Assembly (NCBI GenBank): GCA_017828975.1
Contig: JAGAJN010000031.1
Span: 1 to 64,000 of the forward strand
Source: Oscillospiraceae bacterium
Lineage (GTDB): Bacteria; Bacillota; Clostridia; Oscillospirales; Ruminococcaceae
Length of the DNA stretch: 64,000 nt
Direction of reading: 5' to 3'
Under the pieces are notes generated by a model that saw nothing but the letters and a program-made list of their open reading frames with translations, had not been told where the DNA came from and did not search any database. Position 1 is the first letter of the stretch; each line of letters starts with the position of its first letter. Position numbers and translations under genes: made by a program. Shown piece after piece: positions 1-64,000 of the stretch.

Positions 1-189
1 GAGATCGACTTCGTCCATGATGGTCACCGCATTTTCCTTAAAAATCTGCCGAAAGAAATTCCCGATAAGATTCTCGGTGCGACGGTCAAAGCACAGAGTG
101 GAAAACCGACAGCACATCTCACTGGCACGAATGCGAATGCGGAGAAAAGACCGATGTTGAATCCCACACCGAGGACAGCGGAACGGTAA
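1..189 (+). pseudogene. Possible 3' remnant of a glycoside hydrolase (alpha-fucosidase-like tail)
   Basis: Frame 1 from base 1 reads a plausible protein end (FVHDGHRIFLKNLP, then KEIPDKILG) that resembles the C-terminal beta-sandwich of alpha-L-fucosidases as I remember them. After about base 88 the coding signal moves to another frame, where a Cys/His repeat protein begins, and frame 1 meets a stop at 187-189. This could be a frameshift inside one large modular enzyme, a deletion junction joining two genes, or an assembly join at the contig edge. The family assignment rests on about 30 residues and is weak. Confidence 0.28.
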
Positions 190-1109
190 CAAAAGAGCCA
201 ACCGAAACCACTGAGGGCGTTAAGACCTACAAGTGCGTAAAGTGCGAGTATGTAATGAGAACAGAAACTATCCCTGCAATTGTTCCCGAGCATACTCACG
301 AATATAGCACAGAGTGGAAATCTGACAGCACATCTCACTGGCACGAATGTGCTTGCGGCGAAAAGATTGACATTTCAAATCATATTTCCGACGGCGGAAA
401 GATAACTGTTTCGCCCACAGCCGTCAGCGAAGGCGAAAAGACGTACACATGTACCGTCTGCGGATATGTTATGAAAACAGAAGCAGTCCCCCAAACAGGT
501 ACGTCCAACGGACATTATTATCCTATTTATCCCGTAATACCGACAACATCGACAGAGCCCGGATATACCGTATCGGCAATTAAATTTACCGAAAAGGTAT
601 CCGTAAAAACATCAATAAAGGGCGATACGTTGATACTCAGCTGGGACGAGATAAGCAATGCCGATAAATACTATGTATATCAGTACAAGAACGGCAAGTA
701 TGTCAGCATTAAGTCAACTGCAAATAATTCCGTATCGCTGAAGGGTCTGAAAAACGGCGAAAGCTATCAGTTCCTTGTAAGATACGTTGTTGACGGAAAG
801 CTGTCGCCAATTGTATATTCAGGCAAATCAACGGTCAAGATGATCTTCAAGCCCTATCCAAAAGCAGTTGCGGGAAAGGATAGCGTTAAGCTTAGCTGGA
901 AGGCAGTTCCCAAGGCTGAAAAGTACGCAATCTACAAATACGTTGACGGCAAGGCTATAAAGCTTGCGGAGGTCAAGAGCACTTCCGTGAGAATCAACAA
1001 GCTTTCGCCTGATACGGAATACAGCTACATCGTCAGTGCATATGTTGACGGTAAGTGGACTACAATGACTAAATCGGATGTTGTGACGGTTAGGACTAAG
1101 GCAGAATAA
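69..1109 (+). CDS. Surface-type protein with Cys/His repeats and two Fn3-like domains (5'-partial)
   Basis: The frame is open from 69. Recognisable protein starts near 90 and its true start is probably outside the window. Two copies of a 72-residue repeat begin at about 90 and 306; each has STEWK, DSTSHWHEC, CGEK, then KTY-C-x2-C and YVM-TE. The paired CxC and CxxC with His suggest a metal- or disulfide-stabilised module. A short Thr/Pro-rich linker is followed by two fibronectin-III-like domains (about 590-830 and 845-1105), each with LSW and a Tyr-rich ADKYYVY/AEKYAIY strand. Such tails are common on secreted Ruminococcus proteins. No sorting signal is seen at the C-terminus. Function unknown; a role in surface attachment or as an enzyme appendage is inference. 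A strong terminator follows. Confidence 0.6.
   Translation, partial: DSRCDGQSTEWKTDSTSHWHECECGEKTDVESHTEDSGTVTKEPTETTEGVKTYKCVKCEYVMRTETIPAIVPEHTHEYSTEWKSDSTSHWHECACGEKIDISNHISDGGKITVSPTAVSEGEKTYTCTVCGYVMKTEAVPQTGTSNGHYYPIYPVIPTTSTEPGYTVSAIKFTEKVSVKTSIKGDTLILSWDEISNADKYYVYQYKNGKYVSIKSTANNSVSLKGLKNGESYQFLVRYVVDGKLSPIVYSGKSTVKMIFKPYPKAVAGKDSVKLSWKAVPKAEKYAIYKYVDGKAIKLAEVKSTSVRINKLSPDTEYSYIVSAYVDGKWTTMTKSDVVTVRTKAE
90..495 (+). repeat. Tandem 216-bp coding repeat (two copies)
   Basis: The segment starting AGCACAGAGTGGAAA at 90 recurs at 306, exactly 216 bases (72 codons) later. The next 45 bases are nearly identical, and the Cys/His spacing is conserved through the unit. The window opens inside the array, so more copies may lie upstream. 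Confidence 0.75.
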
Positions 1110-1126
1110 TTTTCCGATAAAATTTT

Positions 1127-1172
1127 AAGGCGTGCATCATACCGAAATGGTAGGGTGCACGCCTTATTTTGT
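1127..1172 (+). terminator. Rho-independent terminator
   Basis: A perfect 10-bp stem AAGGCGTGCA / TGCACGCCTT (1127-1136 with 1156-1165) is followed by a T-rich stretch. It closes the Fn3 protein gene and marks the last clearly chromosomal feature before the mobile element. Confidence 0.85.
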
Positions 1173-1244
1173 TGATTTCTAAATCGAATCACCGCCCCTT
1201 TCAATTATATATTCTACCTATATAGGCGAAAGGAGTGATCAATT

Positions 1245-1391
1245 ATGTCCAAAGAAAAGGTCATTGAAGCAGTGCTGCTGTCCCTGTCATTAGCTTACGA
1301 GGTCACTAAAGCTATTGCAGATTTCAGAAATGGCAGCGAAGAAAAGCTTGACGAAAACACCTCGGACGATGTTTCGGAAGACAGTTCTTAA
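1245..1391 (+). CDS. Small acidic hypothetical protein (48 aa)
   Basis: The ATG at 1245 follows a good GAAAGGAG ribosome binding site at 1228-1235. The product is MSKEKVIEAVLL followed by a short helix (SLAYEVTKAIADF) and a strongly acidic tail rich in Glu, Asp and Ser. There is no membrane segment of full length and no family I recognise. Position and size fit the small accessory ORFs found at the head of phage-like or conjugative modules. It is followed by a palindromic repeat and then the exonuclease gene, so it may be a small partner or regulator of that module. Coding status rests on the ribosome binding site and reading frame only. Confidence 0.5.
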   Translation: MSKEKVIEAVLLSLSLAYEVTKAIADFRNGSEEKLDENTSDDVSEDSS

Positions 1392-1413
1392 TATGAAACT
1401 GGCAGGGTTTCCC

Positions 1414-1456
1414 AAGGGGCGACCCCTTTGTCAATTCGTTCGGTAAATAGCGAAAT
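1414..1456. repeat. Palindromic intergenic repeat, copy 1
   Basis: The core palindrome AAGGGG-CGA-CCCCTT is followed by TGTCAATTCGTT and then ATAGCGAAAT. Almost the same 42-bp block recurs at 52139-52180, 50 kb away beside unrelated genes. The hairpin plus conserved 3' flank is typical of short REP/MITE-like dispersed elements. It lies between the 48-aa ORF and the exonuclease gene. Confidence 0.6.
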
Positions 1457-1568
1457 GAGAAAGGTTTGTAGCTCGGTACCGTTAAATTCATTTTATTGGT
1501 ACTTTACTTATGGGCGACCCTGTCGTTTTTGTCTGAAACAATGAAGGAAAACCAAAGGAGATGAAACA

Positions 1569-2507
1569 ATGGCAAAGGTAGTAGTAAACACAGAAAACCT
1601 GTCCTACGAAGAATGGCTGGAATACCGAAAAACAGGAATCGGCGGTTCCGACGCTTCTGTTGTGTGCGGCATCAATAAGTATAAGTCCCCCATTGAGCTG
1701 TGGATGGAAAAGACAGGTCAGCTGCCATATCAGGAAGCGGGTGAAGCTGCATATTGGGGAACTCAGCTTGAAGGTTTAGTGCGTTCGGAATTTACCAAGC
1801 GTACAGGGATTGAAGTAAAACTTGTCAAGCAGCTGATTCAAAGCGAAGAATATCCATTTATGCAGGCAAATCTTGACGGTATTTGCGAACACCCCGAACA
1901 CGGCACCTGCATATTTGAAGCTAAGACAGCATCTGCATACAAGGTAAGCGAATGGGAAAACTCTATTCCAGCCGAATATATGCTGCAAATCCAGCACTAT
2001 ATGGCGGTAACGGATTACAAGGGAACTTACATTGCCGTGCTTATCGGTGGTAACACATTCAAATGGAAATTCATTGAGCGTGATGATGAAATGATCGCTA
2101 TGCTCATAAGCCTTGAAGCTGACTTCTGGGAGCATATTAAAAGCAAAACTCCCCCGCCCCTTGACGGCTCGGACGCATCGGCAAAGTTTCTTTCGGATAG
2201 ATTTCCCGAAAGTGTATCCGGAACACAAATCGTTCTCCCCGAAAATGCAGATACAATATTAAAGGAGTATGATGCAGCCTGTGAACAGCTGTCCGAAGTC
2301 ACCGAGCGAAAGCAAAAAGCCGAAAATCTGTTGAAGGATATGCTGGGCAATAACGAGGTTGGAACTTTTGGTGACAGAGTCATATCCTGGAAAAGTATGT
2401 CCCAGGAACGCCTTGATACCAAAGCTTTGAAAGCAAATTATCCCGAGCTTTTCAAGGAATATGCAAACAGAATTTCATTCCGCAAATTCTCCGTAAAGGC
2501 GGTGTGA
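1569..2507 (+). CDS. YqaJ/lambda-exonuclease-family viral recombinase
   Basis: Predicted 5'-3' exonuclease of the PD-(D/E)xK YqaJ family (312 aa), which resects double-stranded ends for annealing-type recombination. Visible marks are the N-terminal RKTGIGGSDASVVCG (the RxxGIGGSD signature), a long central region containing QANLDGI, and the catalytic EAKTAS (ExK) near residue 116. The C-terminal third is helical and charged. The start at 1569 follows AAAGGAGATG. It is followed with 2-base spacing by an SSB-like gene, so the two are translationally linked, as in phage and ICE recombination pairs. It lies at the left of a mobile element carrying relaxase and integrase genes and probably helps the element recombine or repair itself. 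Confidence 0.85.
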   Translation: MAKVVVNTENLSYEEWLEYRKTGIGGSDASVVCGINKYKSPIELWMEKTGQLPYQEAGEAAYWGTQLEGLVRSEFTKRTGIEVKLVKQLIQSEEYPFMQANLDGICEHPEHGTCIFEAKTASAYKVSEWENSIPAEYMLQIQHYMAVTDYKGTYIAVLIGGNTFKWKFIERDDEMIAMLISLEADFWEHIKSKTPPPLDGSDASAKFLSDRFPESVSGTQIVLPENADTILKEYDAACEQLSEVTERKQKAENLLKDMLGNNEVGTFGDRVISWKSMSQERLDTKALKANYPELFKEYANRISFRKFSVKAV

Positions 2508-2509
2508 CT

Positions 2510-3268
2510 ATGAACACGGAACAGCCTAAAAGTCGCTTGAACATTAAAGTCGAATCTATTAACAATGAAAGGAAGAATGAAGCTATGAACGATAACGCAA
2601 TAATTGCAAATCAGGGATATATCGCCCTAAAGGATAACACCATTGACATTATCAAGCAGAATCTTAAAAATCAGCCGCTGTCATTTCAGCTGTTTGATAC
2701 GGTTAAGGCACCTTCGGGAGGGTCTACCGTGTTCACTGTCCCGGGAATTTCGGGAGATGAGATTGAAAAATCTATCAGCGGCATTATCCTTGATTACACC
2801 ATGCCGAGAGCATATTGGGAAACGCCAGACCCTGTGGAAGGTACACCGCCGACCTGTTACAGCAAGGACAGTCTTGTTTCCTTTGATGGAAAGGCTTGTT
2901 GTCATTGTCCGTTCAATGATTTCGGGTCAAGGAACGGCGAGTCCAACGCCAAAGCCTGCAAGGAATCGGTGGCACTTTTTATGCTCCGTCCCGGGAATAT
3001 TATGCCTATTATTGTGCGTATTCCCGTGTCAAGCAAGGTCATTTTCCAGCGGTATCTTACAAGGCTTATTGGGAAAATGCTTCCGCTGTCGGGGGTGGTG
3101 ACAAAGATCACTTTGGATAAGACAACTAACAAGGCGGGGCAGCCTTATTCTGTCTACAGCTTTGAAGCGGTGGACGTGCTTTCGTCCGAAGAGGCTGCTA
3201 GGGCTAAGGCGTTTGGTGAGGGATTTATGGCGGTGATGGATTCGGGGGAGAGTAAGGCTGCCGGATAA
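2510..3268 (+). CDS. Phage/ICE-type protein paired with YqaJ, probably single-strand DNA-binding
   Basis: 252 aa from the ATG at 2510, chosen because AAAGGCGG lies 8 bases upstream; an in-frame GTG at 2504 overlaps the exonuclease stop. The central region has a Cys cluster (CCHCPFNDFGS, then KACKE about 15 residues later) like a zinc-binding knuckle in phage-encoded proteins that accompany YqaJ exonucleases. It lacks the RecT/Bet and Erf signatures I would expect of a classical annealase. The C-terminus ends in a flexible Gly/Ser-rich tail, as in many SSBs. A role as ssDNA-binding or annealing partner is inferred from context and the Cys motif, not from a recognised fold. Confidence 0.55.
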   Translation: MNTEQPKSRLNIKVESINNERKNEAMNDNAIIANQGYIALKDNTIDIIKQNLKNQPLSFQLFDTVKAPSGGSTVFTVPGISGDEIEKSISGIILDYTMPRAYWETPDPVEGTPPTCYSKDSLVSFDGKACCHCPFNDFGSRNGESNAKACKESVALFMLRPGNIMPIIVRIPVSSKVIFQRYLTRLIGKMLPLSGVVTKITLDKTTNKAGQPYSVYSFEAVDVLSSEEAARAKAFGEGFMAVMDSGESKAAG

Positions 3269-3292
3269 ATGGCATGCCTTGCTTCCCATTAT

Positions 3293-3331
3293 AATCTCCT
3301 GTACTATTATTATGGTATGGGAGATTTTTTG
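3293..3331 (+). terminator. Terminator after the recombination pair
   Basis: AATCTCC (3293-3299) pairs with GGAGATT (3320-3326), and the stem extends inward through GU and AT pairs. TTTTTT follows. Confidence 0.7.
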
Positions 3332-3515
3332 TATAAATCCGATTCCGACAATCTTCAAATAATCAAAAGCTCAAAAACTGTCATTATCGATTTATCGCCC
3401 TTATCGTATTTTAGAATCGATTTTGAAGCGTTTTGAACTGACAGTTTGATTCCGAAATTTTGCATTCGGTATCAAGCTTTTTCTAACACATTAATTTATT
3501 GTATTTTTTAGATGA

Positions 3516-4751
3516 TTAACGAATAATTGTTGTTTTACTATTCTTTTTCTTTAATCCTTTTTTATCCAAATAAAGAGCAATAATTTTATTTATATCTTGC
3601 TTAAAATATTTACATATCTTGCCATCCATGCAAACTGCATATTTTTTATGTGGACACTGTCCCATTTTTGAATCATATGTATCGAGCGGACTGTAGTTAA
3701 CACAAAAACAACATTTTTTCCTGCTCTCTGTCTTAGAATTCAGATATACTTGTTTTAATCTGTCTTCTGATTTGGATTTATTGTCAAAATCATTTTTTTG
3801 ATTTTTACTATTGCAATCCATTTTATTTTGAGTTAATTCAACTCCTTCTAAAGTATTTCCTGTCTGATTTGCCGAAATCTCTTCAGAAATATTAATTATT
3901 TCTCCAGAATTGTCTTCGAAATTCTTTATGTTTTTACAACATACTGCTCTTATATTCTCCTTGTTGACTTTATCTGAGCTACCCACTAAAAATACAGCTT
4001 CGTTTTCAATTTTAAAAACCTGTTTTACCGAATCCCATTTGTAATATTCCGGTGGATAGTTATCCCTTATTTTTTGAATATGGGTGACAACATGATTTCC
4101 AGTCTTAAGATACCTCTCAATGCCTTTTACGTCCATATCTAACGTTGCACAGATGCTTTCTACATACATGCATTCGTCTTCTGTATTAGTCTTATTGAAT
4201 ACTGTATAAAGTAGGATTCCTATCATGAATTCTGGAAAAGAATACTCGCCGGATTCTTTGTAGATAAACCTCTTAAATCTTTTTAAAGCGGCAGCATTGT
4301 TCAAAATATAGTTATCTTTCTTTATGATGTCAAATAATGACAACATTATTATTGGTTTATCCTCATCATTAAACCATGGACGTGGACTATTCGAAACTAT
4401 TTCATATCTTTCAAGAAAACCACCAATATCAATGTCCTCATAAGCTATTTTCAAATAAAATCGCCTTTTACCCGTCAGTATATTTGATAATGCTGAAGAG
4501 TCATATCCATTTCCGACCCCTAGATTTATAATTACTTCATCCTCATTATTGGCATTAGCACGCAGTAATCTACATTGCTTATTAACATCATCGGTTTTTT
4601 TGACAACACAAGCAATATATCTGCTTACAAGTGTGTATAGTGAGATATCTCCGAAACCATTATTATAATTTGCAAAATACATCAATAAATGGGCTACTAC
4701 ACCAAAGTATAATGTATCCAGAGATTTGATACTATTTTTCTTCTCTTCCAT
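3516..4751 (-). CDS. AT-rich orphan protein with C-terminal Cys cluster (411 aa)
   Basis: I do not recognise this protein. It is the only minus-strand gene in the mobile element and is clearly more AT-rich and Lys/Asn/Ile-rich than its neighbours, which points to separate acquisition. The N-terminal 250 residues are predicted mixed alpha/beta or helical (MLSLFDII, FPEFMIGILLYTVF). A low-complexity Asn/Lys/Ser/Glu linker spans about residues 290-340. The C-terminus has CCFCVNYSP, GQCPHKKYAVC and GKICKYF, seven Cys plus His that could bind one or two Zn. GGAGGATATTTTAAA precedes the ATG. Divergent orientation and autonomous-looking cargo status make defence, regulation or element maintenance possible, but none is shown. 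Confidence 0.6.
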   Translation of the reverse strand: MEEKKNSIKSLDTLYFGVVAHLLMYFANYNNGFGDISLYTLVSRYIACVVKKTDDVNKQCRLLRANANNEDEVIINLGVGNGYDSSALSNILTGKRRFYLKIAYEDIDIGGFLERYEIVSNSPRPWFNDEDKPIIMLSLFDIIKKDNYILNNAAALKRFKRFIYKESGEYSFPEFMIGILLYTVFNKTNTEDECMYVESICATLDMDVKGIERYLKTGNHVVTHIQKIRDNYPPEYYKWDSVKQVFKIENEAVFLVGSSDKVNKENIRAVCCKNIKNFEDNSGEIINISEEISANQTGNTLEGVELTQNKMDCNSKNQKNDFDNKSKSEDRLKQVYLNSKTESRKKCCFCVNYSPLDTYDSKMGQCPHKKYAVCMDGKICKYFKQDINKIIALYLDKKGLKKKNSKTTIIR

Positions 4752-5159
4752 TTTAAAATATCCTCCAAATTAAGTATTTCTGGCTGAAATCCTGTATGAT
4801 ATGCTTTATATAAGCCGTTAGTCTGTAAAGTATTGCTATGTTTATTATCACAAAAGTATAAAAGATATATTCAGAGTTGTACATTTTGAGAACTCAACCA
4901 AATCAATAGGTTGTTTTCCTACTGTTTCCTTGCTGTTTTTCTGCTGTTTTTTTTAATCAGTAGAAAAACAGTTTACATCACCTACATCAATGTGTTATCC
5001 TTACCTCAAGGTCAAAGCCACCCCGAACGAACAACAAATCCGAATACGCCCGCTGCAGCGACAAACAAGGTGTACACATACCTTAAGTATACCGTATTTC
5101 GGATAATTTGTCAAGGATTGGGTGAAACCCTGACCTGATTTTATAAAGGAGGCATTTAT
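4752..5159. other. Intergenic region with inverted repeat; oriT or control-region candidate
   Basis: These 408 bases lie between the divergent orphan gene and virD4. The clearest structure is a 14-bp inverted repeat with one G-T mismatch: CTGTTTTTCTGCTG at 4933-4946 and CAGTAGAAAAACAG at 4958-4971. It is preceded by further CTGTTT direct repeats from about 4922. The T-tract in the loop could act as a terminator. Equally, an inverted repeat just upstream of coupling-protein and relaxase genes is where an oriT would be expected. A 75-codon frame at 4911-5138 has no ribosome binding site or family and I do not call it. Confidence 0.35.
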
Positions 5160-7010
5160 ATGTCAAAAAAACATAAAGAGTCAAAACTGTGGAATGGTGA
5201 TGAACACTACCTCAGCCCTAATGAACGTTACGAGTTAATAAAAAAGGAATATCCCGACGTGTTACCTAAGATAAGCTCCAAGCCGGGCATATTTTGCGGA
5301 ATTACTCCTTTCAGCGAAAAAGGGGAGTACAGCGGAATTCCGCTTGGAAGTGACGGACACATGTTAGTCATTGGCGGCAGCGGAAGCGGAAAATCTTCCA
5401 GCATTGCCAAGCCTACGATGAAAACCTGGTCGGCCCCTATGGTCGTAACAGACATCAAGGGTGAGTTGTCCGAACATTATGGACAGCTTTATGAAAACGG
5501 TCTTGTGAAACGTCCGTATCTGGTTTTTGACCCGATGAACAGCGACGGACCGGGCTATGACCCATTTTGGTGGCTGATGAAGGACAAGTCCAATCTGGTC
5601 AGCAATATAATGGAGATAGCGTATGCCATAGTTCCCGAGATCCCCAATAATCCCAATTATTACTGGGACGACGGCGAGCGGGAGGTCTTAGCGGCTGCTC
5701 TTTTATACGGTTTTAACATGGGCTTTAGCTTTGGGAAAAGCATGTGCATGATCGCTGACTGTACCTTGACGGAGCTATGCAAAAAGCTGTCCAACAGCAC
5801 TGACATACGCATCAGGAGAAAGATAGGCGATATGCTCAACCACAAGGCAGAGCAGCTGGCTTCCTTTGATAGGGGGTTACGCAGCAGGATTTCGGCTTTT
5901 GTTGATGATGAACGGATAGTGCGTTCACTCAGGAGCAGTCGTGAGAATGCCAATGTCTTTTCATGGGACGACCTGTGGAGGTACAACATCTTTCTGCGGG
6001 TGCCCGAAGAACGGATAGTGCAGTGGGGACCTATTGTAAACCTGATGTACTCCCAGCTGATACACTGTCTGATGAGAAGGCCCGACAAGTACAGTCCCGG
6101 AGGTGCATCTGTTTCCCCCGTATTTCTGCTGATGGACGAGTTTGCCCGATTTGGCAAGCTGCAAATGCTCCCCGATGCAATATCTACATTGAGAAGCAAG
6201 CAGGTGAACATCTGCCTGATCATACAAAGTCTGGCTCAGCTGGACAAGATATACGGTGAGGACGACAGGTGTATCATTGCAGATAATTGCAGCTATAAGG
6301 CAATTTTGGGTGCAAATGATGCGGAGACCCAGAAGTACCTATCCGAGCTTATCGGAACGTCCATAGTAGAACGGGAAAGCACTAGCGAACACCTGGACGA
6401 TTATATGGACATTACCGGTTACAGCAGACAGGTCAGCAAAGTCAGTGAGCCGACAGTACCTCCGGCGGAGTTGGCGTATCTGAATGACATAATACTGCTT
6501 TCGCCGTATGGAATACAGAAAATTCCCAAATACAAGGGCTATGACATTTCCGATGAATTGTATCGGTTTGAGATCGAGGCAATCCCTGTGTCAGATGATG
6601 AGCCTGAAATCGAGCGGGAAGGTGAGGTATTTACAACGGCAGAACCCGAAAATAAGGATAATGAGGTGGTCAAAATGATAACAGTAACCGAAAGGCCTAA
6701 TAATACCGACGTATATTTTCCCGAATCGGAGCATGAGCAAAAGCTGACCGTCAATGCAGAACGTGTTGACGGAAAAAAGCTGAGCAGTAAGGTAATGACG
6801 GTGATAGGGGAGCTTGTGGTAAAGCATTTTCCGCTGCTCAGTACCTACGAGTACGGAAAAAACAAACAGGATATTGAGCATGACCTTCAGCCGTTAGATG
6901 CTTTTATGGCAGAGCTTTCGAAAGAAAAGGAGCTTATCTGTCACATTGCAGAGAAAGTTCATTTCAAGGAGCAGATGGAAGGCTCAACTGAAAATTCCTC
7001 GGAAATGTAA
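5160..7010 (+). CDS. VirD4/TraG-family type IV coupling protein
   Basis: ATPase (616 aa) that would hand the relaxase-DNA complex to a type IV secretion channel. Walker A GGSGSGKS is at residues 72-79, and the Walker B strand is VFLLMDEFARFG near residue 325. It is followed by the conserved IIQSLAQL region with TraG-type DNCSYKAILGANDAETQ. The N-terminal transmembrane pair of classical VirD4 proteins is absent, so this is a soluble or shortened form. The acidic C-terminal 150 residues are poorly conserved and may bind the cognate relaxase. AAAGGAGG lies upstream, and the relaxase gene follows after 27 bases. No VirB4 or other channel genes are nearby, so the element probably borrows a helper's channel. 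Confidence 0.88.
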   Translation: MSKKHKESKLWNGDEHYLSPNERYELIKKEYPDVLPKISSKPGIFCGITPFSEKGEYSGIPLGSDGHMLVIGGSGSGKSSSIAKPTMKTWSAPMVVTDIKGELSEHYGQLYENGLVKRPYLVFDPMNSDGPGYDPFWWLMKDKSNLVSNIMEIAYAIVPEIPNNPNYYWDDGEREVLAAALLYGFNMGFSFGKSMCMIADCTLTELCKKLSNSTDIRIRRKIGDMLNHKAEQLASFDRGLRSRISAFVDDERIVRSLRSSRENANVFSWDDLWRYNIFLRVPEERIVQWGPIVNLMYSQLIHCLMRRPDKYSPGGASVSPVFLLMDEFARFGKLQMLPDAISTLRSKQVNICLIIQSLAQLDKIYGEDDRCIIADNCSYKAILGANDAETQKYLSELIGTSIVERESTSEHLDDYMDITGYSRQVSKVSEPTVPPAELAYLNDIILLSPYGIQKIPKYKGYDISDELYRFEIEAIPVSDDEPEIEREGEVFTTAEPENKDNEVVKMITVTERPNNTDVYFPESEHEQKLTVNAERVDGKKLSSKVMTVIGELVVKHFPLLSTYEYGKNKQDIEHDLQPLDAFMAELSKEKELICHIAEKVHFKEQMEGSTENSSEM

Positions 7011-7037
7011 TACCGATTTAAGAAAGGAAGTAAAATT

Positions 7038-7790
7038 ATGGCGAATTATCATTTTGAAGTAAACAATATCGGACGGCGTAAGCACAAGTCCCTGGCAAAG
7101 CTTGTGAACTATATCACGGGGTACAGCATCTATGACAGCCGCAATAAGAAAACATACAATGCCGAAAGATCGGACGTGCTTTATCACGGCATTTTTCTCC
7201 CCGATAATGCTCCGAAGGAATTTATGGATATTCAGAAGCTTTGCACGAAAATTGATGAAGCTGAGCATCGGGTCGATGCTCGAACTGCCCGAGAATTTAT
7301 TGGTTCTCTGCCAAATGAGCTATGCGAGGACGACATTGAGAAAATAGTCCTTGACTTCATTTCAAAGAATTTCATTAGCTGCGGATTGGCTGCTATTGCT
7401 GCCATACACAACGGGCGAAACGAGACCGATCCCGCCAAAAACAATCCGCATGTACACATTCTGGTCACCACAAGAAGGGTCACTCCCGACGGGCTTTCGA
7501 AAGAGAAATTTCGGGATTTTGACAGATTCGAATACATTGACATCTGGCGGGAAAGCTGGGCAGAGATACAAAATCAAGCCTATCGAAACAGAGGTCTTGA
7601 TATTGAGATCAGCTGCAAAAGCCTTGACGAACAGGGTATTGAACGTAAGCCTATAAAGCGTCTGAGCCTGACAGACTGGCAGCGTGAGAAACGCGGCGAA
7701 CGGACTGTTGACGGCGACATTAACAGGGCAATAAAGGAACGTTCCCGTCGGGAAGAGCAGCGTGAACAGGATATAGAGCTATCCCGCTGA
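7038..7790 (+). CDS. MobA/MobL-family relaxase (compact)
   Basis: Nicks oriT and leads strand transfer. The 250-aa protein has the family's N-terminal YHFEVNNIGRR strand, a possible catalytic Tyr in VNYITGYSIYD, and the metal-binding His pair in NNPHVHILVTTRR near residue 140. It has an RESW-EIQN helix and a C-terminal very basic/acidic helix (RSRREEQREQ). Many MobA/L proteins carry a helicase or primase extension. This one ends after the nicking domain, so either it is a minimal relaxase or its 3' part has been lost. AGAAAGGAAG precedes the ATG. It sits between the coupling-protein gene and xis/int. Confidence 0.8.
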   Translation: MANYHFEVNNIGRRKHKSLAKLVNYITGYSIYDSRNKKTYNAERSDVLYHGIFLPDNAPKEFMDIQKLCTKIDEAEHRVDARTAREFIGSLPNELCEDDIEKIVLDFISKNFISCGLAAIAAIHNGRNETDPAKNNPHVHILVTTRRVTPDGLSKEKFRDFDRFEYIDIWRESWAEIQNQAYRNRGLDIEISCKSLDEQGIERKPIKRLSLTDWQREKRGERTVDGDINRAIKERSRREEQREQDIELSR

Positions 7791-7852
7791 CAGCTTCCGC
7801 ATTTCCCGATTTCAAAGTGATATATTATTTTTCTGAAAGGGGGGAGAAGAGT

Positions 7853-8047
7853 ATGACACTTAGTCAGAAATATCTTTTGACAATAAAAGAGGCATCAGAG
7901 TATTTCAATATCGGCATCAACAAGATGTACCGCATTGCAAGAGAAGATATAGACGGAGAAGGCTTCTTCACTATACAAAATTCGTCACGGCTGATGATAA
8001 AAAGAGAGCGGTTTGAAGAGTATCTGAATAAATCTTTCTCGATTTAA
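7853..8047 (+). CDS. xis: Excisionase (Tn916 Xis-like)
   Basis: 64-aa winged-helix protein: LTIKEASEYFNIGINKMYRIA is the MerR/Xis-type helix-turn-helix. It is followed by a wing and RLMIKRERFEEYL, as in Tn916-family excisionases that bind near the attachment site and steer integrase towards excision. The ATG at 7853 is chosen for the strong AAAGGGGGGAG ribosome binding site 7 bases upstream; longer in-frame starts lack one. It ends just before the integrase promoter, the standard xis-int order. Confidence 0.85.
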   Translation: MTLSQKYLLTIKEASEYFNIGINKMYRIAREDIDGEGFFTIQNSSRLMIKRERFEEYLNKSFSI

Positions 8048-8049
8048 TC

Positions 8050-8078
8050 TTGAAAAGGGGCTTCGTGTATGTTATAAT
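8050..8078 (+). promoter_or_regulatory. Integrase promoter
   Basis: TTGAAA (8050-8055), 17-base spacer, TATAAT (8073-8078), directly after the xis stop. The spacer and -10 lie in an imperfect hairpin (GGGGCTTCG...CGAGGCTCC, 8057-8093) whose 3' arm abuts the int ribosome binding site. This could dampen int translation. Confidence 0.65.
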
Positions 8079-8115
8079 AAGCATACCGAGGCTCCTTTCT
8101 GAAAGGAGTAATACT

Positions 8116-9333
8116 ATGGTTTATAAAAGAAAAGACAATAAGGGGAGAAATCTCAGAGCGGGTGAATGTCAGCGCAAGGACGGCAGGTATCAATTTGAAT
8201 ATACCGACGCCGACGGAAAACAGCGGTATGTATACAGCTGGAAGCTGGAACCAAAGGATCCATCGCCGAAGGGAAAAAAGTCGCGCTTATCCCTCAGGGA
8301 AATGGAGGTCAATATACTTCGGGAGCTGGAAGAAGGGCGCTCTTGGGCAAGCGGGAATGTTACTGTTATCGAACTGGTTAAGCGATATGTTCTGCTGAAA
8401 AACGGAGTGAGAGAGTCCACCCGTGCGGGCTATAATACCGTTATAAATTTCCTCGAAAAGGATAGCTTTGGCAAGAGAAAGATAAACGAAATACGGTTAT
8501 CCGATGCAAAGGTGTGGCTGGTAATGCTCCAGAATGAACAGGGAAAAAGTTACAGTACCATACATACTATCCGAGGGGTGTTAAGGCCCGCCTTTCGCAT
8601 GGCTGTGGAGGACGACATTATCAGGAAGAATCCCTTTGACTTTCAGTTATCCACGGTCATTGTAAATGACAGCGTGACCAGGGAAGCTATCACTCACAAA
8701 CAGAAAAGGGAGTTTCTGAGGTTTGTAAAGGAGGATAAGCATTTTTCGAGGTACTATGATGTTATTTACATTCTGTTCTTTACGGGAATGCGAATTTCCG
8801 AGTTCTGCGGTCTGACAGCCAAGGACATTGACCTGAAAAACAAAACCGTTACCATCAATAAGCAGCTGCACAGGACTATCGATATGCGCTACATAATCGA
8901 ACCGCCGAAATCCGATGCAGGCAAGCGTGTCATTCCGATTCGGGACGATGTGTGCAGCTGCTTTCAAAATCTGCTCAAAAGCATGGACAAAAAGGTGACC
9001 CCGATTATTTCCGACAAAAAGGGGAAAAGTTACAGCGGTTTTCTCTGCTTGGACAAGAACGGTATGCCTATGGTGGCACTTCATTGGGAGAAATATTTTG
9101 AGAATATTTGCAATAAGTACAACAGCATCTATGTGACGAAAATGCCAAAGGTAACTCCTCACGTTTGTCGGCATACCTATTGTTCTCACTGCGCTTCTGC
9201 GGGTATGAATCCCAAGCATTTGCAGTATCTTATGGGACACTCGGAAATCGGGGTCACTATGAATACCTACACTCACGTTGAATTTGAAAGCATTCAGCGG
9301 GAAGTCGAAGCGTTACAAAATGACGTCGGATAA
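8116..9333 (+). CDS. int: Tyrosine integrase, Tn916 type
   Basis: Site-specific recombinase (405 aa) for integration and excision. Domains: an N-terminal arm-binding domain (about 1-80), a SAM-like core-binding domain (about 85-190), and the catalytic domain with Arg in TGMRISEFCGL, HVCRHTY (H-x-x-R), LMGHSEIGVTMNTYTHV (His and nucleophile Tyr). All catalytic positions are present, so it should be active. The start at 8116 follows GAAAGGAG; an upstream in-frame ATG lacks a comparable site. It is the last gene of the element, and its 3' flank carries repeats like arm sites. Confidence 0.92.
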   Translation: MVYKRKDNKGRNLRAGECQRKDGRYQFEYTDADGKQRYVYSWKLEPKDPSPKGKKSRLSLREMEVNILRELEEGRSWASGNVTVIELVKRYVLLKNGVRESTRAGYNTVINFLEKDSFGKRKINEIRLSDAKVWLVMLQNEQGKSYSTIHTIRGVLRPAFRMAVEDDIIRKNPFDFQLSTVIVNDSVTREAITHKQKREFLRFVKEDKHFSRYYDVIYILFFTGMRISEFCGLTAKDIDLKNKTVTINKQLHRTIDMRYIIEPPKSDAGKRVIPIRDDVCSCFQNLLKSMDKKVTPIISDKKGKSYSGFLCLDKNGMPMVALHWEKYFENICNKYNSIYVTKMPKVTPHVCRHTYCSHCASAGMNPKHLQYLMGHSEIGVTMNTYTHVEFESIQREVEALQNDVG

Positions 9334-9348
9334 GCTCAAAAAAAGCGT

Positions 9349-9396
9349 CCTGTAAAATGGCCTAAAACTGTAAAAATTTACAGGATTATTACAGGA
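9349..9396. repeat. Integrase arm-site-like repeats / element right end
   Basis: CCTGTAAAA (9349), CTGTAAA (9368), TTTACAG (9377) and TTACAGG (9388) form direct and inverted repeats within 50 bases of the int stop, including a tandem TTACAGGATTATTACAGGAT. Position and form fit arm-type integrase sites near attR. I could not find a matching attL, so the exact end is not set. Confidence 0.5.
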
Positions 9397-9515
9397 TATG
9401 CAGAAAAATATACATAAATGCGGTCATGAAAACGTGAAGGAAGTGCCATGAGCCGAATACCGACAAAGCACGCATTATAGGGCTTTTACAGCCTATTTGA
9501 AAGGATTTGCGGACT

Positions 9516-9974
9516 ATGATAAATATCATCTTTATCTGCCACGGCAATATCTGCCGTTCGCCCATGGCAGAGTTTGTTATGCGGGACATGCTGAAAAGGG
9601 AGGGCATAAGCGGGGTGAACGTTGCCTCGGCTGCCACCAGCTATGAGGAGATAGGAAATCCCGTTCATCGGGGGACAAAGCGTATCCTCTCGGAAATGGG
9701 CATTTCCTGTGCGGGAAAGACCGCTGTTCATCTGGAACGTTCCGATTACGGAAAATACGACCTTATCATCGGAATGGACAGCGCAAATATCCGCAATATT
9801 CTTCGGATATTTAACGGCGACCCAGAGGAAAAGGTGAAAAAGCTGCTGGAATTTGCGGGAATAAACCGTGATGTTGCCGACCCCTGGTACACTGGGGATT
9901 TTGAAGCCACAAGGCTGGACGTGGAAACGGGCTGCACCGCACTTCTGTCATATATCAAGAAGGAGATGTTGTAA
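9516..9974 (+). CDS. Low-molecular-weight protein-tyrosine phosphatase
   Basis: 152-aa cytoplasmic phosphatase of the arsenate-reductase/LMW-PTP fold. The P-loop FICHGNICRSPMAEF near the N-terminus supplies nucleophile Cys and Arg (C-x5-R-S), and the general-acid DPW-YTGDF lies near residue 127. ATG at 9516 is chosen over TTG 9507 for the AAAGGA spacing. It overlaps or abuts a HAD phosphatase gene one base downstream, so the two are co-transcribed. Likely substrates are phosphotyrosine proteins such as those of exopolysaccharide export, but none is encoded nearby. Confidence 0.9.
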   Translation: MINIIFICHGNICRSPMAEFVMRDMLKREGISGVNVASAATSYEEIGNPVHRGTKRILSEMGISCAGKTAVHLERSDYGKYDLIIGMDSANIRNILRIFNGDPEEKVKKLLEFAGINRDVADPWYTGDFEATRLDVETGCTALLSYIKKEML

Positions 9975-9975
9975 G

Positions 9976-10611
9976 ATGAAAAATGCAATTTTATTCGATC
10001 TGGACGGTACTCTCTGGGATTCGGGGGAAACCGTTATCGCCGCATGGAATGATGTTCTCATAAGCCTTGGAATGGAGAAATACACCAAGACAGTTGACGA
10101 TATGCACTCTTATATGGGCAAAACTCTCCCCGCCATTGCCGAGATGATAATGCCCGACATTCCCGAAAAAAGGCGTATGGAGATACTGAACGCCTGCTGC
10201 GAGGAGGAGCAAAGGCGTCTTGCGGTCACGGGGGGAAGGCTTTATCCGCATCTGGAGGAAACGCTGCAAAAGCTGTCCGAGCGGTATTTTCTCGGGATAA
10301 TCAGCAACTGTCAGTGCGGTTATATCGAAACATTTCTTGAAGTGCATAAACTGGAAAAATATTTCTCCGACACCGAATGTAACGGCGGCACAGGTCTTTC
10401 CAAGGGCGAGAATATCCGCCTTGTGATTGAGCGAAACGGCATTGACAGGGCGGTTTATGTAGGCGACACGCTGATGGATATGCAGGCTGCCGACCAAGCG
10501 GGAGTGCCGTTTATCCATGCTTCATACGGCTTCGGAAAGCCCGACAGGGAAACGGAAAGCATCTCCGAAATAGGTGAAATAATTGCTGTTGCAGAAAAAG
10601 TTCTTTCATAA
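9976..10611 (+). CDS. HAD-superfamily phosphatase, phosphoglycolate-phosphatase-like
   Basis: 211 aa. Motif I is FDLDGTLWDS at residues 7-16, with the nucleophile and acid Asp pair. A helical cap domain spans about 17-85, motif II is IISNC, motif III Lys is in LSKGENI, and motif IV is YVGDTLMDM. This matches the Gph/PGP subfamily that removes phosphate from small metabolites; the substrate cannot be read from the sequence. The start at 9976 uses the AGGAG in the preceding gene's 3' end. The promoter of the next gene follows directly. Confidence 0.85.
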   Translation: MKNAILFDLDGTLWDSGETVIAAWNDVLISLGMEKYTKTVDDMHSYMGKTLPAIAEMIMPDIPEKRRMEILNACCEEEQRRLAVTGGRLYPHLEETLQKLSERYFLGIISNCQCGYIETFLEVHKLEKYFSDTECNGGTGLSKGENIRLVIERNGIDRAVYVGDTLMDMQAADQAGVPFIHASYGFGKPDRETESISEIGEIIAVAEKVLS

Positions 10612-10634
10612 AAGTGAAAATTTGGTGAAACCCC

Positions 10635-10663
10635 TTGACAAACCAAGTTATACGCTGTATAAT
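10635..10663 (+). promoter_or_regulatory. Consensus vegetative promoter
   Basis: TTGACA (10635-10640), 17-base spacer, TATAAT (10658-10663): an exact sigma-A consensus 42 bases before the EcsC-like gene. Confidence 0.85.
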
Positions 10664-10705
10664 ATAAATTGGAAAAACATATTAAACTAAATAGGAGGTA
10701 ATCTT

Positions 10706-11308
10706 ATGTCAACCGAGAAAATGAGCGAATCCGCAGTTATCAATATGCTTAACTCCTGTTACCGCAGTGCGCTGGACGGCGTAGCGGGAACATCTTCCGC
10801 AAGGGCTTTTGCCGATGAATATCTTGCCAAGGAAAACGGCAATGTTATGGCAGCTGCAAAACGTCTTATCAGTATGCAGAAAACTCTCTGCGCAGGCACA
10901 GGCTTTCTGACAGGCGTTGGCGGACTTATCACCGCAGCTGTTGCCGTACCTGCCGATGTTGCTGGAACTGTGTTTATGCAGCTTAGAATGATATGCGCTC
11001 TGGCATATATGGGCGGATATGACCCCGAGGACGAGAATGTTCGTGCGCTGGCTTATGCGTGTCTGGCAGGCGTTCCCGTAGACAGCTACATAAGCGGCAC
11101 AGATATTTCCGCAATTCCCATGGACGTTGCCCGTGAGATAAACAGGGAAGCCGTGTTCAGACTGATGGCAAAGACAGGTACAAGAGGTGCTGCTGCACTT
11201 TTCAGAATGGCGCCTATTATCGGCGGTGCTATCGGTGCTGTCCTTGACCTTTCCATTGCGGGAAATGTTGCGGACAATACTATTAAGGTTTTCCTTAAAA
11301 ACAAATAA
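10706..11308 (+). CDS. EcsC-family protein
   Basis: 200 aa with hydrophobic helices rich in Gly and Ala (GFLTGVGGLITAAVAVPADVA, then MAPIIGGAIGAVLDL), the pattern of the EcsC family whose founder is linked to the Bacillus Ecs transporter. The molecular function of EcsC is unknown. The helices may associate with membrane. It has its own consensus promoter, a strong AGGAGG ribosome binding site and its own terminator, so it is a well-expressed single-gene unit. Its neighbours give no functional clue. Confidence 0.7.
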   Translation: MSTEKMSESAVINMLNSCYRSALDGVAGTSSARAFADEYLAKENGNVMAAAKRLISMQKTLCAGTGFLTGVGGLITAAVAVPADVAGTVFMQLRMICALAYMGGYDPEDENVRALAYACLAGVPVDSYISGTDISAIPMDVAREINREAVFRLMAKTGTRGAAALFRMAPIIGGAIGAVLDLSIAGNVADNTIKVFLKNK

Positions 11309-11338
11309 CTTGCCACCTCAATTCTTTCCAATACAGAA

Positions 11339-11380
11339 AAGCTGCCGCAAGGTCATTTAAACCAAGCGGCAGCTTTCTTG
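11339..11380 (+). terminator. Terminator of the EcsC-like gene
   Basis: AAGCTGCCGC (11339-11348) pairs with GCGGCAGCTT (11366-11375), followed by TCTTGTTG. Confidence 0.85.
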
Positions 11381-11398
11381 TTGTCTGAGTGACGTATA

Positions 11399-11433
11399 TG
11401 TGTGTTCCCCCGCCGAAGGCAGGGGAACACACA
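11399..11433. terminator. Perfect 12-bp hairpin between convergent genes
   Basis: TGTGTGTTCCCC (11399-11410) and GGGGAACACACA (11422-11433) form a perfect stem with an 11-base loop, just past the stop of the minus-strand SDR gene. No T-run follows on the minus strand, so it may work as a transcript-end stabiliser rather than a classical terminator. Confidence 0.5.
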
Positions 11434-11453
11434 TTAAAAAGTATTTTCTTAAA

Positions 11454-12254
11454 TTACCATGTACGGGAATTCATCTTCTTGAATTCGCCAACGGTAGAAA
11501 CATGAGCGTTCAGACCGCCGTCAACGGTAACGACCTGACCTGTGAAATACTCACTCTCGTCAGATGCCAGATATACGCACATATTTGCAATATCGGCAGG
11601 TGCGCCGTAACGGTTTACCATAATATTGTTGAGGAAAATATCCTTGAGTGCCTGGGGAACGTAAGCTTCATTTTCGGGTGTAACGATAAGTCCCGGGCGA
11701 ACGCAGTTGCAGCGGATATTGTCCTTGCCGTACTGGAGAGCGGTTGACTTTGTGAGCATATCAACTCCAGCCTTTGCGCAGGCATAAGCGGTAGAGCCAA
11801 GGTCACCGCCGCAGGAAGCCATAGAGCCGATATTGATGATAGAGCCGCCGCCGTTTTCCTTCAGATAGGGAAGAGCGCACTTGATAGCATAGAATGTTCC
11901 TCTGATGTCGCTCTGGAAAATGCCGTCCCACATTTCAAGAGTAAGCTCGTCAACACGGCCGTCCTTCAAGGTAACGTTTGCGGCGTTGTTTACGAGAATG
12001 TCGAGCTTGCCGTACTTTTCAACTGTATCTGCAAGGAGAGCCTCAATGCTTTCGGTAGCGGTAATGTCCATGAAATGGTAGAAAGCTTCGCCGCCTGCTT
12101 CTTTAATGCTGTCAACTACTGCCTGTCCCTTTGCTTCACGGCGTCCGCAGATAACGACCTTTGCGCCCTCAGCGGCAAAAAGCTTTGCGATACCTACGCC
12201 GATACCGCTTGTAGAGCCTGTTACGATAGCAACCTTGCCTTTTAATCTGTCCAT
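11454..12254 (-). CDS. Short-chain dehydrogenase/reductase
   Basis: 266-aa classical SDR. The NAD(P)-binding TGSTSGIGVGIA motif is near residue 12, with NNAAN near 88. The catalytic Ser is in NIGSMAS and Tyr/Lys in YACAKAG, and PGLIVTP comes after the active site. An Arg pair (CGRREAK) after the second strand suggests NADP(H) preference. The substrate is unknown; homologues include 3-oxoacyl-ACP and glucose dehydrogenases. It is a single gene with AAGGAGG before its start, and M56 sensor genes follow upstream in the same direction. Confidence 0.85.
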   Translation of the reverse strand: MDRLKGKVAIVTGSTSGIGVGIAKLFAAEGAKVVICGRREAKGQAVVDSIKEAGGEAFYHFMDITATESIEALLADTVEKYGKLDILVNNAANVTLKDGRVDELTLEMWDGIFQSDIRGTFYAIKCALPYLKENGGGSIINIGSMASCGGDLGSTAYACAKAGVDMLTKSTALQYGKDNIRCNCVRPGLIVTPENEAYVPQALKDIFLNNIMVNRYGAPADIANMCVYLASDESEYFTGQVVTVDGGLNAHVSTVGEFKKMNSRTW

Positions 12255-12393
12255 TTGAATGATCCTCCTTAAAATATGAATTTTGAGATTTCCGAAAAAT
12301 ATCTCCCTGATAATTATATATTATAACACACTTTTCCGAGAATTGCAAGAGCTTTTTTGTAATTTTTCACAACAACTGGAGCAGATAGTAATG

Positions 12394-14475
12394 TTACTCG
12401 GCTGTAAGGCAAGGACTGCCGTCAAAAGCGGATATGAAAAGGGTAATGTCACCCGAATTTGTTTTGTATGCCACTCGGTAGCAAAGCTGATTTTGGGTAT
12501 TTTCCGAATCGGAAAAATCGTAAAAACACATAGGCGTTATTTCGGGAGATGAAATATCAAGCACCTCCGATTTTTGCTCGGGTGTCAGAAGCTTTTCCGC
12601 CGCCGCTGCCGCATTTTCGGGGGACAGCATACCGTCGGTAATTTCAAGGGTGCAGTAAGCGGTGCGGTCTGCCTTGTCATTTTTGACACGGTAGGTTTTT
12701 GAGATACGGTAAGTTCCGTTATACAGGACACAGTCGCTCATAGTATAGCTTCTTGTAAAGCTTTCCTGCCACTCTCCGCCGAGAGAAATGCCCTCAGAGG
12801 TAAATACTGTAACATAATTATCCGGAACAGGCTGAACGGGAAATACAGAAACATATCCGCCGTTTTCCAGACGTTCAATAGTGTATGGACTGCCCGTCAT
12901 TACCGATGTTCCGTCAATGCTTTTTGATGTAATTGTAAGCTTGTTCGACTGCTTGTCATATTCGGCGGAAATTTCCATTTTCGCTTCATGGGCAGGGACG
13001 GAAGGCACTTCCGAATTTCCCATAAACTCAAAGGACATAACAATATTCATCATCATTTCCTCGGAAAATCCCCCGTTTCCGCCGTAAGCGGGGAATATTA
13101 CCGTCAGGGAAAAATCTCCGAGATCAAGGGTGTAATAATAGAAAATATCATCGCCCGAGCGAGTCACTATAAGCCGTTTTATCTTCCCGTTTCCGTCGGG
13201 ATTCGGAATGTTTTTGACAAGCGTTATTTCCTTGCCCTCGGCAATATCTGCGGTGAAAAAGCTTTTGGGAATTTCATCGTCGGAGCGGACGTATGGGAGA
13301 ATTTCAAGGCATTTTATCCATTCGTCATTTCTCGGATATTCGCCGATACTTCCGCTGAATCGTATATGGTCGGGGACGGCAAAGTTGGTTATCAGCTTGC
13401 CGATCTTCCATGTTTCATCGGTGGAAATAAGCTCTAAACCGTTTTCGGAAACTGCCATTACTTCGCCCACATAAGTGTAACGTGTCATTCCGCCGTCGGG
13501 GATCGCTTCAACGGTTTCTTTTTCGGAATTGCCATCTGTAAGCAGAACGACGGCTGCGGCAATTATCAGCAAGACTGCGGCAGATACGGCAATGACCGTG
13601 GGCTTTTTCCAATTAAGAACGCCCTTTATTCGGGACTTTACGCTGTTTTCACCGAATGAAACCACCTGTCCGCCGCTGAGATGATTTTGCTTCATGGAAA
13701 TGTTCAGCAGTGCCGAAGCGTAATCCTTGCGGACGTCTTCGGAGAAGCTTTCAACAGCGGTTTCATCACAGGAAAGCTCCATATCCCGTTCCATCAGCTT
13801 GAACGAAAGCCAAAGCAGCGGGTTGAACCAATGTACGGTCAGTGCGGCAAATGCAAGCGGTTTGGTAAGGTGGTCCTTTCGGCGGATATGTGCCTGTTCA
13901 TGGGCGAGAATGAAGGGCATATCTTCCATGGAAATGTCCTCGGGAAGGTAAATTTTCGGCTTGATGATACCGAAAACAAAGGGCGTTTCGATGGAATCGC
14001 ATATCATAACATTATCCTGAAGCGGACGGGCATTCGATAGCCGAATTTTCAGCCGAACAATGCAGACAATCGTGTACAGAGCTATTCCGATAATACCCGT
14101 AAGCCAGATGATCGTCCCCACAAAAAGCATTATCTGCACGGGATTTACCGAATTGTTGGGCACTGCTTTGGGCAGGGGAACAACAATATTTTCGGGGGAC
14201 GAGGGCAGCGGTATTCCCGTGTCAATAACGGGGCTATGGTCGTATTCGACACTTTTGCTTATGTAGCTTTCTGCCGTCGGTTTTATCACATTAAAAAGGC
14301 TGAACGCCGTTTCCACGGAAAAAGGGCATATCATACGGATAAACGGTACTATCCACAGAAAATAGGAAAATTTCGCAGGCAGCTTCTTCATAAAAAGCCG
14401 CAGGAACATCACCGCAATGCAGATATAAGAGGCGGTTATGCTCATATTCAGCACTATTCGGAAAATATCGGTCAT
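12394..14475 (-). CDS. BlaR1/MecR1-type M56 membrane metalloprotease sensor
   Basis: 693 aa. Four N-terminal transmembrane segments (about 5-30, 35-55, 115-140, 298-318) flank the cytoplasmic gluzincin domain with zinc motif HEQAH at 192-196 and downstream SCDETAVES (ExxxD). In BlaR1/MecR1 this protease is activated by a ligand outside and destroys the BlaI/MecI repressor. The roughly 370-residue outer region here is not a penicillin-binding domain: no SxxK / SxN / KTG set is evident, so the signal is probably not a beta-lactam. The ATG at 14475 lies one base after the blaI-like stop. The repressor gene and its operator lie directly upstream. Confidence 0.85.
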   Translation of the reverse strand: MTDIFRIVLNMSITASYICIAVMFLRLFMKKLPAKFSYFLWIVPFIRMICPFSVETAFSLFNVIKPTAESYISKSVEYDHSPVIDTGIPLPSSPENIVVPLPKAVPNNSVNPVQIMLFVGTIIWLTGIIGIALYTIVCIVRLKIRLSNARPLQDNVMICDSIETPFVFGIIKPKIYLPEDISMEDMPFILAHEQAHIRRKDHLTKPLAFAALTVHWFNPLLWLSFKLMERDMELSCDETAVESFSEDVRKDYASALLNISMKQNHLSGGQVVSFGENSVKSRIKGVLNWKKPTVIAVSAAVLLIIAAAVVLLTDGNSEKETVEAIPDGGMTRYTYVGEVMAVSENGLELISTDETWKIGKLITNFAVPDHIRFSGSIGEYPRNDEWIKCLEILPYVRSDDEIPKSFFTADIAEGKEITLVKNIPNPDGNGKIKRLIVTRSGDDIFYYYTLDLGDFSLTVIFPAYGGNGGFSEEMMMNIVMSFEFMGNSEVPSVPAHEAKMEISAEYDKQSNKLTITSKSIDGTSVMTGSPYTIERLENGGYVSVFPVQPVPDNYVTVFTSEGISLGGEWQESFTRSYTMSDCVLYNGTYRISKTYRVKNDKADRTAYCTLEITDGMLSPENAAAAAEKLLTPEQKSEVLDISSPEITPMCFYDFSDSENTQNQLCYRVAYKTNSGDITLFISAFDGSPCLTAE

Positions 14476-14476
14476 T

Positions 14477-14833
14477 TCACTTTTCCTCCGTTCTGCTGTC
14501 GATAAGGCGTTTCAGCTCCTCCGCTTCCTCCTTGGTCAGCCGCTCCTTGCTGAGAAAGGCGGTGAGAAACATTGAAAGCGAGCCGTTAAAACCCTTTTTC
14601 AGCGCCTTTTCCGACTGCTCCGAAAGCTGCTCCTCCCGTCCCACCAGCGAGCGGACAACGGAGTTTTCATTGACCGCCGCTGATTTTTCCGCTGCACGTT
14701 TGAGCAGGGTATAGACGGTGGATTTTTTCCAGCCGTACCGTTCGCCCGCCAGCCTGACCAGCTCTCCCGACTTTATCGGCTCATTTCCCCAGATGATTTC
14801 CATTAGGTTGAGTTCGCTTTGATTTAGCTTCAT
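14477..14833 (-). CDS. BlaI/MecI-family transcriptional repressor
   Basis: 118-aa winged-helix repressor: the N-terminal LNLMEIIWGNEPIKSGELVRL and YGWKKSTVYTLLKRA give the helix-turn-helix and recognition helix, followed by the helical dimerisation arm where the partner protease normally cleaves. It is translationally coupled to the M56 protease gene (stop and start one base apart). Its promoter carries tandem dyads of the family's operator type, so the pair is autoregulated. No beta-lactamase or other obvious target gene adjoins. Confidence 0.92.
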   Translation of the reverse strand: MKLNQSELNLMEIIWGNEPIKSGELVRLAGERYGWKKSTVYTLLKRAAEKSAAVNENSVVRSLVGREEQLSEQSEKALKKGFNGSLSMFLTAFLSKERLTKEEAEELKRLIDSRTEEK

Positions 14834-14850
14834 AATATCCTCTCCTTCGG

Positions 14851-14895
14851 TCTACTGTTGTAAACTAGTCTACCACAGTAGACCAATTTTGTCAA
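14851..14895 (-). promoter_or_regulatory. blaI-like promoter with tandem operator dyads
   Basis: On the minus strand TTGACA (14895-14890), 17 bases, TAGACT (14872-14867). Two dyads of form TCTAC-N4-GTAGA occur: perfect at 14869-14882, overlapping the spacer and -10, and imperfect at 14851-14864 (TCTAC-TGTT-GTAAA), just downstream. Placement is ideal for repression by the adjacent BlaI-type protein. Confidence 0.82.
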
Positions 14896-14913
14896 GAGGA
14901 TTTTTCAAAAAAA

Positions 14914-15873
14914 TTATCCGGAAAGCTTAACGGAAATATTCAGCTCCGTTCTGTCGGCGATGATTCCCGGTTCTCCCGTGCAGAGGGGCTGCCATGCATC
15001 GGTTTTGTCGATAAGTTCGGTGCAGTATTTTTTCAGGGCATTTTCTGCGGACAGCTTAAGAACCTCGTCTTTAGGGACGTCGCTGCCCGATTTGCCGCAC
15101 TTTTCGTCGGTTTTCAGCTGTGCGGTCAGGTTGACACGGCAGACCGATTTCCCGTCCTCGGCGGTAAATTCAAACTCGGGATTTGCCTTTGTGACGGTAA
15201 GTGCGCCGTATCCGCAGGAGGTTGAAATGTCCGCAAGTATACCGTCTGCATTTCCCGAAAGCAGCATATAGCCCGCATTTTCGTCACGGTCGGTGACCAC
15301 CTTGCCGCCGCCCGGGGTGATGAATGCGGTTTTCAGGAAGAAAACGTCGTTGTTTTCGTACTCGGCAAAGGGCAGAGCAAAAAATCCGCCGCAGTCCTTT
15401 CGGGAGATCTCCGCAAGGGTGACAGATTTTATCAAGCCCTGACGCTCCGCATAATCCATCTGCTTTTCGGGGTCGTCGGAAACAGATCTCGCTGCGTCCC
15501 CGCCGTTGAATGCACAGACAGCTTTGCAGGAGGGCGGAACTCCGTATTCCGCAGTCAGCAGGCGAACAAGTCCGCTGTCGGGGACGACACTTTTTCCTGC
15601 GATAAACAGCTGAGTGTGTCCCGTGAAAAGGGTAGTCCCGTCGGGGAGAGAAAGCTCGGCATTTCTGAGCGCTTCAGCGATGGTCTTTCCCGTCCCCGAG
15701 ATGTTGCTTTCGCCGTTTTTGCCGTCGGTTTTCAGGGTGACGGAAATGTTGTCCCCAGAACGGTCCATTGCCATTACGGTGACAAATGCCCGCTCGTTTA
15801 TCTCAATAGATTCCATACAGCCCGACAGCAGAATTGCCGCCGTCAGCATTGTTATCATGAGCAGCTTTTTCAT
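14914..15873 (-). CDS. Ger(x)C-family spore germination lipoprotein
   Basis: 319 aa starting at 15873, chosen because GGAGG lies upstream and a lipoprotein signal follows directly: a Lys-Lys start, a hydrophobic stretch and lipobox LLSGC. After the lipid Cys comes EINERAFVTVMAMD, the conserved Ger(x)C N-terminus. The C subunit anchors to the outer face of the inner spore membrane and is needed for germinant-receptor function. Its start overlaps the gerB-like stop by 4 bases, completing an A-B-C operon. Length is a little below the usual 370-400 aa. Confidence 0.85.
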   Translation of the reverse strand: MKKLLMITMLTAAILLSGCMESIEINERAFVTVMAMDRSGDNISVTLKTDGKNGESNISGTGKTIAEALRNAELSLPDGTTLFTGHTQLFIAGKSVVPDSGLVRLLTAEYGVPPSCKAVCAFNGGDAARSVSDDPEKQMDYAERQGLIKSVTLAEISRKDCGGFFALPFAEYENNDVFFLKTAFITPGGGKVVTDRDENAGYMLLSGNADGILADISTSCGYGALTVTKANPEFEFTAEDGKSVCRVNLTAQLKTDEKCGKSGSDVPKDEVLKLSAENALKKYCTELIDKTDAWQPLCTGEPGIIADRTELNISVKLSG

Positions 15874-16913
15874 CGGGAAACCTCCTTTTTTCGTCTGCGG
15901 AGCAGCAAAATTATAAGCGGTATTACGGTAAACAGCAGCAGTATGGGGACGAATGAGCAAAGTATCCCTGCATAGCCGTCCGCAATGGTCAGCAGTAGGC
16001 AGACAACCGCTGCGGCGGGGAAGGAAAGCAGCACTTTTTTGTCCTTCACGTCAAATATCCCGCAGATAAGCTCGGACGCAATTAACAGGTAAAACGCCGC
16101 CGAAATTATCCCCGAAATGATTAGTATCGCCATAAAAACAGCGTCCGTTCTGCCGAATAAAACGTTGTCCGCAAAGTCAGAAAGGGACATAAACGGAAAG
16201 TCGGCGATATAGGCAAACCGTCCAGCAATTGCGCCGACAGCAAAGATAATACCGCAGGTAACTATCAGCTTTACGGCAATGAATGTGTAAAGCGGTTTTC
16301 GGATATTTTCCTTTGAATATCCCGCAAGGAAAATAGCTGCGACTATCTCTCCGCTCCTTGACAGATCCTTGTAGACCGCTTTAGGCAGCTGTCCCGTATA
16401 CACAAAGCTTCTGTCCATAAAAACGGACAGGTCCGATCTGCCGACGGACAGTAATATCAGGGCAATAGTCACAATGAAAAACACCGTCAGCATCACCGCA
16501 GAGGAACGTGCAAGCCCCTCTATCCCAAGATAGGCGCAGTAGCCGCAGAGTACAGCCAGAGTTATGCAGACGCCGACCTTTCCCGCATTTCGATAGAACT
16601 GTTTTTCCAGAAATCCGAAGCTTTCAAGAATGACATTTGCCGCTATTGCAAGGAAAAAAATGCAGTACAAAATTCGGCAGAAGATACCCCAAAAGCCACG
16701 TTTCAAGCCGCTTTCGGGACAGGTGAGCATTACAAGAGGAATTGCAATTATCGCCTGAATAAGCGCAGAAACAGCCGCTGCCGCCAGCTGCACCTTGAAC
16801 CCGACATTTTCATCGGGGGGCATTGTCATCAGTCTGAACATACTGCATAAAAGCAGCAGAGAAACCGTCTGCGCCCCGCTTATCCTGCCCCCGAAAATGC
16901 TGTTACTGTTCAT
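15870..16913 (-). CDS. GerB-family germinant receptor permease
   Basis: 347 aa from the ATG at 16913 (a 4-codon longer start at 16925 is possible). About ten hydrophobic segments in the APC-transporter-like GerAB fold, with N-terminal ISGAQTVSLLLL. In this family the B subunit binds the germinant amino acid or sugar inside the membrane. It overlaps gerA at its start and gerC at its end, so the three are translated as a unit. Germinant specificity cannot be read. Confidence 0.85.
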   Translation of the reverse strand: MNSNSIFGGRISGAQTVSLLLLCSMFRLMTMPPDENVGFKVQLAAAAVSALIQAIIAIPLVMLTCPESGLKRGFWGIFCRILYCIFFLAIAANVILESFGFLEKQFYRNAGKVGVCITLAVLCGYCAYLGIEGLARSSAVMLTVFFIVTIALILLSVGRSDLSVFMDRSFVYTGQLPKAVYKDLSRSGEIVAAIFLAGYSKENIRKPLYTFIAVKLIVTCGIIFAVGAIAGRFAYIADFPFMSLSDFADNVLFGRTDAVFMAILIISGIISAAFYLLIASELICGIFDVKDKKVLLSFPAAAVVCLLLTIADGYAGILCSFVPILLLFTVIPLIILLLRRRKKEVSR

Positions 16914-18411
16914 CGAAACGACCATTCCTTCCGTAGTTTGCGCCTGTCATATTTCCAATATCTGCGTGACCTTTTTCGAGGGTGCGAAAGCCCAGCCGCA
17001 CGAAAACGTCCCGCATAGCTTTCAGCGTAAAGGGCGAAAGGGGCGCAGTTACGGGAATTCCGCAGCTTTCAATGGAGCAGATATTCACGAGAACAACTGC
17101 TGCCAGTGCGGACACGCCGAAAAATCCCCAAAAGCCCCCGACAATTACGCAGATAAACCGCAGCAGAGTTACAGGCTGATTAAGGTTCGGGACAACAAAG
17201 GACGCAGTTACCGCAAGTGCCACGGCTACCAGCAGAGGGTTTGAGATAAGCCCGCCGCTAACGGCAGCGTCCCCGATAATAAGCCCGCCCACTATGCTTA
17301 CCGCACCGCCCACATTTTTCGGCAGACGCAGCCCCGCCTCCCTGACGACTTCATATATCAGCAGTACGATTATTGCTTCTGCCATAAGGGGCAGAGGTGC
17401 GTCTTTTTCGGCTTCGGCAAGCTTTAACATCAGACCGTAGCGGAACATTTCCGGGTGGAAGGTTGCGGCGGCGACGTATATTCCCGGGAGAAATACCGCA
17501 AGGAGAAATGCGGCAAATTTTATTATACGGATAAATGCCGCATAGTAGGGGCGCATATTGTAATCGTCCATTGTCTGGAAATTTTCGATGAACAGATAGG
17601 GGACGATTATGGCATAGGGCGTGCCGTCGATAAGTATCCCCACTCTGCCCTCCAGCAGCTTTCCGCAGAATGCGTCGGGACGTTCGGTGACGGACACTCC
17701 CGAGAACAGCGAAAGCTTGGAATTATCCAGAAACGGTTCAACATATCCGCTGCCGAGAATGGTTTCCAGCTTAATGCTTTTCAGCCGTTTTTTGATGCTT
17801 TCCACCGTTTTCCCGGGAACTCTGTCCGCCATATAGCAGACGATAACATCGGTGTTTGAATGTTCGCTGATGGGGAACAGGTCAAATCTCAGCAGGGGGG
17901 ATTTCATTCGGCGGCGGACAAGGGACATATTCGTTCTGACGACTTCAACAAAGCCTTCGTGCGCACCCTTTACGTTGCCTTCGCCGTTTGGTTCGTCAAT
18001 TCCTCGGACAGCGTAGCCCTGTACGCCAAAGGCACACGCCTCCGCAATTCCGTCAATAAGAAGTATGGCAAACCCGCTCATGGCACGTCGGATAAGGTCG
18101 CCGTAATCCTCGGAAAATCCACGGTCGATGGTCATAAGCATATGGTTTTTGACGTGGTGAAGAAGTGCTTCGGGGGCATGGTTTTGTCCAATGTCAATAT
18201 CCATCAGCGGATGGAGGATAAGCTCGGTTATGGTGGAGGTGGAGATCATTCCCTCATAGCAGACAAGGCAGCATTTTACGCCGTTTATTTCGATGGGATT
18301 TTCCAGCAGGTCGGAGCTTTTTCCTGTTATCCGTCGTATATTTTCAAGGTTCTTTTCAAGGCTTTTTTCCAGCGGAACGCCTTTGAAATCCAGCATATCC
18401 GGTTTTGTCAT
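16903..18411 (-). CDS. GerA-family spore germination protein
   Basis: 502 aa from the ATG at 18411 (AAAGG upstream); a TTG start at 18444 preceded by GGGGG would add 11 residues. A soluble N-terminal half (about 1-270) carries the GerAA signatures ISTSTITELILHPLM and the acidic loops. The C-terminal half has five to six membrane segments, including an Ala/Leu-rich IVVLLIYEVVREAGLRLP region typical of GerAA. It forms the oligomeric ion-channel-like part of the germinant receptor. This operon is the best evidence that the organism makes endospores. Confidence 0.88.
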   Translation of the reverse strand: MTKPDMLDFKGVPLEKSLEKNLENIRRITGKSSDLLENPIEINGVKCCLVCYEGMISTSTITELILHPLMDIDIGQNHAPEALLHHVKNHMLMTIDRGFSEDYGDLIRRAMSGFAILLIDGIAEACAFGVQGYAVRGIDEPNGEGNVKGAHEGFVEVVRTNMSLVRRRMKSPLLRFDLFPISEHSNTDVIVCYMADRVPGKTVESIKKRLKSIKLETILGSGYVEPFLDNSKLSLFSGVSVTERPDAFCGKLLEGRVGILIDGTPYAIIVPYLFIENFQTMDDYNMRPYYAAFIRIIKFAAFLLAVFLPGIYVAAATFHPEMFRYGLMLKLAEAEKDAPLPLMAEAIIVLLIYEVVREAGLRLPKNVGGAVSIVGGLIIGDAAVSGGLISNPLLVAVALAVTASFVVPNLNQPVTLLRFICVIVGGFWGFFGVSALAAVVLVNICSIESCGIPVTAPLSPFTLKAMRDVFVRLGFRTLEKGHADIGNMTGANYGRNGRFDEQ

Positions 18412-18502
18412 AAATTTACGCTGCCTTTCTCGGAAAATTTTCAAAACCCCCTTTTCATTCGGGGATTTATGTAGTATAATGGTATAATCGGAGGTGAATG
18501 CT

Positions 18503-19201
18503 TTGGCTGAAAAAAAGGAAGAAAATCTTCACGAGGGACATCGTGCCAGACTGAAAAAGCGGTTTCTTGAAAACGGCTTTGAGGGCTTTGAAATGCACCA
18601 GATACTGGAGTTTTTTCTGTTCTATTCCTGTCCGAGAAAGGACACGAATGAGCTTGCCCACAGGCTTCTCAATAAATTCGGAAATCTCCCCGGCGTATTT
18701 TCGGCGGATATGAAGGCGCTGACTGCTGTTGACGGCGTTTCCGAGCATACGGCGGTGCTTCTTCGGGCGATACCTCAGCTGATGAAATGTTACAGCACCG
18801 AAACCATGAAGGAACGCAGCTTTGACAACTGCTTCAAGCTGATGGAGCTTTTTGAACATTCCTTTGACGGGACAGTCCGTGAGGAATTTCGTGTTGCCTG
18901 CTTTGACAGCAAGCTGAGATTGACCGCAAACGGGCTTATTTCCGTGGGGACACCCTCTGCATCTGCCGTTAATATGCGCAGAATTGCGGAATTTATTCTG
19001 TCAAATAATTCCGATATGGTGGCATTCGCCCACAATCACCCCAAAGGCTCATCAACTCCGTCAAAGGCGGACGTCAGCGCAACAAGAGCTATCTGCGGGA
19101 CGCTTTCGAGTATGGGCATCACGGTCATGGATCATATTATAGTAGGCGAGGACGGCGTTCTGTCAATGCGGCAGTCGGGCGTTCTCGGAGTTTTCGATTA
19201 A
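18503..19201 (+). CDS. radC: RadC-family JAB/MPN domain protein
   Basis: 232 aa from TTG at 18503, preferred because GGAGGTG lies 7 bases before it, whereas the ATG at 18494 abuts it. An N-terminal helix-hairpin-helix region (about 30-90) is followed by the JAMM motif [16 protein letters not shown] (HxH-x7-SxxD) in the C-terminal half. RadC is widespread, but its supposed DNA-repair role is not proven. It is divergent from gerA and lies 10 bases before uvrB, suggesting co-transcription with a real repair gene. Confidence 0.88.
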
Positions 19202-19211
19202 AGGAGAAATT

Positions 19212-21170
19212 ATGGATAAATTTCAGCTTGTATCACCCTATCAGCCTGCGGGAGATCAGCCCGAGGCAATCGAACGCCTTGTTGAGGGACTTAATTCGGG
19301 AATGAAGGAGCAGACCCTGCTGGGCGTTACCGGCTCGGGCAAGACGTTCACAATGGCGAATGTTATTGCGAAGATGAACCGTCCTACCCTTATCCTTGCC
19401 CACAATAAAATTCTTGCGGCGCAGCTTTGTTCCGAGTTCAAGGAGTTTTTCCCGAATAACTGCGTTGAATATTTCGTGTCATATTACGACTACTATCAGC
19501 CCGAAGCGTACATTCCTCAAACCGACAGCTACATTGAAAAGGACTCTGCAATCAACGACGAGATAGACAAGCTCCGTCACTCTGCCACATTCGCACTTTC
19601 CGAGCGGCGGGACGTTATTATCGTTGCCAGCGTGTCCTGCATTTACTCTCTGGGAAGTCCCGAGGAATACCGTGGAAATATGATCTCCCTGAGAAAGGGA
19701 ATGGAGAAGTCCCGTGAACAGCTGCTTGCGGAGCTTGTTATGATACAGTACGAGCGAAATGATGTGAATTTTATCAGAAACAAGTTCCGTGTCAGGGGAG
19801 ATGTTGTTGAAATATTCCCCGCAGGAAATACCGATACGGCTCTCAGGATAGAATTTTTCGGAGATGAGATAGACAGGATAACCGAGTTTCAGGCGCTTAC
19901 GGGAAATGTGGTCTGTCAGCTGTCCCATGCGGTCATCTATCCCGCTTCGCATTATGTCGTTTCGAGAGATACTATGCGGGACGCTATCGAGGACATCGAA
20001 CGTGAGCTTGACGAGCGGGTGAAATATTTCACCGACAAGGGCATGCTTATCGAGGCACAGCGCATAAAACAGCGCACATTATACGACATTGAAATGCTTG
20101 AAGAAATAGGCTTCTGCAAGGGCATCGAGAACTATTCCAGAGTGCTTGCAAGACGTGCGCCGGGCAGTACGCCTTATACGCTGCTTGACCATTTCCCCGA
20201 TGATTGGCTGCTGTTTGTGGACGAGAGCCATGTTTCTCTGCCGCAGGTTAGGGGAATGTATGCGGGCGACAGGGGCAGAAAGCAGGTGCTGGTGGATTAC
20301 GGCTTCCGTCTGCCGTCGGCGTTTGATAACCGTCCGCTGAATTTTGACGAGTTCTACGGTCACATAAATCAGGCAATATTTGTTTCCGCAACGCCCGGAG
20401 ATATTGAGAAGGAAAAGTCTGCGCAGATAGTTGAGCAGGTCATCCGTCCCACGGGACTTGTGGACCCTGAAATTATCGTAAAGCCCGTTGAGGGACAGAT
20501 CGAGGATCTGCTTTCGGAGATAAATGTCAGGGCGGAGAAGGACGAGCGTGTTCTTGTCACCACTCTTACCAAGAAAATGGCGGAGGATCTCACCGATTAT
20601 CTCGGAAAAATGGGCGTTCGTGTGCGCTATATGCACCATGACATCGACACTATCGAGCGTATGGAAATTATCCGTGACCTGCGTCTGGGAGAGTTTGATG
20701 TGCTTGTTGGCATCAACCTGCTGAGAGAGGGTCTTGACCTGCCCGAGGTTTCGCTGGTGGCTATCCTCGATGCGGATAAGGAGGGCTTTCTGCGTTCGGC
20801 GTCGTCCCTTATACAGACTATCGGACGTGCGGCGAGAAATTCCGAGGGCAAGGTCATTATGTATGCCGACAGCGTTACAAAGTCAATGGAATACGCCATC
20901 ACCGAAACGGAACGCCGCAGAAAGCTTCAGCTTGAATTTAACGAAAAGCACGGTATCGTCCCGAAAACTATCCGCAAGGACATCAGGGATGTGCTGGAAA
21001 TATCCACAAAGGAAACAGTTTCCAAGGAAATCAACGGAAAGAAGCTGTCTAAAAAGGAGAAGCAGGAGCTTATAGAAAAGCTGAAAAAGGAAATGAAGGA
21101 AGCCGCAAAGATGCTTGAATTCGAGCATGCAGCGTTCCTCCGTGATAAGATAAAGGAGCTTTCCGAGTGA
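19212..21170 (+). CDS. uvrB: Excinuclease ABC subunit B
   Basis: 652 aa, near the usual 660. UvrB receives damaged DNA from UvrA and positions UvrC. Visible are Walker A ([12 protein letters not shown], about 38-49), the damage-binding beta-hairpin [20 protein letters not shown] near 95, the helicase DESH box ([13 protein letters not shown]) near 340, motif [11 protein letters not shown] near 540, and the C-terminal UVR coiled coil ([18 protein letters not shown]). All helicase motifs are intact. Its TGA stop overlaps the GTG start of the next gene. uvrA and uvrC are not in the window. Confidence 0.97.
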
Positions 21171-22156
21171 AACGATTTGTCATAAACAAAAACGATGCTG
21201 GGCAGAGGGTGGACAAGTTCATCGTAAAGGCTGCCCCAAATCTCCCGAAAAGCCTTATGTACAAGGCGATAAGAAACAAGGACATAAAGCTGAACCGCAA
21301 GCGGTGCGAAATATCCGACAGGCTGTGCGAGGGCGATGTTCTGGAGCTGTATCTGAAGGACGAGTTTTTTGCAACAGCCCCCGATGAGCGGGATTTTCTC
21401 AAGGTATCTGCGGATATTGATGTGGTTTACGAGGACGAAAATATTCTGCTGGTCAACAAAAAGCAAGGTCTGGTGGTTCATGAGGACGATGAAAACACCC
21501 GTGACACGCTGATAAACCGAATCAAACGCTATCTCTATGAAAAAGGGGAGTACCGTCCCGATGAGGAAAGCTCCTTTGCACCGTCCCTTTGCAACCGTAT
21601 TGACAGGAACACAAGCGGTATCGTCATCGCCGCAAAAAATGCCGAGTCCCTGCGTATCCTCAACGAGAAAATTCGGGAACGTGAGCTGGAAAAGCGTTAC
21701 CTTTGCATAACCGTGGGCGCACCGCCGAAAAAGCATGATACCGTCACCGTTTATATGCAGAAGGACAGTGTGGAGAATATGGTGAGAGTGTCCCCAAAGC
21801 CCGAAAAAGGGTATCTTACGGCTGTTACCGAATATACCGTTCTGGAAAAAAGGGGGGAGCTTGCGCTGGTTGAGGTCCTGCTTCACACGGGGCGGACACA
21901 TCAGATAAGAGCGCTGTTTTCCTATCTGGGCTGCCCGCTTCTGGGGGACGGCAAGTACGGCATAAACTCCGTAAACAGGGAATATAAATTGAAAACACAG
22001 GCACTTTGCTCCTATAAGCTGAAATTCGCTTTCAAGACCGACGGCGGCATTTTAAACTATCTTGACGGAAGGGAATTTTCCGTAAAAAGCGTGTGGTTTG
22101 CCGATGAATTTTTCGGGAAAGACAGAAAATCGTCATTTTCGCAAAAAAAAGCTTGA
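21167..22156 (+). CDS. RluA-family pseudouridine synthase
   Basis: 329 aa. An S4-like N-terminal RNA-binding part ([13 protein letters not shown]) is followed by the synthase domain with catalytic Asp in [15 protein letters not shown] and the C-terminal [26 protein letters not shown] motif. It isomerises uridine in rRNA or tRNA; which site cannot be told from the sequence (RluC/RluD-like by length). The GTG start at 21167 overlaps the uvrB stop (GTGA), giving translational coupling. Confidence 0.9.
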
Positions 22157-22228
22157 TTATAGGAGAGTTTTGTGGTATAATAAGAATAATACGGACATTC
22201 CGATAATTATTAGCTGGAGGTATATCTT

Positions 22229-23080
22229 ATGGTTGGCGACCTGCATTGTCACACTAAGCTGTCTGATGGTTCTCTCGGTATCGAGGATATTATCGTTCAG
22301 GCTAAACGCACGGGAATTGATTTCATCTCAATAACCGATCACGATACACTCGCTTCCGTTTCAAGAGCCGCAGTTCTCGGTGAAAGATACGGCGTGCGTA
22401 TGATACCCGGTGTGGAATTATCCGCTTGGGACAAGACGAGAAACCGTAAGGTACATATTCTCTGCTATGCTCCCCAGAAGCCCGACAGGCTGGAGGGACT
22501 CTGTATCAAATGCTGTGAAATAAGAAAGCAGTGCGCAAAGGAAATGGTGGAAAAGGTGATGAAGCTTTTTCCCATTACCCCGGAAAGCGTTATGAAATAC
22601 GCCACGGGAAGCAAGAGTATCTTCAAGCAGCACATTCTTCATGCGCTGATAGATTACGGCTACACCACCGAATTTTACGGCGAGCTTAACGACGAGCTTT
22701 TCAATCTGGAAACGGGAACCTGCCTTGTGGAAAGAGAATATCCCGATGTTAATTTTGTCCTCGACCTTATCCATTCTTCAAGGGGAATTGCAGTGCTGGC
22801 TCACCCCGCATTCTACGATTCCTTCGACCTGATGGACGAGCTTGCGGAAAAGGGCAAGCTGGACGGCGTTGAGGCTTACCATTACACCGCTGATGAGGCG
22901 GCTCAGAAGAAAATTCTGGAAACCGCCGAGAAGTACAACCTTATCGTAACGGGCGGCTCCGATTTCCACGGACTGTACAATGCACAGCCCACCCATATCG
23001 GCAGCAACACCACCGACAAGGAAAATCTCGACAGGATATACAAGCTTATCAAGCAGAATAAAAACAGTTTGCAGGCATAA
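22229..23080 (+). CDS. PHP-domain metal-dependent phosphoesterase
   Basis: 283 aa. DLHCHTKLSDGS at residues 4-15 and ITDHDTL near 36 are PHP motifs I and II; later metal ligands are in GVELSAW, VLAHPAFY and GGSDFHG. Homologues include RNase AM/YciV-type 3',5'-nucleotide phosphatases. Exact substrate unknown. A TATAAT-like box (TGGTATAATAAG) at 22171-22182 and AGCTGGAGG precede the ATG. A small TSCPD gene follows after 23 bases. Confidence 0.85.
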   Translation: MVGDLHCHTKLSDGSLGIEDIIVQAKRTGIDFISITDHDTLASVSRAAVLGERYGVRMIPGVELSAWDKTRNRKVHILCYAPQKPDRLEGLCIKCCEIRKQCAKEMVEKVMKLFPITPESVMKYATGSKSIFKQHILHALIDYGYTTEFYGELNDELFNLETGTCLVEREYPDVNFVLDLIHSSRGIAVLAHPAFYDSFDLMDELAEKGKLDGVEAYHYTADEAAQKKILETAEKYNLIVTGGSDFHGLYNAQPTHIGSNTTDKENLDRIYKLIKQNKNSLQA

Positions 23081-23103
23081 ATTTTTGAAAGGAAAAAACT
23101 ACC

Positions 23104-23346
23104 ATGACTATAAATTTTACTCCCAGAGGGGTTTGTTCAAGACTTATCACTATTACCGTTGAAAACGGCATTGTTGAGGACGTTAAGTTCACAGGCGGCT
23201 GCAACGGCAACACTCAAGGCATTTCCATGCTTGTCAAGGGAATGAGAGTTGAGGACGTTATTCAGCGTCTTGACAAGATCGACTGCGGCGGACGCGGCAC
23301 TTCCTGTCCCGACCAGCTGGCAAAGGCTCTCAAGACCATTCAGTGA
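23104..23346 (+). CDS. TSCPD-domain protein (TIGR03905 type)
   Basis: 80 aa. It consists almost entirely of the TSCPD domain: the invariant GTSCPDQLAKAL is near the C-terminus, with GGCNGNTQGI and CSRLITITVE before it. The same domain is found at the end of some ribonucleotide reductases, where it is thought to bind metal or nucleic acid; the stand-alone form has no established function. Three Cys (GVCSR, GGCNG, SCPD) could bind a metal. GAAAGGAA precedes the start, and its stop overlaps the next gene's start by 4 bases. Confidence 0.85.
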   Translation: MTINFTPRGVCSRLITITVENGIVEDVKFTGGCNGNTQGISMLVKGMRVEDVIQRLDKIDCGGRGTSCPDQLAKALKTIQ

Positions 23347-24125
23347 AAAAGCGGACAATGCCGAACGTTTTCATAGGCATCTGCGAGGCACTTCTTGTGC
23401 TGCTGGCTCTGTTGTTTTTCGCCCCCGTCATAACGGGAAGGATAATCAATATCGGGAATATTGCGGGATTTGCGGCGTCTGTGCTGCTGATTTGCTGTCT
23501 TGTTTTCCGAAGCCCTTTTATGGAGTTTGTGAGAAATCTGCGGGAAAGCACAGCGGGACGGATAGCGGTCAATGGGGTTCTGGCGATTGCGGCGGCGGCG
23601 ATGCTTCTGGCGGCGGTCATTTCGGGGTTTATGATAGCTTCTCTGAATATCAAGCCCACTGATGGAAGCACGGCTGTGGTGCTGGGCTGCAAGGTAAGGG
23701 GAAATTCTCCCAGCCTTATGCTGAAAAGACGGCTTGATGCGGCTTATGATTTTCTCACGGAAAATCCGGAAAGCTTTTGCGTTGTGTCCGGCGGTCAGGG
23801 TGATGACGAGGAGTACAGCGAGGCGTCCGTGATGAAAAGCTATCTTGTTTCCAAGGGCATTTCCGAGGAAAGGATCTTTGCCGAGGACAGTTCTTCAAGC
23901 ACCGAGGAAAATCTTGAATTCTCAAAAAAGGTGATCGAAGAAAACGGACTGAACGGCAATATCACCATAATTACCGACGGCTATCATCAGCTTCGGGCAA
24001 CACTTCACGCCAAAAGATTAGGTTTGAATTACGGCACATATTCGGCAAATACCGCTTTCTGGCTGCTGCCGACCTATTGGGTGAGGGAATGGTTTGGCAT
24101 AATTGACTTTTTTGTATTCAAATAA
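23343..24125 (+). CDS. YdcF/SanA/ElyC-family (DUF218) membrane protein
   Basis: 260 aa, starting at a GTG (23343) that overlaps the previous stop. Two or three N-terminal transmembrane segments precede the DUF218 domain: AVVLGCKVRGNSPSLML-RRLDAAY, VVSGGQG, SEASVMKSYL, EDSSSSTEENLEFS and ITDGYHQLRA. This domain is extracytoplasmic in related proteins that affect envelope integrity and peptidoglycan precursors. The catalytic role is uncertain. It forms the end of a PHP-TSCPD-DUF218 run and precedes a lipoprotein gene by 21 bases. Confidence 0.82.
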   Translation: MKKRTMPNVFIGICEALLVLLALLFFAPVITGRIINIGNIAGFAASVLLICCLVFRSPFMEFVRNLRESTAGRIAVNGVLAIAAAAMLLAAVISGFMIASLNIKPTDGSTAVVLGCKVRGNSPSLMLKRRLDAAYDFLTENPESFCVVSGGQGDDEEYSEASVMKSYLVSKGISEERIFAEDSSSSTEENLEFSKKVIEENGLNGNITIITDGYHQLRATLHAKRLGLNYGTYSANTAFWLLPTYWVREWFGIIDFFVFK

Positions 24126-24146
24126 CGGAAAAACGGGTGAGACGAA

Positions 24147-25592
24147 ATGAAATTTGCAAAAATAACCTCTGCTGTTCTTGCAGCGGCTATGGCAGCGCAG
24201 CTTTTGGGCGGCTGCTCCGATAATGAGGTGAAGCTTGACCCCGCAAATCCGACGGTGGTTTCCGTATGGCATTACTATAACGGTGCGCAGAAGGAGGCTT
24301 TTGATGCGCTGATAGACGAGTTCAATGCCACTGTGGGAACGGAAGTGGGCATTATCGTCCAGGGCACAAGTTACAGCGATGTGGGTGCTCTGGAGGACGC
24401 TGTTACTTCTGCTGCCGAAGAGGGTGCGGACAAGCTTCCGTCCATATTCGCAGCATACAGCGATATGGCATATGCCGTTGAAGAAAAGGGTATGCTGGCA
24501 GAGCTTGACAGCTATTTCACCAATGAGGAGCTGTCCGAATATGTGGACGGATTTATTGCCGAGGGGCGGTTCAGCAAGGACGGAAAACTGATGATCTTCC
24601 CCGTGGCGAAATCCACCGAGGTGTTTATCTTAAATAAGACCGATTGGGACAAATTTGCCGAAGCAACCGGCGCCGATATTGCCGAGCTTGAAACCAGGGA
24701 AGGTCTTGTGCGTGTTTCCGAGAGATATTACGAGTGGACCGACAGTCTGACACCCGACATTCCCGACGACGGGAAGGCATTCTACGGCAGGGATGCTATG
24801 GCGAACCTGTTTACTGCGGGACTTATGCAGCTGGGCACGGAGATTTTCGCCGCAGATAACGGAAATGTTACTATCAACGCAGATAAGGAAAATCTGCGGA
24901 AAATATGGGACTGCTACTATGTCCCTTACATAAACGGCTGGTTCAGCTCCTACGGAAGATTCCGCTCCGACGATGTGAAGATAGGTCAGATATGCGCTCT
25001 TACGGGTTCATCGGCTTCCGCAACATATTTTCCCAAGCAGGTCATGACCGATGAAGCAAGCTATCCCATTGAAGCACTGACGCTGCCCGTTCCCGAATTT
25101 GAGGGCGGAAAGCATTATGCCGTACAGCAGGGAGCGGGAATGGCTGTCGCAAAAAGCACACCTTCCTGCGAGTACGCTTCTGTGGAGTTCCTGAAATGGT
25201 TCACAGAGTCGGAAAGAAACCTGAAATTCGCCTGTCTGTCGGGTTATATGCCCGTTAAAAAGGCGGCAAATGAGGAAGAACTGCTGACGATGGCAGTCAA
25301 GGATATGGACGCTGCCGACACTATCCCCGTTGAAGCGCTGAATGTCTGCTTTGACATTGCCTCCAAGAATGAGATGTATACTTATAAGGCGTTCAGCGGA
25401 GCGGGAGCGGCAAGAAATGTCCTCAATTACAGCCTTTCCGACAAGGCGGCCGCCGACTGCGAAAAGGTAAATCAGATGGTGGCGGAGGGTATGTCCCGTG
25501 CGGAGGCTGCCGCATCTTTTGATACCGATGAAAACTTCGAGGAATGGTATAACGGTTTCTGCGCTGCACTGAATGAAGCCTGCGGGAAATGA
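24147..25592 (+). CDS. Extracellular solute-binding lipoprotein (orphan)
   Basis: 481 aa. The signal peptide ends in lipobox LLGGC near residue 25, followed by a family-1 type sugar-binding fold beginning VVSVWHYYNGAQKEAFDALID-EFN. Such proteins feed ABC sugar or oligosaccharide importers, but no permease or ATPase gene is next to it. It is preceded at 21 bases by the DUF218 gene and followed by a terminator. It may serve a permease encoded elsewhere, or act as a sensor for one. Ligand not predictable. Confidence 0.82.
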   Translation: MKFAKITSAVLAAAMAAQLLGGCSDNEVKLDPANPTVVSVWHYYNGAQKEAFDALIDEFNATVGTEVGIIVQGTSYSDVGALEDAVTSAAEEGADKLPSIFAAYSDMAYAVEEKGMLAELDSYFTNEELSEYVDGFIAEGRFSKDGKLMIFPVAKSTEVFILNKTDWDKFAEATGADIAELETREGLVRVSERYYEWTDSLTPDIPDDGKAFYGRDAMANLFTAGLMQLGTEIFAADNGNVTINADKENLRKIWDCYYVPYINGWFSSYGRFRSDDVKIGQICALTGSSASATYFPKQVMTDEASYPIEALTLPVPEFEGGKHYAVQQGAGMAVAKSTPSCEYASVEFLKWFTESERNLKFACLSGYMPVKKAANEEELLTMAVKDMDAADTIPVEALNVCFDIASKNEMYTYKAFSGAGAARNVLNYSLSDKAAADCEKVNQMVAEGMSRAEAAASFDTDENFEEWYNGFCAALNEACGK

Positions 25593-25905
25593 GTTTACGG
25601 ATAATCCGCCTTAGTATAAGATGATTTGTTAAAGCCGAAGCGTTGTGAAGCGTTTCGGCTTTTCGTTGCGGCATACAATGACCGTTATTCATTTCAGACG
25701 AAAAATGTATATTTTAGATAATCATTGTACGCTTTGAACGTTTTTAAATGTGAAAATTGTTCAAAACGCTGAATTTTATGTTATTTTGGTAAAAAGTCAT
25801 AAAAATCGTTGAATTTATCGTGCGTATCTGCTATAATAATTTAGCAAAATGACAGATTGAAGCTCCCGGGTTTCCGATTTTTTTTAAGTTTTTTTCTCTA
25901 GGGTA
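25593..25905. promoter_or_regulatory. Upstream region of the pfl operon: terminator, inverted repeat and first promoter
   Basis: The gap holds, in order: the terminator of the lipoprotein gene (stem AAAGCCGAAGCG 25631-25642 with CGTTTCGGCTTT 25651-25662); an inverted repeat TTTGAAC (25733-25739) / GTTCAAA (25759-25765) with AT-rich interior, a possible regulator site; and a promoter TTGAAT (25809-25814), 17 bases, TATAAT (25832-25837). T-tracts lie at 25877-25897. Confidence 0.6.
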
Positions 25906-25934
25906 TTGACAAATGTATACTTGTGTGGTATACT
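25906..25934 (+). promoter_or_regulatory. Second pfl promoter with GTATAC repeats
   Basis: TTGACA (25906-25911), 17 bases, TATACT (25929-25934). The self-complementary hexamer GTATAC occurs at 25915-25920 in the spacer and again at 25928-25933 across the -10, 13 bases apart, giving a dyad on one helix face that could be an operator. The resulting leader is about 155 bases, GC-rich, with repeated CCGGAC blocks (25993, 26022). Confidence 0.75.
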
Positions 25935-26095
25935 TAAATCAGAACCAAGGGATAATCTTGGAAATATCATATTTTCGGGACTTTGCAAGCTGCCGGACGG
26001 CCACAAGCTGTCCGCCGAACGCCGGACATATCCTGTCTGACGTAAAAAAATAAATTGCAGGAGACCCAAAAAGGTTTCTTGAAAGGAGTAGAAAT

Positions 26096-28195
26096 ATGAC
26101 AAAGGAATTTTTTGAACAGTGGGAGGGCTTCACACCCGGTAAGTGGAGCGACGGCGAGATCAATGTAAGAGATTTCATTCAGAGAAACTACACTCCCTAT
26201 GACGGAGATGAGAGCTTCCTCGCAGATCCTACCGACGCTACCAAGAAGCTGTGGGATGAAGTTATGGAGCTCGCTAAGAAGGAAAGAGAAGCAGGCGGCG
26301 TTCTGGATATGGACACCAAGGTCGTTTCCTCTCTCGTTTCTCACGGCGCAGGCTACATAGACCAGCCCCTTGAAAAGATTGTCGGACTTTAGACAGATAA
26401 GCCCTTTAAGAGAGCTTTAATGCCCTACGGCGGTCTGAGAATGGCTGAAAAGGCTTGCTCCGACAACGGATATAAGGTTGACCCCGAGATCAGCCACATT
26501 TTCACAGAATACAGAAAGACACATAACGCAGGCGTTTTTGATTGCTACACCCCCGAAATGAGAGCTTGCAGAACAAATCACATCATCACAGGTCTTCCCG
26601 ACGCTTACGGTCGTGGACGTATTATCGGCGACTACAGAAGAGTTGCTCTTTACGGCGTTGACAAGCTTATTGAAGACAAGGAAGATCAAAAGGCATTCTA
26701 TACTTCTCCTATGACTGAGGAGAAGATCCGTGCAAGAGAAGAGATCGCCGAGCAGATCAGAGCTCTCCAGAACCTGAAGAAGATGGCTGAGATCTACGGC
26801 TGCGACATCTCCAAGCCCGCTACAACCGCTAAGGAAGCAGTTCAGGCTGTTTATTTCGGATATCTGGGTGCTGTTAAGGACCAGAACGGTGCTGCTATGT
26901 CCCTGGGACGTACCTCCACATTTCTTGACATCTACTTTGAGAGAGATTTCAAGCTGGGCAGACTGACCGAAGTTGAAGCTCAGGAGATCATCGACCACTT
27001 CGTTATGAAGCTCCGTCTTGTTCGTTTCGCAAGAACTCCCGAATATAACGCACTGTTCTCCGGTGACCCTCAGTGGGTAACAGAGTCCCTCGGCGGTATC
27101 GGTATCGACGGCAGACATATGGTAACAAAGAACAGCTTCCGTTACCTGCATACTCTCGAAAACCTCGGCACATCTCCCGAGCCTAACCTGACAGTTCTCT
27201 GGTCTCCCAGACTGCCCGCAGGCTGGAAGAAGTACTGCGCTAAGATCTCCATCATCTCCTCTTCTATCCAGTACGAGAACGATGAGGTCATGAGAGTTAC
27301 TCACGGTGATGACTATGCTATCGCTTGCTGCGTATCCTCTATGAGAGTCGGCAAGGAAATGCAGTTCTTCGGCGCAAGAGCTAACCTGGCTAAGTGCCTG
27401 CTGTACGCTATCAACGGCGGTGTTGATGAGATCAGCGGCGTTCAGGTAGGTGCAAAGTATCGTCCTATCACCTCCGAGTACCTCGATTATAATGAGGTTA
27501 TGGAAAGATACGATGATATGATGACATGGCTTGCAGGAGTTTATGTAAATACTCTGAATATCATTCACTATATGCACGATAAGTACTGCTACGAGAGCCT
27601 CCAGATGGCTCTTCACGACAGAGAGGTCAAGAGATACTTCGCAACAGGTATCGCAGGTCTTTCCGTTGTTGCAGACTCCCTCTCCGCTATCAAGTACGCT
27701 AAGGTCAAGGTCGTTCGTAAGGACATTGAGATCAAGAATAAGAAGGGCGAGGTCGTATCCGTTGCTAAGAACGTTGCAGTTGACTACGTAACAGAGGGCG
27801 ATTTCCCGAAGTACGGCAACAACGACGACAGAGTAGACGAGATCGCAGTTGATATCGTTAAGAGATTCATGGAGAAGGTTCGTCAGCAGCAGTGTTACAG
27901 AAACGGCGTTCCTACTACATCTATCCTTACCATCACTTCCAACGTTGTTTACGGTAAGAATACCGGTTCTACTCCCGACGGACGTAAGCTCGGTGTGCCT
28001 CTGGCTCCCGGTGCTAACCCCATGCACGGACGTGATACTCACGGTGCTTCCTCTTCACTGTCCTCCGTTTCCAAGCTTCCTTTCACAGAGGCTCAGGACG
28101 GTATCTCCAATACCTTCTCCATTATCCCCGATGCACTCGGTAAGGACGACAAGGTATTCATGGGCGATCTGGACATTGAATCCCTCGCTAAGTAA
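26096..28195 (+). CDS. pflB: Pyruvate formate-lyase core subunit (split enzyme; in-frame amber at codon 99)
   Basis: Converts pyruvate and CoA to acetyl-CoA and formate. ATG at 26096 follows GAAAGGAG. Codons 1-98 and 100-699 are both clear [28 protein letters not shown], then [37 protein letters not shown] and [19 protein letters not shown]. The catalytic Cys pair (AIACCVSS) is at codons 411-412, equivalent to 418-419 of the E. coli enzyme. A TAG at 26390-26392 breaks the frame exactly where relatives have Gln. The ORF then ends in TAA after GKDDKVF and SLAK, before the linker and glycyl-radical domain, which is encoded by the next gene. Codon use is the biased, highly-expressed type. No activase gene is nearby. 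Confidence 0.9.
26390..26392 (+). other. In-frame TAG inside the pfl core gene
   Basis: IVGL-[TAG]-TDKPFKRAL aligns with the near-universal IVGLQT of PFL, so one C-to-T change (CAG to TAG) explains it. The reading frame, codon bias and conservation are undisturbed on both sides. Only two other genes in the window end in TAG (45459 and 58154), and both look like true stops. Sequencing error, recent nonsense mutation or readthrough are the options. Restart at ATG 26420 would lack the conserved N-terminus. Confidence 0.9.
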
Positions 28196-28200
28196 AAGCT

Positions 28201-28251
28201 GCGGCTTAGCCGCTTAAACCAATACTTCCTGCGGTCTATGCCGCAGGAAGT
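28201..28251 (+). promoter_or_regulatory. Intercistronic hairpins between the two pfl parts
   Basis: A small stem GCGGC-TTA-GCCGC (28201-28213) is followed by a perfect 11-bp stem ACTTCCTGCGG / CCGCAGGAAGT (28224-28234 with 28241-28251) with a 6-base loop and no T-run. This is the form of an mRNA-stabilising or processing hairpin, not of a terminator. It could set different amounts of core and radical-domain message. Confidence 0.7.
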
Positions 28252-28300
28252 GCAAACAAAGTCCGAAGCAATTCGGCAATTTCAAAAGGAGGATATTATT

Positions 28301-28546
28301 ATGGCAAATGTTAATACACAGCAGGTAGATAATCTGGTTGCTCTGCTCGATGGTTATTCCGCTAAGGGTGGTCATCACCTCAACGTAAACGTGTTCACTA
28401 AGGATACTCTTCTGGACGCTCAGAAACACCCCGAGAACTATCCTCAGCTGACTATCCGTGTTTCCGGTTACGCTGTAAACTTTATAAAGCTGACCAAGGA
28501 ACAGCAGGATGACGTTATCTCCAGAACATTCCACAATGCTCTGTAA
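28301..28546 (+). CDS. Stand-alone glycyl-radical domain of pyruvate formate-lyase
   Basis: 81 aa from ATG 28301, with AAAAGGAGG 7 bases upstream; an upstream ATG at 28238 has no ribosome binding site and would read through the hairpin. It begins with a linker [20 protein letters not shown] that matches the LMDGY...GGQHLNVNV segment of full-length PFL, then [13 protein letters not shown] with the radical Gly at residue 56 (Gly734 in E. coli), and ends [15 protein letters not shown]. coli GrcA (YfiD) is a longer, 127-aa spare part with a different N-terminus that backs up an intact PFL. Here the upstream core lacks this domain, so the small protein should be an obligatory subunit that is activated and, if oxygen-cleaved, cheaply replaced. 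Confidence 0.92.
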
Positions 28547-28549
28547 TTT

Positions 28550-29194
28550 ATGAGTAAGAAACAGTTTATATCATTTCTGTCTGACTCAGTTTTAGCCGGA
28601 CTGATGATCGGTGTCGGGGGAGTGGTAAGCCTCTCCTCCGACAACCGATACATCGGTGCGGTTCTCTTTTCGTTGGGACTTTTGACGATAATTCACTTTA
28701 AGTTCGGACTTTATACGGGTAAGGTGGGAAATATTGCAAGAAACGGTGTGAAGTTTATCCCCGAGGTAGCTGTTACGCTTCTTGGAAACGGCATAGGCAC
28801 CTTCCTTGCGGCAGTTCTTATCCGCCTGACGAGAATTGCGCCCCCTCTTGTGGAAAAGGCTCAGGCAACGGTTCAGACGAAAACTTCGGACAGCATTGTA
28901 AGTATGTTTATTCTCGGAATTTTCTGTGGTATGCTTATGTTCATTGCCGTTGACGGTTACCGCAAATGCAAGGAGAATTCCGATTCGACGGCGGGCTTTA
29001 TGATAGTTGCTTTCCCTGTTATCGTGTTTATAATCAGCGGATTCAACCATTGTATCGCCGATATGTTTTACATATTCCTGGCAGGGGAGTACACTCTTGT
29101 TGCTTTGGGGTATTTTATCACGGTCGTCCTCGGAAATGCCGTGGGCGGTATGCTTATCCCGACATTTAAAAAGGTTTCGGAAAATAAGCTTTGA
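28550..29194 (+). CDS. Short FNT-family formate channel (FocA-like)
   Basis: 214 aa, shorter than the usual 270-285. Six hydrophobic segments; FNT signatures are LMIGVGGVVSLSS near the N-terminus, GLYTGKVGN after the second helix, the pore-helix GFNHCIADMFYI with the conserved His (FocA has EHS here; this protein has NHC), and LGNAVGGMLIP near the end. It starts 3 bases after the radical-domain gene and is followed by a strong terminator, so it is the last gene of the pfl operon. It probably exports formate made by PFL. The N-terminal cytoplasmic helix that gates FocA appears very short. Confidence 0.82.
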   Translation: MSKKQFISFLSDSVLAGLMIGVGGVVSLSSDNRYIGAVLFSLGLLTIIHFKFGLYTGKVGNIARNGVKFIPEVAVTLLGNGIGTFLAAVLIRLTRIAPPLVEKAQATVQTKTSDSIVSMFILGIFCGMLMFIAVDGYRKCKENSDSTAGFMIVAFPVIVFIISGFNHCIADMFYIFLAGEYTLVALGYFITVVLGNAVGGMLIPTFKKVSENKL

Positions 29195-29200
29195 TGAAAC

Positions 29201-29246
29201 AAAAAAACGGATATGCTGATTTGTTTTCAGCATATCCGATTTTTTA
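29201..29246. terminator. Bidirectional terminator
   Basis: CGGATATGCTGA (29208-29219) pairs perfectly with TCAGCATATCCG (29227-29238). An A-run precedes and a T-run follows, so it serves both the pfl operon and the convergent HD gene. Confidence 0.92.
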
Positions 29247-29248
29247 TC

Positions 29249-29833
29249 TCATTTTTTCCCTTCAAGGAAATAGGTCGCTTCCATATCCGCAACGCTCAGA
29301 GCAAAGGCAAGCGGGAACATCTCAAAGGCTTTTCCCACATCATTAGGCTCCTCTTTTCCCGAAAATCCCATATGATAGCGTATGGCAAACGCTTCCTCAC
29401 GGGTCAGCCGCATATATCCCGAAATGATATAGACCGATTTTTCGCCGTGACCGTATGGCAGCCTGTCGTCAATGGTGTAGTAAGGAACCTTCTCCCAGAC
29501 GCCCTGCTCATTTTTGGAGTTTCGGTAATCCGTCTTGTAGAAATTTACCTTGCAGATGTCGTGGAGAAGTGCAGTCAGCGCAACGCTTTCAGCCGACGGG
29601 TTCAGCTTGTAGGTTTCCTTGACACGCTCTCTTTCAACATAGTCCGCAAGACAGTGATAAACATTCAGACTATGCTCCAATAAGCCGCCCTCATATGCTC
29701 CGTGATAGCGGGTGCTTGCGGGGGCGGTAAAGAAGTCGCTCTTTGACGAGGTAAGGTATTCAAGCAGCTTATCGGCGCCTTCACGGGTGATGTTTTTCTG
29801 ATAGATCTCAATAAATTCGTCCTTTAAGCTCAT
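29249..29833 (-). CDS. HD-domain hydrolase
   Basis: 194 aa. Metal-binding HD fold: HGAYEGGLLEHSLNVYHC supplies His residues, ALLHDICKVNFY the HD pair near residue 92, and YGHGEKS and YHMGFS the later ligands. It resembles the phosphohydrolase half of YhaM-type proteins. Substrate (nucleotide or 3' RNA end) not predictable. It lies 1 base downstream of the beta-mannosidase gene stop on the same strand, so probably co-transcribed with it. Confidence 0.8.
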   Translation of the reverse strand: MSLKDEFIEIYQKNITREGADKLLEYLTSSKSDFFTAPASTRYHGAYEGGLLEHSLNVYHCLADYVERERVKETYKLNPSAESVALTALLHDICKVNFYKTDYRNSKNEQGVWEKVPYYTIDDRLPYGHGEKSVYIISGYMRLTREEAFAIRYHMGFSGKEEPNDVGKAFEMFPLAFALSVADMEATYFLEGKK

Positions 29834-29834
29834 T

Positions 29835-32327
29835 TTAATTCCTCCGGTTCACTACATCATAGTATGACATTACACGCAGCTCTTTTTCGATCGTCTGTGC
29901 AGGCGTCAAGTTGGGGAAGGCTGATTTGTCCAGCAGTATCATCGCTTCGCCGCCGAACATATCGAACCAGTTGTCGCTGAATATTGCATCTGCATTGTCA
30001 AAATCCAGGAAAACTCCCTTAGCAAAGCCCTCGGACCTGATGGTTATCTTAAACTTGCTGCCTATCTCAGTCACCTTGAATGACAGCTTCGGGTCGGTAA
30101 ATGTAAAGTGCTTCGGCTGAACGAACATATACGTTCCTCCCGCAACGATGGCTTGCTTCTCCAGAACCGAATACTGCAGGACACATTCACGGCGATCAAA
30201 TTTCTTCCAGATGGGATCATTTGAGGTAAGAATTACAAAATCCTTGGCAAAATGGTCATGCAGCTTGACAGCAGTGCTGCCCTCCAGAAGAATTTCGCCT
30301 GTATTTTTCCTCAGACGCCATTTCAGTTCGCCGCAGAGAATGTCGTTTCTCTCGCTTGAAATATTTACTGCAAGGCTGTCTGGATCGGAGTCGTCTACGG
30401 AAGCAATAACGGGAGCATAAAACTTCCTTGCGTAATAGTGAAGTGCCTTCCATCTGCCGAAATAGTCAATGCTGGACCACGAGATAACGGGGTTTGAGTC
30501 GTTCACTTGCCAGTAGAGGGAACCCATGCACAGTCCCCGCTTTCTTCGCATATTTTCCACGTTCAGGCGGACTGCATCTGCCTGGACCAGCTGGCTGAGA
30601 TACACAAGATGCTCGAATTTATATGGAAAATTCATCATCTGCGCAAGATAGTACATAAGCTTTTCCGTGCCCTGTGTGCATTTCTGATGCGCCTCCATAA
30701 CGGGACACATCAGGTCAAAGTCCTTCTCCTCTGCAAAGCTTCGGATAGTTTTCATTGAGGGCAGGGACTCAAAGCCGTATTCCGAGCAGAATCTGAATGT
30801 ATATTTTTTGTAATCCTCAAAGGGCTTAAGACCGTGCCAAACGTCCCAATAGTGGGAATCACCCTTGTTGATATTGCTTGCGTCCTTGTAGCCGCCGCCC
30901 GAAGACGGTGAGGACGGCCAATAGAAGGAGGCGGGGTCGTATTCGTTCAACAGCTGGGGCAGAAGAAGTTCAAACTGAACCAGATATTCACGCTTGCGCT
31001 GTTCGTCCACGGGGATACCCCAGCCGACAATTGCTGATTCTATCTCGTTGTTTCCACACCAGAGGGCAAGAGAGGGGTGATTTCTCAGACGCTTGATGTT
31101 GTCAACGGCTTCCTGCTTGACATTGTCGTAGAAATCGCCGTTCAGACGATAGACTGCGCAGGCAAACATAAAGTCCTGCCATACGAGGATACCCAGACGG
31201 TCGCAGCAGTCGTAAAAGCTTCTGTCGGGATAAAATCCGCCGCCCCAGACACGAATACAGTTGTAGTTTGCGGCGGCGCACTGTTTCAGCAGCCGCTCCG
31301 TCCTTTCGGGGGTAATGCGGTTAAGTATCTGGTCCTCGGGGACATAGTTTGCGCCCATTGCAAATATCTTTTCGCCGTTTACAATAAAGCAGAATTCCTC
31401 TCCGTCGGTGCCGTCATTGTCCTTTGCACGGCTGACGGTGACGGTGCGAAGCCCGATAGTATCGTTCTTTTCGTCGAGGATATTGCCGCCGGTGTCCCTG
31501 AGAATAATGCGGAGAGCGTACAGATTTTGTTCGCCGCAGCCTCTGACATTCCATAGCATAGGGTTCTTCACTTCAGCTACAATGACGGGCTTTCCGCTTG
31601 AACAATCTGCGGAGGAAAACTCGGTGACTGTTCCGTCGGGTGCGGTAAGTGAAGCGGTCACGGTCAGGGGAATGCTGCTGTCGGCAATGTTTATTTCTGC
31701 GGTAAGATCGCAGGTCACGGATTTTTTGTTATGCCGCTGACGGAAATAGAAGCTGTCTATGGCGGCAGTTTTTATGCCTGTAAGCTCAACGTCCCGCCAG
31801 ATGCCCATATCCGGGAGCTTAGGACCCCAGTCCCAACCGAACATGTAGTGCGCTTTCCTGATATGCGGAAACCCCTGAACGGTGGAATCCACGCCCCAGA
31901 GGTGCTTCTCGGCTTCCTTTTCTTCGATGTATTTCAGGGGCGATTCAATTTCTATACGTATAAAATTGGGGGTGTCGGTCTTGAGATATGGGGTGACGTC
32001 AAAGCGGAAGATACGGTGCATATTGTTCGTTTTTCCCAGCAGACAGCTGTTGAAATAAACCGAGGCGACCGTATCTATCCCGTAAAATGTCAGCAGTATC
32101 TTATCCGCATCGAGCATAGCCTTGTCGGCATTGAAGGTCTTTTCAAATACGCAGGACGTCCCCGAAAGTGCCGTAACCCATTCCTCGTTAAGCCCCTTGT
32201 AAGGGTCATCTATCCTCTTGTTTTCAATAAGCAGAGAGTACATTGAGCAGGGGACATCAGCGGTAAAAATCCCGTCAAAGCCGTCAATGGTCACATTCCA
32301 TTTGCTGTTCAGATTCTGGGTAAACAT
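29835..32327 (-). CDS. GH2 beta-mannosidase
   Basis: 830-aa retaining glycosidase releasing mannose from beta-mannosides such as mannan fragments or N-glycan cores. An N-terminal jelly-roll begins LNSKWNVTIDGFDG, followed by immunoglobulin-like domains and the TIM barrel with CIRVWGGGFYPDRSFYD. Acid/base Glu is in WCGNNE near residue 425 and nucleophile Glu in CSEYGFES near 515. C-terminal beta domains follow. No signal peptide is seen, so it is cytoplasmic and acts on imported oligosaccharides. The next gene upstream encodes a sensor kinase 6 bases away. Confidence 0.9.
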   Translation of the reverse strand: MFTQNLNSKWNVTIDGFDGIFTADVPCSMYSLLIENKRIDDPYKGLNEEWVTALSGTSCVFEKTFNADKAMLDADKILLTFYGIDTVASVYFNSCLLGKTNNMHRIFRFDVTPYLKTDTPNFIRIEIESPLKYIEEKEAEKHLWGVDSTVQGFPHIRKAHYMFGWDWGPKLPDMGIWRDVELTGIKTAAIDSFYFRQRHNKKSVTCDLTAEINIADSSIPLTVTASLTAPDGTVTEFSSADCSSGKPVIVAEVKNPMLWNVRGCGEQNLYALRIILRDTGGNILDEKNDTIGLRTVTVSRAKDNDGTDGEEFCFIVNGEKIFAMGANYVPEDQILNRITPERTERLLKQCAAANYNCIRVWGGGFYPDRSFYDCCDRLGILVWQDFMFACAVYRLNGDFYDNVKQEAVDNIKRLRNHPSLALWCGNNEIESAIVGWGIPVDEQRKREYLVQFELLLPQLLNEYDPASFYWPSSPSSGGGYKDASNINKGDSHYWDVWHGLKPFEDYKKYTFRFCSEYGFESLPSMKTIRSFAEEKDFDLMCPVMEAHQKCTQGTEKLMYYLAQMMNFPYKFEHLVYLSQLVQADAVRLNVENMRRKRGLCMGSLYWQVNDSNPVISWSSIDYFGRWKALHYYARKFYAPVIASVDDSDPDSLAVNISSERNDILCGELKWRLRKNTGEILLEGSTAVKLHDHFAKDFVILTSNDPIWKKFDRRECVLQYSVLEKQAIVAGGTYMFVQPKHFTFTDPKLSFKVTEIGSKFKITIRSEGFAKGVFLDFDNADAIFSDNWFDMFGGEAMILLDKSAFPNLTPAQTIEKELRVMSYYDVVNRRN

Positions 32328-32333
32328 ACAAGC

Positions 32334-34418
32334 TTAGCTCCTTTCCGCTTTTACGCCGTTTGAGATCTGCTTTTCAATGGGTATCCATTTGCACATTACC
32401 TTGTCAAATAACGCCATATCAATGGGCTTTGCGATGTAGTCGTTCATACCCGATGCTATAAGCTCGTCGCTGGCACCCTTTTCGGTGGTGGCTGTCAGGG
32501 CGATGATAGGCACCTGCTTTGCGTTGCTGCTTCTGAGAGCTCTTATGTGCTTGACGGTTTCCGTTCCGCTCATATCGGGCATAAGCTGATCCATAAAGAT
32601 AAGGTCGAACTGCTGACCTGCACGCATGAGCCGAAGCGCCTTTTCACCGCTTTCCGCAGATACCGAACGAATTCCGTAGCATTTGAGGATAGCTTCAACG
32701 ACCTTTCTGTTGGAGGCTGTGTCGTCCACGATGAGCACTCTTGCTTCGGGGGCTGTAAAGCTGTTGATAAGGGCATTTTTCTCCTGAACGGTCTCCGAAA
32801 GTCCGTTGACAATGTCGCAGAAGGAGAAAAGCGTCAGGGGCTTTCTAATGCGCTCAACACCCGCAAAAGCAATATCTGAGTGGTCCTGGATACTGAGCAT
32901 CTGCACGATCTTTGCCTTTTTGAAGGCGGGCAGCTCGCATATCCCAGCAGAACGGGCATATTTGCTGTCAAACAGGAGAATATTTTCGGGAACGTCCTCC
33001 ACGATCTTGTCAACGGAGGTAATATCGTCCAGCACAAAATATTCCATATTAAGGGATTCAAACATATTGCACGCCGAAAGACGGCAGACAAAATTCGGTT
33101 CGATTATGTAAACACGGCAGGCGGGCAGACTTCCTATATCGGAGATGATCTCTTCGGACACCACCTGCTGCACAACAGATGCCGTAAATGTTGATCCGAC
33201 GCCGTAAACGCTCTCCACGGTAATATCTCCGCCCATAAGCACAGCCAGACGTCTTGCGATGGCAAGTCCCAGACCTGCGCCGTCGCCCGACTGCCCGGGG
33301 ATATTGTCCACACGGAAAAATTCGGTAAACAGCTTGGGAATATCGTCCGCCTTGATACCGATGCCCGTGTCCTCCACAGAAACGGTCAGCAGCACCTTGT
33401 CAGCCGAAACGTGTTCGCTTCCGACAGTCATGGTGACCATACCGTGATTGGTGTATTTTACTGCATTTGACAGGATATTGCTGACTATCTTTTCCAGCTT
33501 GTGCAGGTCGCCCGAAAGCGATGCGGGAATGTCGGGGCTGACATTTACGATAAAAGCAATGTCCTTGTTTTTGAAGGAAGCGCTTATTTCGCTGATGGTC
33601 TCCTCCACAAATTTTCTGACAGAGTAGGTCTGGCAAACGACCTCGTCGCCGCCTGCCTCGACACGGGAAAAGTCCAGAACATCGTCGATAATAGTAAGCA
33701 GCTGCTCGGCGGCTTCCTTGATATTTTCGGTGTATTCCATACATTCATCATTCAGCCTGTTGTGTCTGAGCAGGTCATTCATACCGCATATGGTGTTCAG
33801 AGGGAGCCGTATTTCGTAGCTGAGTCCTGCGATAAATTCGCTCTTTGCCTTTGCCGCCTTCTCGGCTTCGTTTTTCTTCAGCTCCAGAAGCTGCAGAAGG
33901 TCTTCGTGGCTTTGAGTTTTCTCCGCTGCACGTTTGTCGGCTTTTTTACGGAAAACCGCTATAAATGCGAAGGTCACGCTGATCATTACCAGATAAACAA
34001 CGGTCAGAAGCTGTGACGAATCAAGCGTCCCTTCCACGGCGGCGTTTGCAAGAAATATGACAAATGCTGCTCCGATGTTTGTCAGGCATACGGGAATAAC
34101 GCCTAATCCCGCAGATACTGCAATATCGCCTATCAGAAGGACGGCTGCATTTTCCGATTCGCAGGAAAATATGTACACAGAGATCATTGCCAGCATAAAA
34201 ATATCCGATATCCACGCCTTGGTTTTCCGGGAAAGCGGTTTGATAAAGGCAGCGGACGCCGACAGTCCGCCGAAAATTGCGGTGAGAGCGGTAACGGTCA
34301 CACTTCCTGTTTCCTTTGCCGCCGAGATCGCTGTGAATATGGTAAGAACTAAGATTATCCAGCCGCCGATACGTACTGCAAGGCCGTTGGCACGGTTATC
34401 TTTGATGTTTTTTTTCAT
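32334..34418 (-). CDS. Hybrid sensor histidine kinase with Tyr in place of the phospho-acceptor His
   Basis: 694 aa. About six N-terminal membrane segments (15-150), a short coiled coil (KNEAEKAAKAKSEF), then a dimerisation helix reading GLSYEIRLPLN. Relatives have SHEIRTPLN, so the phospho-accepting His is Tyr201 (codon 33818-33816). The ATP lid is intact (NILSNAVKYT, DTGIGIKADD, GAGLGLAIARRL). A degraded middle receiver-like segment is followed by a C-terminal receiver with DD, phospho-acceptor Asp in LIFMDQLMPDMSG and Lys in IAKPID. With no His it cannot run the usual phosphorelay from this helix; it may act as an allosteric pseudokinase, receive phosphate from a partner, or carry a recent mutation. 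It overlaps the lipid-kinase-like gene by 4 bases. Confidence 0.85.
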   Translation of the reverse strand: MKKNIKDNRANGLAVRIGGWIILVLTIFTAISAAKETGSVTVTALTAIFGGLSASAAFIKPLSRKTKAWISDIFMLAMISVYIFSCESENAAVLLIGDIAVSAGLGVIPVCLTNIGAAFVIFLANAAVEGTLDSSQLLTVVYLVMISVTFAFIAVFRKKADKRAAEKTQSHEDLLQLLELKKNEAEKAAKAKSEFIAGLSYEIRLPLNTICGMNDLLRHNRLNDECMEYTENIKEAAEQLLTIIDDVLDFSRVEAGGDEVVCQTYSVRKFVEETISEISASFKNKDIAFIVNVSPDIPASLSGDLHKLEKIVSNILSNAVKYTNHGMVTMTVGSEHVSADKVLLTVSVEDTGIGIKADDIPKLFTEFFRVDNIPGQSGDGAGLGLAIARRLAVLMGGDITVESVYGVGSTFTASVVQQVVSEEIISDIGSLPACRVYIIEPNFVCRLSACNMFESLNMEYFVLDDITSVDKIVEDVPENILLFDSKYARSAGICELPAFKKAKIVQMLSIQDHSDIAFAGVERIRKPLTLFSFCDIVNGLSETVQEKNALINSFTAPEARVLIVDDTASNRKVVEAILKCYGIRSVSAESGEKALRLMRAGQQFDLIFMDQLMPDMSGTETVKHIRALRSSNAKQVPIIALTATTEKGASDELIASGMNDYIAKPIDMALFDKVMCKWIPIEKQISNGVKAERS

Positions 34419-35362
34419 TGCTTCTCCTCCTTGTCGGTAACGTCAAGAGTAACGCCTGCGGGTACGACAAAATTCAGCTTTTTACGTTCAAGTGAGGCAT
34501 CTATTTCGGTAAATTCCACCGCTTCTCCGTCGAGATTGGCGATGATAGGCTTTCTGTCCGCACGTCTGATACGTATCTCCGAGCCGTCGGTGATAATTGC
34601 CTTGTCGCCTATCCTTTCAAGGTCACCGTTCCTAAACGGCTTCAGCGAGCGGAGGACATTAATGCGTCCCGCAGCTTTGAAAAGCATTATTTCCAGCCTT
34701 CCGTCATTGGGACGGGCATAGGGCAGCGGGTACATATTGCTTCCAAAGCATTTTCCGTTGGCAAAATGGAGAATGACATATCTTCCGTCATACCGTCTGC
34801 CGTCAACGGTTATCTCATATTCAGCGGAGGTATCGGTAAGGATAGTTATAACGGGCATCAGCTTGTAGGGCAGGTTTCGGTTTATCATGGACAGGTCCTG
34901 AAAGAAGGAAAATGTCCGGAAACAGCTTTCAAAGCCGATGGTAAGGGAGTTTGCCGCCCTGTATTCGCCGTTTATCCTTATAACGTCAAGGGGGATAGTG
35001 CTGCCGCCTATAAGATTTTTGAGATTCCGAAACTCAGCGTAGGAACTCATTCCGAAGCATTTGATAAGGTCGTTTGTAAGACCTGTGGGACAGCAGGCTA
35101 TCTCTCTGCCCGAAAGGTCGGGTATGCCGGAAAGGGTGCGCTGGAGCGTTCCCGAGCCGCCGCATGCGTAAAATCTCAGGGGTTCGTCCGAGAAGATGGA
35201 GCATATCTTGTCTGCCAGGATGCTTTCGTGTCCCTGATATTCCGAGTCAAATACCAGATAATCGAAGCCCGAATCGGCTTTGAGCTCCTCAAGGGTACGG
35301 CGAATTTTACGTGAGAGCTGACCGTTTCCCGCCTGCGGATTTATAATAAAAACGTGTTTCAC
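34415..35362 (-). CDS. Diacylglycerol/sphingosine-kinase-family protein with altered nucleotide loop
   Basis: 315 aa. DagK catalytic fold: INPQAGNG near the N-terminus, then ACGGSGTLQRTLSG at 66-79, and ACCPTGLTNDLIKCFG where active kinases have G-x-G-T-x-N-D. The nearly invariant GGDGT is GGSGT (Ser70), and the PxGTxND loop is CPTGLTND. The C-terminal beta-sandwich (RPNDGRLEIMLF, KPIIANLDGEAVEF) is normal. The Asp-to-Ser change could reduce ATP/metal binding or mark another activity. Translationally coupled to the sensor kinase downstream; a strong promoter for the ABC operon lies divergently upstream. Confidence 0.78.
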   Translation of the reverse strand: MKHVFIINPQAGNGQLSRKIRRTLEELKADSGFDYLVFDSEYQGHESILADKICSIFSDEPLRFYACGGSGTLQRTLSGIPDLSGREIACCPTGLTNDLIKCFGMSSYAEFRNLKNLIGGSTIPLDVIRINGEYRAANSLTIGFESCFRTFSFFQDLSMINRNLPYKLMPVITILTDTSAEYEITVDGRRYDGRYVILHFANGKCFGSNMYPLPYARPNDGRLEIMLFKAAGRINVLRSLKPFRNGDLERIGDKAIITDGSEIRIRRADRKPIIANLDGEAVEFTEIDASLERKKLNFVVPAGVTLDVTDKEEKQ

Positions 35363-35639
35363 GAATCACAATCCTTTAAATCAGTTTATTATATCATTAT
35401 ACTTTATTTGGCGGAAAATTTCAATAATATTTTATTAATTTACACTATGACTTGGCAGGGAATTTTACTGTAATTTCAGCGGGCGGTATTTTCAGGCTGA
35501 ATATGCCAAAAAATGAGGAAAATTTACCCTATATAATACTTAGATAACAAAACGGTAACGTTATGTCAATACGAATATGGTACAATTAAAAGAATATTTA
35601 CGAAGAAAATCCCCTAAACAATGAAAGGAAGCGGTTTCT

Positions 35640-36341
35640 TTGGCTTTTGTTGAACTGAAAGATGTGTATAAAAGATATAAGATGGGTGAGGTGACCATAA
35701 CCGCTTCGGACGGCGTGAGCTTTACCACCGAAAAGGGCGAGTTTGTCATAATCGTGGGTGCCAGCGGCGCGGGAAAGACCACCATGCTCAATATGCTGGG
35801 TGGAATGGACACCTGCGATGAGGGTCAGATAATCGTTGACGGACAGGACGTGGCAAAGCTGACCTCAAAGGAGCTTACCACCTACCGCCGCTATGACATT
35901 GGATTTGTTTTCCAGTTTTACAACCTTGTGCAGAATCTGACCGCAAAGGAAAATGTGGAGCTGGCATCTCAGATAAGCAAGAATGCCCTTGACCCCGAGG
36001 AAGTGCTGAAAGCCGTCGGTTTGGGGGAGAGAATGGACAATTTTCCCGCACAGCTTTCGGGCGGTGAGCAGCAGCGAGTTGCCATTGCAAGGGCGCTGGC
36101 GAAGTCCCCGAAGCTGCTTCTCTGCGACGAGCCTACGGGTGCGCTGGACTATGCAACGGGCAAGGTCATTCTAAAGCTTTTGCAGGACACCTGCCGTGAA
36201 AAGGGTATGACGGTAATCGTTATCACCCACAATCAGGCGCTTACGCCCATGGCTGACCGTGTTATCAAGATGAAAAGTGCGAAAGTTTATGAAATTTCAG
36301 TGAATGAAAACCCCGTTCCCGTTGAACAGATAGAATGGTAA
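35640..36341 (+). CDS. ABC transporter ATP-binding protein (LolD/MacB type)
   Basis: 233 aa. TTG start at 35640 after AAAGGAAG. Walker [13 protein letters not shown] near residue 40, Q-loop FVFQFYNL, signature [15 protein letters not shown] near 140, Walker [13 protein letters not shown], and the H-loop ITHNQAL. This subfamily pairs with FtsX-like permeases in mechanotransmission or lipoprotein/peptide efflux rather than substrate channelling. The cognate permease follows 13 bases downstream. Confidence 0.93.
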
Positions 36342-36354
36342 AGGTGAGTTTCCT

Positions 36355-39315
36355 ATGAAAAACAAACTCATATTAAATACATTTCGGAGCATAAAGACTA
36401 CGTTCAGCCGATTTGCCGCAATAATGGCGATAATTGCCATAAGCTGCGGATTTTTTGCGGGCGTCAAGGTGTGCAGCTCCGACCTTCTGAAATCTGCGCA
36501 GGACTATTACGAAAAGCAGAATCTGGCGGATTTTCGTCTGGTGTCAACGCTGGGCTTTACGGAAGATGACATTGCCGAGGTGAAAAAGCTTGACGGCGTT
36601 GAAGCGGCGGAGTACGGCTATTCGGCTGACCTTTTCATGATGCTGCCCGACGGAAAAAGCCTTACGGTCAGGACGCTTTCCTTCGACGGTGACCGTTTTT
36701 CTTCCGGGGAGATGCTCAGTCTGCCTTATTTTATTGAGGGACGTTTGCCCGAAAATGCGGGGGAATGTCTGGCGGACGCTTCCTTCCGTTCGGGAACGGA
36801 GATAAACATCGGGGACAAGCTGGTCCTCTCAGCACCCGAAAATACGGAGCTTGGGGACGTTATGAGCCGCTCGGAATATACCGTTGTGGGACGTGTTCAG
36901 TCGCCTATGTACATATCCTTTGAAAGAGGTTCGACTAATGTCGGGAATGGTTCGCTGAACGGTTTTCTGTACATTCCCGAAGAAAATTTTACATACGAAT
37001 ATTACACGGACATTTATCTCACGGGCAAAAAGCTTACGGGCGAAAAATTCTGGACGGACAAGTATGAAGAAGCCTCCGACAGCCTGAAAGCCGAGCTTGA
37101 AGCCTTTGCCGAGGACAGAATTGCCGTCAGAGTTTCGGAAATAAAGGCGGACGCACAGCCCGATTTAGACGATGCCCGAAAAAAGATTGATGACGGAAAG
37201 CGTGAATATAATGACGGTCTTAAAGAGCTTGAAGATACAAAATCGCCCTTTGAAGCGCTGTCAGCTGCTTGCGACGGAATTGACGATATTCTGGCGGAAT
37301 TTTCCGATAAATATATCCCTACGCCGTCAAGAAATGTAAATCCCGTGCTGCCCGAGGAACTGGACAGCTCAATGAAGGGGATCGGTGATGCGTTCAAGGC
37401 GTTCGGCGTGGACGCTCCAATTTACGAAATGCTGCTTTCCTATGTCACACAGGACCCTGCGGATGCTGTCCACAAGGAAGCGGCAAAGCAGACTATCATG
37501 GCATATCAAAGCTCGGTGCGGGAGCAGATAGCCCTTGCGCAGTCGGACATTACCGAGGCTTACAACAAGCTGTCCGACGCAAAAAAGGACATTGACAAGG
37601 CGGAAGAAGATCTGGCAGAAGCCATCGCCGACCTTGACGAAATGACGGAAAATGCCGAATGGTATGTCTGGAACCGTGATGATGCGTTCCCGTATTTTGC
37701 CAATTTTGAGACCGACTGCGGACGTGTTGACGCTATTGCCAACGTTTTCCCCATATTCTTTGTGCTGGTGGCGGCTCTTGTCTGCTTTAACACTATGACA
37801 AGAATGGTCGAGGAACAGCGCACTCAGACGGGTACTATGAAAGCCCTCGGTTACAGCAGAAAGTCCATTGCGGCACAGTATCTGATATATGCCATTTCGG
37901 CAAGCGTTATAGGCGGATTTATCGGCATTGCCATATGCCTTAAGGTTTTCCCTGTGATCATTTACAAGGCGTACAGTTCGCTGTACATTTTCCCCTACCT
38001 GCTGATGCCGTTTCGGTGGGATTACACGGCAGCGTGCATACTGGCGGCAGTTCTCTGCACGGGAACAGCTTCTATGCTTTCCTGTTACACAGAGCTTATT
38101 TCCGTGCCTGCTCAGCTCATGCGTCCGAGACCGCCAAAGGAGGGCAAAAGGGTATTTCTGGAAAAGGTCGGTTTTATCTGGAAACGCCTGAAATTCACCC
38201 AGAAGGTCACTGTGCGAAATCTTTCCCGATACAAAAGCCGTGTGCTTATGACGGTTATGGGTGTGGCGGGCTGTACGGCGTTGCTACTGGCGGGATTTAC
38301 CCTGAAATATTCCATTTCTGCCATAGTTGACAGGCAGTACGGTGACCTGTTCCTGTACGATATGCTGACCGTTCTGGACGATGAAGCGGACGAGGAGGAC
38401 AGAAAAGCCGTCCCCGAGCTGCTTGAAGAATCTCCCGACGTTTCTTCGTATATGTCCATTATGCAGGACACAACGGAGATTGACACCAAGGAAGGCGTGA
38501 TGGAGGTCTACTATTTTGTCCCCTCAGAGGAAAAGCGTATGGGCGAATTCATCACGCTTCGCACCCGTGTGGGACGGGAGCCTATCACCCTTGATGACAG
38601 CGGCATTGTTATCAACGAAAAGCTGTCAAAGCAGCTGGGCGTTTCTGTCGGAGATGAGATAACTCTTGAAAATGCGTCCTCAGCGGTGAAAATTTCCGCA
38701 ATTACCGAGAATTACACCTTTAACTATATTTATTTCACTCCGACTCTTTACAAATCCCTTTTTGGGGAGTATAATAACAATATGTTCATCATAAATACCG
38801 CCGACGGCTGTGACAGGGACAGGCTTTCTGCCGCTCTGCTGGAAAATGACAGCGTTCTCGGTTCAAGCTTTTCCGATGACGGCAGTCAGAAGTTCAAGGA
38901 CCTGGTTTCCAGCCTGAATCTGATAGTGCTGGCGCTTATCGTGTCTGCGGGCGCTCTGGCGTTTGTGGTGCTTTTCAATCTTGCGAATATCAACATAAAT
39001 GAACGAATGAGGGAGCTTGCGACGCTAAAGGTGCTCGGCTTCTATGACGGGGAACTGTCGGCGTATGTTTACAGGGAAAACACGGTTTCAGCCGTTCTGG
39101 GAATTGCTGCGGGACTGCTTCTGGGCGTGTTCCTGTCGAAATTCGTTATAACCACCGCCGAGGTGGACGCTGTAATGTTCGCACCCGACATACCGCTGTA
39201 CTGCTTCATATTTGCGGCTTTGCTGACGGCTGTTTTTGCGGTTTTCGTAAATCTCATACTGCATTTCCGTCTGAAAAAGATAGATATGGCGGCTTCGCTG
39301 AAGGCTATTGAATAA
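36355..39315 (+). CDS. FtsX-like ABC permease (large, with extracytoplasmic coiled coil)
   Basis: 986 aa. N-terminal transmembrane helix (about 20-42), a large outer domain, a Lys/Glu/Asp coiled coil (LDDARKKIDDGKREYNDGLKE near 280, and a second arm near 400-440), then a first FtsX block of three helices (about 465-590), a second outer domain, and a second FtsX block near 860-980. This is the MacB/Ygh-type architecture with two FtsX repeats fused and an extended stalk. Substrate unknown; such exporters in Firmicutes often handle antimicrobial peptides or act on cell-wall enzymes. Pairs with the ATPase upstream; galT starts 18 bases after. Confidence 0.88.
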   Translation: MKNKLILNTFRSIKTTFSRFAAIMAIIAISCGFFAGVKVCSSDLLKSAQDYYEKQNLADFRLVSTLGFTEDDIAEVKKLDGVEAAEYGYSADLFMMLPDGKSLTVRTLSFDGDRFSSGEMLSLPYFIEGRLPENAGECLADASFRSGTEINIGDKLVLSAPENTELGDVMSRSEYTVVGRVQSPMYISFERGSTNVGNGSLNGFLYIPEENFTYEYYTDIYLTGKKLTGEKFWTDKYEEASDSLKAELEAFAEDRIAVRVSEIKADAQPDLDDARKKIDDGKREYNDGLKELEDTKSPFEALSAACDGIDDILAEFSDKYIPTPSRNVNPVLPEELDSSMKGIGDAFKAFGVDAPIYEMLLSYVTQDPADAVHKEAAKQTIMAYQSSVREQIALAQSDITEAYNKLSDAKKDIDKAEEDLAEAIADLDEMTENAEWYVWNRDDAFPYFANFETDCGRVDAIANVFPIFFVLVAALVCFNTMTRMVEEQRTQTGTMKALGYSRKSIAAQYLIYAISASVIGGFIGIAICLKVFPVIIYKAYSSLYIFPYLLMPFRWDYTAACILAAVLCTGTASMLSCYTELISVPAQLMRPRPPKEGKRVFLEKVGFIWKRLKFTQKVTVRNLSRYKSRVLMTVMGVAGCTALLLAGFTLKYSISAIVDRQYGDLFLYDMLTVLDDEADEEDRKAVPELLEESPDVSSYMSIMQDTTEIDTKEGVMEVYYFVPSEEKRMGEFITLRTRVGREPITLDDSGIVINEKLSKQLGVSVGDEITLENASSAVKISAITENYTFNYIYFTPTLYKSLFGEYNNNMFIINTADGCDRDRLSAALLENDSVLGSSFSDDGSQKFKDLVSSLNLIVLALIVSAGALAFVVLFNLANININERMRELATLKVLGFYDGELSAYVYRENTVSAVLGIAAGLLLGVFLSKFVITTAEVDAVMFAPDIPLYCFIFAALLTAVFAVFVNLILHFRLKKIDMAASLKAIE

Positions 39316-39333
39316 TTCTGGGGAGGATTTCAA

Positions 39334-40830
39334 ATGATTTTCAAGGACATTGACCGTCTGGTTTCCTACGGTCTGAAAACGGGACTTATCGAGGAAGAGG
39401 ACAGAATTTATACGGTAAACCGTCTGTTAGAGCTTCTCGGCTTGGAGGATTACGAGCCGACAGGGACGGAAGCGGAGGTTTCCGAGCTGGAGGATATTCT
39501 GAAAAATCTGCTGGACTATGCCTGCGAAAAGGGGATAGTTCCCGAAAACAGTGTGGTTTACAGAGATCTGTTTGACACAAAGCTTATGAGCGTGATGATC
39601 TCAAAGCCCTCCGAGGTCACAAGGAAGTTTTATGATATTTACGAAAAATCGCCCGTGGAGGCAACAGACTATTACTACAAGCTCAGCTGCGACAGCGACT
39701 ATATCCGCCGCTACCGCATTGCAAGGGATATGAAGTGGAAGTCCGCCACCGAGTACGGCGAGCTTGACATTACCATAAATCTGTCCAAGCCCGAAAAGGA
39801 CCCGAAGGCAATTGCCGCTGCGAAGAATGCCAAGCAGACGGGCTATCCCAAGTGCCTGCTCTGCGCCGAAAATGTCGGTTACAGCGGACGCATCAATCAC
39901 CCCGCAAGGCAGAATCACCGCATTATCCCCCTGACCATCAACGGCGAACCCTGGGCAATGCAGTATTCGCCCTACGTTTACTACAATGAGCATTGTATCC
40001 TTCTGAACACAAAGCACGTTCCCATGAAGATAGACAAGGCGGCGTTTTGCAAGCTGTTTGACTTTGTGAAGCTGTTCCCGCACTATTTTATCGGTTCAAA
40101 TGCGGACCTGCCTATCGTTGGCGGCTCAATACTTGCCCATGAGCATTTTCAGGGCGGACATTACACCTTTGCAATGGCGAAGGCTCCTATCGAAAGAAAC
40201 TACACCGTCAAAGGCTTTGAGGACGTCAATGTTGGCAGGGTAAAGTGGCCTATGTCGGTCATTCGCCTGTCGGGAACGGTTTCCGAAAGGCTTGTTGAGC
40301 TTGCGGACAAGATACTCACCAAATGGCGGGCATATTCCGATGAAGCAGTCGGAATTTTTGCCGAAACGGACGGCGAGCCTCACAACACCATCACGCCTAT
40401 CGCCCGAATGAACAGCGATAAATACGAGCTTGACCTTGTCCTCCGAAACAACCTTACCACCGAGGAGCACCCGCTGGGCGTTTTCCACCCCCATGCAAAG
40501 CTGCATCATATCAAGAAGGAAAACATCGGTCTTATCGAGGTAATGGGTCTGGCTGTTCTTCCCGCACGTCTGAAATCGGAAATGGAGCTGCTTGCCGAAA
40601 CCCTTATCACAAAGGGTGCGGACGCTGTGCGCAGTGTCCCCGAGCTGGAAAAGCACGCAGATTGGGCGGAGGAGTTTGCTTCCCGCCGTGAGATAACTGC
40701 CGAAAATGTAAACGATGTTATCAAGGACGAGGTGGGCAAGGTGTTTGCACAGGTCCTGGAGGACGCAGGCGTTTACAAGCGCAATGACGAGGGTGCGGCG
40801 GCATTTGACAGGTTTGTTGCTTCTATCTGA
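39334..40830 (+). CDS. galT: UDP-glucose--hexose-1-phosphate uridylyltransferase, Firmicutes type
   Basis: 498 aa, the long type-2 GalT of Firmicutes. It exchanges UMP between UDP-glucose and galactose-1-phosphate in the Leloir pathway. CLLCAENVGYSGR, the nucleotidyl-His region ILAHEHFQGG near residue 270 and GVFHPHAKLHHIKKENIGLIEVMGL near 390 are diagnostic. GGGGAGG precedes the ATG. galK and galE are not adjacent, so the pathway is scattered. A DtxR-type regulator gene follows after 18 bases. Confidence 0.95.
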   Translation: MIFKDIDRLVSYGLKTGLIEEEDRIYTVNRLLELLGLEDYEPTGTEAEVSELEDILKNLLDYACEKGIVPENSVVYRDLFDTKLMSVMISKPSEVTRKFYDIYEKSPVEATDYYYKLSCDSDYIRRYRIARDMKWKSATEYGELDITINLSKPEKDPKAIAAAKNAKQTGYPKCLLCAENVGYSGRINHPARQNHRIIPLTINGEPWAMQYSPYVYYNEHCILLNTKHVPMKIDKAAFCKLFDFVKLFPHYFIGSNADLPIVGGSILAHEHFQGGHYTFAMAKAPIERNYTVKGFEDVNVGRVKWPMSVIRLSGTVSERLVELADKILTKWRAYSDEAVGIFAETDGEPHNTITPIARMNSDKYELDLVLRNNLTTEEHPLGVFHPHAKLHHIKKENIGLIEVMGLAVLPARLKSEMELLAETLITKGADAVRSVPELEKHADWAEEFASRREITAENVNDVIKDEVGKVFAQVLEDAGVYKRNDEGAAAFDRFVASI

Positions 40831-40848
40831 TAAAAGGAGGGCTCAGCT

Positions 40849-41232
40849 TTGCCGAAAAATATATACGAATCGGGCGAGGATTATCTGGAAACCATACTCA
40901 TACTTGATGAACGCACGAAATATGTTCGTTCGGTAGATATTGCCGCAGAGCTGGGCTATTCAAAGCCAAGTGTCAGCCGTGCGGTGGGCATTTTAAAGGC
41001 AAACGGCTACATTACCGTTGAGGCGGATGGGCAGATAAAGCTTACCAAGTCGGGGCTGAAAAAAGCGGGTGAGGTTTACAGCCGTCATCTACTTATCAAG
41101 CGGTTTTTTGCCGATATTCTCGGGGTAAATCAGGTCACTGCCGAGGAGGACGCCTGCAAGGTGGAGCATGTTATCAGCGAGGAAACCTATCAACGGCTGA
41201 AAGCGTTTGTTGAACATAATAATGAGCAATAA
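40849..41232 (+). CDS. DtxR/MntR-family metal-dependent regulator
   Basis: 127 aa. TTG start at 40849 with AAAGGAGG upstream. An N-terminal winged helix (SGEDYLETILIL, VRSVDIAAELGYSKPSVSRAV) and a dimerisation/metal domain (SRHLLIKRFFADILGV, EEDACKVEHVISEETYQRL) with His, Glu and Cys at the metal site. The C-terminal SH3-like domain of DtxR is absent, as in MntR. No metal transporter is adjacent, so its regulon is elsewhere; co-transcription with galT is odd. Followed by a bidirectional terminator. Confidence 0.88.
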   Translation: MPKNIYESGEDYLETILILDERTKYVRSVDIAAELGYSKPSVSRAVGILKANGYITVEADGQIKLTKSGLKKAGEVYSRHLLIKRFFADILGVNQVTAEEDACKVEHVISEETYQRLKAFVEHNNEQ

Positions 41233-41238
41233 AAAACG

Positions 41239-41278
41239 TCCGCAGAACAGGAAAATGTTCTGCGGATGATATTTTTTA
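41239..41278. terminator. Bidirectional terminator
   Basis: TCCGCAGAACA (41239-41249) pairs with TGTTCTGCGGA (41256-41266); A-run before, T-run after. Serves the regulator gene and the convergent gene ending at 41276. Confidence 0.9.
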
Positions 41279-41986
41279 TACGAGAGTATTCAGGCTTGAG
41301 CCGGAGGTGTAAGCAGCCAGCCATTGCTCAATTCCCGAAGCGCTGTATGTCTGATAGGTAGCCTTCGGAGTTTCGGAAAGCGTTTCTATCTGTGATGCCT
41401 TTGCGGAAATTCTTGCTGTAAAGGAATTTGCACCGTTGAAAAGGGCATTCAGGAAAGGCGCTTCTGCGTTTCTCAAAGCTTCCTTGTCCAGAGAAAGCGT
41501 TTTTTCCTTGTCATCAACAGTAATACCTGCCTTTGCGAGCAGCTTTGATGAATAGGCGGTTGTCCCTGTCATAAAGGAAACCTTTTCCTTAACAAGGCTG
41601 TTTGATGAAGCCTTGCCCTGTGCGGCAACGGAATTGTAGCTGTTTACGAAATCGGTAACGGCTGATTCCAGCTTATCTCTGTCAACGGTGTAGGTGCCGT
41701 CCTCATTTCTGGCAACGACAGAGTTTGACAGCGCATCGGCAGCAGCTTTCAGGCTTTCTGCGGAATTTTTCAGGGCTGTATCGGGCTTATAGGTTTCGGA
41801 AACTGCCGGTTTGCTCTGAGTTTTCCAAGACTTTGCAAGCTCTGTATACTGCGCCTTGAGGTCGGCTTCATTCGCCTTGAATTCCTCATAGCGCTTTGCG
41901 ATGCTCTGCATATCGGACATACCCGATATTTTAGATGTATAGTAATTGCTGTAATTAAGCATTGTAGTTATGGGTGAAATATACAT
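41276..41986 (-). CDS. Protein with FliD C-terminal-like helical domain
   Basis: 236 aa, Ala/Ser/Lys-rich and largely helical. The centre reads LESAVTDFVNSYNSV, then SKLLAKAGITVD...LSLDKEAL and FLNALFNGANSF, a pattern like the C-terminal half of flagellar hook-associated protein FliD. No N-terminal secretion signal beyond MYISPITTML and no other flagellar gene nearby. It could be a filament-like or surface structural protein in a non-flagellar setting, or a distant relic. Strong GGAGGT precedes the start. Confidence 0.5.
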   Translation of the reverse strand: MYISPITTMLNYSNYYTSKISGMSDMQSIAKRYEEFKANEADLKAQYTELAKSWKTQSKPAVSETYKPDTALKNSAESLKAAADALSNSVVARNEDGTYTVDRDKLESAVTDFVNSYNSVAAQGKASSNSLVKEKVSFMTGTTAYSSKLLAKAGITVDDKEKTLSLDKEALRNAEAPFLNALFNGANSFTARISAKASQIETLSETPKATYQTYSASGIEQWLAAYTSGSSLNTLV

Positions 41987-42062
41987 AGGTAAACCTCCTT
42001 TTTGGCACAGTTTTCCTTTATACTCATATTATACCACATTTTTCGGGAATGTCAATAGTTTT

Positions 42063-43862
42063 TCAGTCAATTGCATACTTTTGCTTGTAGAATGCGGAAG
42101 CGTCCATAAAGCTCTGGTCCTTGCCCTGATGAATGTCCTGAATGTATTCGTGGCGGTTGATGGAATCCTTCTTGACGTTTATGCCCATTACATAAACGCC
42201 TGCATTGGAACAATGGTCGGAAATTCGTTCCAGATTTATGAGCATATCAAGGAAAACGATGCCTGCATCGACGTTGCAAAGACCTGTTTTGAGCCTGTCG
42301 ATATGGCGTGTCTTGAGGGTCTCGTTGAGGTAGTCGATGACCTCCTCAAGAGGCTCAATGCGCATTGCAACGGCCATATCCTTGCTGTCTGCCGCATTGA
42401 CTGCCATTGTGATGATCTCCTCCACAGCGTCGGAGATAACGGTAAATTCCGCCATAGCCTTTTCGGAGAATTTCAGACCCTTTGCGTTCATCTCCTGCGC
42501 GCTTTCCACGAGATTTATGGCATAGTCGCCGATTCGCTCGAACTCGGAAAGAAGGTGGAGGAGGGCTGTTACCATACGGCTTTCGTATTCGGTCAGCTCG
42601 CAGTCGGTCAGCTTGATAAGGTAGGCGTTCAGCTTGTCCTCGGCGGTGTCGATAATGTCCTCACGGGAGTGGATATTGTCAACGGTTTTCTGGTCAAAAT
42701 CGGTGAACAGAGTGCGCATTTTCACGAAATTCTGCTTTGCCATACCGCCCATGGTGATAACAGTCTTCATAGCCTGCTGGATAGCAAGTGAGGGAGATTT
42801 CAGCAGACGGTCATCAAGGAACTGTATGCCTGCTTCTTCGCCGGAAATGTCGTCGTCGGAAGCTTCGCCGTCCTTGATGGTCTTACAGGCGAGAAATTCA
42901 AGTACACGGTGGAAGGGGATAAACACTGCCGTTACCACAATGTTGAAGAGGGTGTGGAAGTTTGCTATTCCGCCCATGTCAATGGTATCGTCCCAGAAGC
43001 TAAAGCCGATAAGTCCCTGAATGGTGTAAACGACAACCAGAAACAGGATAGTTCCGATAATATTGAAGTAAAGGTGGACCATTGCAGTTCTCTTGGCGTT
43101 CTTATTTGCGCCGATGGAGGAGATAAGGGGAACTACGCAGGTACCGATATTCTGTCCCATAATTATGGGGAAGGCAGACGAGAAGGTCAGCACGCCTGTG
43201 GTGGAGATCGCTTGCAAAATTCCGACAGATGCGGAGGAGCTTTGCAGTATTGCCGTAACCACAGCGCCCACAATTACGCCGAGAATTGGGTTTGAGAGGG
43301 ACGCAAACAGCGTTCTGAACGCAGGAAGCTCCGCAAGAGGGGACACCGATTCGGTCATGGAAAGCATTCCCGTGAACAGGATACCTACGCCGAGAAGTAT
43401 CTCGCCGGTAGTTTTTCCGTTGTCGCTGCGGGCTATCATAAAGATGATAATACCGATTATTGAGATAAACGGTGCAAGAGTGGAGGGGCTGAGCAGGTCA
43501 AGCATGGAGCCGACGCCTGCATTGTTTTCCAGGTCGCCCAGACGGAGTATCTGACCTGTAATTGTCGTACCGATATTTGCACCCATGATAACGCCGACAG
43601 CCGAGGAAAGCTTCAGTATCCCCGCATTTACCAGACCTACCACGATAACCGTCGTAGCGCCCGAGCTTTGCACCGCCGCCGTAACAAATGCGCCTAAAAA
43701 TACGCTTTTGAAGATGTTGTTTGTAAGACTTTCAAGTATCTTTTCCATTCTGCCGCTGGACAGCTTTTCAAGGCTGCTGCCAAGCACGGACATTCCGTAG
43801 ATAAAGAGAGCGATTCCGCCGAACATTCCGATGAAAATTTTCACTAGGTCGATGCCGGTCAT
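42063..43862 (-). CDS. Na/Pi cotransporter family protein with PhoU-like tail
   Basis: 599 aa. Two inverted NptA/PNaS repeats with QSSGATTVIVVGLVNAG and LQSSSASVGILQAI (the QSSS motifs) across about eight to nine membrane segments, followed from about residue 340 by a cytoplasmic helical PhoU-like domain (ERIGDYAINLVE, ERISDHCSNAG). The family takes up phosphate with sodium or, in some bacteria, controls nucleotide-linked homeostasis. Single-gene unit preceded by GAAAGGAAA. Confidence 0.9.
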   Translation of the reverse strand: MTGIDLVKIFIGMFGGIALFIYGMSVLGSSLEKLSSGRMEKILESLTNNIFKSVFLGAFVTAAVQSSGATTVIVVGLVNAGILKLSSAVGVIMGANIGTTITGQILRLGDLENNAGVGSMLDLLSPSTLAPFISIIGIIIFMIARSDNGKTTGEILLGVGILFTGMLSMTESVSPLAELPAFRTLFASLSNPILGVIVGAVVTAILQSSSASVGILQAISTTGVLTFSSAFPIIMGQNIGTCVVPLISSIGANKNAKRTAMVHLYFNIIGTILFLVVVYTIQGLIGFSFWDDTIDMGGIANFHTLFNIVVTAVFIPFHRVLEFLACKTIKDGEASDDDISGEEAGIQFLDDRLLKSPSLAIQQAMKTVITMGGMAKQNFVKMRTLFTDFDQKTVDNIHSREDIIDTAEDKLNAYLIKLTDCELTEYESRMVTALLHLLSEFERIGDYAINLVESAQEMNAKGLKFSEKAMAEFTVISDAVEEIITMAVNAADSKDMAVAMRIEPLEEVIDYLNETLKTRHIDRLKTGLCNVDAGIVFLDMLINLERISDHCSNAGVYVMGINVKKDSINRHEYIQDIHQGKDQSFMDASAFYKQKYAID

Positions 43863-44097
43863 TTCTTATCCCAACTTTCCTTTTTTCATAAAATTTATCC
43901 ATACACAACTATTATAACACATTTGCTCCCATAAAAAAACCATATTTTTTTAACATTAGAAGATAAGGAAAATTTTTTTTGGTTTGGAAGAAGCTTTGTT
44001 GTTGTAATTGTAAATGTTTTGTTAATTCTTTGGAAAACCGAAAAAATCTGCCCGATAAAATGGTATTATTAATGAAATAAGTTCGGGAGATGAGTCG

Positions 44098-45132
44098 ATG
44101 AAGCGGGAAAATATTTCACTGCTGCTGTACACTTTAGCGCATTTTGCCGTGGACTTTGCCTGTGCAAATCTGATTTTTCGTATAAGTGACAGCTTTTCCG
44201 ATGCGGCATTGCTGATGCTTACATATAATTTCTGCGCATTTGCCCTGCAGCTTCCTCTTGGGGTAATCCTCGATAAATTGGGACGGAACGCTCTTGCGGC
44301 GGCGATTGGCTGTCTGCTGACAGGGGCGGCGTATCTGTTCGGAAGTGTGCCTATGGCTGCGGCGGTCGTGTGCGGTCTGGGAAATGCGGCTTTTCATCTG
44401 GGCGGCGGGATCGACGTGCTGAACGGCTCGGAAAAGGCGGCACCTTCGGGCGTTTTTGTGTCATCGGGTGCAATAGGTCTGTTCCTCGGGACGCTCTGTG
44501 CAAAAAGCGGGGCGGCGGTGAATTTGCCCGTGATCTCCGTGCTTTGCCTGCTGGCGGTGGGGATAGTTCTTCTGAGAAAACGGCTTTTCGGAAATATTCG
44601 CTCGGAAAATGCGGAGTTTGCTCTGCCCGAAAAGAGTTCTTTTGCATGGGGTGCGCTGGCGTTGCTGTTTTTGGTTGTTCTGCTGAGAAGCTTTGCGGGC
44701 TTTGGAATGGGATTTGGCTGGAAAACGGGCTTTGGTGCGCTGATTGCGGTTTTTTGTGCGGCATTCGGGAAATTTTTCGGCGGATTTGCTTCGGACAAAA
44801 TGGGCAGCAGCGCTGCTTCGGCGGTATCTCTCGGTGCGGCGGCTTTGCTCTGCATTTTCGGGAATAATATTGTCTGCGGTGCGCTGGCGATACTGACATT
44901 TAATATGACTATGCCCATAACCCTGAGAAAAGCTGCGGACATCTGCGGAGGCTGCAAGGGATTTTCCTTCGGGCTTATGACCTTTGGACTGTTCTGCGGA
45001 TTTATTCCCGTTTATGCAGAAAATTCTGCGTTTTCTCTGAATCCTGCGGTGCTGTGCTTGTTATGCCTTGCGTCCCTCGGTCTGCTGCTTACAGCGTTAT
45101 ATCTAATGAGGGGGCGGTCGGGTCGGAACTGA
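44098..45132 (+). CDS. MFS-type membrane transporter
   Basis: 344 aa with about ten to eleven hydrophobic segments and the MFS loop GVILDKLGRNALAA between helices 2 and 3 and FGGFASDKMGSS in the second half. Shorter than the typical 380-420 aa, apparently missing part of the last helices. Cys-rich, Gly/Ala-rich and with strong alternative-frame GC bias. GGGAGATGAG precedes the ATG. A small membrane gene overlaps or abuts its 3' end. Substrate unknown. Confidence 0.7.
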   Translation: MKRENISLLLYTLAHFAVDFACANLIFRISDSFSDAALLMLTYNFCAFALQLPLGVILDKLGRNALAAAIGCLLTGAAYLFGSVPMAAAVVCGLGNAAFHLGGGIDVLNGSEKAAPSGVFVSSGAIGLFLGTLCAKSGAAVNLPVISVLCLLAVGIVLLRKRLFGNIRSENAEFALPEKSSFAWGALALLFLVVLLRSFAGFGMGFGWKTGFGALIAVFCAAFGKFFGGFASDKMGSSAASAVSLGAAALLCIFGNNIVCGALAILTFNMTMPITLRKAADICGGCKGFSFGLMTFGLFCGFIPVYAENSAFSLNPAVLCLLCLASLGLLLTALYLMRGRSGRN

Positions 45133-45140
45133 TATTTCCT

Positions 45141-45461
45141 ATGGTCATCTCTCTTGCGCTCACAATGATCCTGGAGCTTTTGGCTGCTGCCGTTGTCGGG
45201 CTTCGGGGACGTGACCTGCTGCTGACGGTGATAGTCAATCTGCTGACAAATCCCATAGTTACTGCATTTTTTTACATATTATCCGGGACAACAGAGCTTC
45301 CCGTTGCGCTGATAAAGGCGTTTCTCGAAATATCGGCAATTGTCGCCGAATGGCTGATTTATCGTAAATACGGAGTTAAAATCAAGCGTCCGCTGCTGTT
45401 ATCCGTCGGGCTGAACGGCTTTTCATTCTTTTCGGGAATGTTAATAAATCATCTTATTTAG
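45141..45461 (+). CDS. Small multi-pass membrane protein
   Basis: 106 aa from ATG 45141; translation may begin a little upstream inside the transporter gene (in-frame ATGs at 45054 and 45063), since no good ribosome binding site adjoins 45141. Three hydrophobic segments (ALTMILELLAAAVVG, LTVIVNLLTNPIVTAFFYIL, LLLSVGLNGFSFFSGML) with a conserved-looking IVTAFFYIL and KAFLEISAIVAEW. No family named with certainty. Its TAG stop lies inside the ribosome binding site of the next gene (TAGGAGGAATC), so the two are coupled. Confidence 0.6.
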   Translation: MVISLALTMILELLAAAVVGLRGRDLLLTVIVNLLTNPIVTAFFYILSGTTELPVALIKAFLEISAIVAEWLIYRKYGVKIKRPLLLSVGLNGFSFFSGMLINHLI

Positions 45462-45472
45462 GAGGAATCATT

Positions 45473-46324
45473 ATGAAATTCAAAAAGCTATTTTCCGCAA
45501 TTGCCGCCGTTGCTTTGGCTGCCGCAATGGCTGTGACCGCATCTGCCGATGTTATCTGGGAACCGTATGAGAGCGATTTTTACACGAAGTATCAGGAGGA
45601 CGCCGAGTATTACTACAATGCCAGACAGTTCGTTTCCAATGTTGATGTAGATATTTACGATGAACCGTATAAGAATGTCAAGAGCGTTCTGAAAGCGGGA
45701 ACACCTCAGTATGTCAGCCTTGTTGTCACCGATGATGATGGTTCACGCTGGGGTTCATTCGGGTATTCGGACGGCAATTCGGTTTTTGATGCGTGGATAT
45801 GCCTTGACGGTATGTCGCTGGTTTATGACAGCACCGAATTTATCAAGGACCATGAGGGCGAATTTACGGCATATAACGGTGAATTGGCGGACGTTTCTCT
45901 TGAAGGCAAGGACATTTACTTCTGGAAATATCCCGGTTCATGCGACTGCACTGCGGCAAATAATTTTCCCGAGGACATTGAGAATTATTTTGATAGGGTG
46001 TATACCGACGACCTCGGCAGTTGGGGATATATCGGCTATATGATGGGTGAGCGTGATGTGTGGGTATATCTGGACGATCCCACAAACCCTGTTCCCGAAA
46101 AGCTTGCCGATATATTGGCTCAGACGGAGATAGTCACACTTCCGCCCGAAAAAACCGTTCCCGTATTGGAAGAAGCTGTTACGGGCAATAACTCGGAAAA
46201 TCCTCCCACCGAGGACAATACTTCCACTTATCTTCCCGCTGTGATACTGGCGGTTTCGGCTGCGGCAATAGCTGCGGTATGCCTTGCGGTTTTCGGCAGA
46301 AAGAAAAAAAGCGACGGCGAATGA
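45473..46324 (+). CDS. Secreted, C-terminally membrane-anchored protein with SH3-like region
   Basis: 283 aa. A Sec signal peptide with Ala-rich core ends near AVTASADVIW (about residue 25). The mature part is acidic and aromatic; DVDIYDEPYKNVKSVLKAG and the following strands look like a bacterial SH3 repeat. A Pro/Thr/Glu linker leads to a single C-terminal membrane helix (LPAVILAVSAAAIAAVCLAVF) followed by GRKKKSDG. There is no LPxTG. Likely surface-exposed. Coupled to the small membrane gene upstream and closed by a terminator. Function unknown. Confidence 0.72.
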   Translation: MKFKKLFSAIAAVALAAAMAVTASADVIWEPYESDFYTKYQEDAEYYYNARQFVSNVDVDIYDEPYKNVKSVLKAGTPQYVSLVVTDDDGSRWGSFGYSDGNSVFDAWICLDGMSLVYDSTEFIKDHEGEFTAYNGELADVSLEGKDIYFWKYPGSCDCTAANNFPEDIENYFDRVYTDDLGSWGYIGYMMGERDVWVYLDDPTNPVPEKLADILAQTEIVTLPPEKTVPVLEEAVTGNNSENPPTEDNTSTYLPAVILAVSAAAIAAVCLAVFGRKKKSDGE

Positions 46325-46331
46325 CAGTATT

Positions 46332-46380
46332 ATGCCGCATATTTCCCAATTTTACGGCTTGGGGAATATGCGGTATTTTC
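46332..46380 (+). terminator. Terminator
   Basis: ATGCCGCATATTTCCC (46332-46347) pairs with GGGGAATATGCGGTAT (46361-46376), then TTTTC. Confidence 0.85.
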
Positions 46381-46418
46381 ATTTCGGAAAAAAATTTCAG
46401 AAAAAACCTAAAAACCTA

Positions 46419-46465
46419 TTGACAAGGTAGGAAAAATGTGTTATTATTATACCAACCTACTTGAT
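46419..46465 (+). promoter_or_regulatory. cysK promoter with candidate Rrf2-type operator
   Basis: TTGACA (46419-46424), 17 bases, TATTAT (46442-46447). AAGGTAGG in the spacer (46424-46431) and CCTACTTGATAG just after the -10 (46455-46466) are imperfect inverted copies, of the kind bound by Rrf2/CymR/IscR proteins. An Rrf2 gene lies directly after cysK. Confidence 0.65.
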
Positions 46466-46499
46466 AGATATGCAAATAGATTCAGAAGGAGCGATTTTT

Positions 46500-47432
46500 A
46501 TGTCAAAAATTTATACATCTGCCGATCAGCTTATCGGCAAAACCCCGCTGCTGGAACTGTCCAATATCGAAAAGGAGCTTGGTCTGAAGGCAAAGCTGCT
46601 GGCAAAGCTGGAGTATTTCAATCCCGCAGGCTCCGTTAAGGACAGAGTTGCAAAGGCTATGATCGACGATGCGGAAAAGAGCGGAAAGCTGAAGCCCACT
46701 TCCGTTATTATCGAGCCTACTTCGGGAAATACGGGTATCGGTCTTGCGGCTGTTGCGGCGGCGAGAGGGTACAGGATAATCATCGTAATGCCCGAAACAA
46801 TGTCCATCGAGCGCAGACAGCTTATGAAGGCTTACGGCGCAGAGCTGGTGCTTTCCGAGGGCGCAAAGGGCATGAAGGGCGCAATTGCTAAGGCGGAGGA
46901 GCTTGCGGCGGAGATCCCCGACAGCTTTATCCCGTCCCAGTTTACAAATCCCGCAAATCCCAAGGCACATTTTGAAACTACGGGTCCCGAGATCTTCGAG
47001 GACACTGACGGAAATGTGGATATTTTCGTTGCAGGCGTCGGCACGGGCGGAACCGTTACGGGTATCGGTGAATATCTGAAATCCAAGAAGCCTAATGTGA
47101 AGATAGTTGCCGTTGAGCCTGCTTCCTCGGCAGTGCTTTCGACGGGCGTTGCGGGACCGCATAAAATTCAGGGAATCGGTGCGGGCTTCGTTCCCGAGGT
47201 GCTGAACACCAAGATCTACGACGAGATCATTCCCGTTGCCAACGAGGACGCATTCAGCACCGGAAAGCTTATCGGAAGAAGCGAGGGCGTGCTTGTGGGA
47301 ATTTCCTCCGGTGCGGCTGCGTGGGCTGCTATCGAGCTGGCAAAGCGTCCCGAAAATGAGGGCAAAAACATTGTTGTTCTGCTGCCCGATACAGGTGACA
47401 GGTACCTTTCTACTGCGCTTTTTGCAGATTAA
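46500..47432 (+). CDS. cysK: Cysteine synthase A
   Basis: 310-aa PLP enzyme: O-acetylserine plus sulfide gives cysteine. The start at 46500 follows [15 protein letters not shown] near 14, the PLP-binding Lys in NPAGSVKDR (Lys47), substrate loop [10 protein letters not shown] near 73, the phosphate-binding [10 protein letters not shown] and C-terminal SSGAA motif are all present. Gene neighbour is an Rrf2 regulator, as in cysteine and iron-sulfur regulons. Confidence 0.95.
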
Positions 47433-47512
47433 CAGAATTTTTTCGGCGTATGAGATACCGCCGTTCGCTAAGTCGGGCGGCGGATTTTTCGGTCTGAAAA
47501 GAGGTGCTTATT

Positions 47513-47941
47513 ATGATGATCTCAACAAGAGGAAGATACGCTCTGCGTGTGATGATAGACCTTGCGGAACACGACAGCGGCGGCTTTACTCCCATGAAGG
47601 ACGTTGCCGAGCGTCAGGGACTTTCCTTGAAATATCTTGAAAGGATTTTGCCTGTGCTGACAAAAAACAAGCTTGTTTCGGGCGTTCACGGAAAGGGCGG
47701 TGGGTACAGGCTGAGCAGGCGTCCCGAGGAATATACCGTCGGGGAGATACTGCGGCTTACGGAGGGAAATCTTGCTCCCGTGTCCTGTCTGTATGGCGAT
47801 GCCGAGCCGTGTTCCCGTGCTTCCGAATGCAGGACGCTGAAAATGTGGACGGATTTTTATAATATGACAAACAAGTACTTTGACGGCATAACCATCGCTG
47901 ACCTAATGCGGTCGGATAATGCGGGGGATTATGTTATCTGA
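47513..47941 (+). CDS. Rrf2-family regulator with three Cys
   Basis: 142 aa from ATG 47513 (GAGGTG 6 bases upstream). Winged-helix N-terminus MISTRGRYALRVMIDLA, VAERQGLSLKYLERILPVL, then GVHGKGGGYRLSR. Near residue 90 comes CLYGDAEPCSRASEC, a C-x7-C-x5-C arrangement like the [2Fe-2S] ligands of IscR/NsrR (usually C-x5-7-C-x5-C). It therefore probably senses Fe-S status, redox or sulfur supply, and likely acts on the inverted repeat at the cysK promoter. Confidence 0.88.
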   Translation: MMISTRGRYALRVMIDLAEHDSGGFTPMKDVAERQGLSLKYLERILPVLTKNKLVSGVHGKGGGYRLSRRPEEYTVGEILRLTEGNLAPVSCLYGDAEPCSRASECRTLKMWTDFYNMTNKYFDGITIADLMRSDNAGDYVI

Positions 47942-47950
47942 GATAAAAAT

Positions 47951-47977
47951 GCTCCTCGTCGGGTTTCGGCGGGGAGC
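47951..47977. terminator. Hairpin between convergent regulator genes
   Basis: GCTCCTCGTCG (47951-47961) pairs with CGGCGGGGAGC (47967-47977) including GU pairs; A-run before and AT-rich after. Confidence 0.7.
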
Positions 47978-47978
47978 G

Positions 47979-48392
47979 TTAATTATTATTTGGCAGCTTT
48001 TTGGTTTCCTCCGAAACTAATCTGCTGAAATCGTCCAGCAGCTTTGCTTTTTGGCTGTCGGGGACTTTCCTGTAAATGCTTATCAGCTGTTCTTCATATT
48101 TTTTGTCTGATGACTTGATTTGGTCTTTACCGCAGACTAAGGCACTGTCTTCAAATAAAGCCATGGAAGAGTATTCGCTGCATGCTGTGGAACGGTCTTC
48201 ATTGTAATGCAGCATATCCTCTATGGAAATATTGTAATGCTCGGAAAGCTTAATAAGGTTTTTGACAGTAGGGTAGTTGTTTCTGTCACGATAGCATTGA
48301 ATGGTCTGGTATGTGACGTCAATAACATCTGCAATTTCGTATAGCTTTACGCCGCTTTTTTCGAGACTTTTTATCCAATCGCTGAACATTTT
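47979..48392 (-). CDS. XRE-family helix-turn-helix regulator
   Basis: 137 aa from ATG 48392 (in-frame ATG at 48410 adds six residues). The HTH spans about 10-60: VKLYEIADVIDVTYQTIQCYRD then YPTVKNLIKLSEHYNISIEDML. The C-terminal half is a charged helix pair that could sense a ligand or partner. Divergent from a small membrane-protein gene, with two identical-type palindromes in between, so it probably represses its neighbour and itself. Confidence 0.82.
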   Translation of the reverse strand, partial: KMFSDWIKSLEKSGVKLYEIADVIDVTYQTIQCYRDRNNYPTVKNLIKLSEHYNISIEDMLHYNEDRSTACSEYSSMALFEDSALVCGKDQIKSSDKKYEEQLISIYRKVPDSQKAKLLDDFSRLVSEETKKLPNNN

Positions 48393-48438
48393 CATCACCG
48401 CCTTTATCATATTTTATACTATTTTGTGCAAAATTGCT

Positions 48439-48522
48439 ACAGATTATATCTGTGATTTGGGGACATTTTATATTGACATGAATTGTCGATTATGGTATTA
48501 TATTTATACAGATTTAATCTGT
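48439..48522 (+). promoter_or_regulatory. Twin palindromic operators around a promoter
   Basis: Two ACAGAT-N3-ATCTGT palindromes: 48439-48453 (spacer TAT) and 48508-48522 (spacer TTA; full TACAGATTTAATCTGTA). Between them a promoter for the small membrane gene: TTGACA (48473-48478), 17 bases, TATTAT (48496-48501). The centres are 69 bases apart, so the sites flank the promoter and could support looping or double repression by the XRE protein. Confidence 0.82.
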
Positions 48523-48545
48523 AGTAATTCTATGAGGTGGATAGT

Positions 48546-48770
48546 ATGAGAGAGATTGCGGGTATTTTGGTTTTTGCTGGATTAGTGGCTTATGTCATTT
48601 GTGGGACTAAGGCAGTCGGATATATTAAAAGAGAGATTTTTGGTCTTGAAACTGTTTTTATAACAAGTATTTCTCATTATTATGCGAAACAGATTGCTTT
48701 TGGACTTGCTTTGGGCTGGCTTGCCATTCCCGTTGCGCTGATACATCATGTTGTTACAAACCGAGATTGA
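48546..48770 (+). CDS. Small membrane protein under XRE control
   Basis: 74 aa from ATG 48546; GAGGTGG lies 6 bases before. Two hydrophobic segments: EIAGILVFAGLVAYVICG at the N-terminus and FGLALGWLAIPVALIHHVV at the C-terminus, joined by a basic/aromatic loop (YIKREIFGLE). No family recognised. Tight regulation by a divergent XRE gene resembles small toxin-like, holin-like or stress membrane proteins, but nothing in the sequence proves that. Confidence 0.65.
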   Translation: MREIAGILVFAGLVAYVICGTKAVGYIKREIFGLETVFITSISHYYAKQIAFGLALGWLAIPVALIHHVVTNRD

Positions 48771-48793
48771 ATTTTTGGAAAAACAATATAGCT

Positions 48794-48826
48794 AAAGCTG
48801 CAAACCTTGCTTTGCAGCTTTTTTTA
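48794..48826 (+). terminator. Terminator of the small membrane gene
   Basis: AAAGCTGCAAA (48794-48804) pairs with TTTGCAGCTTT (48811-48821), then a T-run. Confidence 0.9.
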
Positions 48827-48881
48827 TGCAAATATACTAAAAAATCTCTTGTAAAATTTACATTGAATTTAATCAAACCAT

Positions 48882-48910
48882 ATAGACAAGCTGCCAAAAA
48901 AATTGTATAA
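48882..48910 (+). promoter_or_regulatory. Promoter of the fucose operon
   Basis: TAGACA (48882-48887), 17 bases, TATAAT (48905-48910). The leader contains CGGCAAA (48919-48925) and TTTTGCCG (48957-48964) that can pair over a nested hairpin, a possible post-transcriptional control point. Confidence 0.75.
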
Positions 48911-48991
48911 TATATACATACGGCAAATGCGTTATGAAAGCATTTTTGTGAAGAATTTTGCCGTTAATCTTAGAAACAGAGGAATAGTCCA

Positions 48992-49681
48992 ATGAATGAG
49001 AAAGAAATTAAGGAGCAGATGTGTGATGTCTGCCATAAAATGTGGCAGCTGGGCTGGGTCGCCGCCAATGACGGTAATGTGTCCGTTAAGCTGGACGACA
49101 ACACATTTTTTGCCACACCCACAGGCATCAGCAAAAGCTTTATCACACCCGAAAAAATCGTCAAGATAAACGCAGACGGTGAAGTTCTTGAAGCTGAAAA
49201 CGGTTACAGACCGTCCTCGGAGATAAAAATGCACCTCCGCTGCTACAAGGAGCGTCCCGATGTTGGCGGCGTTGTTCATGCTCACCCGCCAACAGCGACG
49301 GGCTATGCGGTGGCTAACAAGGCTCTGGACGGCTACACTATGATCGAGGCGGTAATTGCGGTGGGAAGCGTCCCCGTAACGCCCTACGGAACGCCGTCTA
49401 CATATGAAGTCCCCGAAGCTATCGCACCCTATCTCAAGGAACACGACGTAATGCTGCTGCAAAATCACGGCGCACTGACTGTCGGCGCAGACCTGCTGAC
49501 GGCATACTATCGCATGGAAACGCTGGAGCTGTTTGCGAAGATCTCCCTGACGGCTCATCTTCTGGGCGGCGAGAGGGAAATTTCCCGGGAAAATATCGAC
49601 CGCCTTTGCAAAATGCGCGAGAATTACAAGGTTACCGGAAATCACCCCGGCTATAAGAAATATCCTTACGGTGACAAATAA
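48992..49681 (+). CDS. fucA: L-fuculose-1-phosphate aldolase
   Basis: 229-aa class II (zinc) aldolase: splits L-fuculose-1-phosphate to DHAP and L-lactaldehyde. N-terminal NDGNVSVKL, PTGISKSF; zinc ligands VVHAHPP (His96, His98) and LLQNHGAL (His near 157), catalytic Glu in SSEIKMH. RhuA or other sugar-phosphate aldolases share this fold, but fucI, fucU and fucO beside it settle the assignment. First gene of the operon. Confidence 0.88.
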   Translation: MNEKEIKEQMCDVCHKMWQLGWVAANDGNVSVKLDDNTFFATPTGISKSFITPEKIVKINADGEVLEAENGYRPSSEIKMHLRCYKERPDVGGVVHAHPPTATGYAVANKALDGYTMIEAVIAVGSVPVTPYGTPSTYEVPEAIAPYLKEHDVMLLQNHGALTVGADLLTAYYRMETLELFAKISLTAHLLGGEREISRENIDRLCKMRENYKVTGNHPGYKKYPYGDK

Positions 49682-49746
49682 TTTGCATTGTAAATAAACG
49701 GAAATGCGTTCGATGTCATTTCCGAAAAATAAAAGGAGTGTTTTAA

Positions 49747-50892
49747 ATGAACAGATTTATTCTCAACGAAACATCTTACCACGGTGCAGGCGCTATCGCT
49801 GCAATTGCCGATGAAGCAAAGGGCAGGGGCTTTAAGAAGGCTCTGGTTTGCTCCGACCCCGATCTGGTTAAGTTCGGCGTTACCAAGAAGGTTACAGATG
49901 TTCTGGACGGCGCAGGTCTGGCTTACGAGCTTTATTCCAACATCAAGCCTAACCCCACCATCGAGAATGTTCAGTCGGGCGTTGAGGCATTCAAGGCTGC
50001 GGGTGCAGATTACCTTATTGCTATCGGCGGCGGCTCTTCCATGGACACCGCTAAGGCTGTGGGAATTATCATCACAAACCCCGATTTTGCCGATGTAAGA
50101 AGCCTTGAAGGTGTTGCTGACACCAAGAACAAGTGCGTTCCCATTCTTGCTGTTCCTACCACCGCAGGTACGGCTGCCGAGGTAACCATCAACTATGTTA
50201 TCACCGATGCTGAGAAGAACAGAAAGATGGTTTGCGTTGACCCCCACGATATTCCCGTAGTTGCTTTTGTTGACCCCGATATGATGGAATCTATGCCCAA
50301 GGGACTTACAGCTGCAACAGGTATGGACGCTCTCACACACGCTATCGAGGGCTACATAACAAAGGGCGCTTGGGAGCTTTCGGATATGTTCCACCTGAAG
50401 GCCATCGAGATAATCGCTCGTTCACTGAGAGATGCTGTTGCCAACACAAAGCAGGGCCGTGCAGATATGGCTCTCGGTCAGTATGTTGCGGGAATGGGCT
50501 TCTCAAATGTTGGTCTGGGAATCGTTCACTCCATGGCTCACCCTCTCGGTGCGCTTTATGACACTCCCCACGGCGTTGCAAACGCTATTATTCTGCCTAC
50601 CGTAATGGAGTACAATGCTCCCGCAACAGGCGAAAAGTATCGTGAGATCGCTCGTGCTATGGGCGTTAAGGGCGTTGACGATATGTCGCAGGAGGAATAC
50701 AGAAAGGCTGCTATCGACGCTGTTAAGCAGCTTTCCGTTGACGTTGGAATTCCCGCAGACCTGAAGGCTATCGTTAAGCCCGAGGACTTGGATTTCCTGT
50801 CCCAGTCTGCTTATGATGACGCTTGCCGTCCCGGAAATCCCCGTGATACTTCCGTTGAGGAGATCAAGGAGCTTTACAAGTCTCTTATGTAA
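49747..50892 (+). CDS. fucO: Lactaldehyde reductase (1,2-propanediol oxidoreductase)
   Basis: 381-aa iron-dependent group III alcohol dehydrogenase. NAD motif IAIGGGSSMDTAKAVG near 95; VPTTAGTAAE; iron ligands in TGMDALTHAIEGY, HSMAHPLGALY and TPHGVANA. In E. coli FucO reduces L-lactaldehyde to 1,2-propanediol anaerobically, regenerating NAD. Strong AAAGGAG ribosome binding site and the biased codon use of a highly expressed gene. Position after fucA supports the role. Confidence 0.93.
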   Translation: MNRFILNETSYHGAGAIAAIADEAKGRGFKKALVCSDPDLVKFGVTKKVTDVLDGAGLAYELYSNIKPNPTIENVQSGVEAFKAAGADYLIAIGGGSSMDTAKAVGIIITNPDFADVRSLEGVADTKNKCVPILAVPTTAGTAAEVTINYVITDAEKNRKMVCVDPHDIPVVAFVDPDMMESMPKGLTAATGMDALTHAIEGYITKGAWELSDMFHLKAIEIIARSLRDAVANTKQGRADMALGQYVAGMGFSNVGLGIVHSMAHPLGALYDTPHGVANAIILPTVMEYNAPATGEKYREIARAMGVKGVDDMSQEEYRKAAIDAVKQLSVDVGIPADLKAIVKPEDLDFLSQSAYDDACRPGNPRDTSVEEIKELYKSLM

Positions 50893-50966
50893 TTGCAAAT
50901 TAATGCAAGCTATGCCGCAATCCGTGCAGTTTTTTGTGCGGGTTGCGTGCGTATTTTTTGAAAGAA

Positions 50967-51704
50967 GTGGTTATTATCAGGCTTCCCGAAATGATACTTT
51001 TTGATTATGGAAATACGATTTTGTATGAACAATACGTTGACGGAGTAAAGGGGCACAAGGCGGTCTTTGAGCATCTGACGAAAAATCCCGACAATGTTAC
51101 TCCCGAGCAGGTGAACGAGCTGGGCGGGGAGATTTTCAAAAGGCTGAATATCCCGAGAAACAGCGGTTTTGAGATACATCAGCGGTTTTACGACAAGCTG
51201 CAGTACGAGTATTTCGGGCTGGAATTCGACATTTCCTACGAGGAGATTGAGCTGATATTCTGGAAAAATGCTTCGGAGATAAAGCTTATGCCCGGCGTGG
51301 AAAAAATGCTTGCTTATCTTCGGGATAACGGCATACGCAGCGGAGTTGTCAGTAATCTGGGGTGGTCGGGAAATGCCCTGAAAGCCCGCATTGACGAGTG
51401 TTTGCCCGAGAATGATTTCGAGTTTGTCATTGCGTCCAGCGAGTATATTTTCCGAAAACCCGACAGGCTTATTTTTGAGCTGGCACTTAGGAAAGCAGGT
51501 TTGACAGCCGACAAGGTTTGGTTCTGCGGAGATACGGTTTCGGCGGATATTGACGGGGCGCATAATATGGGAATATTTCCCGTTTGGTACGACGACAAAA
51601 CCATTCCCTGCCCGTGGAAAACGCCCTGTGCGGAACCCGATTACGAGCATCTTCACATTGACAGCTGGGACAGTCTGACAGATATTCTTGAAAAAATGAA
51701 ATAA
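50967..51704 (+). CDS. HAD-family hydrolase within the fucose operon
   Basis: About 245 aa. Motif I FDYGNTILYE, motif II VVSNLG, motif III Lys in IFRKPDRL, motif IV FCGDTVSADIDGA. Start uncertain: GTG 50967 or ATG 50991 (MILFDYGN); the first keeps an RLPEM segment common in such proteins. Motif I has Asn where most HADs have Asp-Gly-Thr (DYGNT), a known variant. Probably a metabolite-repair or sugar-phosphate phosphatase for pathway side products; substrate not shown. Ends 11 bases before fucU. Confidence 0.78.
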   Translation: MVIIRLPEMILFDYGNTILYEQYVDGVKGHKAVFEHLTKNPDNVTPEQVNELGGEIFKRLNIPRNSGFEIHQRFYDKLQYEYFGLEFDISYEEIELIFWKNASEIKLMPGVEKMLAYLRDNGIRSGVVSNLGWSGNALKARIDECLPENDFEFVIASSEYIFRKPDRLIFELALRKAGLTADKVWFCGDTVSADIDGAHNMGIFPVWYDDKTIPCPWKTPCAEPDYEHLHIDSWDSLTDILEKMK

Positions 51705-51715
51705 GGAGTACAGAA

Positions 51716-52147
51716 ATGCTGAAAAATATCCCGAAGATACTATCGCCCGAGCTGGTGAAAACGCTGATGGAAATGGGGCATGGCGATGAAATCGTTATCG
51801 CAGACGGAAATTTCCCATCCGAAACCATCGGCAAAAGAGTTGTAAGGGCGGACGGTCATGGTGTCCCCGAGCTGCTGGACGCTATCATGCAGCTTTTCCC
51901 GCTGGACACATACACCGAAAAGCCTGTTATGCTGATGGAAGTTGTTCCCGGCGACCCCGTTGTTCCCACTATCTGGGACGAATATAAGGAGATCATTAAC
52001 AAATACGAGCCGCAAAACTGCAAGATCGAGATGATTGAGCGGTTTGCGTTCTATGAGCGTGCAAAGACCGCATATGCCGTTGTTGCCACGGGCGAGGAGG
52101 CTATTTACGCAAATATTATCCTGAAAAAAGGAGTCGTTAAGGGGTGA
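51716..52147 (+). CDS. fucU: L-fucose mutarotase (RbsD/FucU family)
   Basis: 143 aa. Interconverts the anomers of L-fucose so that the isomerase gets its substrate. KILSPELVKTLMEMGHGDEIVIADGNFP carries the catalytic His (near 22), and VRADGHGVPELLDAI and FYERAKTAYAVVATGE are FucU signatures. TGA stop falls inside a palindromic repeat. Between the HAD gene and the kinase gene. Confidence 0.92.
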   Translation: MLKNIPKILSPELVKTLMEMGHGDEIVIADGNFPSETIGKRVVRADGHGVPELLDAIMQLFPLDTYTEKPVMLMEVVPGDPVVPTIWDEYKEIINKYEPQNCKIEMIERFAFYERAKTAYAVVATGEEAIYANIILKKGVVKG

Positions 52148-52180
52148 CCCCTTTGTCAAATCGTTGATACATAGCAAAAT
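52139..52180. repeat. Palindromic intergenic repeat, copy 2
   Basis: AAGGGG-TGA-CCCCTT, then TGTCAAATCGTT and ATAGCAAAAT. Near-copy of 1414-1456. It overlaps the fucU stop codon (the TGA of the palindrome) and lies 30 bases before the kinase gene. Confidence 0.65.
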
Positions 52181-52209
52181 CATATATACTACAATTAAAG
52201 GAGGTCACT

Positions 52210-53679
52210 ATGTCGGAAAAACGTGTGCTTGCATTTGATTTCGGAGCATCGGGCGGACGGGCTATGCTCTGTTCCTATGACGGCGAAAAAATCACGCTGA
52301 AGGAGCTACACCGTTTCGAGAATAATCCCGTAATGGTGGGGAAAACCTTTTACTGGGACATTCTTAGGCTGCTTCACGAGGTCAAGCAGGGAATCATCAA
52401 GGCGAAAAATGACGGCGGATTTGACAGTATCGGTGTGGACACCTGGGGCGTTGATTTCGGACTTATCGACAAGGACGGACGGCTGCTGGACAATCCCGTT
52501 CACTATCGGGACAGGCGCACCGATGGGCTGGCGGAAAAGTCGTTTAGCTATATAAGCCGTGAGCAGTTTTACAAGATAACGGGAATTCAGTTTATGGACA
52601 TTAACACGGTCTTTCAGCTGATGGCGGTGAAGCGTGACCGTCCCGACCTGTTGAAGCGGGCGGACAAGCTGCTGTTAATTCCCGACCTTTTCAATTTTCT
52701 GCTGACGGGTGAGGTGCATGCCGAATATTCCATTGCCTCCACCACTCAGATGATGAACGCCACCAACGGCATTTGGTCGGACACGGTGCTGAAGGCTCTC
52801 GGTATCCCGCGGAAAATTCTCCCCGACATTATCCCGAGCGGAAGCCCGGCGGGTATGCTGTCCGACGATATATGCGAGGAGCTGGACGTTCCCAAGGTGC
52901 CTGTTTTCGCCGTTTGCGGACATGATACCCAGTGCGCTGCGGCTGCTGTTCCCACCGAAGAGGACGATTTCATCTTTATTTCCTGCGGAACATGGTCGCT
53001 GTTCGGTACGGAGCTTGACGAGCCTGTTCTTACGGAAAAATCCGCAGAACTGAGCGTTTCCAACGAGGGCGGATACGGAGGTAAGACCACGCTTCTGAAA
53101 AATATCATCGGTCTGTGGCTGATACAGGAAAGCCGCCGTCAGTGGATAAGAGAGGGCAGCGAGTACAGCTATGCCGACCTTGAACGCCTGGCACTTGAAG
53201 CCGAGCCTATGGTGTCCTTCATTGACCCCGATGCTCCCGAGTTTACGCCGCAGGGAAATATCCCCGAAAGAGTAAGGGAGTTTTGCAGGAGGACAAACCA
53301 GCCTGTCCCCGAAACGGTGGGGGAGGTCATGCGCTGCATTTATCAGAGCCTTGCGCTGAAATATCGTCAGGCGTTCGACGAGATAAAGGCTTGCACGGGC
53401 AGGGAATACCGTTCGATACACCTTATCGGCGGCGGCACAAAGGACGGTCTGCTTTGCCGAATGACCGCTTCCGCCTGTGACTGTACGGTTTACGCAGGTC
53501 CCGCAGAAGCTACCGTTTTCGGAAATGCGGCTATTCAGTTTATTTCTCACGGAGAAATTTCGGACATTAAGTCGGCGAGAAGGATCATCGCAGCGTCAAA
53601 CGAGATAAAGAGCTATTCTCCCGAAAATACGGAGGAATGGCAGGTCGCATTTGAGGTATTCAAAAATATTGTTAAATAA
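52210..53679 (+). CDS. FGGY sugar kinase, rhamnulokinase (RhaB)-like, probably fuculokinase
   Basis: 489 aa. Sugar-kinase fold with ATP motif LAFDFGASGGRAML at the N-terminus, catalytic-base region GVDTWGVDFGLID, HYRDRRTDG, FNFLLTGE, and the C-terminal HLIGGGTKDGLLCRMTA. Closest in style to RhaB rather than FucK, yet it lies in a fucose operon between fucU and fucI with no rhamnose genes, so it most likely phosphorylates L-fuculose. Strong AAAGGAGGTC ribosome binding site. Confidence 0.85.
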   Translation: MSEKRVLAFDFGASGGRAMLCSYDGEKITLKELHRFENNPVMVGKTFYWDILRLLHEVKQGIIKAKNDGGFDSIGVDTWGVDFGLIDKDGRLLDNPVHYRDRRTDGLAEKSFSYISREQFYKITGIQFMDINTVFQLMAVKRDRPDLLKRADKLLLIPDLFNFLLTGEVHAEYSIASTTQMMNATNGIWSDTVLKALGIPRKILPDIIPSGSPAGMLSDDICEELDVPKVPVFAVCGHDTQCAAAAVPTEEDDFIFISCGTWSLFGTELDEPVLTEKSAELSVSNEGGYGGKTTLLKNIIGLWLIQESRRQWIREGSEYSYADLERLALEAEPMVSFIDPDAPEFTPQGNIPERVREFCRRTNQPVPETVGEVMRCIYQSLALKYRQAFDEIKACTGREYRSIHLIGGGTKDGLLCRMTASACDCTVYAGPAEATVFGNAAIQFISHGEISDIKSARRIIAASNEIKSYSPENTEEWQVAFEVFKNIVK

Positions 53680-53700
53680 AATATGAACAGGAGAATTATT

Positions 53701-55473
53701 ATGTATCCAAGAATTGGAATTAGACCCGTTATCGACGGCAGACAGATGGGAATAAGGGAGAGCCTTGAGGACCAGACTATGAACATGGCAAAGGCGGCAA
53801 AGGCTCTTATTGAGGCAAATTGTACATATCCCGACGGAACTCCCGTTGAATGTGTTATCGGTCCATGCACCATCGGCGGCGGAGCAGAAGCGGCAAAAAC
53901 TCAGGAATATTTTTCCACCCGCAACATTGCCGCAACTCTTTCCGTAACCCCCTGCTGGTGCTACGGCTCGGAAACTATGGACCTTGACCCGCTGACCGTC
54001 AAGGCTGTTTGGGGATTTAACGGCACGGAGCGTCCCGGTGCGGTATATCTTGCGGCTGTTATGGCGGCTCATGCACAGAAGGGTCTGCCTGCATTTGCCA
54101 TTTACGGTCACGATGTTCAGGACGCCGATGACACCTCTATTCCCGCAGACGTTTCCGAGAAGATACTCCGTTTTGCACGCTGCGCGGTTGCTGTGGGCTG
54201 TATGAGAAACAAGGCTTATGTAGGTCTGGGTGCTGTTTCTATGGGAATTGCAGGCTCGCAGTGCAGTCCCGACTTTTTGCAGAAATACCTCGGTATCAGA
54301 GCGGAATATGTTGATATGACCGAGATCCTCCGCAGAATGAAGCTGGAGATCTACGACCATGACGAATACGAAAAGGCACTTGCATGGACAAAGGCAAACT
54401 GCCCCGAGGGAATGGACGTAAACGACGGTCCCAACCCCGGAAACAAGGACGTTATGAGCCACGAAGCTCAGTGGGAATTCTGCGTAAAGATGACCCTTAT
54501 TATCCGTGACATTATGCTTGGAAATCCCAAGCTTTTGGAGATGGGATGGAAGGAAGAATCCAACGGCAGAAACGCAATTTACGGCGGTTTCCAGGGTCAG
54601 AGAATGTGGACAGACTGGCTTCCCAACGGCGATTTTTCCGAGGCGATACTCAACTCCACATTCAACTGGAACGGCAAAAAGCAGCCCACTCTCCTTGCTA
54701 CGGAGAATGACGGTCTGAACGGTACAGCTATGCTTTTCGGAAATCTGCTGACAGGCACGGCAAGCGTTTTTGCTGATGTCCGCACATATTGGAGCCCCGA
54801 AGCTGTTGAACGTGTTACAGGTAAAAAGCCCGAAGGCAGGGCAGCTAACGGCTTTATCCATCTGATAAATTCGGGTGCTGCCGCTCTTGATGGAACCGGT
54901 CTTGCTGTTGACGAAAACGGCAATAACTGTATGAAGCCTTGGTGGAAGGTGACCGACAAGGACATTGATACTATCCTGAAGGCTGTTGACTGGTGTCCCG
55001 CAAACCTCGGCTATTTCAGAGGCGGCGGATTTTCATCTCACTTCAAAACGCAGGCTGAGATGCCCGTTACCATGATAAGACTGAACATCATCGACGGTCT
55101 GGGACCCGTTTTGCAGATTGCAGAGGGCTACACCGTAACTCTCCCCGATGAAATTCACGCTCCTCTTGACCTTAGAACAGACAAGACATGGCCTACCACA
55201 TGGTTCGTTCCCAATCTGGTCGAGGACGGAAATCCCGCATTCAAGGACGTTTATTCCGTAATGGCAAACTGGGGTGCAAACCACGGTTCTCTCACATACG
55301 GTCACATCGGCGCAGACCTTATCACGCTGGCTTCCATGCTGAGAATTCCCGTTGCTATGCACAATGTCCCCGCCGAGAAGATATACCGTCCTCACGCATG
55401 GACTGCATTCGGCACAAAGGACGCCGAGTCCGCCGATTACAGGGCTTGCGAAAAGTACGGTCCGCTTTACTGA
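53701..55473 (+). CDS. fucI: L-fucose isomerase
   Basis: 590 aa from ATG 53701 (AACAGGAGAATT upstream), almost the length of the E. coli enzyme. Mn-dependent aldose-ketose isomerase converting L-fucose to L-fuculose. [57 protein letters not shown] and SMGIAGSQC are characteristic. Last gene of the operon, followed by a strong terminator. Confidence 0.95.
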
Positions 55474-55523
55474 TATGCGTGCAGTTTTTTCCGCAAATAA
55501 TCCTTAGTTCAATGTAAATAATA

Positions 55524-55567
55524 ATACCGTACATCGGGAGGATTTCCCGGTGTACGGTATGTTTTTT
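55524..55567 (+). terminator. Terminator of the fucose operon
   Basis: ATACCGTACATCGGGA (55524-55539) pairs with TCCCGGTGTACGGTAT (55545-55560), one GU pair, then GTTTTTTAT. Convergent with the PfkB gene. Confidence 0.9.
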
Positions 55568-55568
55568 A

Positions 55569-56531
55569 TCAAAGTCTGGGAACGTTTTTCATACATTCCA
55601 AAATTTCCTCGTTTGACGGCATTGAGGGGATAGCACCGTATTTTGTGGAGCAGAGCGCACCGCAGGCGTTGGCGTAATCGGCAATGCTTTCCAGCTCGGA
55701 GATCTCCAGCTCCTCGGGCTTTTTGCCTGTTTCCGCAAGCTTTGCCAGAAATGCACCCTGGAAGCTGTCACCGGTGCCGAGAGTGTCCAGAACATCGACC
55801 TTGTAGGAAGCCGAGCGGATAATTCCCTTTTTCGTCGCAATAACGCAGCCCTTTGCGCCCTGTGTGACGATGACCGCTTTTACGCCCTTGGACAGCAGGA
55901 TTGCCGTTCCCGTCAGCATATTGTCATAATCGGTGACGATCTTCAGTTCCTTTTCGGAAACCTTGATAATATCGCAGAGAGGCACGACGCTTCTCATAAT
56001 CTTAAACGCTTCCGACTTGGACTCCCACAGCTGTTCACGCCAGTTGGGATCGTAGGAGATTATTTTTCCCTGTTCCTTGCAGTATTCGATGGCATTCAGC
56101 GTTGCCGAACGTGTCGGCTCGTCGGTGAGGGAGAGTGCACCGAAGTGTATAATTTTGCATTTGTCCAGCTGAGATTTTTTTATCTCATTGAAACTCAGAT
56201 TGACATCGGCGGAATTTTTGCGGTAGAATACAAACTCACGCTCGTTATCCTCGTCCGTGCCCACAAACGCAAGTGTGGTCTGATGCTCCTTATCGAGAAT
56301 AACCCCGCTTGTGTCAACGCCGTGGCTTTCAAGCTCCGATTTAAGATATTTTCCGAAAAGGTCATTTCCAAGCTTTCCGATAAATGCCGATGACGCTCCC
56401 GCTCTTGCCGCCATAACAGCGACCATTGCAGGTGCTCCGCCCGGATTTCGGTAGAAGCGCACAGCACCATCGGGGGTGGTTTCAGCGGTGAAATCAACAA
56501 GCATTTCGCCGATAGAAATAATATCAGCCAT
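55569..56531 (-). CDS. PfkB-family carbohydrate kinase (fructokinase-like)
   Basis: 320 aa from ATG 56531; an ATG two codons upstream is also possible. GEMLVDF near the N-terminus, GGAPAMVAVMAARAGASSAF with the GG-rich sugar-binding loop, VILDKEHQTTLAFV, and the ATP/catalytic DTLGTGDSFQGAFL (usually GAGDAFxGG). Typical of ScrK/fructokinase or 2-keto-3-deoxygluconate kinases. Its own unit, convergent with the fucose operon. Confidence 0.85.
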   Translation of the reverse strand: MADIISIGEMLVDFTAETTPDGAVRFYRNPGGAPAMVAVMAARAGASSAFIGKLGNDLFGKYLKSELESHGVDTSGVILDKEHQTTLAFVGTDEDNEREFVFYRKNSADVNLSFNEIKKSQLDKCKIIHFGALSLTDEPTRSATLNAIEYCKEQGKIISYDPNWREQLWESKSEAFKIMRSVVPLCDIIKVSEKELKIVTDYDNMLTGTAILLSKGVKAVIVTQGAKGCVIATKKGIIRSASYKVDVLDTLGTGDSFQGAFLAKLAETGKKPEELEISELESIADYANACGALCSTKYGAIPSMPSNEEILECMKNVPRL

Positions 56532-56647
56532 TTTCATTACCCCATTCTAAATGTTCTTAATTATATTATAGCACATTATCTGAATATTCGGCACAAATAA
56601 TGTGAAGATTTGTTAAAATTTCAGTTAATTTCAAGGGAGGGAGAGAA

Positions 56648-58156
56648 GTGAAAGCACATTTGCACAGATATTTCTCCCTGTTCTCGGGGATAGCACTTGC
56701 GGCGTCCTTTACATTCAGCGGCTGGAACCTGCTCTGCTTTGCGGCACTTATCCCCATGATGACGAGGATATTCGCCTGTCAAACGGCAAGAGAGCTGCGC
56801 CGTGAAACACTGCTTTTCTCATACGGCTACTATATGCCGCTGCTTTCGTGGATATACGGAATTTACGATATGCTGCCCTTTTCGGACGGGATAAACGCCT
56901 TTCTGCTGGTGCTGCTGACGGCTATCCTGCCTGCGCTGTTCGGGCTGATAATGTTTGCGGCGACGGCTGTGTTTGTTCGTGTTAAACAGTCCGATTTATG
57001 GGACAGTTCCAGATATGCGCTGCTTTTCTGCTTCGGGGAATTTCTTATGGAAATAGTCCCCGGGTTTTCCTTTCCGTGGGGACGTGTGGGGACGATAACT
57101 GCGGTGTTTACGCCCTTTATTCAGTCGGCGTCCCTGTTCGGGGGACTGTTTCTGAGCTTCCTCGTACTGCTGGTAAACGGCGGTGCTGCTTACCTTATTG
57201 TCAACAGAAAGCACATAAACAGGGAGATGATAAGCGGTTCGGTCCTCATTATATGCGTCATCTCACTGAATATTTCCTACGGATATTTGCGGATAAACCG
57301 TTATGACTATTCCGCCGAGAAGAAAACGGAGGTCATTCTTGTTCAGGGAAATTTTTCGGGACGCCGAAAGTGGGTGTCATCTCCCGACAGTATGACCGAG
57401 AAATATATCAGCTTATCGGAGCTTGCCAAAACGGATAACACGCAGCTGATAGTGTTTCCCGAAACGGCAATAGCGGGCTTTCTGGACAATGACGAATATC
57501 TCACGGTCGGTCTGCGAAAGCTTGCACGCAACAGCGGTTCGGTGCTTGTCACGGGGATAAACTGCCGAATGTGCGGGGAACGGTACAATTCTGCGGCGGC
57601 ATTTGAGCCTGACGGAACTGTTTCCGAGCCGTATTTCAAGCAGCGTCTGGTGCCTTTCGGGGAATATCTTCCGCTGGTGCCCGACTCGGCAGTTGACGGT
57701 TACAGCGGATATTCGGCGGGAATGGTTTCTTTTCCCATAGATACGTCGGCGGGCTGCGTGGGGACGGTCATCTGCTATGAATCCGTTTACCCCGGAATAT
57801 CCCGAAAAACCGTCAGAAACGGCGCAGAGCTTCTTGCCGTTATCACCAATGACTCATGGTTTGACAACACCCGTGCCTTGGAACAGCACCTTGCACATTC
57901 CGTTTTACGGGCGGTGGAAAATAACCGATGGGTGGTGAGGGCGGCAAATACGGCAGTCACGGCGGTCATATCTCCAACGGGCAAGATAACGGCAGAAGCC
58001 CCGCCTTACGTCCCCTGTGCACTTAGGTCGCAGGCGGGGTTGAAAAGCGGGCTTTCGGTTTACGGCATATTTGGGGACATTATCATTATCCCCGCACTTT
58101 GGCTTATCGCTTGCGGTTTGGGGGAGAAAAGACGGTCAGAAAACGTTGTACCATAG
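56648..58156 (+). CDS. lnt: Apolipoprotein N-acyltransferase
   Basis: 502 aa. GTG start at 56648 after GGGAGGGAG. Six to seven N-terminal membrane helices (about 8-215) are followed by the carbon-nitrogen hydrolase domain: catalytic Glu in VFPETAI, Lys in YFKQRLVPFGEYLPL, and nucleophile Cys in GTVICYESVYP. Lnt adds the third acyl chain to lipoproteins. It is standard in Gram-negatives and known but uneven in Gram-positives. It ends in TAG (58154-58156), one of only two such ends in the window, and its last codons overlap the opposing gene. Confidence 0.88.
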   Translation: MKAHLHRYFSLFSGIALAASFTFSGWNLLCFAALIPMMTRIFACQTARELRRETLLFSYGYYMPLLSWIYGIYDMLPFSDGINAFLLVLLTAILPALFGLIMFAATAVFVRVKQSDLWDSSRYALLFCFGEFLMEIVPGFSFPWGRVGTITAVFTPFIQSASLFGGLFLSFLVLLVNGGAAYLIVNRKHINREMISGSVLIICVISLNISYGYLRINRYDYSAEKKTEVILVQGNFSGRRKWVSSPDSMTEKYISLSELAKTDNTQLIVFPETAIAGFLDNDEYLTVGLRKLARNSGSVLVTGINCRMCGERYNSAAAFEPDGTVSEPYFKQRLVPFGEYLPLVPDSAVDGYSGYSAGMVSFPIDTSAGCVGTVICYESVYPGISRKTVRNGAELLAVITNDSWFDNTRALEQHLAHSVLRAVENNRWVVRAANTAVTAVISPTGKITAEAPPYVPCALRSQAGLKSGLSVYGIFGDIIIIPALWLIACGLGEKRRSENVVP

Positions 58157-58513
58157 GGGAATTTCCGCTCCGTAAAGCCGCTCGATACGCTTTGAAAGGC
58201 TCTTTATCTCCGACTCGGTTTCCTCTGCCTGAATTTTTATCAGCGGGAGAAGCTTTGCAAATGAGCTGTTTATCTCCTCAAGTCTGTCCAGATCAACAAT
58301 GACGGAAGCGGTGCGGCAGAATTTGTTCCAGTCGGTATACAGCACATCTGCTTTTCGGTATGCTTCGTCGTACCGTTCAAGCTGATAAAGACGGGAAATA
58401 TCTTCAAGATCATTCGTGAAATAGACCGTGTTTTTTTTCAGCATATTCAACGCAAGAAATGACGAAATGCAGATGCACAGCAGCAGTCCGGCGCAGAGAA
58501 TTATCCGTTTCAT
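58136..58513 (-). CDS. DUF4363-like membrane-anchored protein
   Basis: 125 aa. One N-terminal membrane segment (IILCAGLLLCICISSFLAL), then an amphipathic helical domain (ISRLYQLERYDEAYRKADVLYTDWN, LEEINSSFAKLLPLI) typical of DUF4363 proteins found with YetF in Firmicutes. Its start overlaps the yetF stop by 4 bases and its 3' end overlaps lnt by 21 bases tail to tail. Function unknown. Confidence 0.75.
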   Translation of the reverse strand: MKRIILCAGLLLCICISSFLALNMLKKNTVYFTNDLEDISRLYQLERYDEAYRKADVLYTDWNKFCRTASVIVDLDRLEEINSSFAKLLPLIKIQAEETESEIKSLSKRIERLYGAEIPLWYNVF

Positions 58514-59187
58514 AGCTGACGCTCCTTTTTAACGATTTTGAATGTTCCGTCCGATTTAACGGACATAAGGAAAATATCTGTGGTTTTCAGATGCTTGTTT
58601 GAAAGTATTTCCGCAAACCGCTTTTCGGAAATTGCGGAGCGGTTCAGGGCTTCGGGGATAAGGATACCGTCCTGAACGATTATTACAGGCGGGTCCTCGG
58701 GATTTGCGTTTGCGCCCACATCGCCCTTTTCCGCCGCCTGAAACTTGGTTTTCTCGTAGACGGACAGTGCTCCCGTAGTTTCCACGACGGCAAACTGCAC
58801 CTCCGAAATATCGAATATTCCATAGGAACGAATCGCTTCCATTAAGTCGTCGATGGTGTAGCGCAGCTCCTTCAGCTTTTTCTGGTCGATTACGCCGCCG
58901 CTGATGACAATGACGGGTTTTCCGCAAAGTATCCGTCGGACACGCCAGCTGTGCAGTGACCAGAACCCCACCAGAACGTCCAGAGCGGCAAGGGTGAAGA
59001 TAGGCACAAGACCCGTTATCAGTGGGATAGACGGGTCCTCCACGGGCAGCGTTGCGATGTTTGAGATAAGGATAGTTATAGCAAGCTCCGAGGGCTGCAG
59101 CTCGCCTATCTGACGCTTTCCCATAAGCCGCACCGCCGCAATTACCGCAGCGTACAGGATAGCTGCCCTGATAAATACTATTGACAT
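58510..59187 (-). CDS. YetF/DUF421 membrane protein
   Basis: 225 aa. Three N-terminal membrane helices with VRLMGKRQIGELQPSELAITILISNIATLP, the diagnostic YetF segment, followed by the cytoplasmic domain containing GKPVIVISGGVIDQKKLKEL and RSYGIFDISEVQFAVVETTG. The family is linked to spore or stress phenotypes in Bacillus, role unclear. Pairs with the DUF4363 gene. Confidence 0.88.
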   Translation of the reverse strand: MSIVFIRAAILYAAVIAAVRLMGKRQIGELQPSELAITILISNIATLPVEDPSIPLITGLVPIFTLAALDVLVGFWSLHSWRVRRILCGKPVIVISGGVIDQKKLKELRYTIDDLMEAIRSYGIFDISEVQFAVVETTGALSVYEKTKFQAAEKGDVGANANPEDPPVIIVQDGILIPEALNRSAISEKRFAEILSNKHLKTTDIFLMSVKSDGTFKIVKKERQL

Positions 59188-59278
59188 TTTTCTTTTATTC
59201 CTTTCCGAAAAAATGCAGATAAAACCTTATGTTTTTGGAGATATTATCTGCATATTTTCGGGAATTATTCAAAAAGAA

Positions 59279-59309
59279 AACGGCTCGTCCGTCAGCCGAA
59301 CGAGCCGTT
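59279..59309 (-). terminator. Terminator of the tcdA unit
   Basis: AACGGCTCGT (59279-59288) pairs with ACGAGCCGTT (59300-59309); the minus strand continues TTTCTTTTTG. It lies just past the tcdA stop. Confidence 0.88.
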
Positions 59310-59312
59310 ATG

Positions 59313-60029
59313 TTACTGTGAAATTTCTGCAATATCCCTGATAACCTCTCCCGCTATCATCAGCCCCGCACAGGAGGGGACAAAGCTTACCGAGCCTACG
59401 TGTCTGCCCTTGCCGCTTTCGTCCTCACATTCGCCCATATGAGGAACTGCCTTTTCCTCGGAAAACAACACCTTCAAGTGATTTATCCCACGTTTGCGAA
59501 GCTCATAACGCATGACCTTTGCAAGGGGACAGGTGTGTGTCTTGGAAATGTCAGTTATACGAAGCTTGTCGGGATAAAGCTTGTTTCCCGTTCCCATTGA
59601 TGAAATTAGGGGGATATTCAGCCGAACCGATTCCGTCGCAAGAAACAGCTTTGAGGGGACGGAATCTATGGCATCAACGATATAGTCATATTCGGAAAGG
59701 TCGATCTCTGAGGCTTTTTCCTCCGAATAAAACATTGTGTACAGCTTAACTTTGCAGTCGGGGTTAATGTCACCGATACGCTTTGCGCAGACCTCAGTTT
59801 TATACTGTCCGACGGTGCTGTGCAGGGCGATAAGCTGACGGTTTATGTTTGTCAGGGAAACGGTGTCATTGTCCACAATGCCAATTTTCCCGATGCCGCC
59901 CCGTGCAAGGGCTTCGATAATATAGGAGCCGACACCGCCCGCTCCGAACACTATCACAGCGGCTTCGGACAGCTTTTTCTGCTTGTCCGAGCCAATAAGC
60001 ATACGCATTCTTGAAAATTCATCTGCCAT
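59313..60029 (-). CDS. tcdA: tRNA threonylcarbamoyladenosine dehydratase (TcdA/HesA type)
   Basis: 238 aa from ATG 60029 (GAGGTAT upstream). E1-like fold: VIVFGAGGVGSYIIEALARGGIG for ATP, DNDTVSLTNINRQLIA, then ISSMGTGNK and a C-terminal region. It cyclises t6A to ct6A at tRNA position 37. Distinguished from ThiF/MoeB by length and the lack of a partner sulfur-carrier gene. Possibly co-transcribed with the transporters upstream. Confidence 0.85.
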   Translation of the reverse strand: MADEFSRMRMLIGSDKQKKLSEAAVIVFGAGGVGSYIIEALARGGIGKIGIVDNDTVSLTNINRQLIALHSTVGQYKTEVCAKRIGDINPDCKVKLYTMFYSEEKASEIDLSEYDYIVDAIDSVPSKLFLATESVRLNIPLISSMGTGNKLYPDKLRITDISKTHTCPLAKVMRYELRKRGINHLKVLFSEEKAVPHMGECEDESGKGRHVGSVSFVPSCAGLMIAGEVIRDIAEISQ

Positions 60030-60051
60030 TGGAGATACCTCACATCTGATA

Positions 60052-61158
60052 TTACAGTATGATATAATATGCAAATAATCCGAGAATTATCAGCATTGAA
60101 AAGTTAAGTACGGAAAATTTCAGCAGATAGGAAAGCGGCTTTGCGCCCTCTGTTCTGCAATAAAATTTGTAGGAAATAAGGCTTGCCAGAGATGCAATTA
60201 TTGTTCCCAGACCGCCTATATTCGTGCCTAGGATAAGTGCGTCGCCCCTGTCGGTAAAGCCCGAAAGCATCACCGCTGCGGGGACGTTTGATATTACCTG
60301 TGAAAGCAGCAGAGATGAAAGAAATTCTCTGCCCATGATAAATTCGGACATAAAGCTGCTTACCTCGTCTATCAGCCGGATATTTCCCACGAAAACAAAG
60401 AAGAATGCAAAAGTCAGCAGCAGCGAATAATCCGCCTTTGTGAAAAGTTCTGTTTCCGTAATAAAGATAACGATACATACGGACATAAAGGTAGTAAATG
60501 TGTCCAAAATGCCGAAAACGGACAGTATGCAAAGCACAAAAAGTATGCCGTAAAGGGTGAGATATGCCTTGTGTTTGAGTACGGCGGGCTTGCTGTCCGA
60601 CGGTTCATATTCCTCATTTTCCAGAAAGAAAACGGGGATTATGGTAAGGAAAAGTCCCAGAAGGGAGATGGGGAGCGTCAGACGGAAAAATTCGCTTGCC
60701 TGCATATCAAAGGTCGAAAACAGAAACAGGTTCTGCGGATTTCCAAAGGGTGTTGCCATGCTTCCGATATTTGCCGCAGCCGTCTGCAAAATCAGCACAA
60801 AGGGTATGTAATGGGGCATTGACGAGAGCGTCATTATGGTAAACGGCACGATGGTTATCAGCGCAACGTCATTGGTTATAAGCATTGACATAAAGAACGC
60901 CGCCGCCACCAGCACGGCGGAAAGCGTCCTTGCGCTGCGGACCTTTGAAACCAGCTTTTCCGAGATAAGCTGCAGCAGCCCGTTTTCCGCAAAGCCCGAA
61001 ATTATGAGCATAAAGCAGAAAAGTATTGCCATCATATCCGTGTCTAGCATTTCCAGAAGATTGCCGCCTTTCGGGGCGATAAGGCAGGATATGAACGCAA
61101 GTATTCCCGATATCCATAAAACAGGCTCGGTTTTGAATGATTCTAAAAGCTTTTTCAT
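60052..61158 (-). CDS. Arsenite/anion permease-like membrane protein (ArsB/NhaD superfamily)
   Basis: 368 aa with about ten hydrophobic segments. Ion-transporter signatures are FFMSMLITNDVALITIVPF and AANIGSMATPFGNPQNLFLF, with GTNIGGLGTIIASLASLI in the second repeat, matching the ArsB/CitT/SLC13-like fold. It starts 4 bases inside the end of the DUF2899 gene, so the pair is translated together. Given the partner, arsenite or a related anion is a possible cargo, but a Na+/dicarboxylate exchanger cannot be excluded. Confidence 0.78.
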   Translation of the reverse strand: MKKLLESFKTEPVLWISGILAFISCLIAPKGGNLLEMLDTDMMAILFCFMLIISGFAENGLLQLISEKLVSKVRSARTLSAVLVAAAFFMSMLITNDVALITIVPFTIMTLSSMPHYIPFVLILQTAAANIGSMATPFGNPQNLFLFSTFDMQASEFFRLTLPISLLGLFLTIIPVFFLENEEYEPSDSKPAVLKHKAYLTLYGILFVLCILSVFGILDTFTTFMSVCIVIFITETELFTKADYSLLLTFAFFFVFVGNIRLIDEVSSFMSEFIMGREFLSSLLLSQVISNVPAAVMLSGFTDRGDALILGTNIGGLGTIIASLASLISYKFYCRTEGAKPLSYLLKFSVLNFSMLIILGLFAYYIIL

Positions 61159-62063
61159 AAAACAGTAATCCCCAGAAGATCGATCAAAAGTCCCGAAAAT
61201 GTTCCCACAAGGTACAGGACAACGGTGATGAAAATGTTTTCCTTAACGCTTTTGTTGGATTTGAAAAGTACCGCAAGTCCCACGCCTGCGCCTGTGGACA
61301 GTCCTGCAACGGCAGAGCCTGTTGTAATGCCGCCCTGAACGAACAGTTCGGTGATGACCACCGAAGCTGCGCAGTTGGGTATCATTCCCACAAGTCCCGC
61401 AACAAAGGGTTGAAATATACGTATTCCCGCAAGAAATTCGGAGAAGCGTTCCTCTCCCACAAAGGAGATCATGCCGTTTAACAGAATATTTACCAGCAGG
61501 ATAAAGATGAAAATATTCAGAGTGTGACGGAAGGCGCTGTAAAAAATGCCGTGTTCGCCGCAGCCGCAGTCGGAGCAGAATTCTTCAAAGGGTTCGTCAC
61601 GGCGTTTGCGCTTGAACAGTTTCAGACAAAGGTCAAGGAGAAGTCCCGCAATTATTGCGATAATCACCTTGATAAGCAGCAGCTTCCATATGGCGCCTGC
61701 GTGTTCGGGGTGGGCGAGAAGTACGGGGACAGCCTCGTCCGAGGTGGAGAGGAAAACCGCAAGCAGCGTTCCCGCAGTGATAAGCTCACCTGCATACAGG
61801 TTGGACGCTGCAACCGAAAATCCGCACTGAGGTATGCAGCCGATAAGTGCGCCGCCCACAGAGCCGAAGCCACCCATTTTTTTCAGGGCATTTGCAAGCT
61901 TGTCGCCCGCCTTATGCTCGAAATATTCCATAAAAAGGAATGCTGCAAAGAGAAACGGCAGCATTTTCAGCGAGTCAAGCAGGGCATCTGTCAGAATGTC
62001 CAAAATGCTGAACGCTTCTTCCGCATGACCGTGGAAGGTGCCTATATATCCTAAAAATTCCAT
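61155..62063 (-). CDS. Putative 10-TM heavy-metal/arsenic exporter (DUF2899/ArsP_2 type)
   Basis: 302 aa. Eight to ten hydrophobic segments arranged as two inverted halves, each with a Cys-marked loop: GALIGCIPQCGFSVAA and GMIPNCAASVVITE. A charged central loop (LKLFKRKRRDEPFEEFCSDCGCGEHG) carries four Cys and His, a likely metal-binding segment. These are hallmarks of the PF11449-type putative metal exporter. Coupled to the ArsB-like gene. Confidence 0.8.
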   Translation of the reverse strand: MEFLGYIGTFHGHAEEAFSILDILTDALLDSLKMLPFLFAAFLFMEYFEHKAGDKLANALKKMGGFGSVGGALIGCIPQCGFSVAASNLYAGELITAGTLLAVFLSTSDEAVPVLLAHPEHAGAIWKLLLIKVIIAIIAGLLLDLCLKLFKRKRRDEPFEEFCSDCGCGEHGIFYSAFRHTLNIFIFILLVNILLNGMISFVGEERFSEFLAGIRIFQPFVAGLVGMIPNCAASVVITELFVQGGITTGSAVAGLSTGAGVGLAVLFKSNKSVKENIFITVVLYLVGTFSGLLIDLLGITVL

Positions 62064-62167
62064 ATGTTACTCCTTAAAAATGTGTGTGTCCGGCGGGTTT
62101 TTCGCCGCATTAAAATATTATAGCACATATCCACATATTTTTCAAGGATTTATTCAAAATTTTCTGC

Positions 62168-62196
62168 TTGCTTTTTTGGGCGAAATGTGGCATAAT
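62168..62196 (+). promoter_or_regulatory. guaA promoter
   Basis: TTGCTT (62168-62173), 17 bases, CATAAT (62191-62196), followed by a 95-base leader. No purine riboswitch core was recognised in that leader. Confidence 0.6.
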
Positions 62197-62291
62197 ATAC
62201 TATGAACTGTTTTCGATTAAATGGAAAAAGCAATAAATTGTGACGTGTTTGAACGGCATATATCGAAATTATAAAGGAATGAGGAAAAAGA

Positions 62292-63824
62292 ATGGCTCAT
62301 CAGTTAGTTATAGTTCTTGATTTCGGCGGACAGTACAATCAGCTTATCGCAAGGCGTGTCAGAGAATGTGGTGTTTACTGCGAGGTACATTCCTACAAGA
62401 CACCTGTCAGCAAGCTTCGTGAAATGGATCCTGTGGGAATTATTTTCACGGGAGGTCCCAACAGCGTTTATCTGGAAACATCTCCTACGGTTTCAAAGGA
62501 AATTTTTGAGTTGGGCGTTCCTGTTCTGGGACTTTGCTATGGCTGTCAGCTTATTGCGCATCTTTGCGGGGGAAAGGTTTCCACTGCTATTACAAGCGAA
62601 TACGGAAAGACGGAAACTGTTTACGATACTTCGTCTTTGCTTTTCAAGGGACTTCCCGAGAAGAATATCTCTTGGATGAGTCATACGGATTATATCGAAA
62701 AAATACCCGAGGGCTTCAAAAATGTTGCTTACACGGAAAATTGTCCTACGGCGGCAATGGAATGTCCCGAGCGTAAGCTTTACGGCATTCAGTTCCACCC
62801 CGAGGTAAATCACACCGTTGACGGCACAAAGATGCTCCATAATTTCCTTTATGAAATATGCGGCTGCAAGGGCGACTGGTCTATGGGCGAGTACGCTCAG
62901 ACGGCGATAAAGTCTATCCGTGAAAAGGTTGGCGACGGAAAGGTCCTGCTGGCACTTTCGGGCGGCGTGGATTCCTCCGTTGCGGCGGCTCTGCTGTCCA
63001 AGGCGGTGGGTGACAAGCTTACGTGTATTTTCGTAGACCACGGTTTTATGCGCAAAAACGAGGGCGACGAGGTAGAAGCTGCGTTTAAGGACTGGGACAT
63101 AAACTTTGTCAGGGTAAATGCCAAGGAGCAGTTCATGTCAAAGCTGAGAGGTGTTTCCGACCCCGAAACAAAGAGAAAGACCATAGGCGAGGAGTTTATC
63201 CGAGTTTTCGAGCAGGAAGCCAAGAAGATAGGCAAGGTGGACTTCCTTGTTCAGGGAACTATTTATCCCGATATTATTGAAAGCGGGGCAGGGGACGCTG
63301 CTGTTATCAAGTCACACCATAATGTCGGCGGTCTGCCCGATTATGTGGATTTCAAGGAGATAATCGAACCTCTCAGACTGCTGTTCAAGGACGAGGTAAG
63401 AAAGCTGGGCGAGGAGCTGGGACTGTCCCCCGTGCTGGTATGGCGTCAGCCGTTCCCCGGACCGGGACTTGCTATCAGAATTATCGGCGAGATAACCGAT
63501 GAAAAGCTTGAAATTCTCCAGGACGCTGACTGGATATTCCGTGAGGAGATCGCAAAGGCAGGTCTGGACAAGTCCATCAATCAGTATTTTGCTGTTCTCA
63601 CCAACAACCGTTCGGTAGGCGTTATGGGCGACGGAAGAACTTACGATTACACGCTTGCTCTGAGGGCAGTTACCACCACCGACTTTATGACTGCGGATTT
63701 TGCACGTATCCCGTATGACGTTCTGGAAACTGCGTCAAGCCGTATCGTAAATGAGGTCAAGTCTGTTAACAGGATAGTTTACGATGTTACTACAAAGCCC
63801 CCCGCAACTATTGAGTGGGAATAA
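62292..63824 (+). CDS. guaA: GMP synthase (glutamine-hydrolysing)
   Basis: 510 aa, full length. Amidotransferase half: [17 protein letters not shown], nucleophile Cys in [16 protein letters not shown]-pyrophosphatase half: [17 protein letters not shown]-terminal dimerisation domain ending KPPATIEWE. Converts XMP to GMP. Its 3' end (ATTGAGTGGGAATAA) is a well-known insertion target for integrative elements. Ribosome binding site AAAGGAATGAGG. Confidence 0.97.
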
Positions 63825-64000
63825 TAACAGACCCCACGCAAACGGTTTTACTACGCTATTTTCTGCTATCTGGGTAGCAAAATGGCAACGTTTTGGCAAC
63901 ATTTGAATTATTCTAAAATTAAGAGCTATCTGATTTTAAATCGGATAGCTCTTTTGTTTTATATTTCGCAATATATCAAGTTACTGTTTGAACTTAAATA
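63825..64000. other. guaA 3' flank: hairpin and integrase-like direct repeats
   Basis: After guaA comes a CAAAATGGCAACGTTTTGGCAAC direct repeat (TGGCAAC at 63881 and 63893), the form of arm sites seen next to integrase genes. Then comes a 13-14 bp stem AAGAGCTATC...GATAGCTCTT (63921-63930 with 63944-63953) with a T-run, a terminator. It may be the end of a genomic island inserted at guaA; no gene is visible before the window ends. Confidence 0.45.

Follow-up and report, generated by a model that had tools for sequence, protein, structure and literature searches.

The locus at 26096..28546 of the window (the whole stretch of 64,000 nucleotides analysed here, from an Oscillospiraceae bacterium) most probably encodes a two-subunit pyruvate formate-lyase (PFL), in which a truncated core would receive its glycyl-radical domain in trans from a separate small protein, GrcA3; we assign this reading a probability of roughly 0.88. 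Fermentation in many anaerobes draws on PFL, an enzyme whose radical does not survive oxygen. As judged by comparison of genomes, the split is genuine and is retained in this bacterium and many relatives; a lineage in which the radical has for long resided on a small separate subunit would offer a natural test of enzyme servicing by part exchange.

The PFL core frame occupies 26096-28195 on the + strand according to the ORF list and the letters, from an ATG at 26096, preceded by its own Shine-Dalgarno-like sequence, to a TAA at 28193-28195. It encodes the Cys-Cys active-site pair in IACCVSS, and these residues (C411-C412), the vicinal active-site cysteines expected in the barrel of a PFL (TIGR01255), are invariant in alignment A4. 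The frame ends without a radical domain, on a short acidic C-terminal tail which is Cys-bearing in many relatives. After a spacer of 105 nt, in which AAAAGGAGG precedes the ATG at 28301, grcA3 (28301..28546, +) encodes the 81-aa glycyl-radical subunit (NF038360, PF01228), with Gly56 in the loop RVSGYAV, the radical loop expected of a PFL and here found on a separate ORF. When both products were aligned with E. coli PflB, the core reached residue 681 and the small ORF covered residues 683-757; the pieces therefore join almost gap-free. The locus thus shares with E. coli PflB (TIGR01255) a collinear alignment, the Cys-Cys pair and the RVSGYAV loop, and differs from it in being made of two genes instead of one and in the tail of its core. 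The original prediction, which had placed the restart of the radical domain 105 nt downstream with its own AAAAGGAGG and ATG, had read the PFL linker and Gly56 in the small protein and had asked for the alignment to PflB, is confirmed on these points.

The small protein belongs to a family already modelled in NCBIfam, NF038360, with a score of 165.8 bits against a cut-off of 158. Compared with TIGR04365 (GrcA, or YfiD), only residues 20-81 matched, to profile positions 65-126 and at 94.8 bits against a cut-off of 170, so that the ORF corresponds to no more than the C-terminal half of GrcA. It is 81 aa long versus 127 aa for the solved GrcA and lacks the long disordered N-terminus of that protein, as had been predicted. 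Both are small free proteins bearing a PFL radical domain; however, GrcA has a disordered N-terminus of about 60 aa and rescues an oxygen-cleaved full-length enzyme (PMC8683613), whereas GrcA3 stands in its own genome without any full-length PFL found alongside.

The NCBIfam name of NF038360, 'autonomous glycyl radical cofactor GrcA3', is in keeping with a dispensable spare part like E. coli YfiD/GrcA, the real enzyme being a full-length PFL encoded elsewhere, and grcA3 does occur without a nearby core at 14 of 80 loci in the named collection. We nevertheless regard this explanation as very improbable. The own genome, whose assembly is 94.67% complete, holds one PFL-like core and three matches to PF01228, namely GrcA3, the radical-less end of the core and NrdD, and no full-length PFL or full GrcA was found elsewhere in it. 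With one core and one PFL-type radical domain, the small protein is the only PFL radical source found, in agreement with the natural split that had been proposed and with the absence of a second full-length pflB or grcA on which it depended. The same holds for 49 of the 50 other GrcA3 genomes searched (50 of 57 first listed, from 80), in which one PFL core and no full-length PFL were found, many of these assemblies being incomplete. The sole exception is Claveliimonas bilis, with a full-length PFL besides the split one. A TIGR01255 match over cut-off is present in 49 of the 50. Furthermore, all 14 genomes with an unlinked grcA3 also hold a split core, a stop and an adjacent short radical ORF, one of these cores being cut by a contig end. 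The genomic setting therefore marks GrcA3 as a probable PFL subunit, against a model name (the comparison with NF038360 being one of names) which says autonomous cofactor, and GrcA3 should accordingly no longer be taken for an optional spare. The second, unlinked grcA3 in those 14 genomes fits the idea of a cheap, replaceable, oxygen-sensitive part without proving it.

Split-type cores were found in 10 of 61 genomes (the own genome and 60 relatives); further matches in these ten are only 25-33% identical and are taken to be glycyl radical enzymes of other kinds. Of the 394 genomes sampled in the order, 21 scored over the GrcA3 cut-off, each with an open frame of 81-152 aa, the next score below it (150.5 bits) belonging to a fused gene (L072, verified). 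In all 21 a truncated core precedes the radical ORF, the two being separated by no more than one small ORF (the small-ORF start of L064 was judged by eye), an arrangement shared too uniformly for chance. Among the matches listed in the order, a radical ORF of only 79 aa in G236, under the cut-off, was set aside as a fragment at a contig end, and four more lower-scoring ones sit in frames of 313-572 aa. Over the phylum sample the cut-off was passed in 2 of 398 genomes, the own genome included. The named collection contains at least 80 grcA3 loci, and for the best 80 the radical domain was a separate short ORF in 80/80, with the core in view at 66/80 and not in view at 14/80. Genomes with split loci include Lacrimispora amygdalina (L094), Claveliimonas bilis (L104), Beduini massiliensis (L120), Kineothrix alysoides (L152), Eisenbergiella tayi (L153) and Parablautia intestinalis (L164), as well as several Gastranaerophilales assemblies, and this spread over many families suggests a possible lateral transfer. 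At some split loci joined core-GrcA3 frames of 790-920 aa had been called, with an intervening stop in every one inspected by script (16 loci and G428, G433, G435). The break point lies at the identical place across relatives, and a sequencing error is thereby ruled out as the source of the split.

A tree built from 80 cores under LG+G4 united all 43 split rows with 4 fused ones in a single set (support 100/98), and the 33 other fused PFLs, including that of E. coli, fell outside it. The four fused rows (L072-L075) are nested deep in the split set, within a set of 31 rows supported at 100/99, and the simplest reading of the tree is one split followed by one probable re-fusion. Their radical domains are the top-scoring fused ones against GrcA3 in the order sample, at 144-150 bits with the next at 135.6, as expected if the domain was regained from grcA3; in the rest of the phylum, however, scores of fused genes go up to 143.5 bits. 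A smaller tree of 41 rows agrees on the placement of L072-L075 and leaves fused L079, L081 and L083 unresolved among split rows, these ordinary fused PFLs being placed outside by the 80-row tree.

The core of this particular assembly is interrupted. Its codon 99 is a TAG (26390..26392, +), where alignment A4 shows glutamine in each of the 28 relatives, and divides the frame into two ORFs (98 and 591 aa). The 5' part (26096..26392, +; 98 codons and the in-frame TAG) covers TIGR01255 positions 1-89 and scores 109 bits, and the 591-aa piece encoded by the remainder (26393..28195, +) scores 925.7 bits, the two being scored separately against a curated score of 994.2. The predicted core ORF ending in TAA before the radical domain is consequently right as to its end at the junction and wrong as to an open frame up to it. 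Apart from the TAG, no further stop was found in the 2097-nt core frame, and the core copy of the same-genus genome G001 is intact. Decoding of the TAG as an amino acid was rejected, ARAGORN having called no tRNA with a CUA anticodon (amber suppressor) at 41 Rfam tRNA places, in a tRNA set that is itself incomplete (one weak place uncalled, Trp, Asn and Ile tRNAs likewise uncalled, in the 94.67% complete assembly). Among the 51 open frames of at least 250 codons on either strand of the window, whether genes or not, 2 end in TAG, a share compatible with recoding as well as with its absence. The idea of a recurrent stop was also discarded, since the fused pfl of another genome (L085) has a TAG too, but elsewhere in the gene.

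It could be argued from the hit on a glutamine conserved in 28/28 relatives, and from the lack of a CUA tRNA among those called, that the locus is a decaying pseudogene here, PFL having been ended by the TAG at 26390 and the remainder drifting. This seems unlikely in view of the single stop in the whole 2097-nt frame and of a core dN/dS of about 0.04 (0.009/0.20) between the window and the intact G001 copy, with a dN of 0 for GrcA3 in the same comparison; moreover, the TAG is much younger than the split. Such constraint, together with the intact G001 copy, means that any loss of PFL would be very recent or that the base is an assembly error. The TAG is accordingly best read either as an error of the assembly or as a nonsense change of very recent date; PFL in this strain may be dead if the base is real. 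Given the intact copy in G001 and the lack of an amber suppressor among the called tRNAs, the core of this assembly is counted as interrupted.

A further component accompanies the split. An extra small ORF of 57-90 aa lies between core and grcA3 at 7 of 26 loci of the first set and at 41 of 66 named loci, and its products follow the consensus (A3) DDLVxMLDxxMxxGxGHxNV...TDCSxxxxACxVPT. The Cys-motif proteins scanned gave no family at cut-off in Pfam, NCBIfam or PHROGs, and a PDB profile search gave an unrelated best match (E 0.092). Where this protein is not linked, the core mostly ends in a Cys-pair tail, for example CGNGAC..PTLFEGLD, CPSCANIPN, GCCE or CACCEPN. Among the first 89 loci, 46 have the linked protein and none of these has the tail (0/46), while the 43 without it have the tail in 39 cases and neither in 4 (window, G001, L090 and L122); for this exclusion Fisher's test gives p 4.6e-21 with relatedness ignored. 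Fourteen extra loci fetched after the rule had been stated, outside the tree and from genomes related to those counted before, comprised 11 with the protein, 3 with the tail (CGCCEGTC), 0 with both and 0 with neither, which brings the total to 103 loci with 57 linked proteins, 42 tails, 0 both and 4 neither. Three loci (L118, L144, L162) had been dropped before this count for want of a usable core end. In L118, an apparent fusion of core and Cys-motif protein was rejected, its frame crossing masked bases and the true core end lying in another frame, and the locus was excluded on that account. On the tree, in which the near-identical pairs L049/L117 and L090/L093 reduce 86 rows to 84, three supported independent pairs all go in the predicted direction (3/3; sign test p 0.25). 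Thus the Cys motif appears to go with the split state, with three well-supported switches that are not significant at p 0.25. L090 and L093 have different tails despite 98.9% identity between the core parts compared.

In the genome of the window, the Cys-motif protein is encoded away from the locus (G000:C37:181985-182188, P0002; E about 1e-15) and carries CKNGAC; G001 likewise encodes one on another contig. Between these two copies dN is 0.012 and dS 0.27, values indicative of purifying selection on the unlinked protein. A profile search found no Cys-motif protein in G441 (L090) or G474 (L122). Across the order, near-full-model matches were obtained in 4 of 388 genomes (G123, G020, G226 and G000), all with split PFL, and the other 25 matching genomes match over the first 30-40 model positions only, mostly in GrcA3 or fused radical domains, one of these partial matches being a 1327-aa frame in G094. 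A short ORF in the GrcA3 place is likewise matched by the profile over the first 30 or so positions in each of the 28 genomes scanned (E 2e-7 to 6e-4). The similarity holds in profile comparison, where the first ~30 residues of the Cys-motif protein align with the GrcA3 linker over 31 columns (hhalign probability 95.3, E 2.3e-8), and the Cys-motif proteins match positions 2-33 of NF038360, the lowest E being 2.9e-5. On this evidence, the N-terminus of the Cys-motif protein is homologous to the GrcA3 linker.

These profile matches bear on a docking or placeholder role, in which the N-terminus copies the linker and strand LLDGY..GGHHLNV. An E. coli PFL deprived of its own radical can rely on that of YfiD, and oxygen-cleaved PFL binds YfiD with a KD of 14 uM; a core truncated at residue 696 shows no measurable YfiD binding and is barely activated, and residues 696-733, which stay on the cleaved enzyme, were proposed as the recognition element (PMC8683613). 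The failure of the core truncated at 696 with YfiD weighs against the two-subunit reading; since the natural split removes more, the element would need replacing, and the Cys-motif protein, whose N-terminus copies the linker and strand opening that stretch, is a natural candidate for the replacement. On the other hand, tail-type loci keep only the Cys part, so that the linker-like half cannot be essential everywhere. We consider a docking role a real possibility, though somewhat short of even odds.

The cysteines allow a second and rather doubtful role to be put forward, that of a thiol redox arm which, by analogy with the C-terminal CxxxxC of class I ribonucleotide reductase (RNR) alpha, would pass electrons from thioredoxin or glutaredoxin to the vicinal cysteines of the core, which on this view are more exposed while the radical subunit is off. 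The tails DCGNGAC, DCSNGAC and DCESC and the CKNGAC of the own genome resemble the acidic, Cys-pair-bearing C-terminal tail (GCESGACKI) of E. coli NrdA, an alpha subunit of class I RNR, but the resemblance is that of a short motif and not of homology. RNR requires a reductant at every turnover, unlike PFL, whose catalysis needs none. The Cys spacing varies (CxxC, CxxxxC, CC) and is therefore better suited to a flexible thiol pair than to a rigid metal site, and the four re-fused genes L072-L075 have no Cys stretch ahead of the radical domain. C-terminal Cys pairs of RNR do pass electrons to the active site (PMC5704485). The frequent P[TN]LFEGLD-like end of the tails, however, suggests docking as well, and both roles may hold.

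Returning to the two-subunit enzyme, the core would supply the substrate barrel and the Cys-Cys active site, having lost the C-terminal glycyl-radical domain. The PFL activase would then install the radical on Gly56 of the core-seated GrcA3, allowing pyruvate and CoA to be converted into acetyl-CoA and formate, and the formate could exit through the FocA-like channel encoded by the adjoining gene. A damaged GrcA3 would in principle be swappable without the core of about 700 residues being remade. The short Cys-motif protein, unlinked here, would most likely help the core to accept or protect its separate radical subunit, aiding its docking or protecting thiols. More tentatively still, the clade may possess a three-part PFL made of a core, an interchangeable radical subunit and a dedicated Cys-motif loader, an arrangement we hold to be possible and less likely than not. 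The loader, by copying the PFL linker strand, would hold the empty core or keep it reduced until GrcA3 docks, and would have been shortened to the Cys tail of the core in several lineages and lost on re-fusion. If true, the three-part PFL would be a subunit-exchange and oxygen-recovery system and not a static split.

As to what was known, the GrcA3 model exists in NCBIfam, and radical-less PFL cores, at least one of them apparently of split type, exist in the PDB. Two different proteins named 'Formate acetyltransferase', 38la_A (687 aa) and 38lb_A (739 aa), have no recognisable radical domain, and GrcA3 queries gave no match to either. The first ends at LGKE; the printed part of the second shares as much as 76% identity with split cores, beyond which it continues with a split-type tail. 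Both resemble the window core as radical-less PFL cores, either natural splits or cut constructs, and their presence in the PDB indicates that others are probably working on such enzymes. Among the papers listed by searches of a library with few subscription journals and no bioRxiv collection, none deals with a split PFL or GrcA3, and the accessible parts of PMC11528403, PMC13252398 and PMC7478625 make no mention of a split PFL. What is new here is the Cys-motif protein between core and GrcA3, or else the Cys-pair tail of the core, never both; this component is newer than the split itself as a finding and constitutes an unnamed protein family accompanying the split, with a clear prediction of docking or thiol protection. 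The NCBIfam model, the Cys-motif component and the single clade with its probable re-fusion were not seen in the original prediction.

Concerning the neighbouring genes, a FocA-like formate/nitrite transporter (28550..29194, +; PF01226, E 3e-28) starts 3 nt past the grcA3 stop, and an intrinsic-terminator-like site (29208..29238, +), a 12-pair stem followed by ATTTTTTATC, lies 3' of the core-grcA3-focA unit. At the other end, a sigma-70-like promoter (25906..25934, +; TTGACA, 17 nt, TATACT) lies about 160 nt 5' of the core and matches the consensus at 11 of 12 positions, the call being a consensus match alone in a region with 10 promoter-like sites against 4.5 expected. One PFL activase over cut-off was found in the own genome (TIGR02493, 304.1 against 231.75 bits), and this pflA is unlinked to core-grcA3 (G000:C11:44732). 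By pattern match, a PflA-type radical-SAM motif lies within 1.6 kb 3' of grcA3 at 64 of the 81 split loci clear of a contig edge (85 in all, 4 being cut by the edge). Rfam gave 0 matches in the window. The 105-nt spacer folds at -36.2 kcal/mol (z -4.45) around a stem-loop of 11 perfect pairs (28224..28251, +). The G001 spacer holds a like stem, and strong hairpins of differing sequence, computed without shuffle controls, are present in sister loci L088, L090, L093 and L096. As no U run follows the window stem on this strand, mRNA processing or protection was considered, by which the hairpin could set unequal amounts of core and GrcA3.

Four PFLs in which core and radical domain are encoded by one gene (L072-L075), all without the Cys tail, were found at a position nested within the split PFLs, and they probably represent a re-fusion of the core with GrcA3. 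At the split locus itself, a strong intercistronic hairpin lies between the core gene and grcA3 (28196-28300), and sister loci retain a hairpin at this spacer with a sequence different from that of the window.

Besides the linked grcA3, a second, unlinked copy was observed in L098, L100-L103, L110, L111, L133, L142, L152, L155, L157, L164 and L165, with two unlinked copies on the same contig in L101. In three of the 12 loci checked (L098, L142 and L157), pattern matching placed near the unlinked copy an ORF whose end we take to be Crp/Fnr-like. The window's own genome also carries an unlinked gene for the Cys-motif protein (G000:C37:181985-182188, equivalent to L191:3986-4189), which has a strong Shine-Dalgarno sequence and follows an ORF that is presumably deoxycytidylate-deaminase-like.

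A search of the phages collection returned radical-domain-like sequence encoded in 1539 of 50,697 records; two short human-faecal records share 81-88% identity with GrcA3 and may be bacterial DNA. Split-PFL or GrcA3 loci were found in assemblies labelled Muribaculaceae or Gastranaerophilales/Melainabacteria (L127, L136, L142, L157, L159 and L165), reflecting either transfer or mis-binning.

The core gene of this assembly contains an in-frame TAG (26390-26392); the same-genus copy (G001) is intact. A single in-frame TAG, at a different site, was also noted in the fused pfl of another family member (L085).
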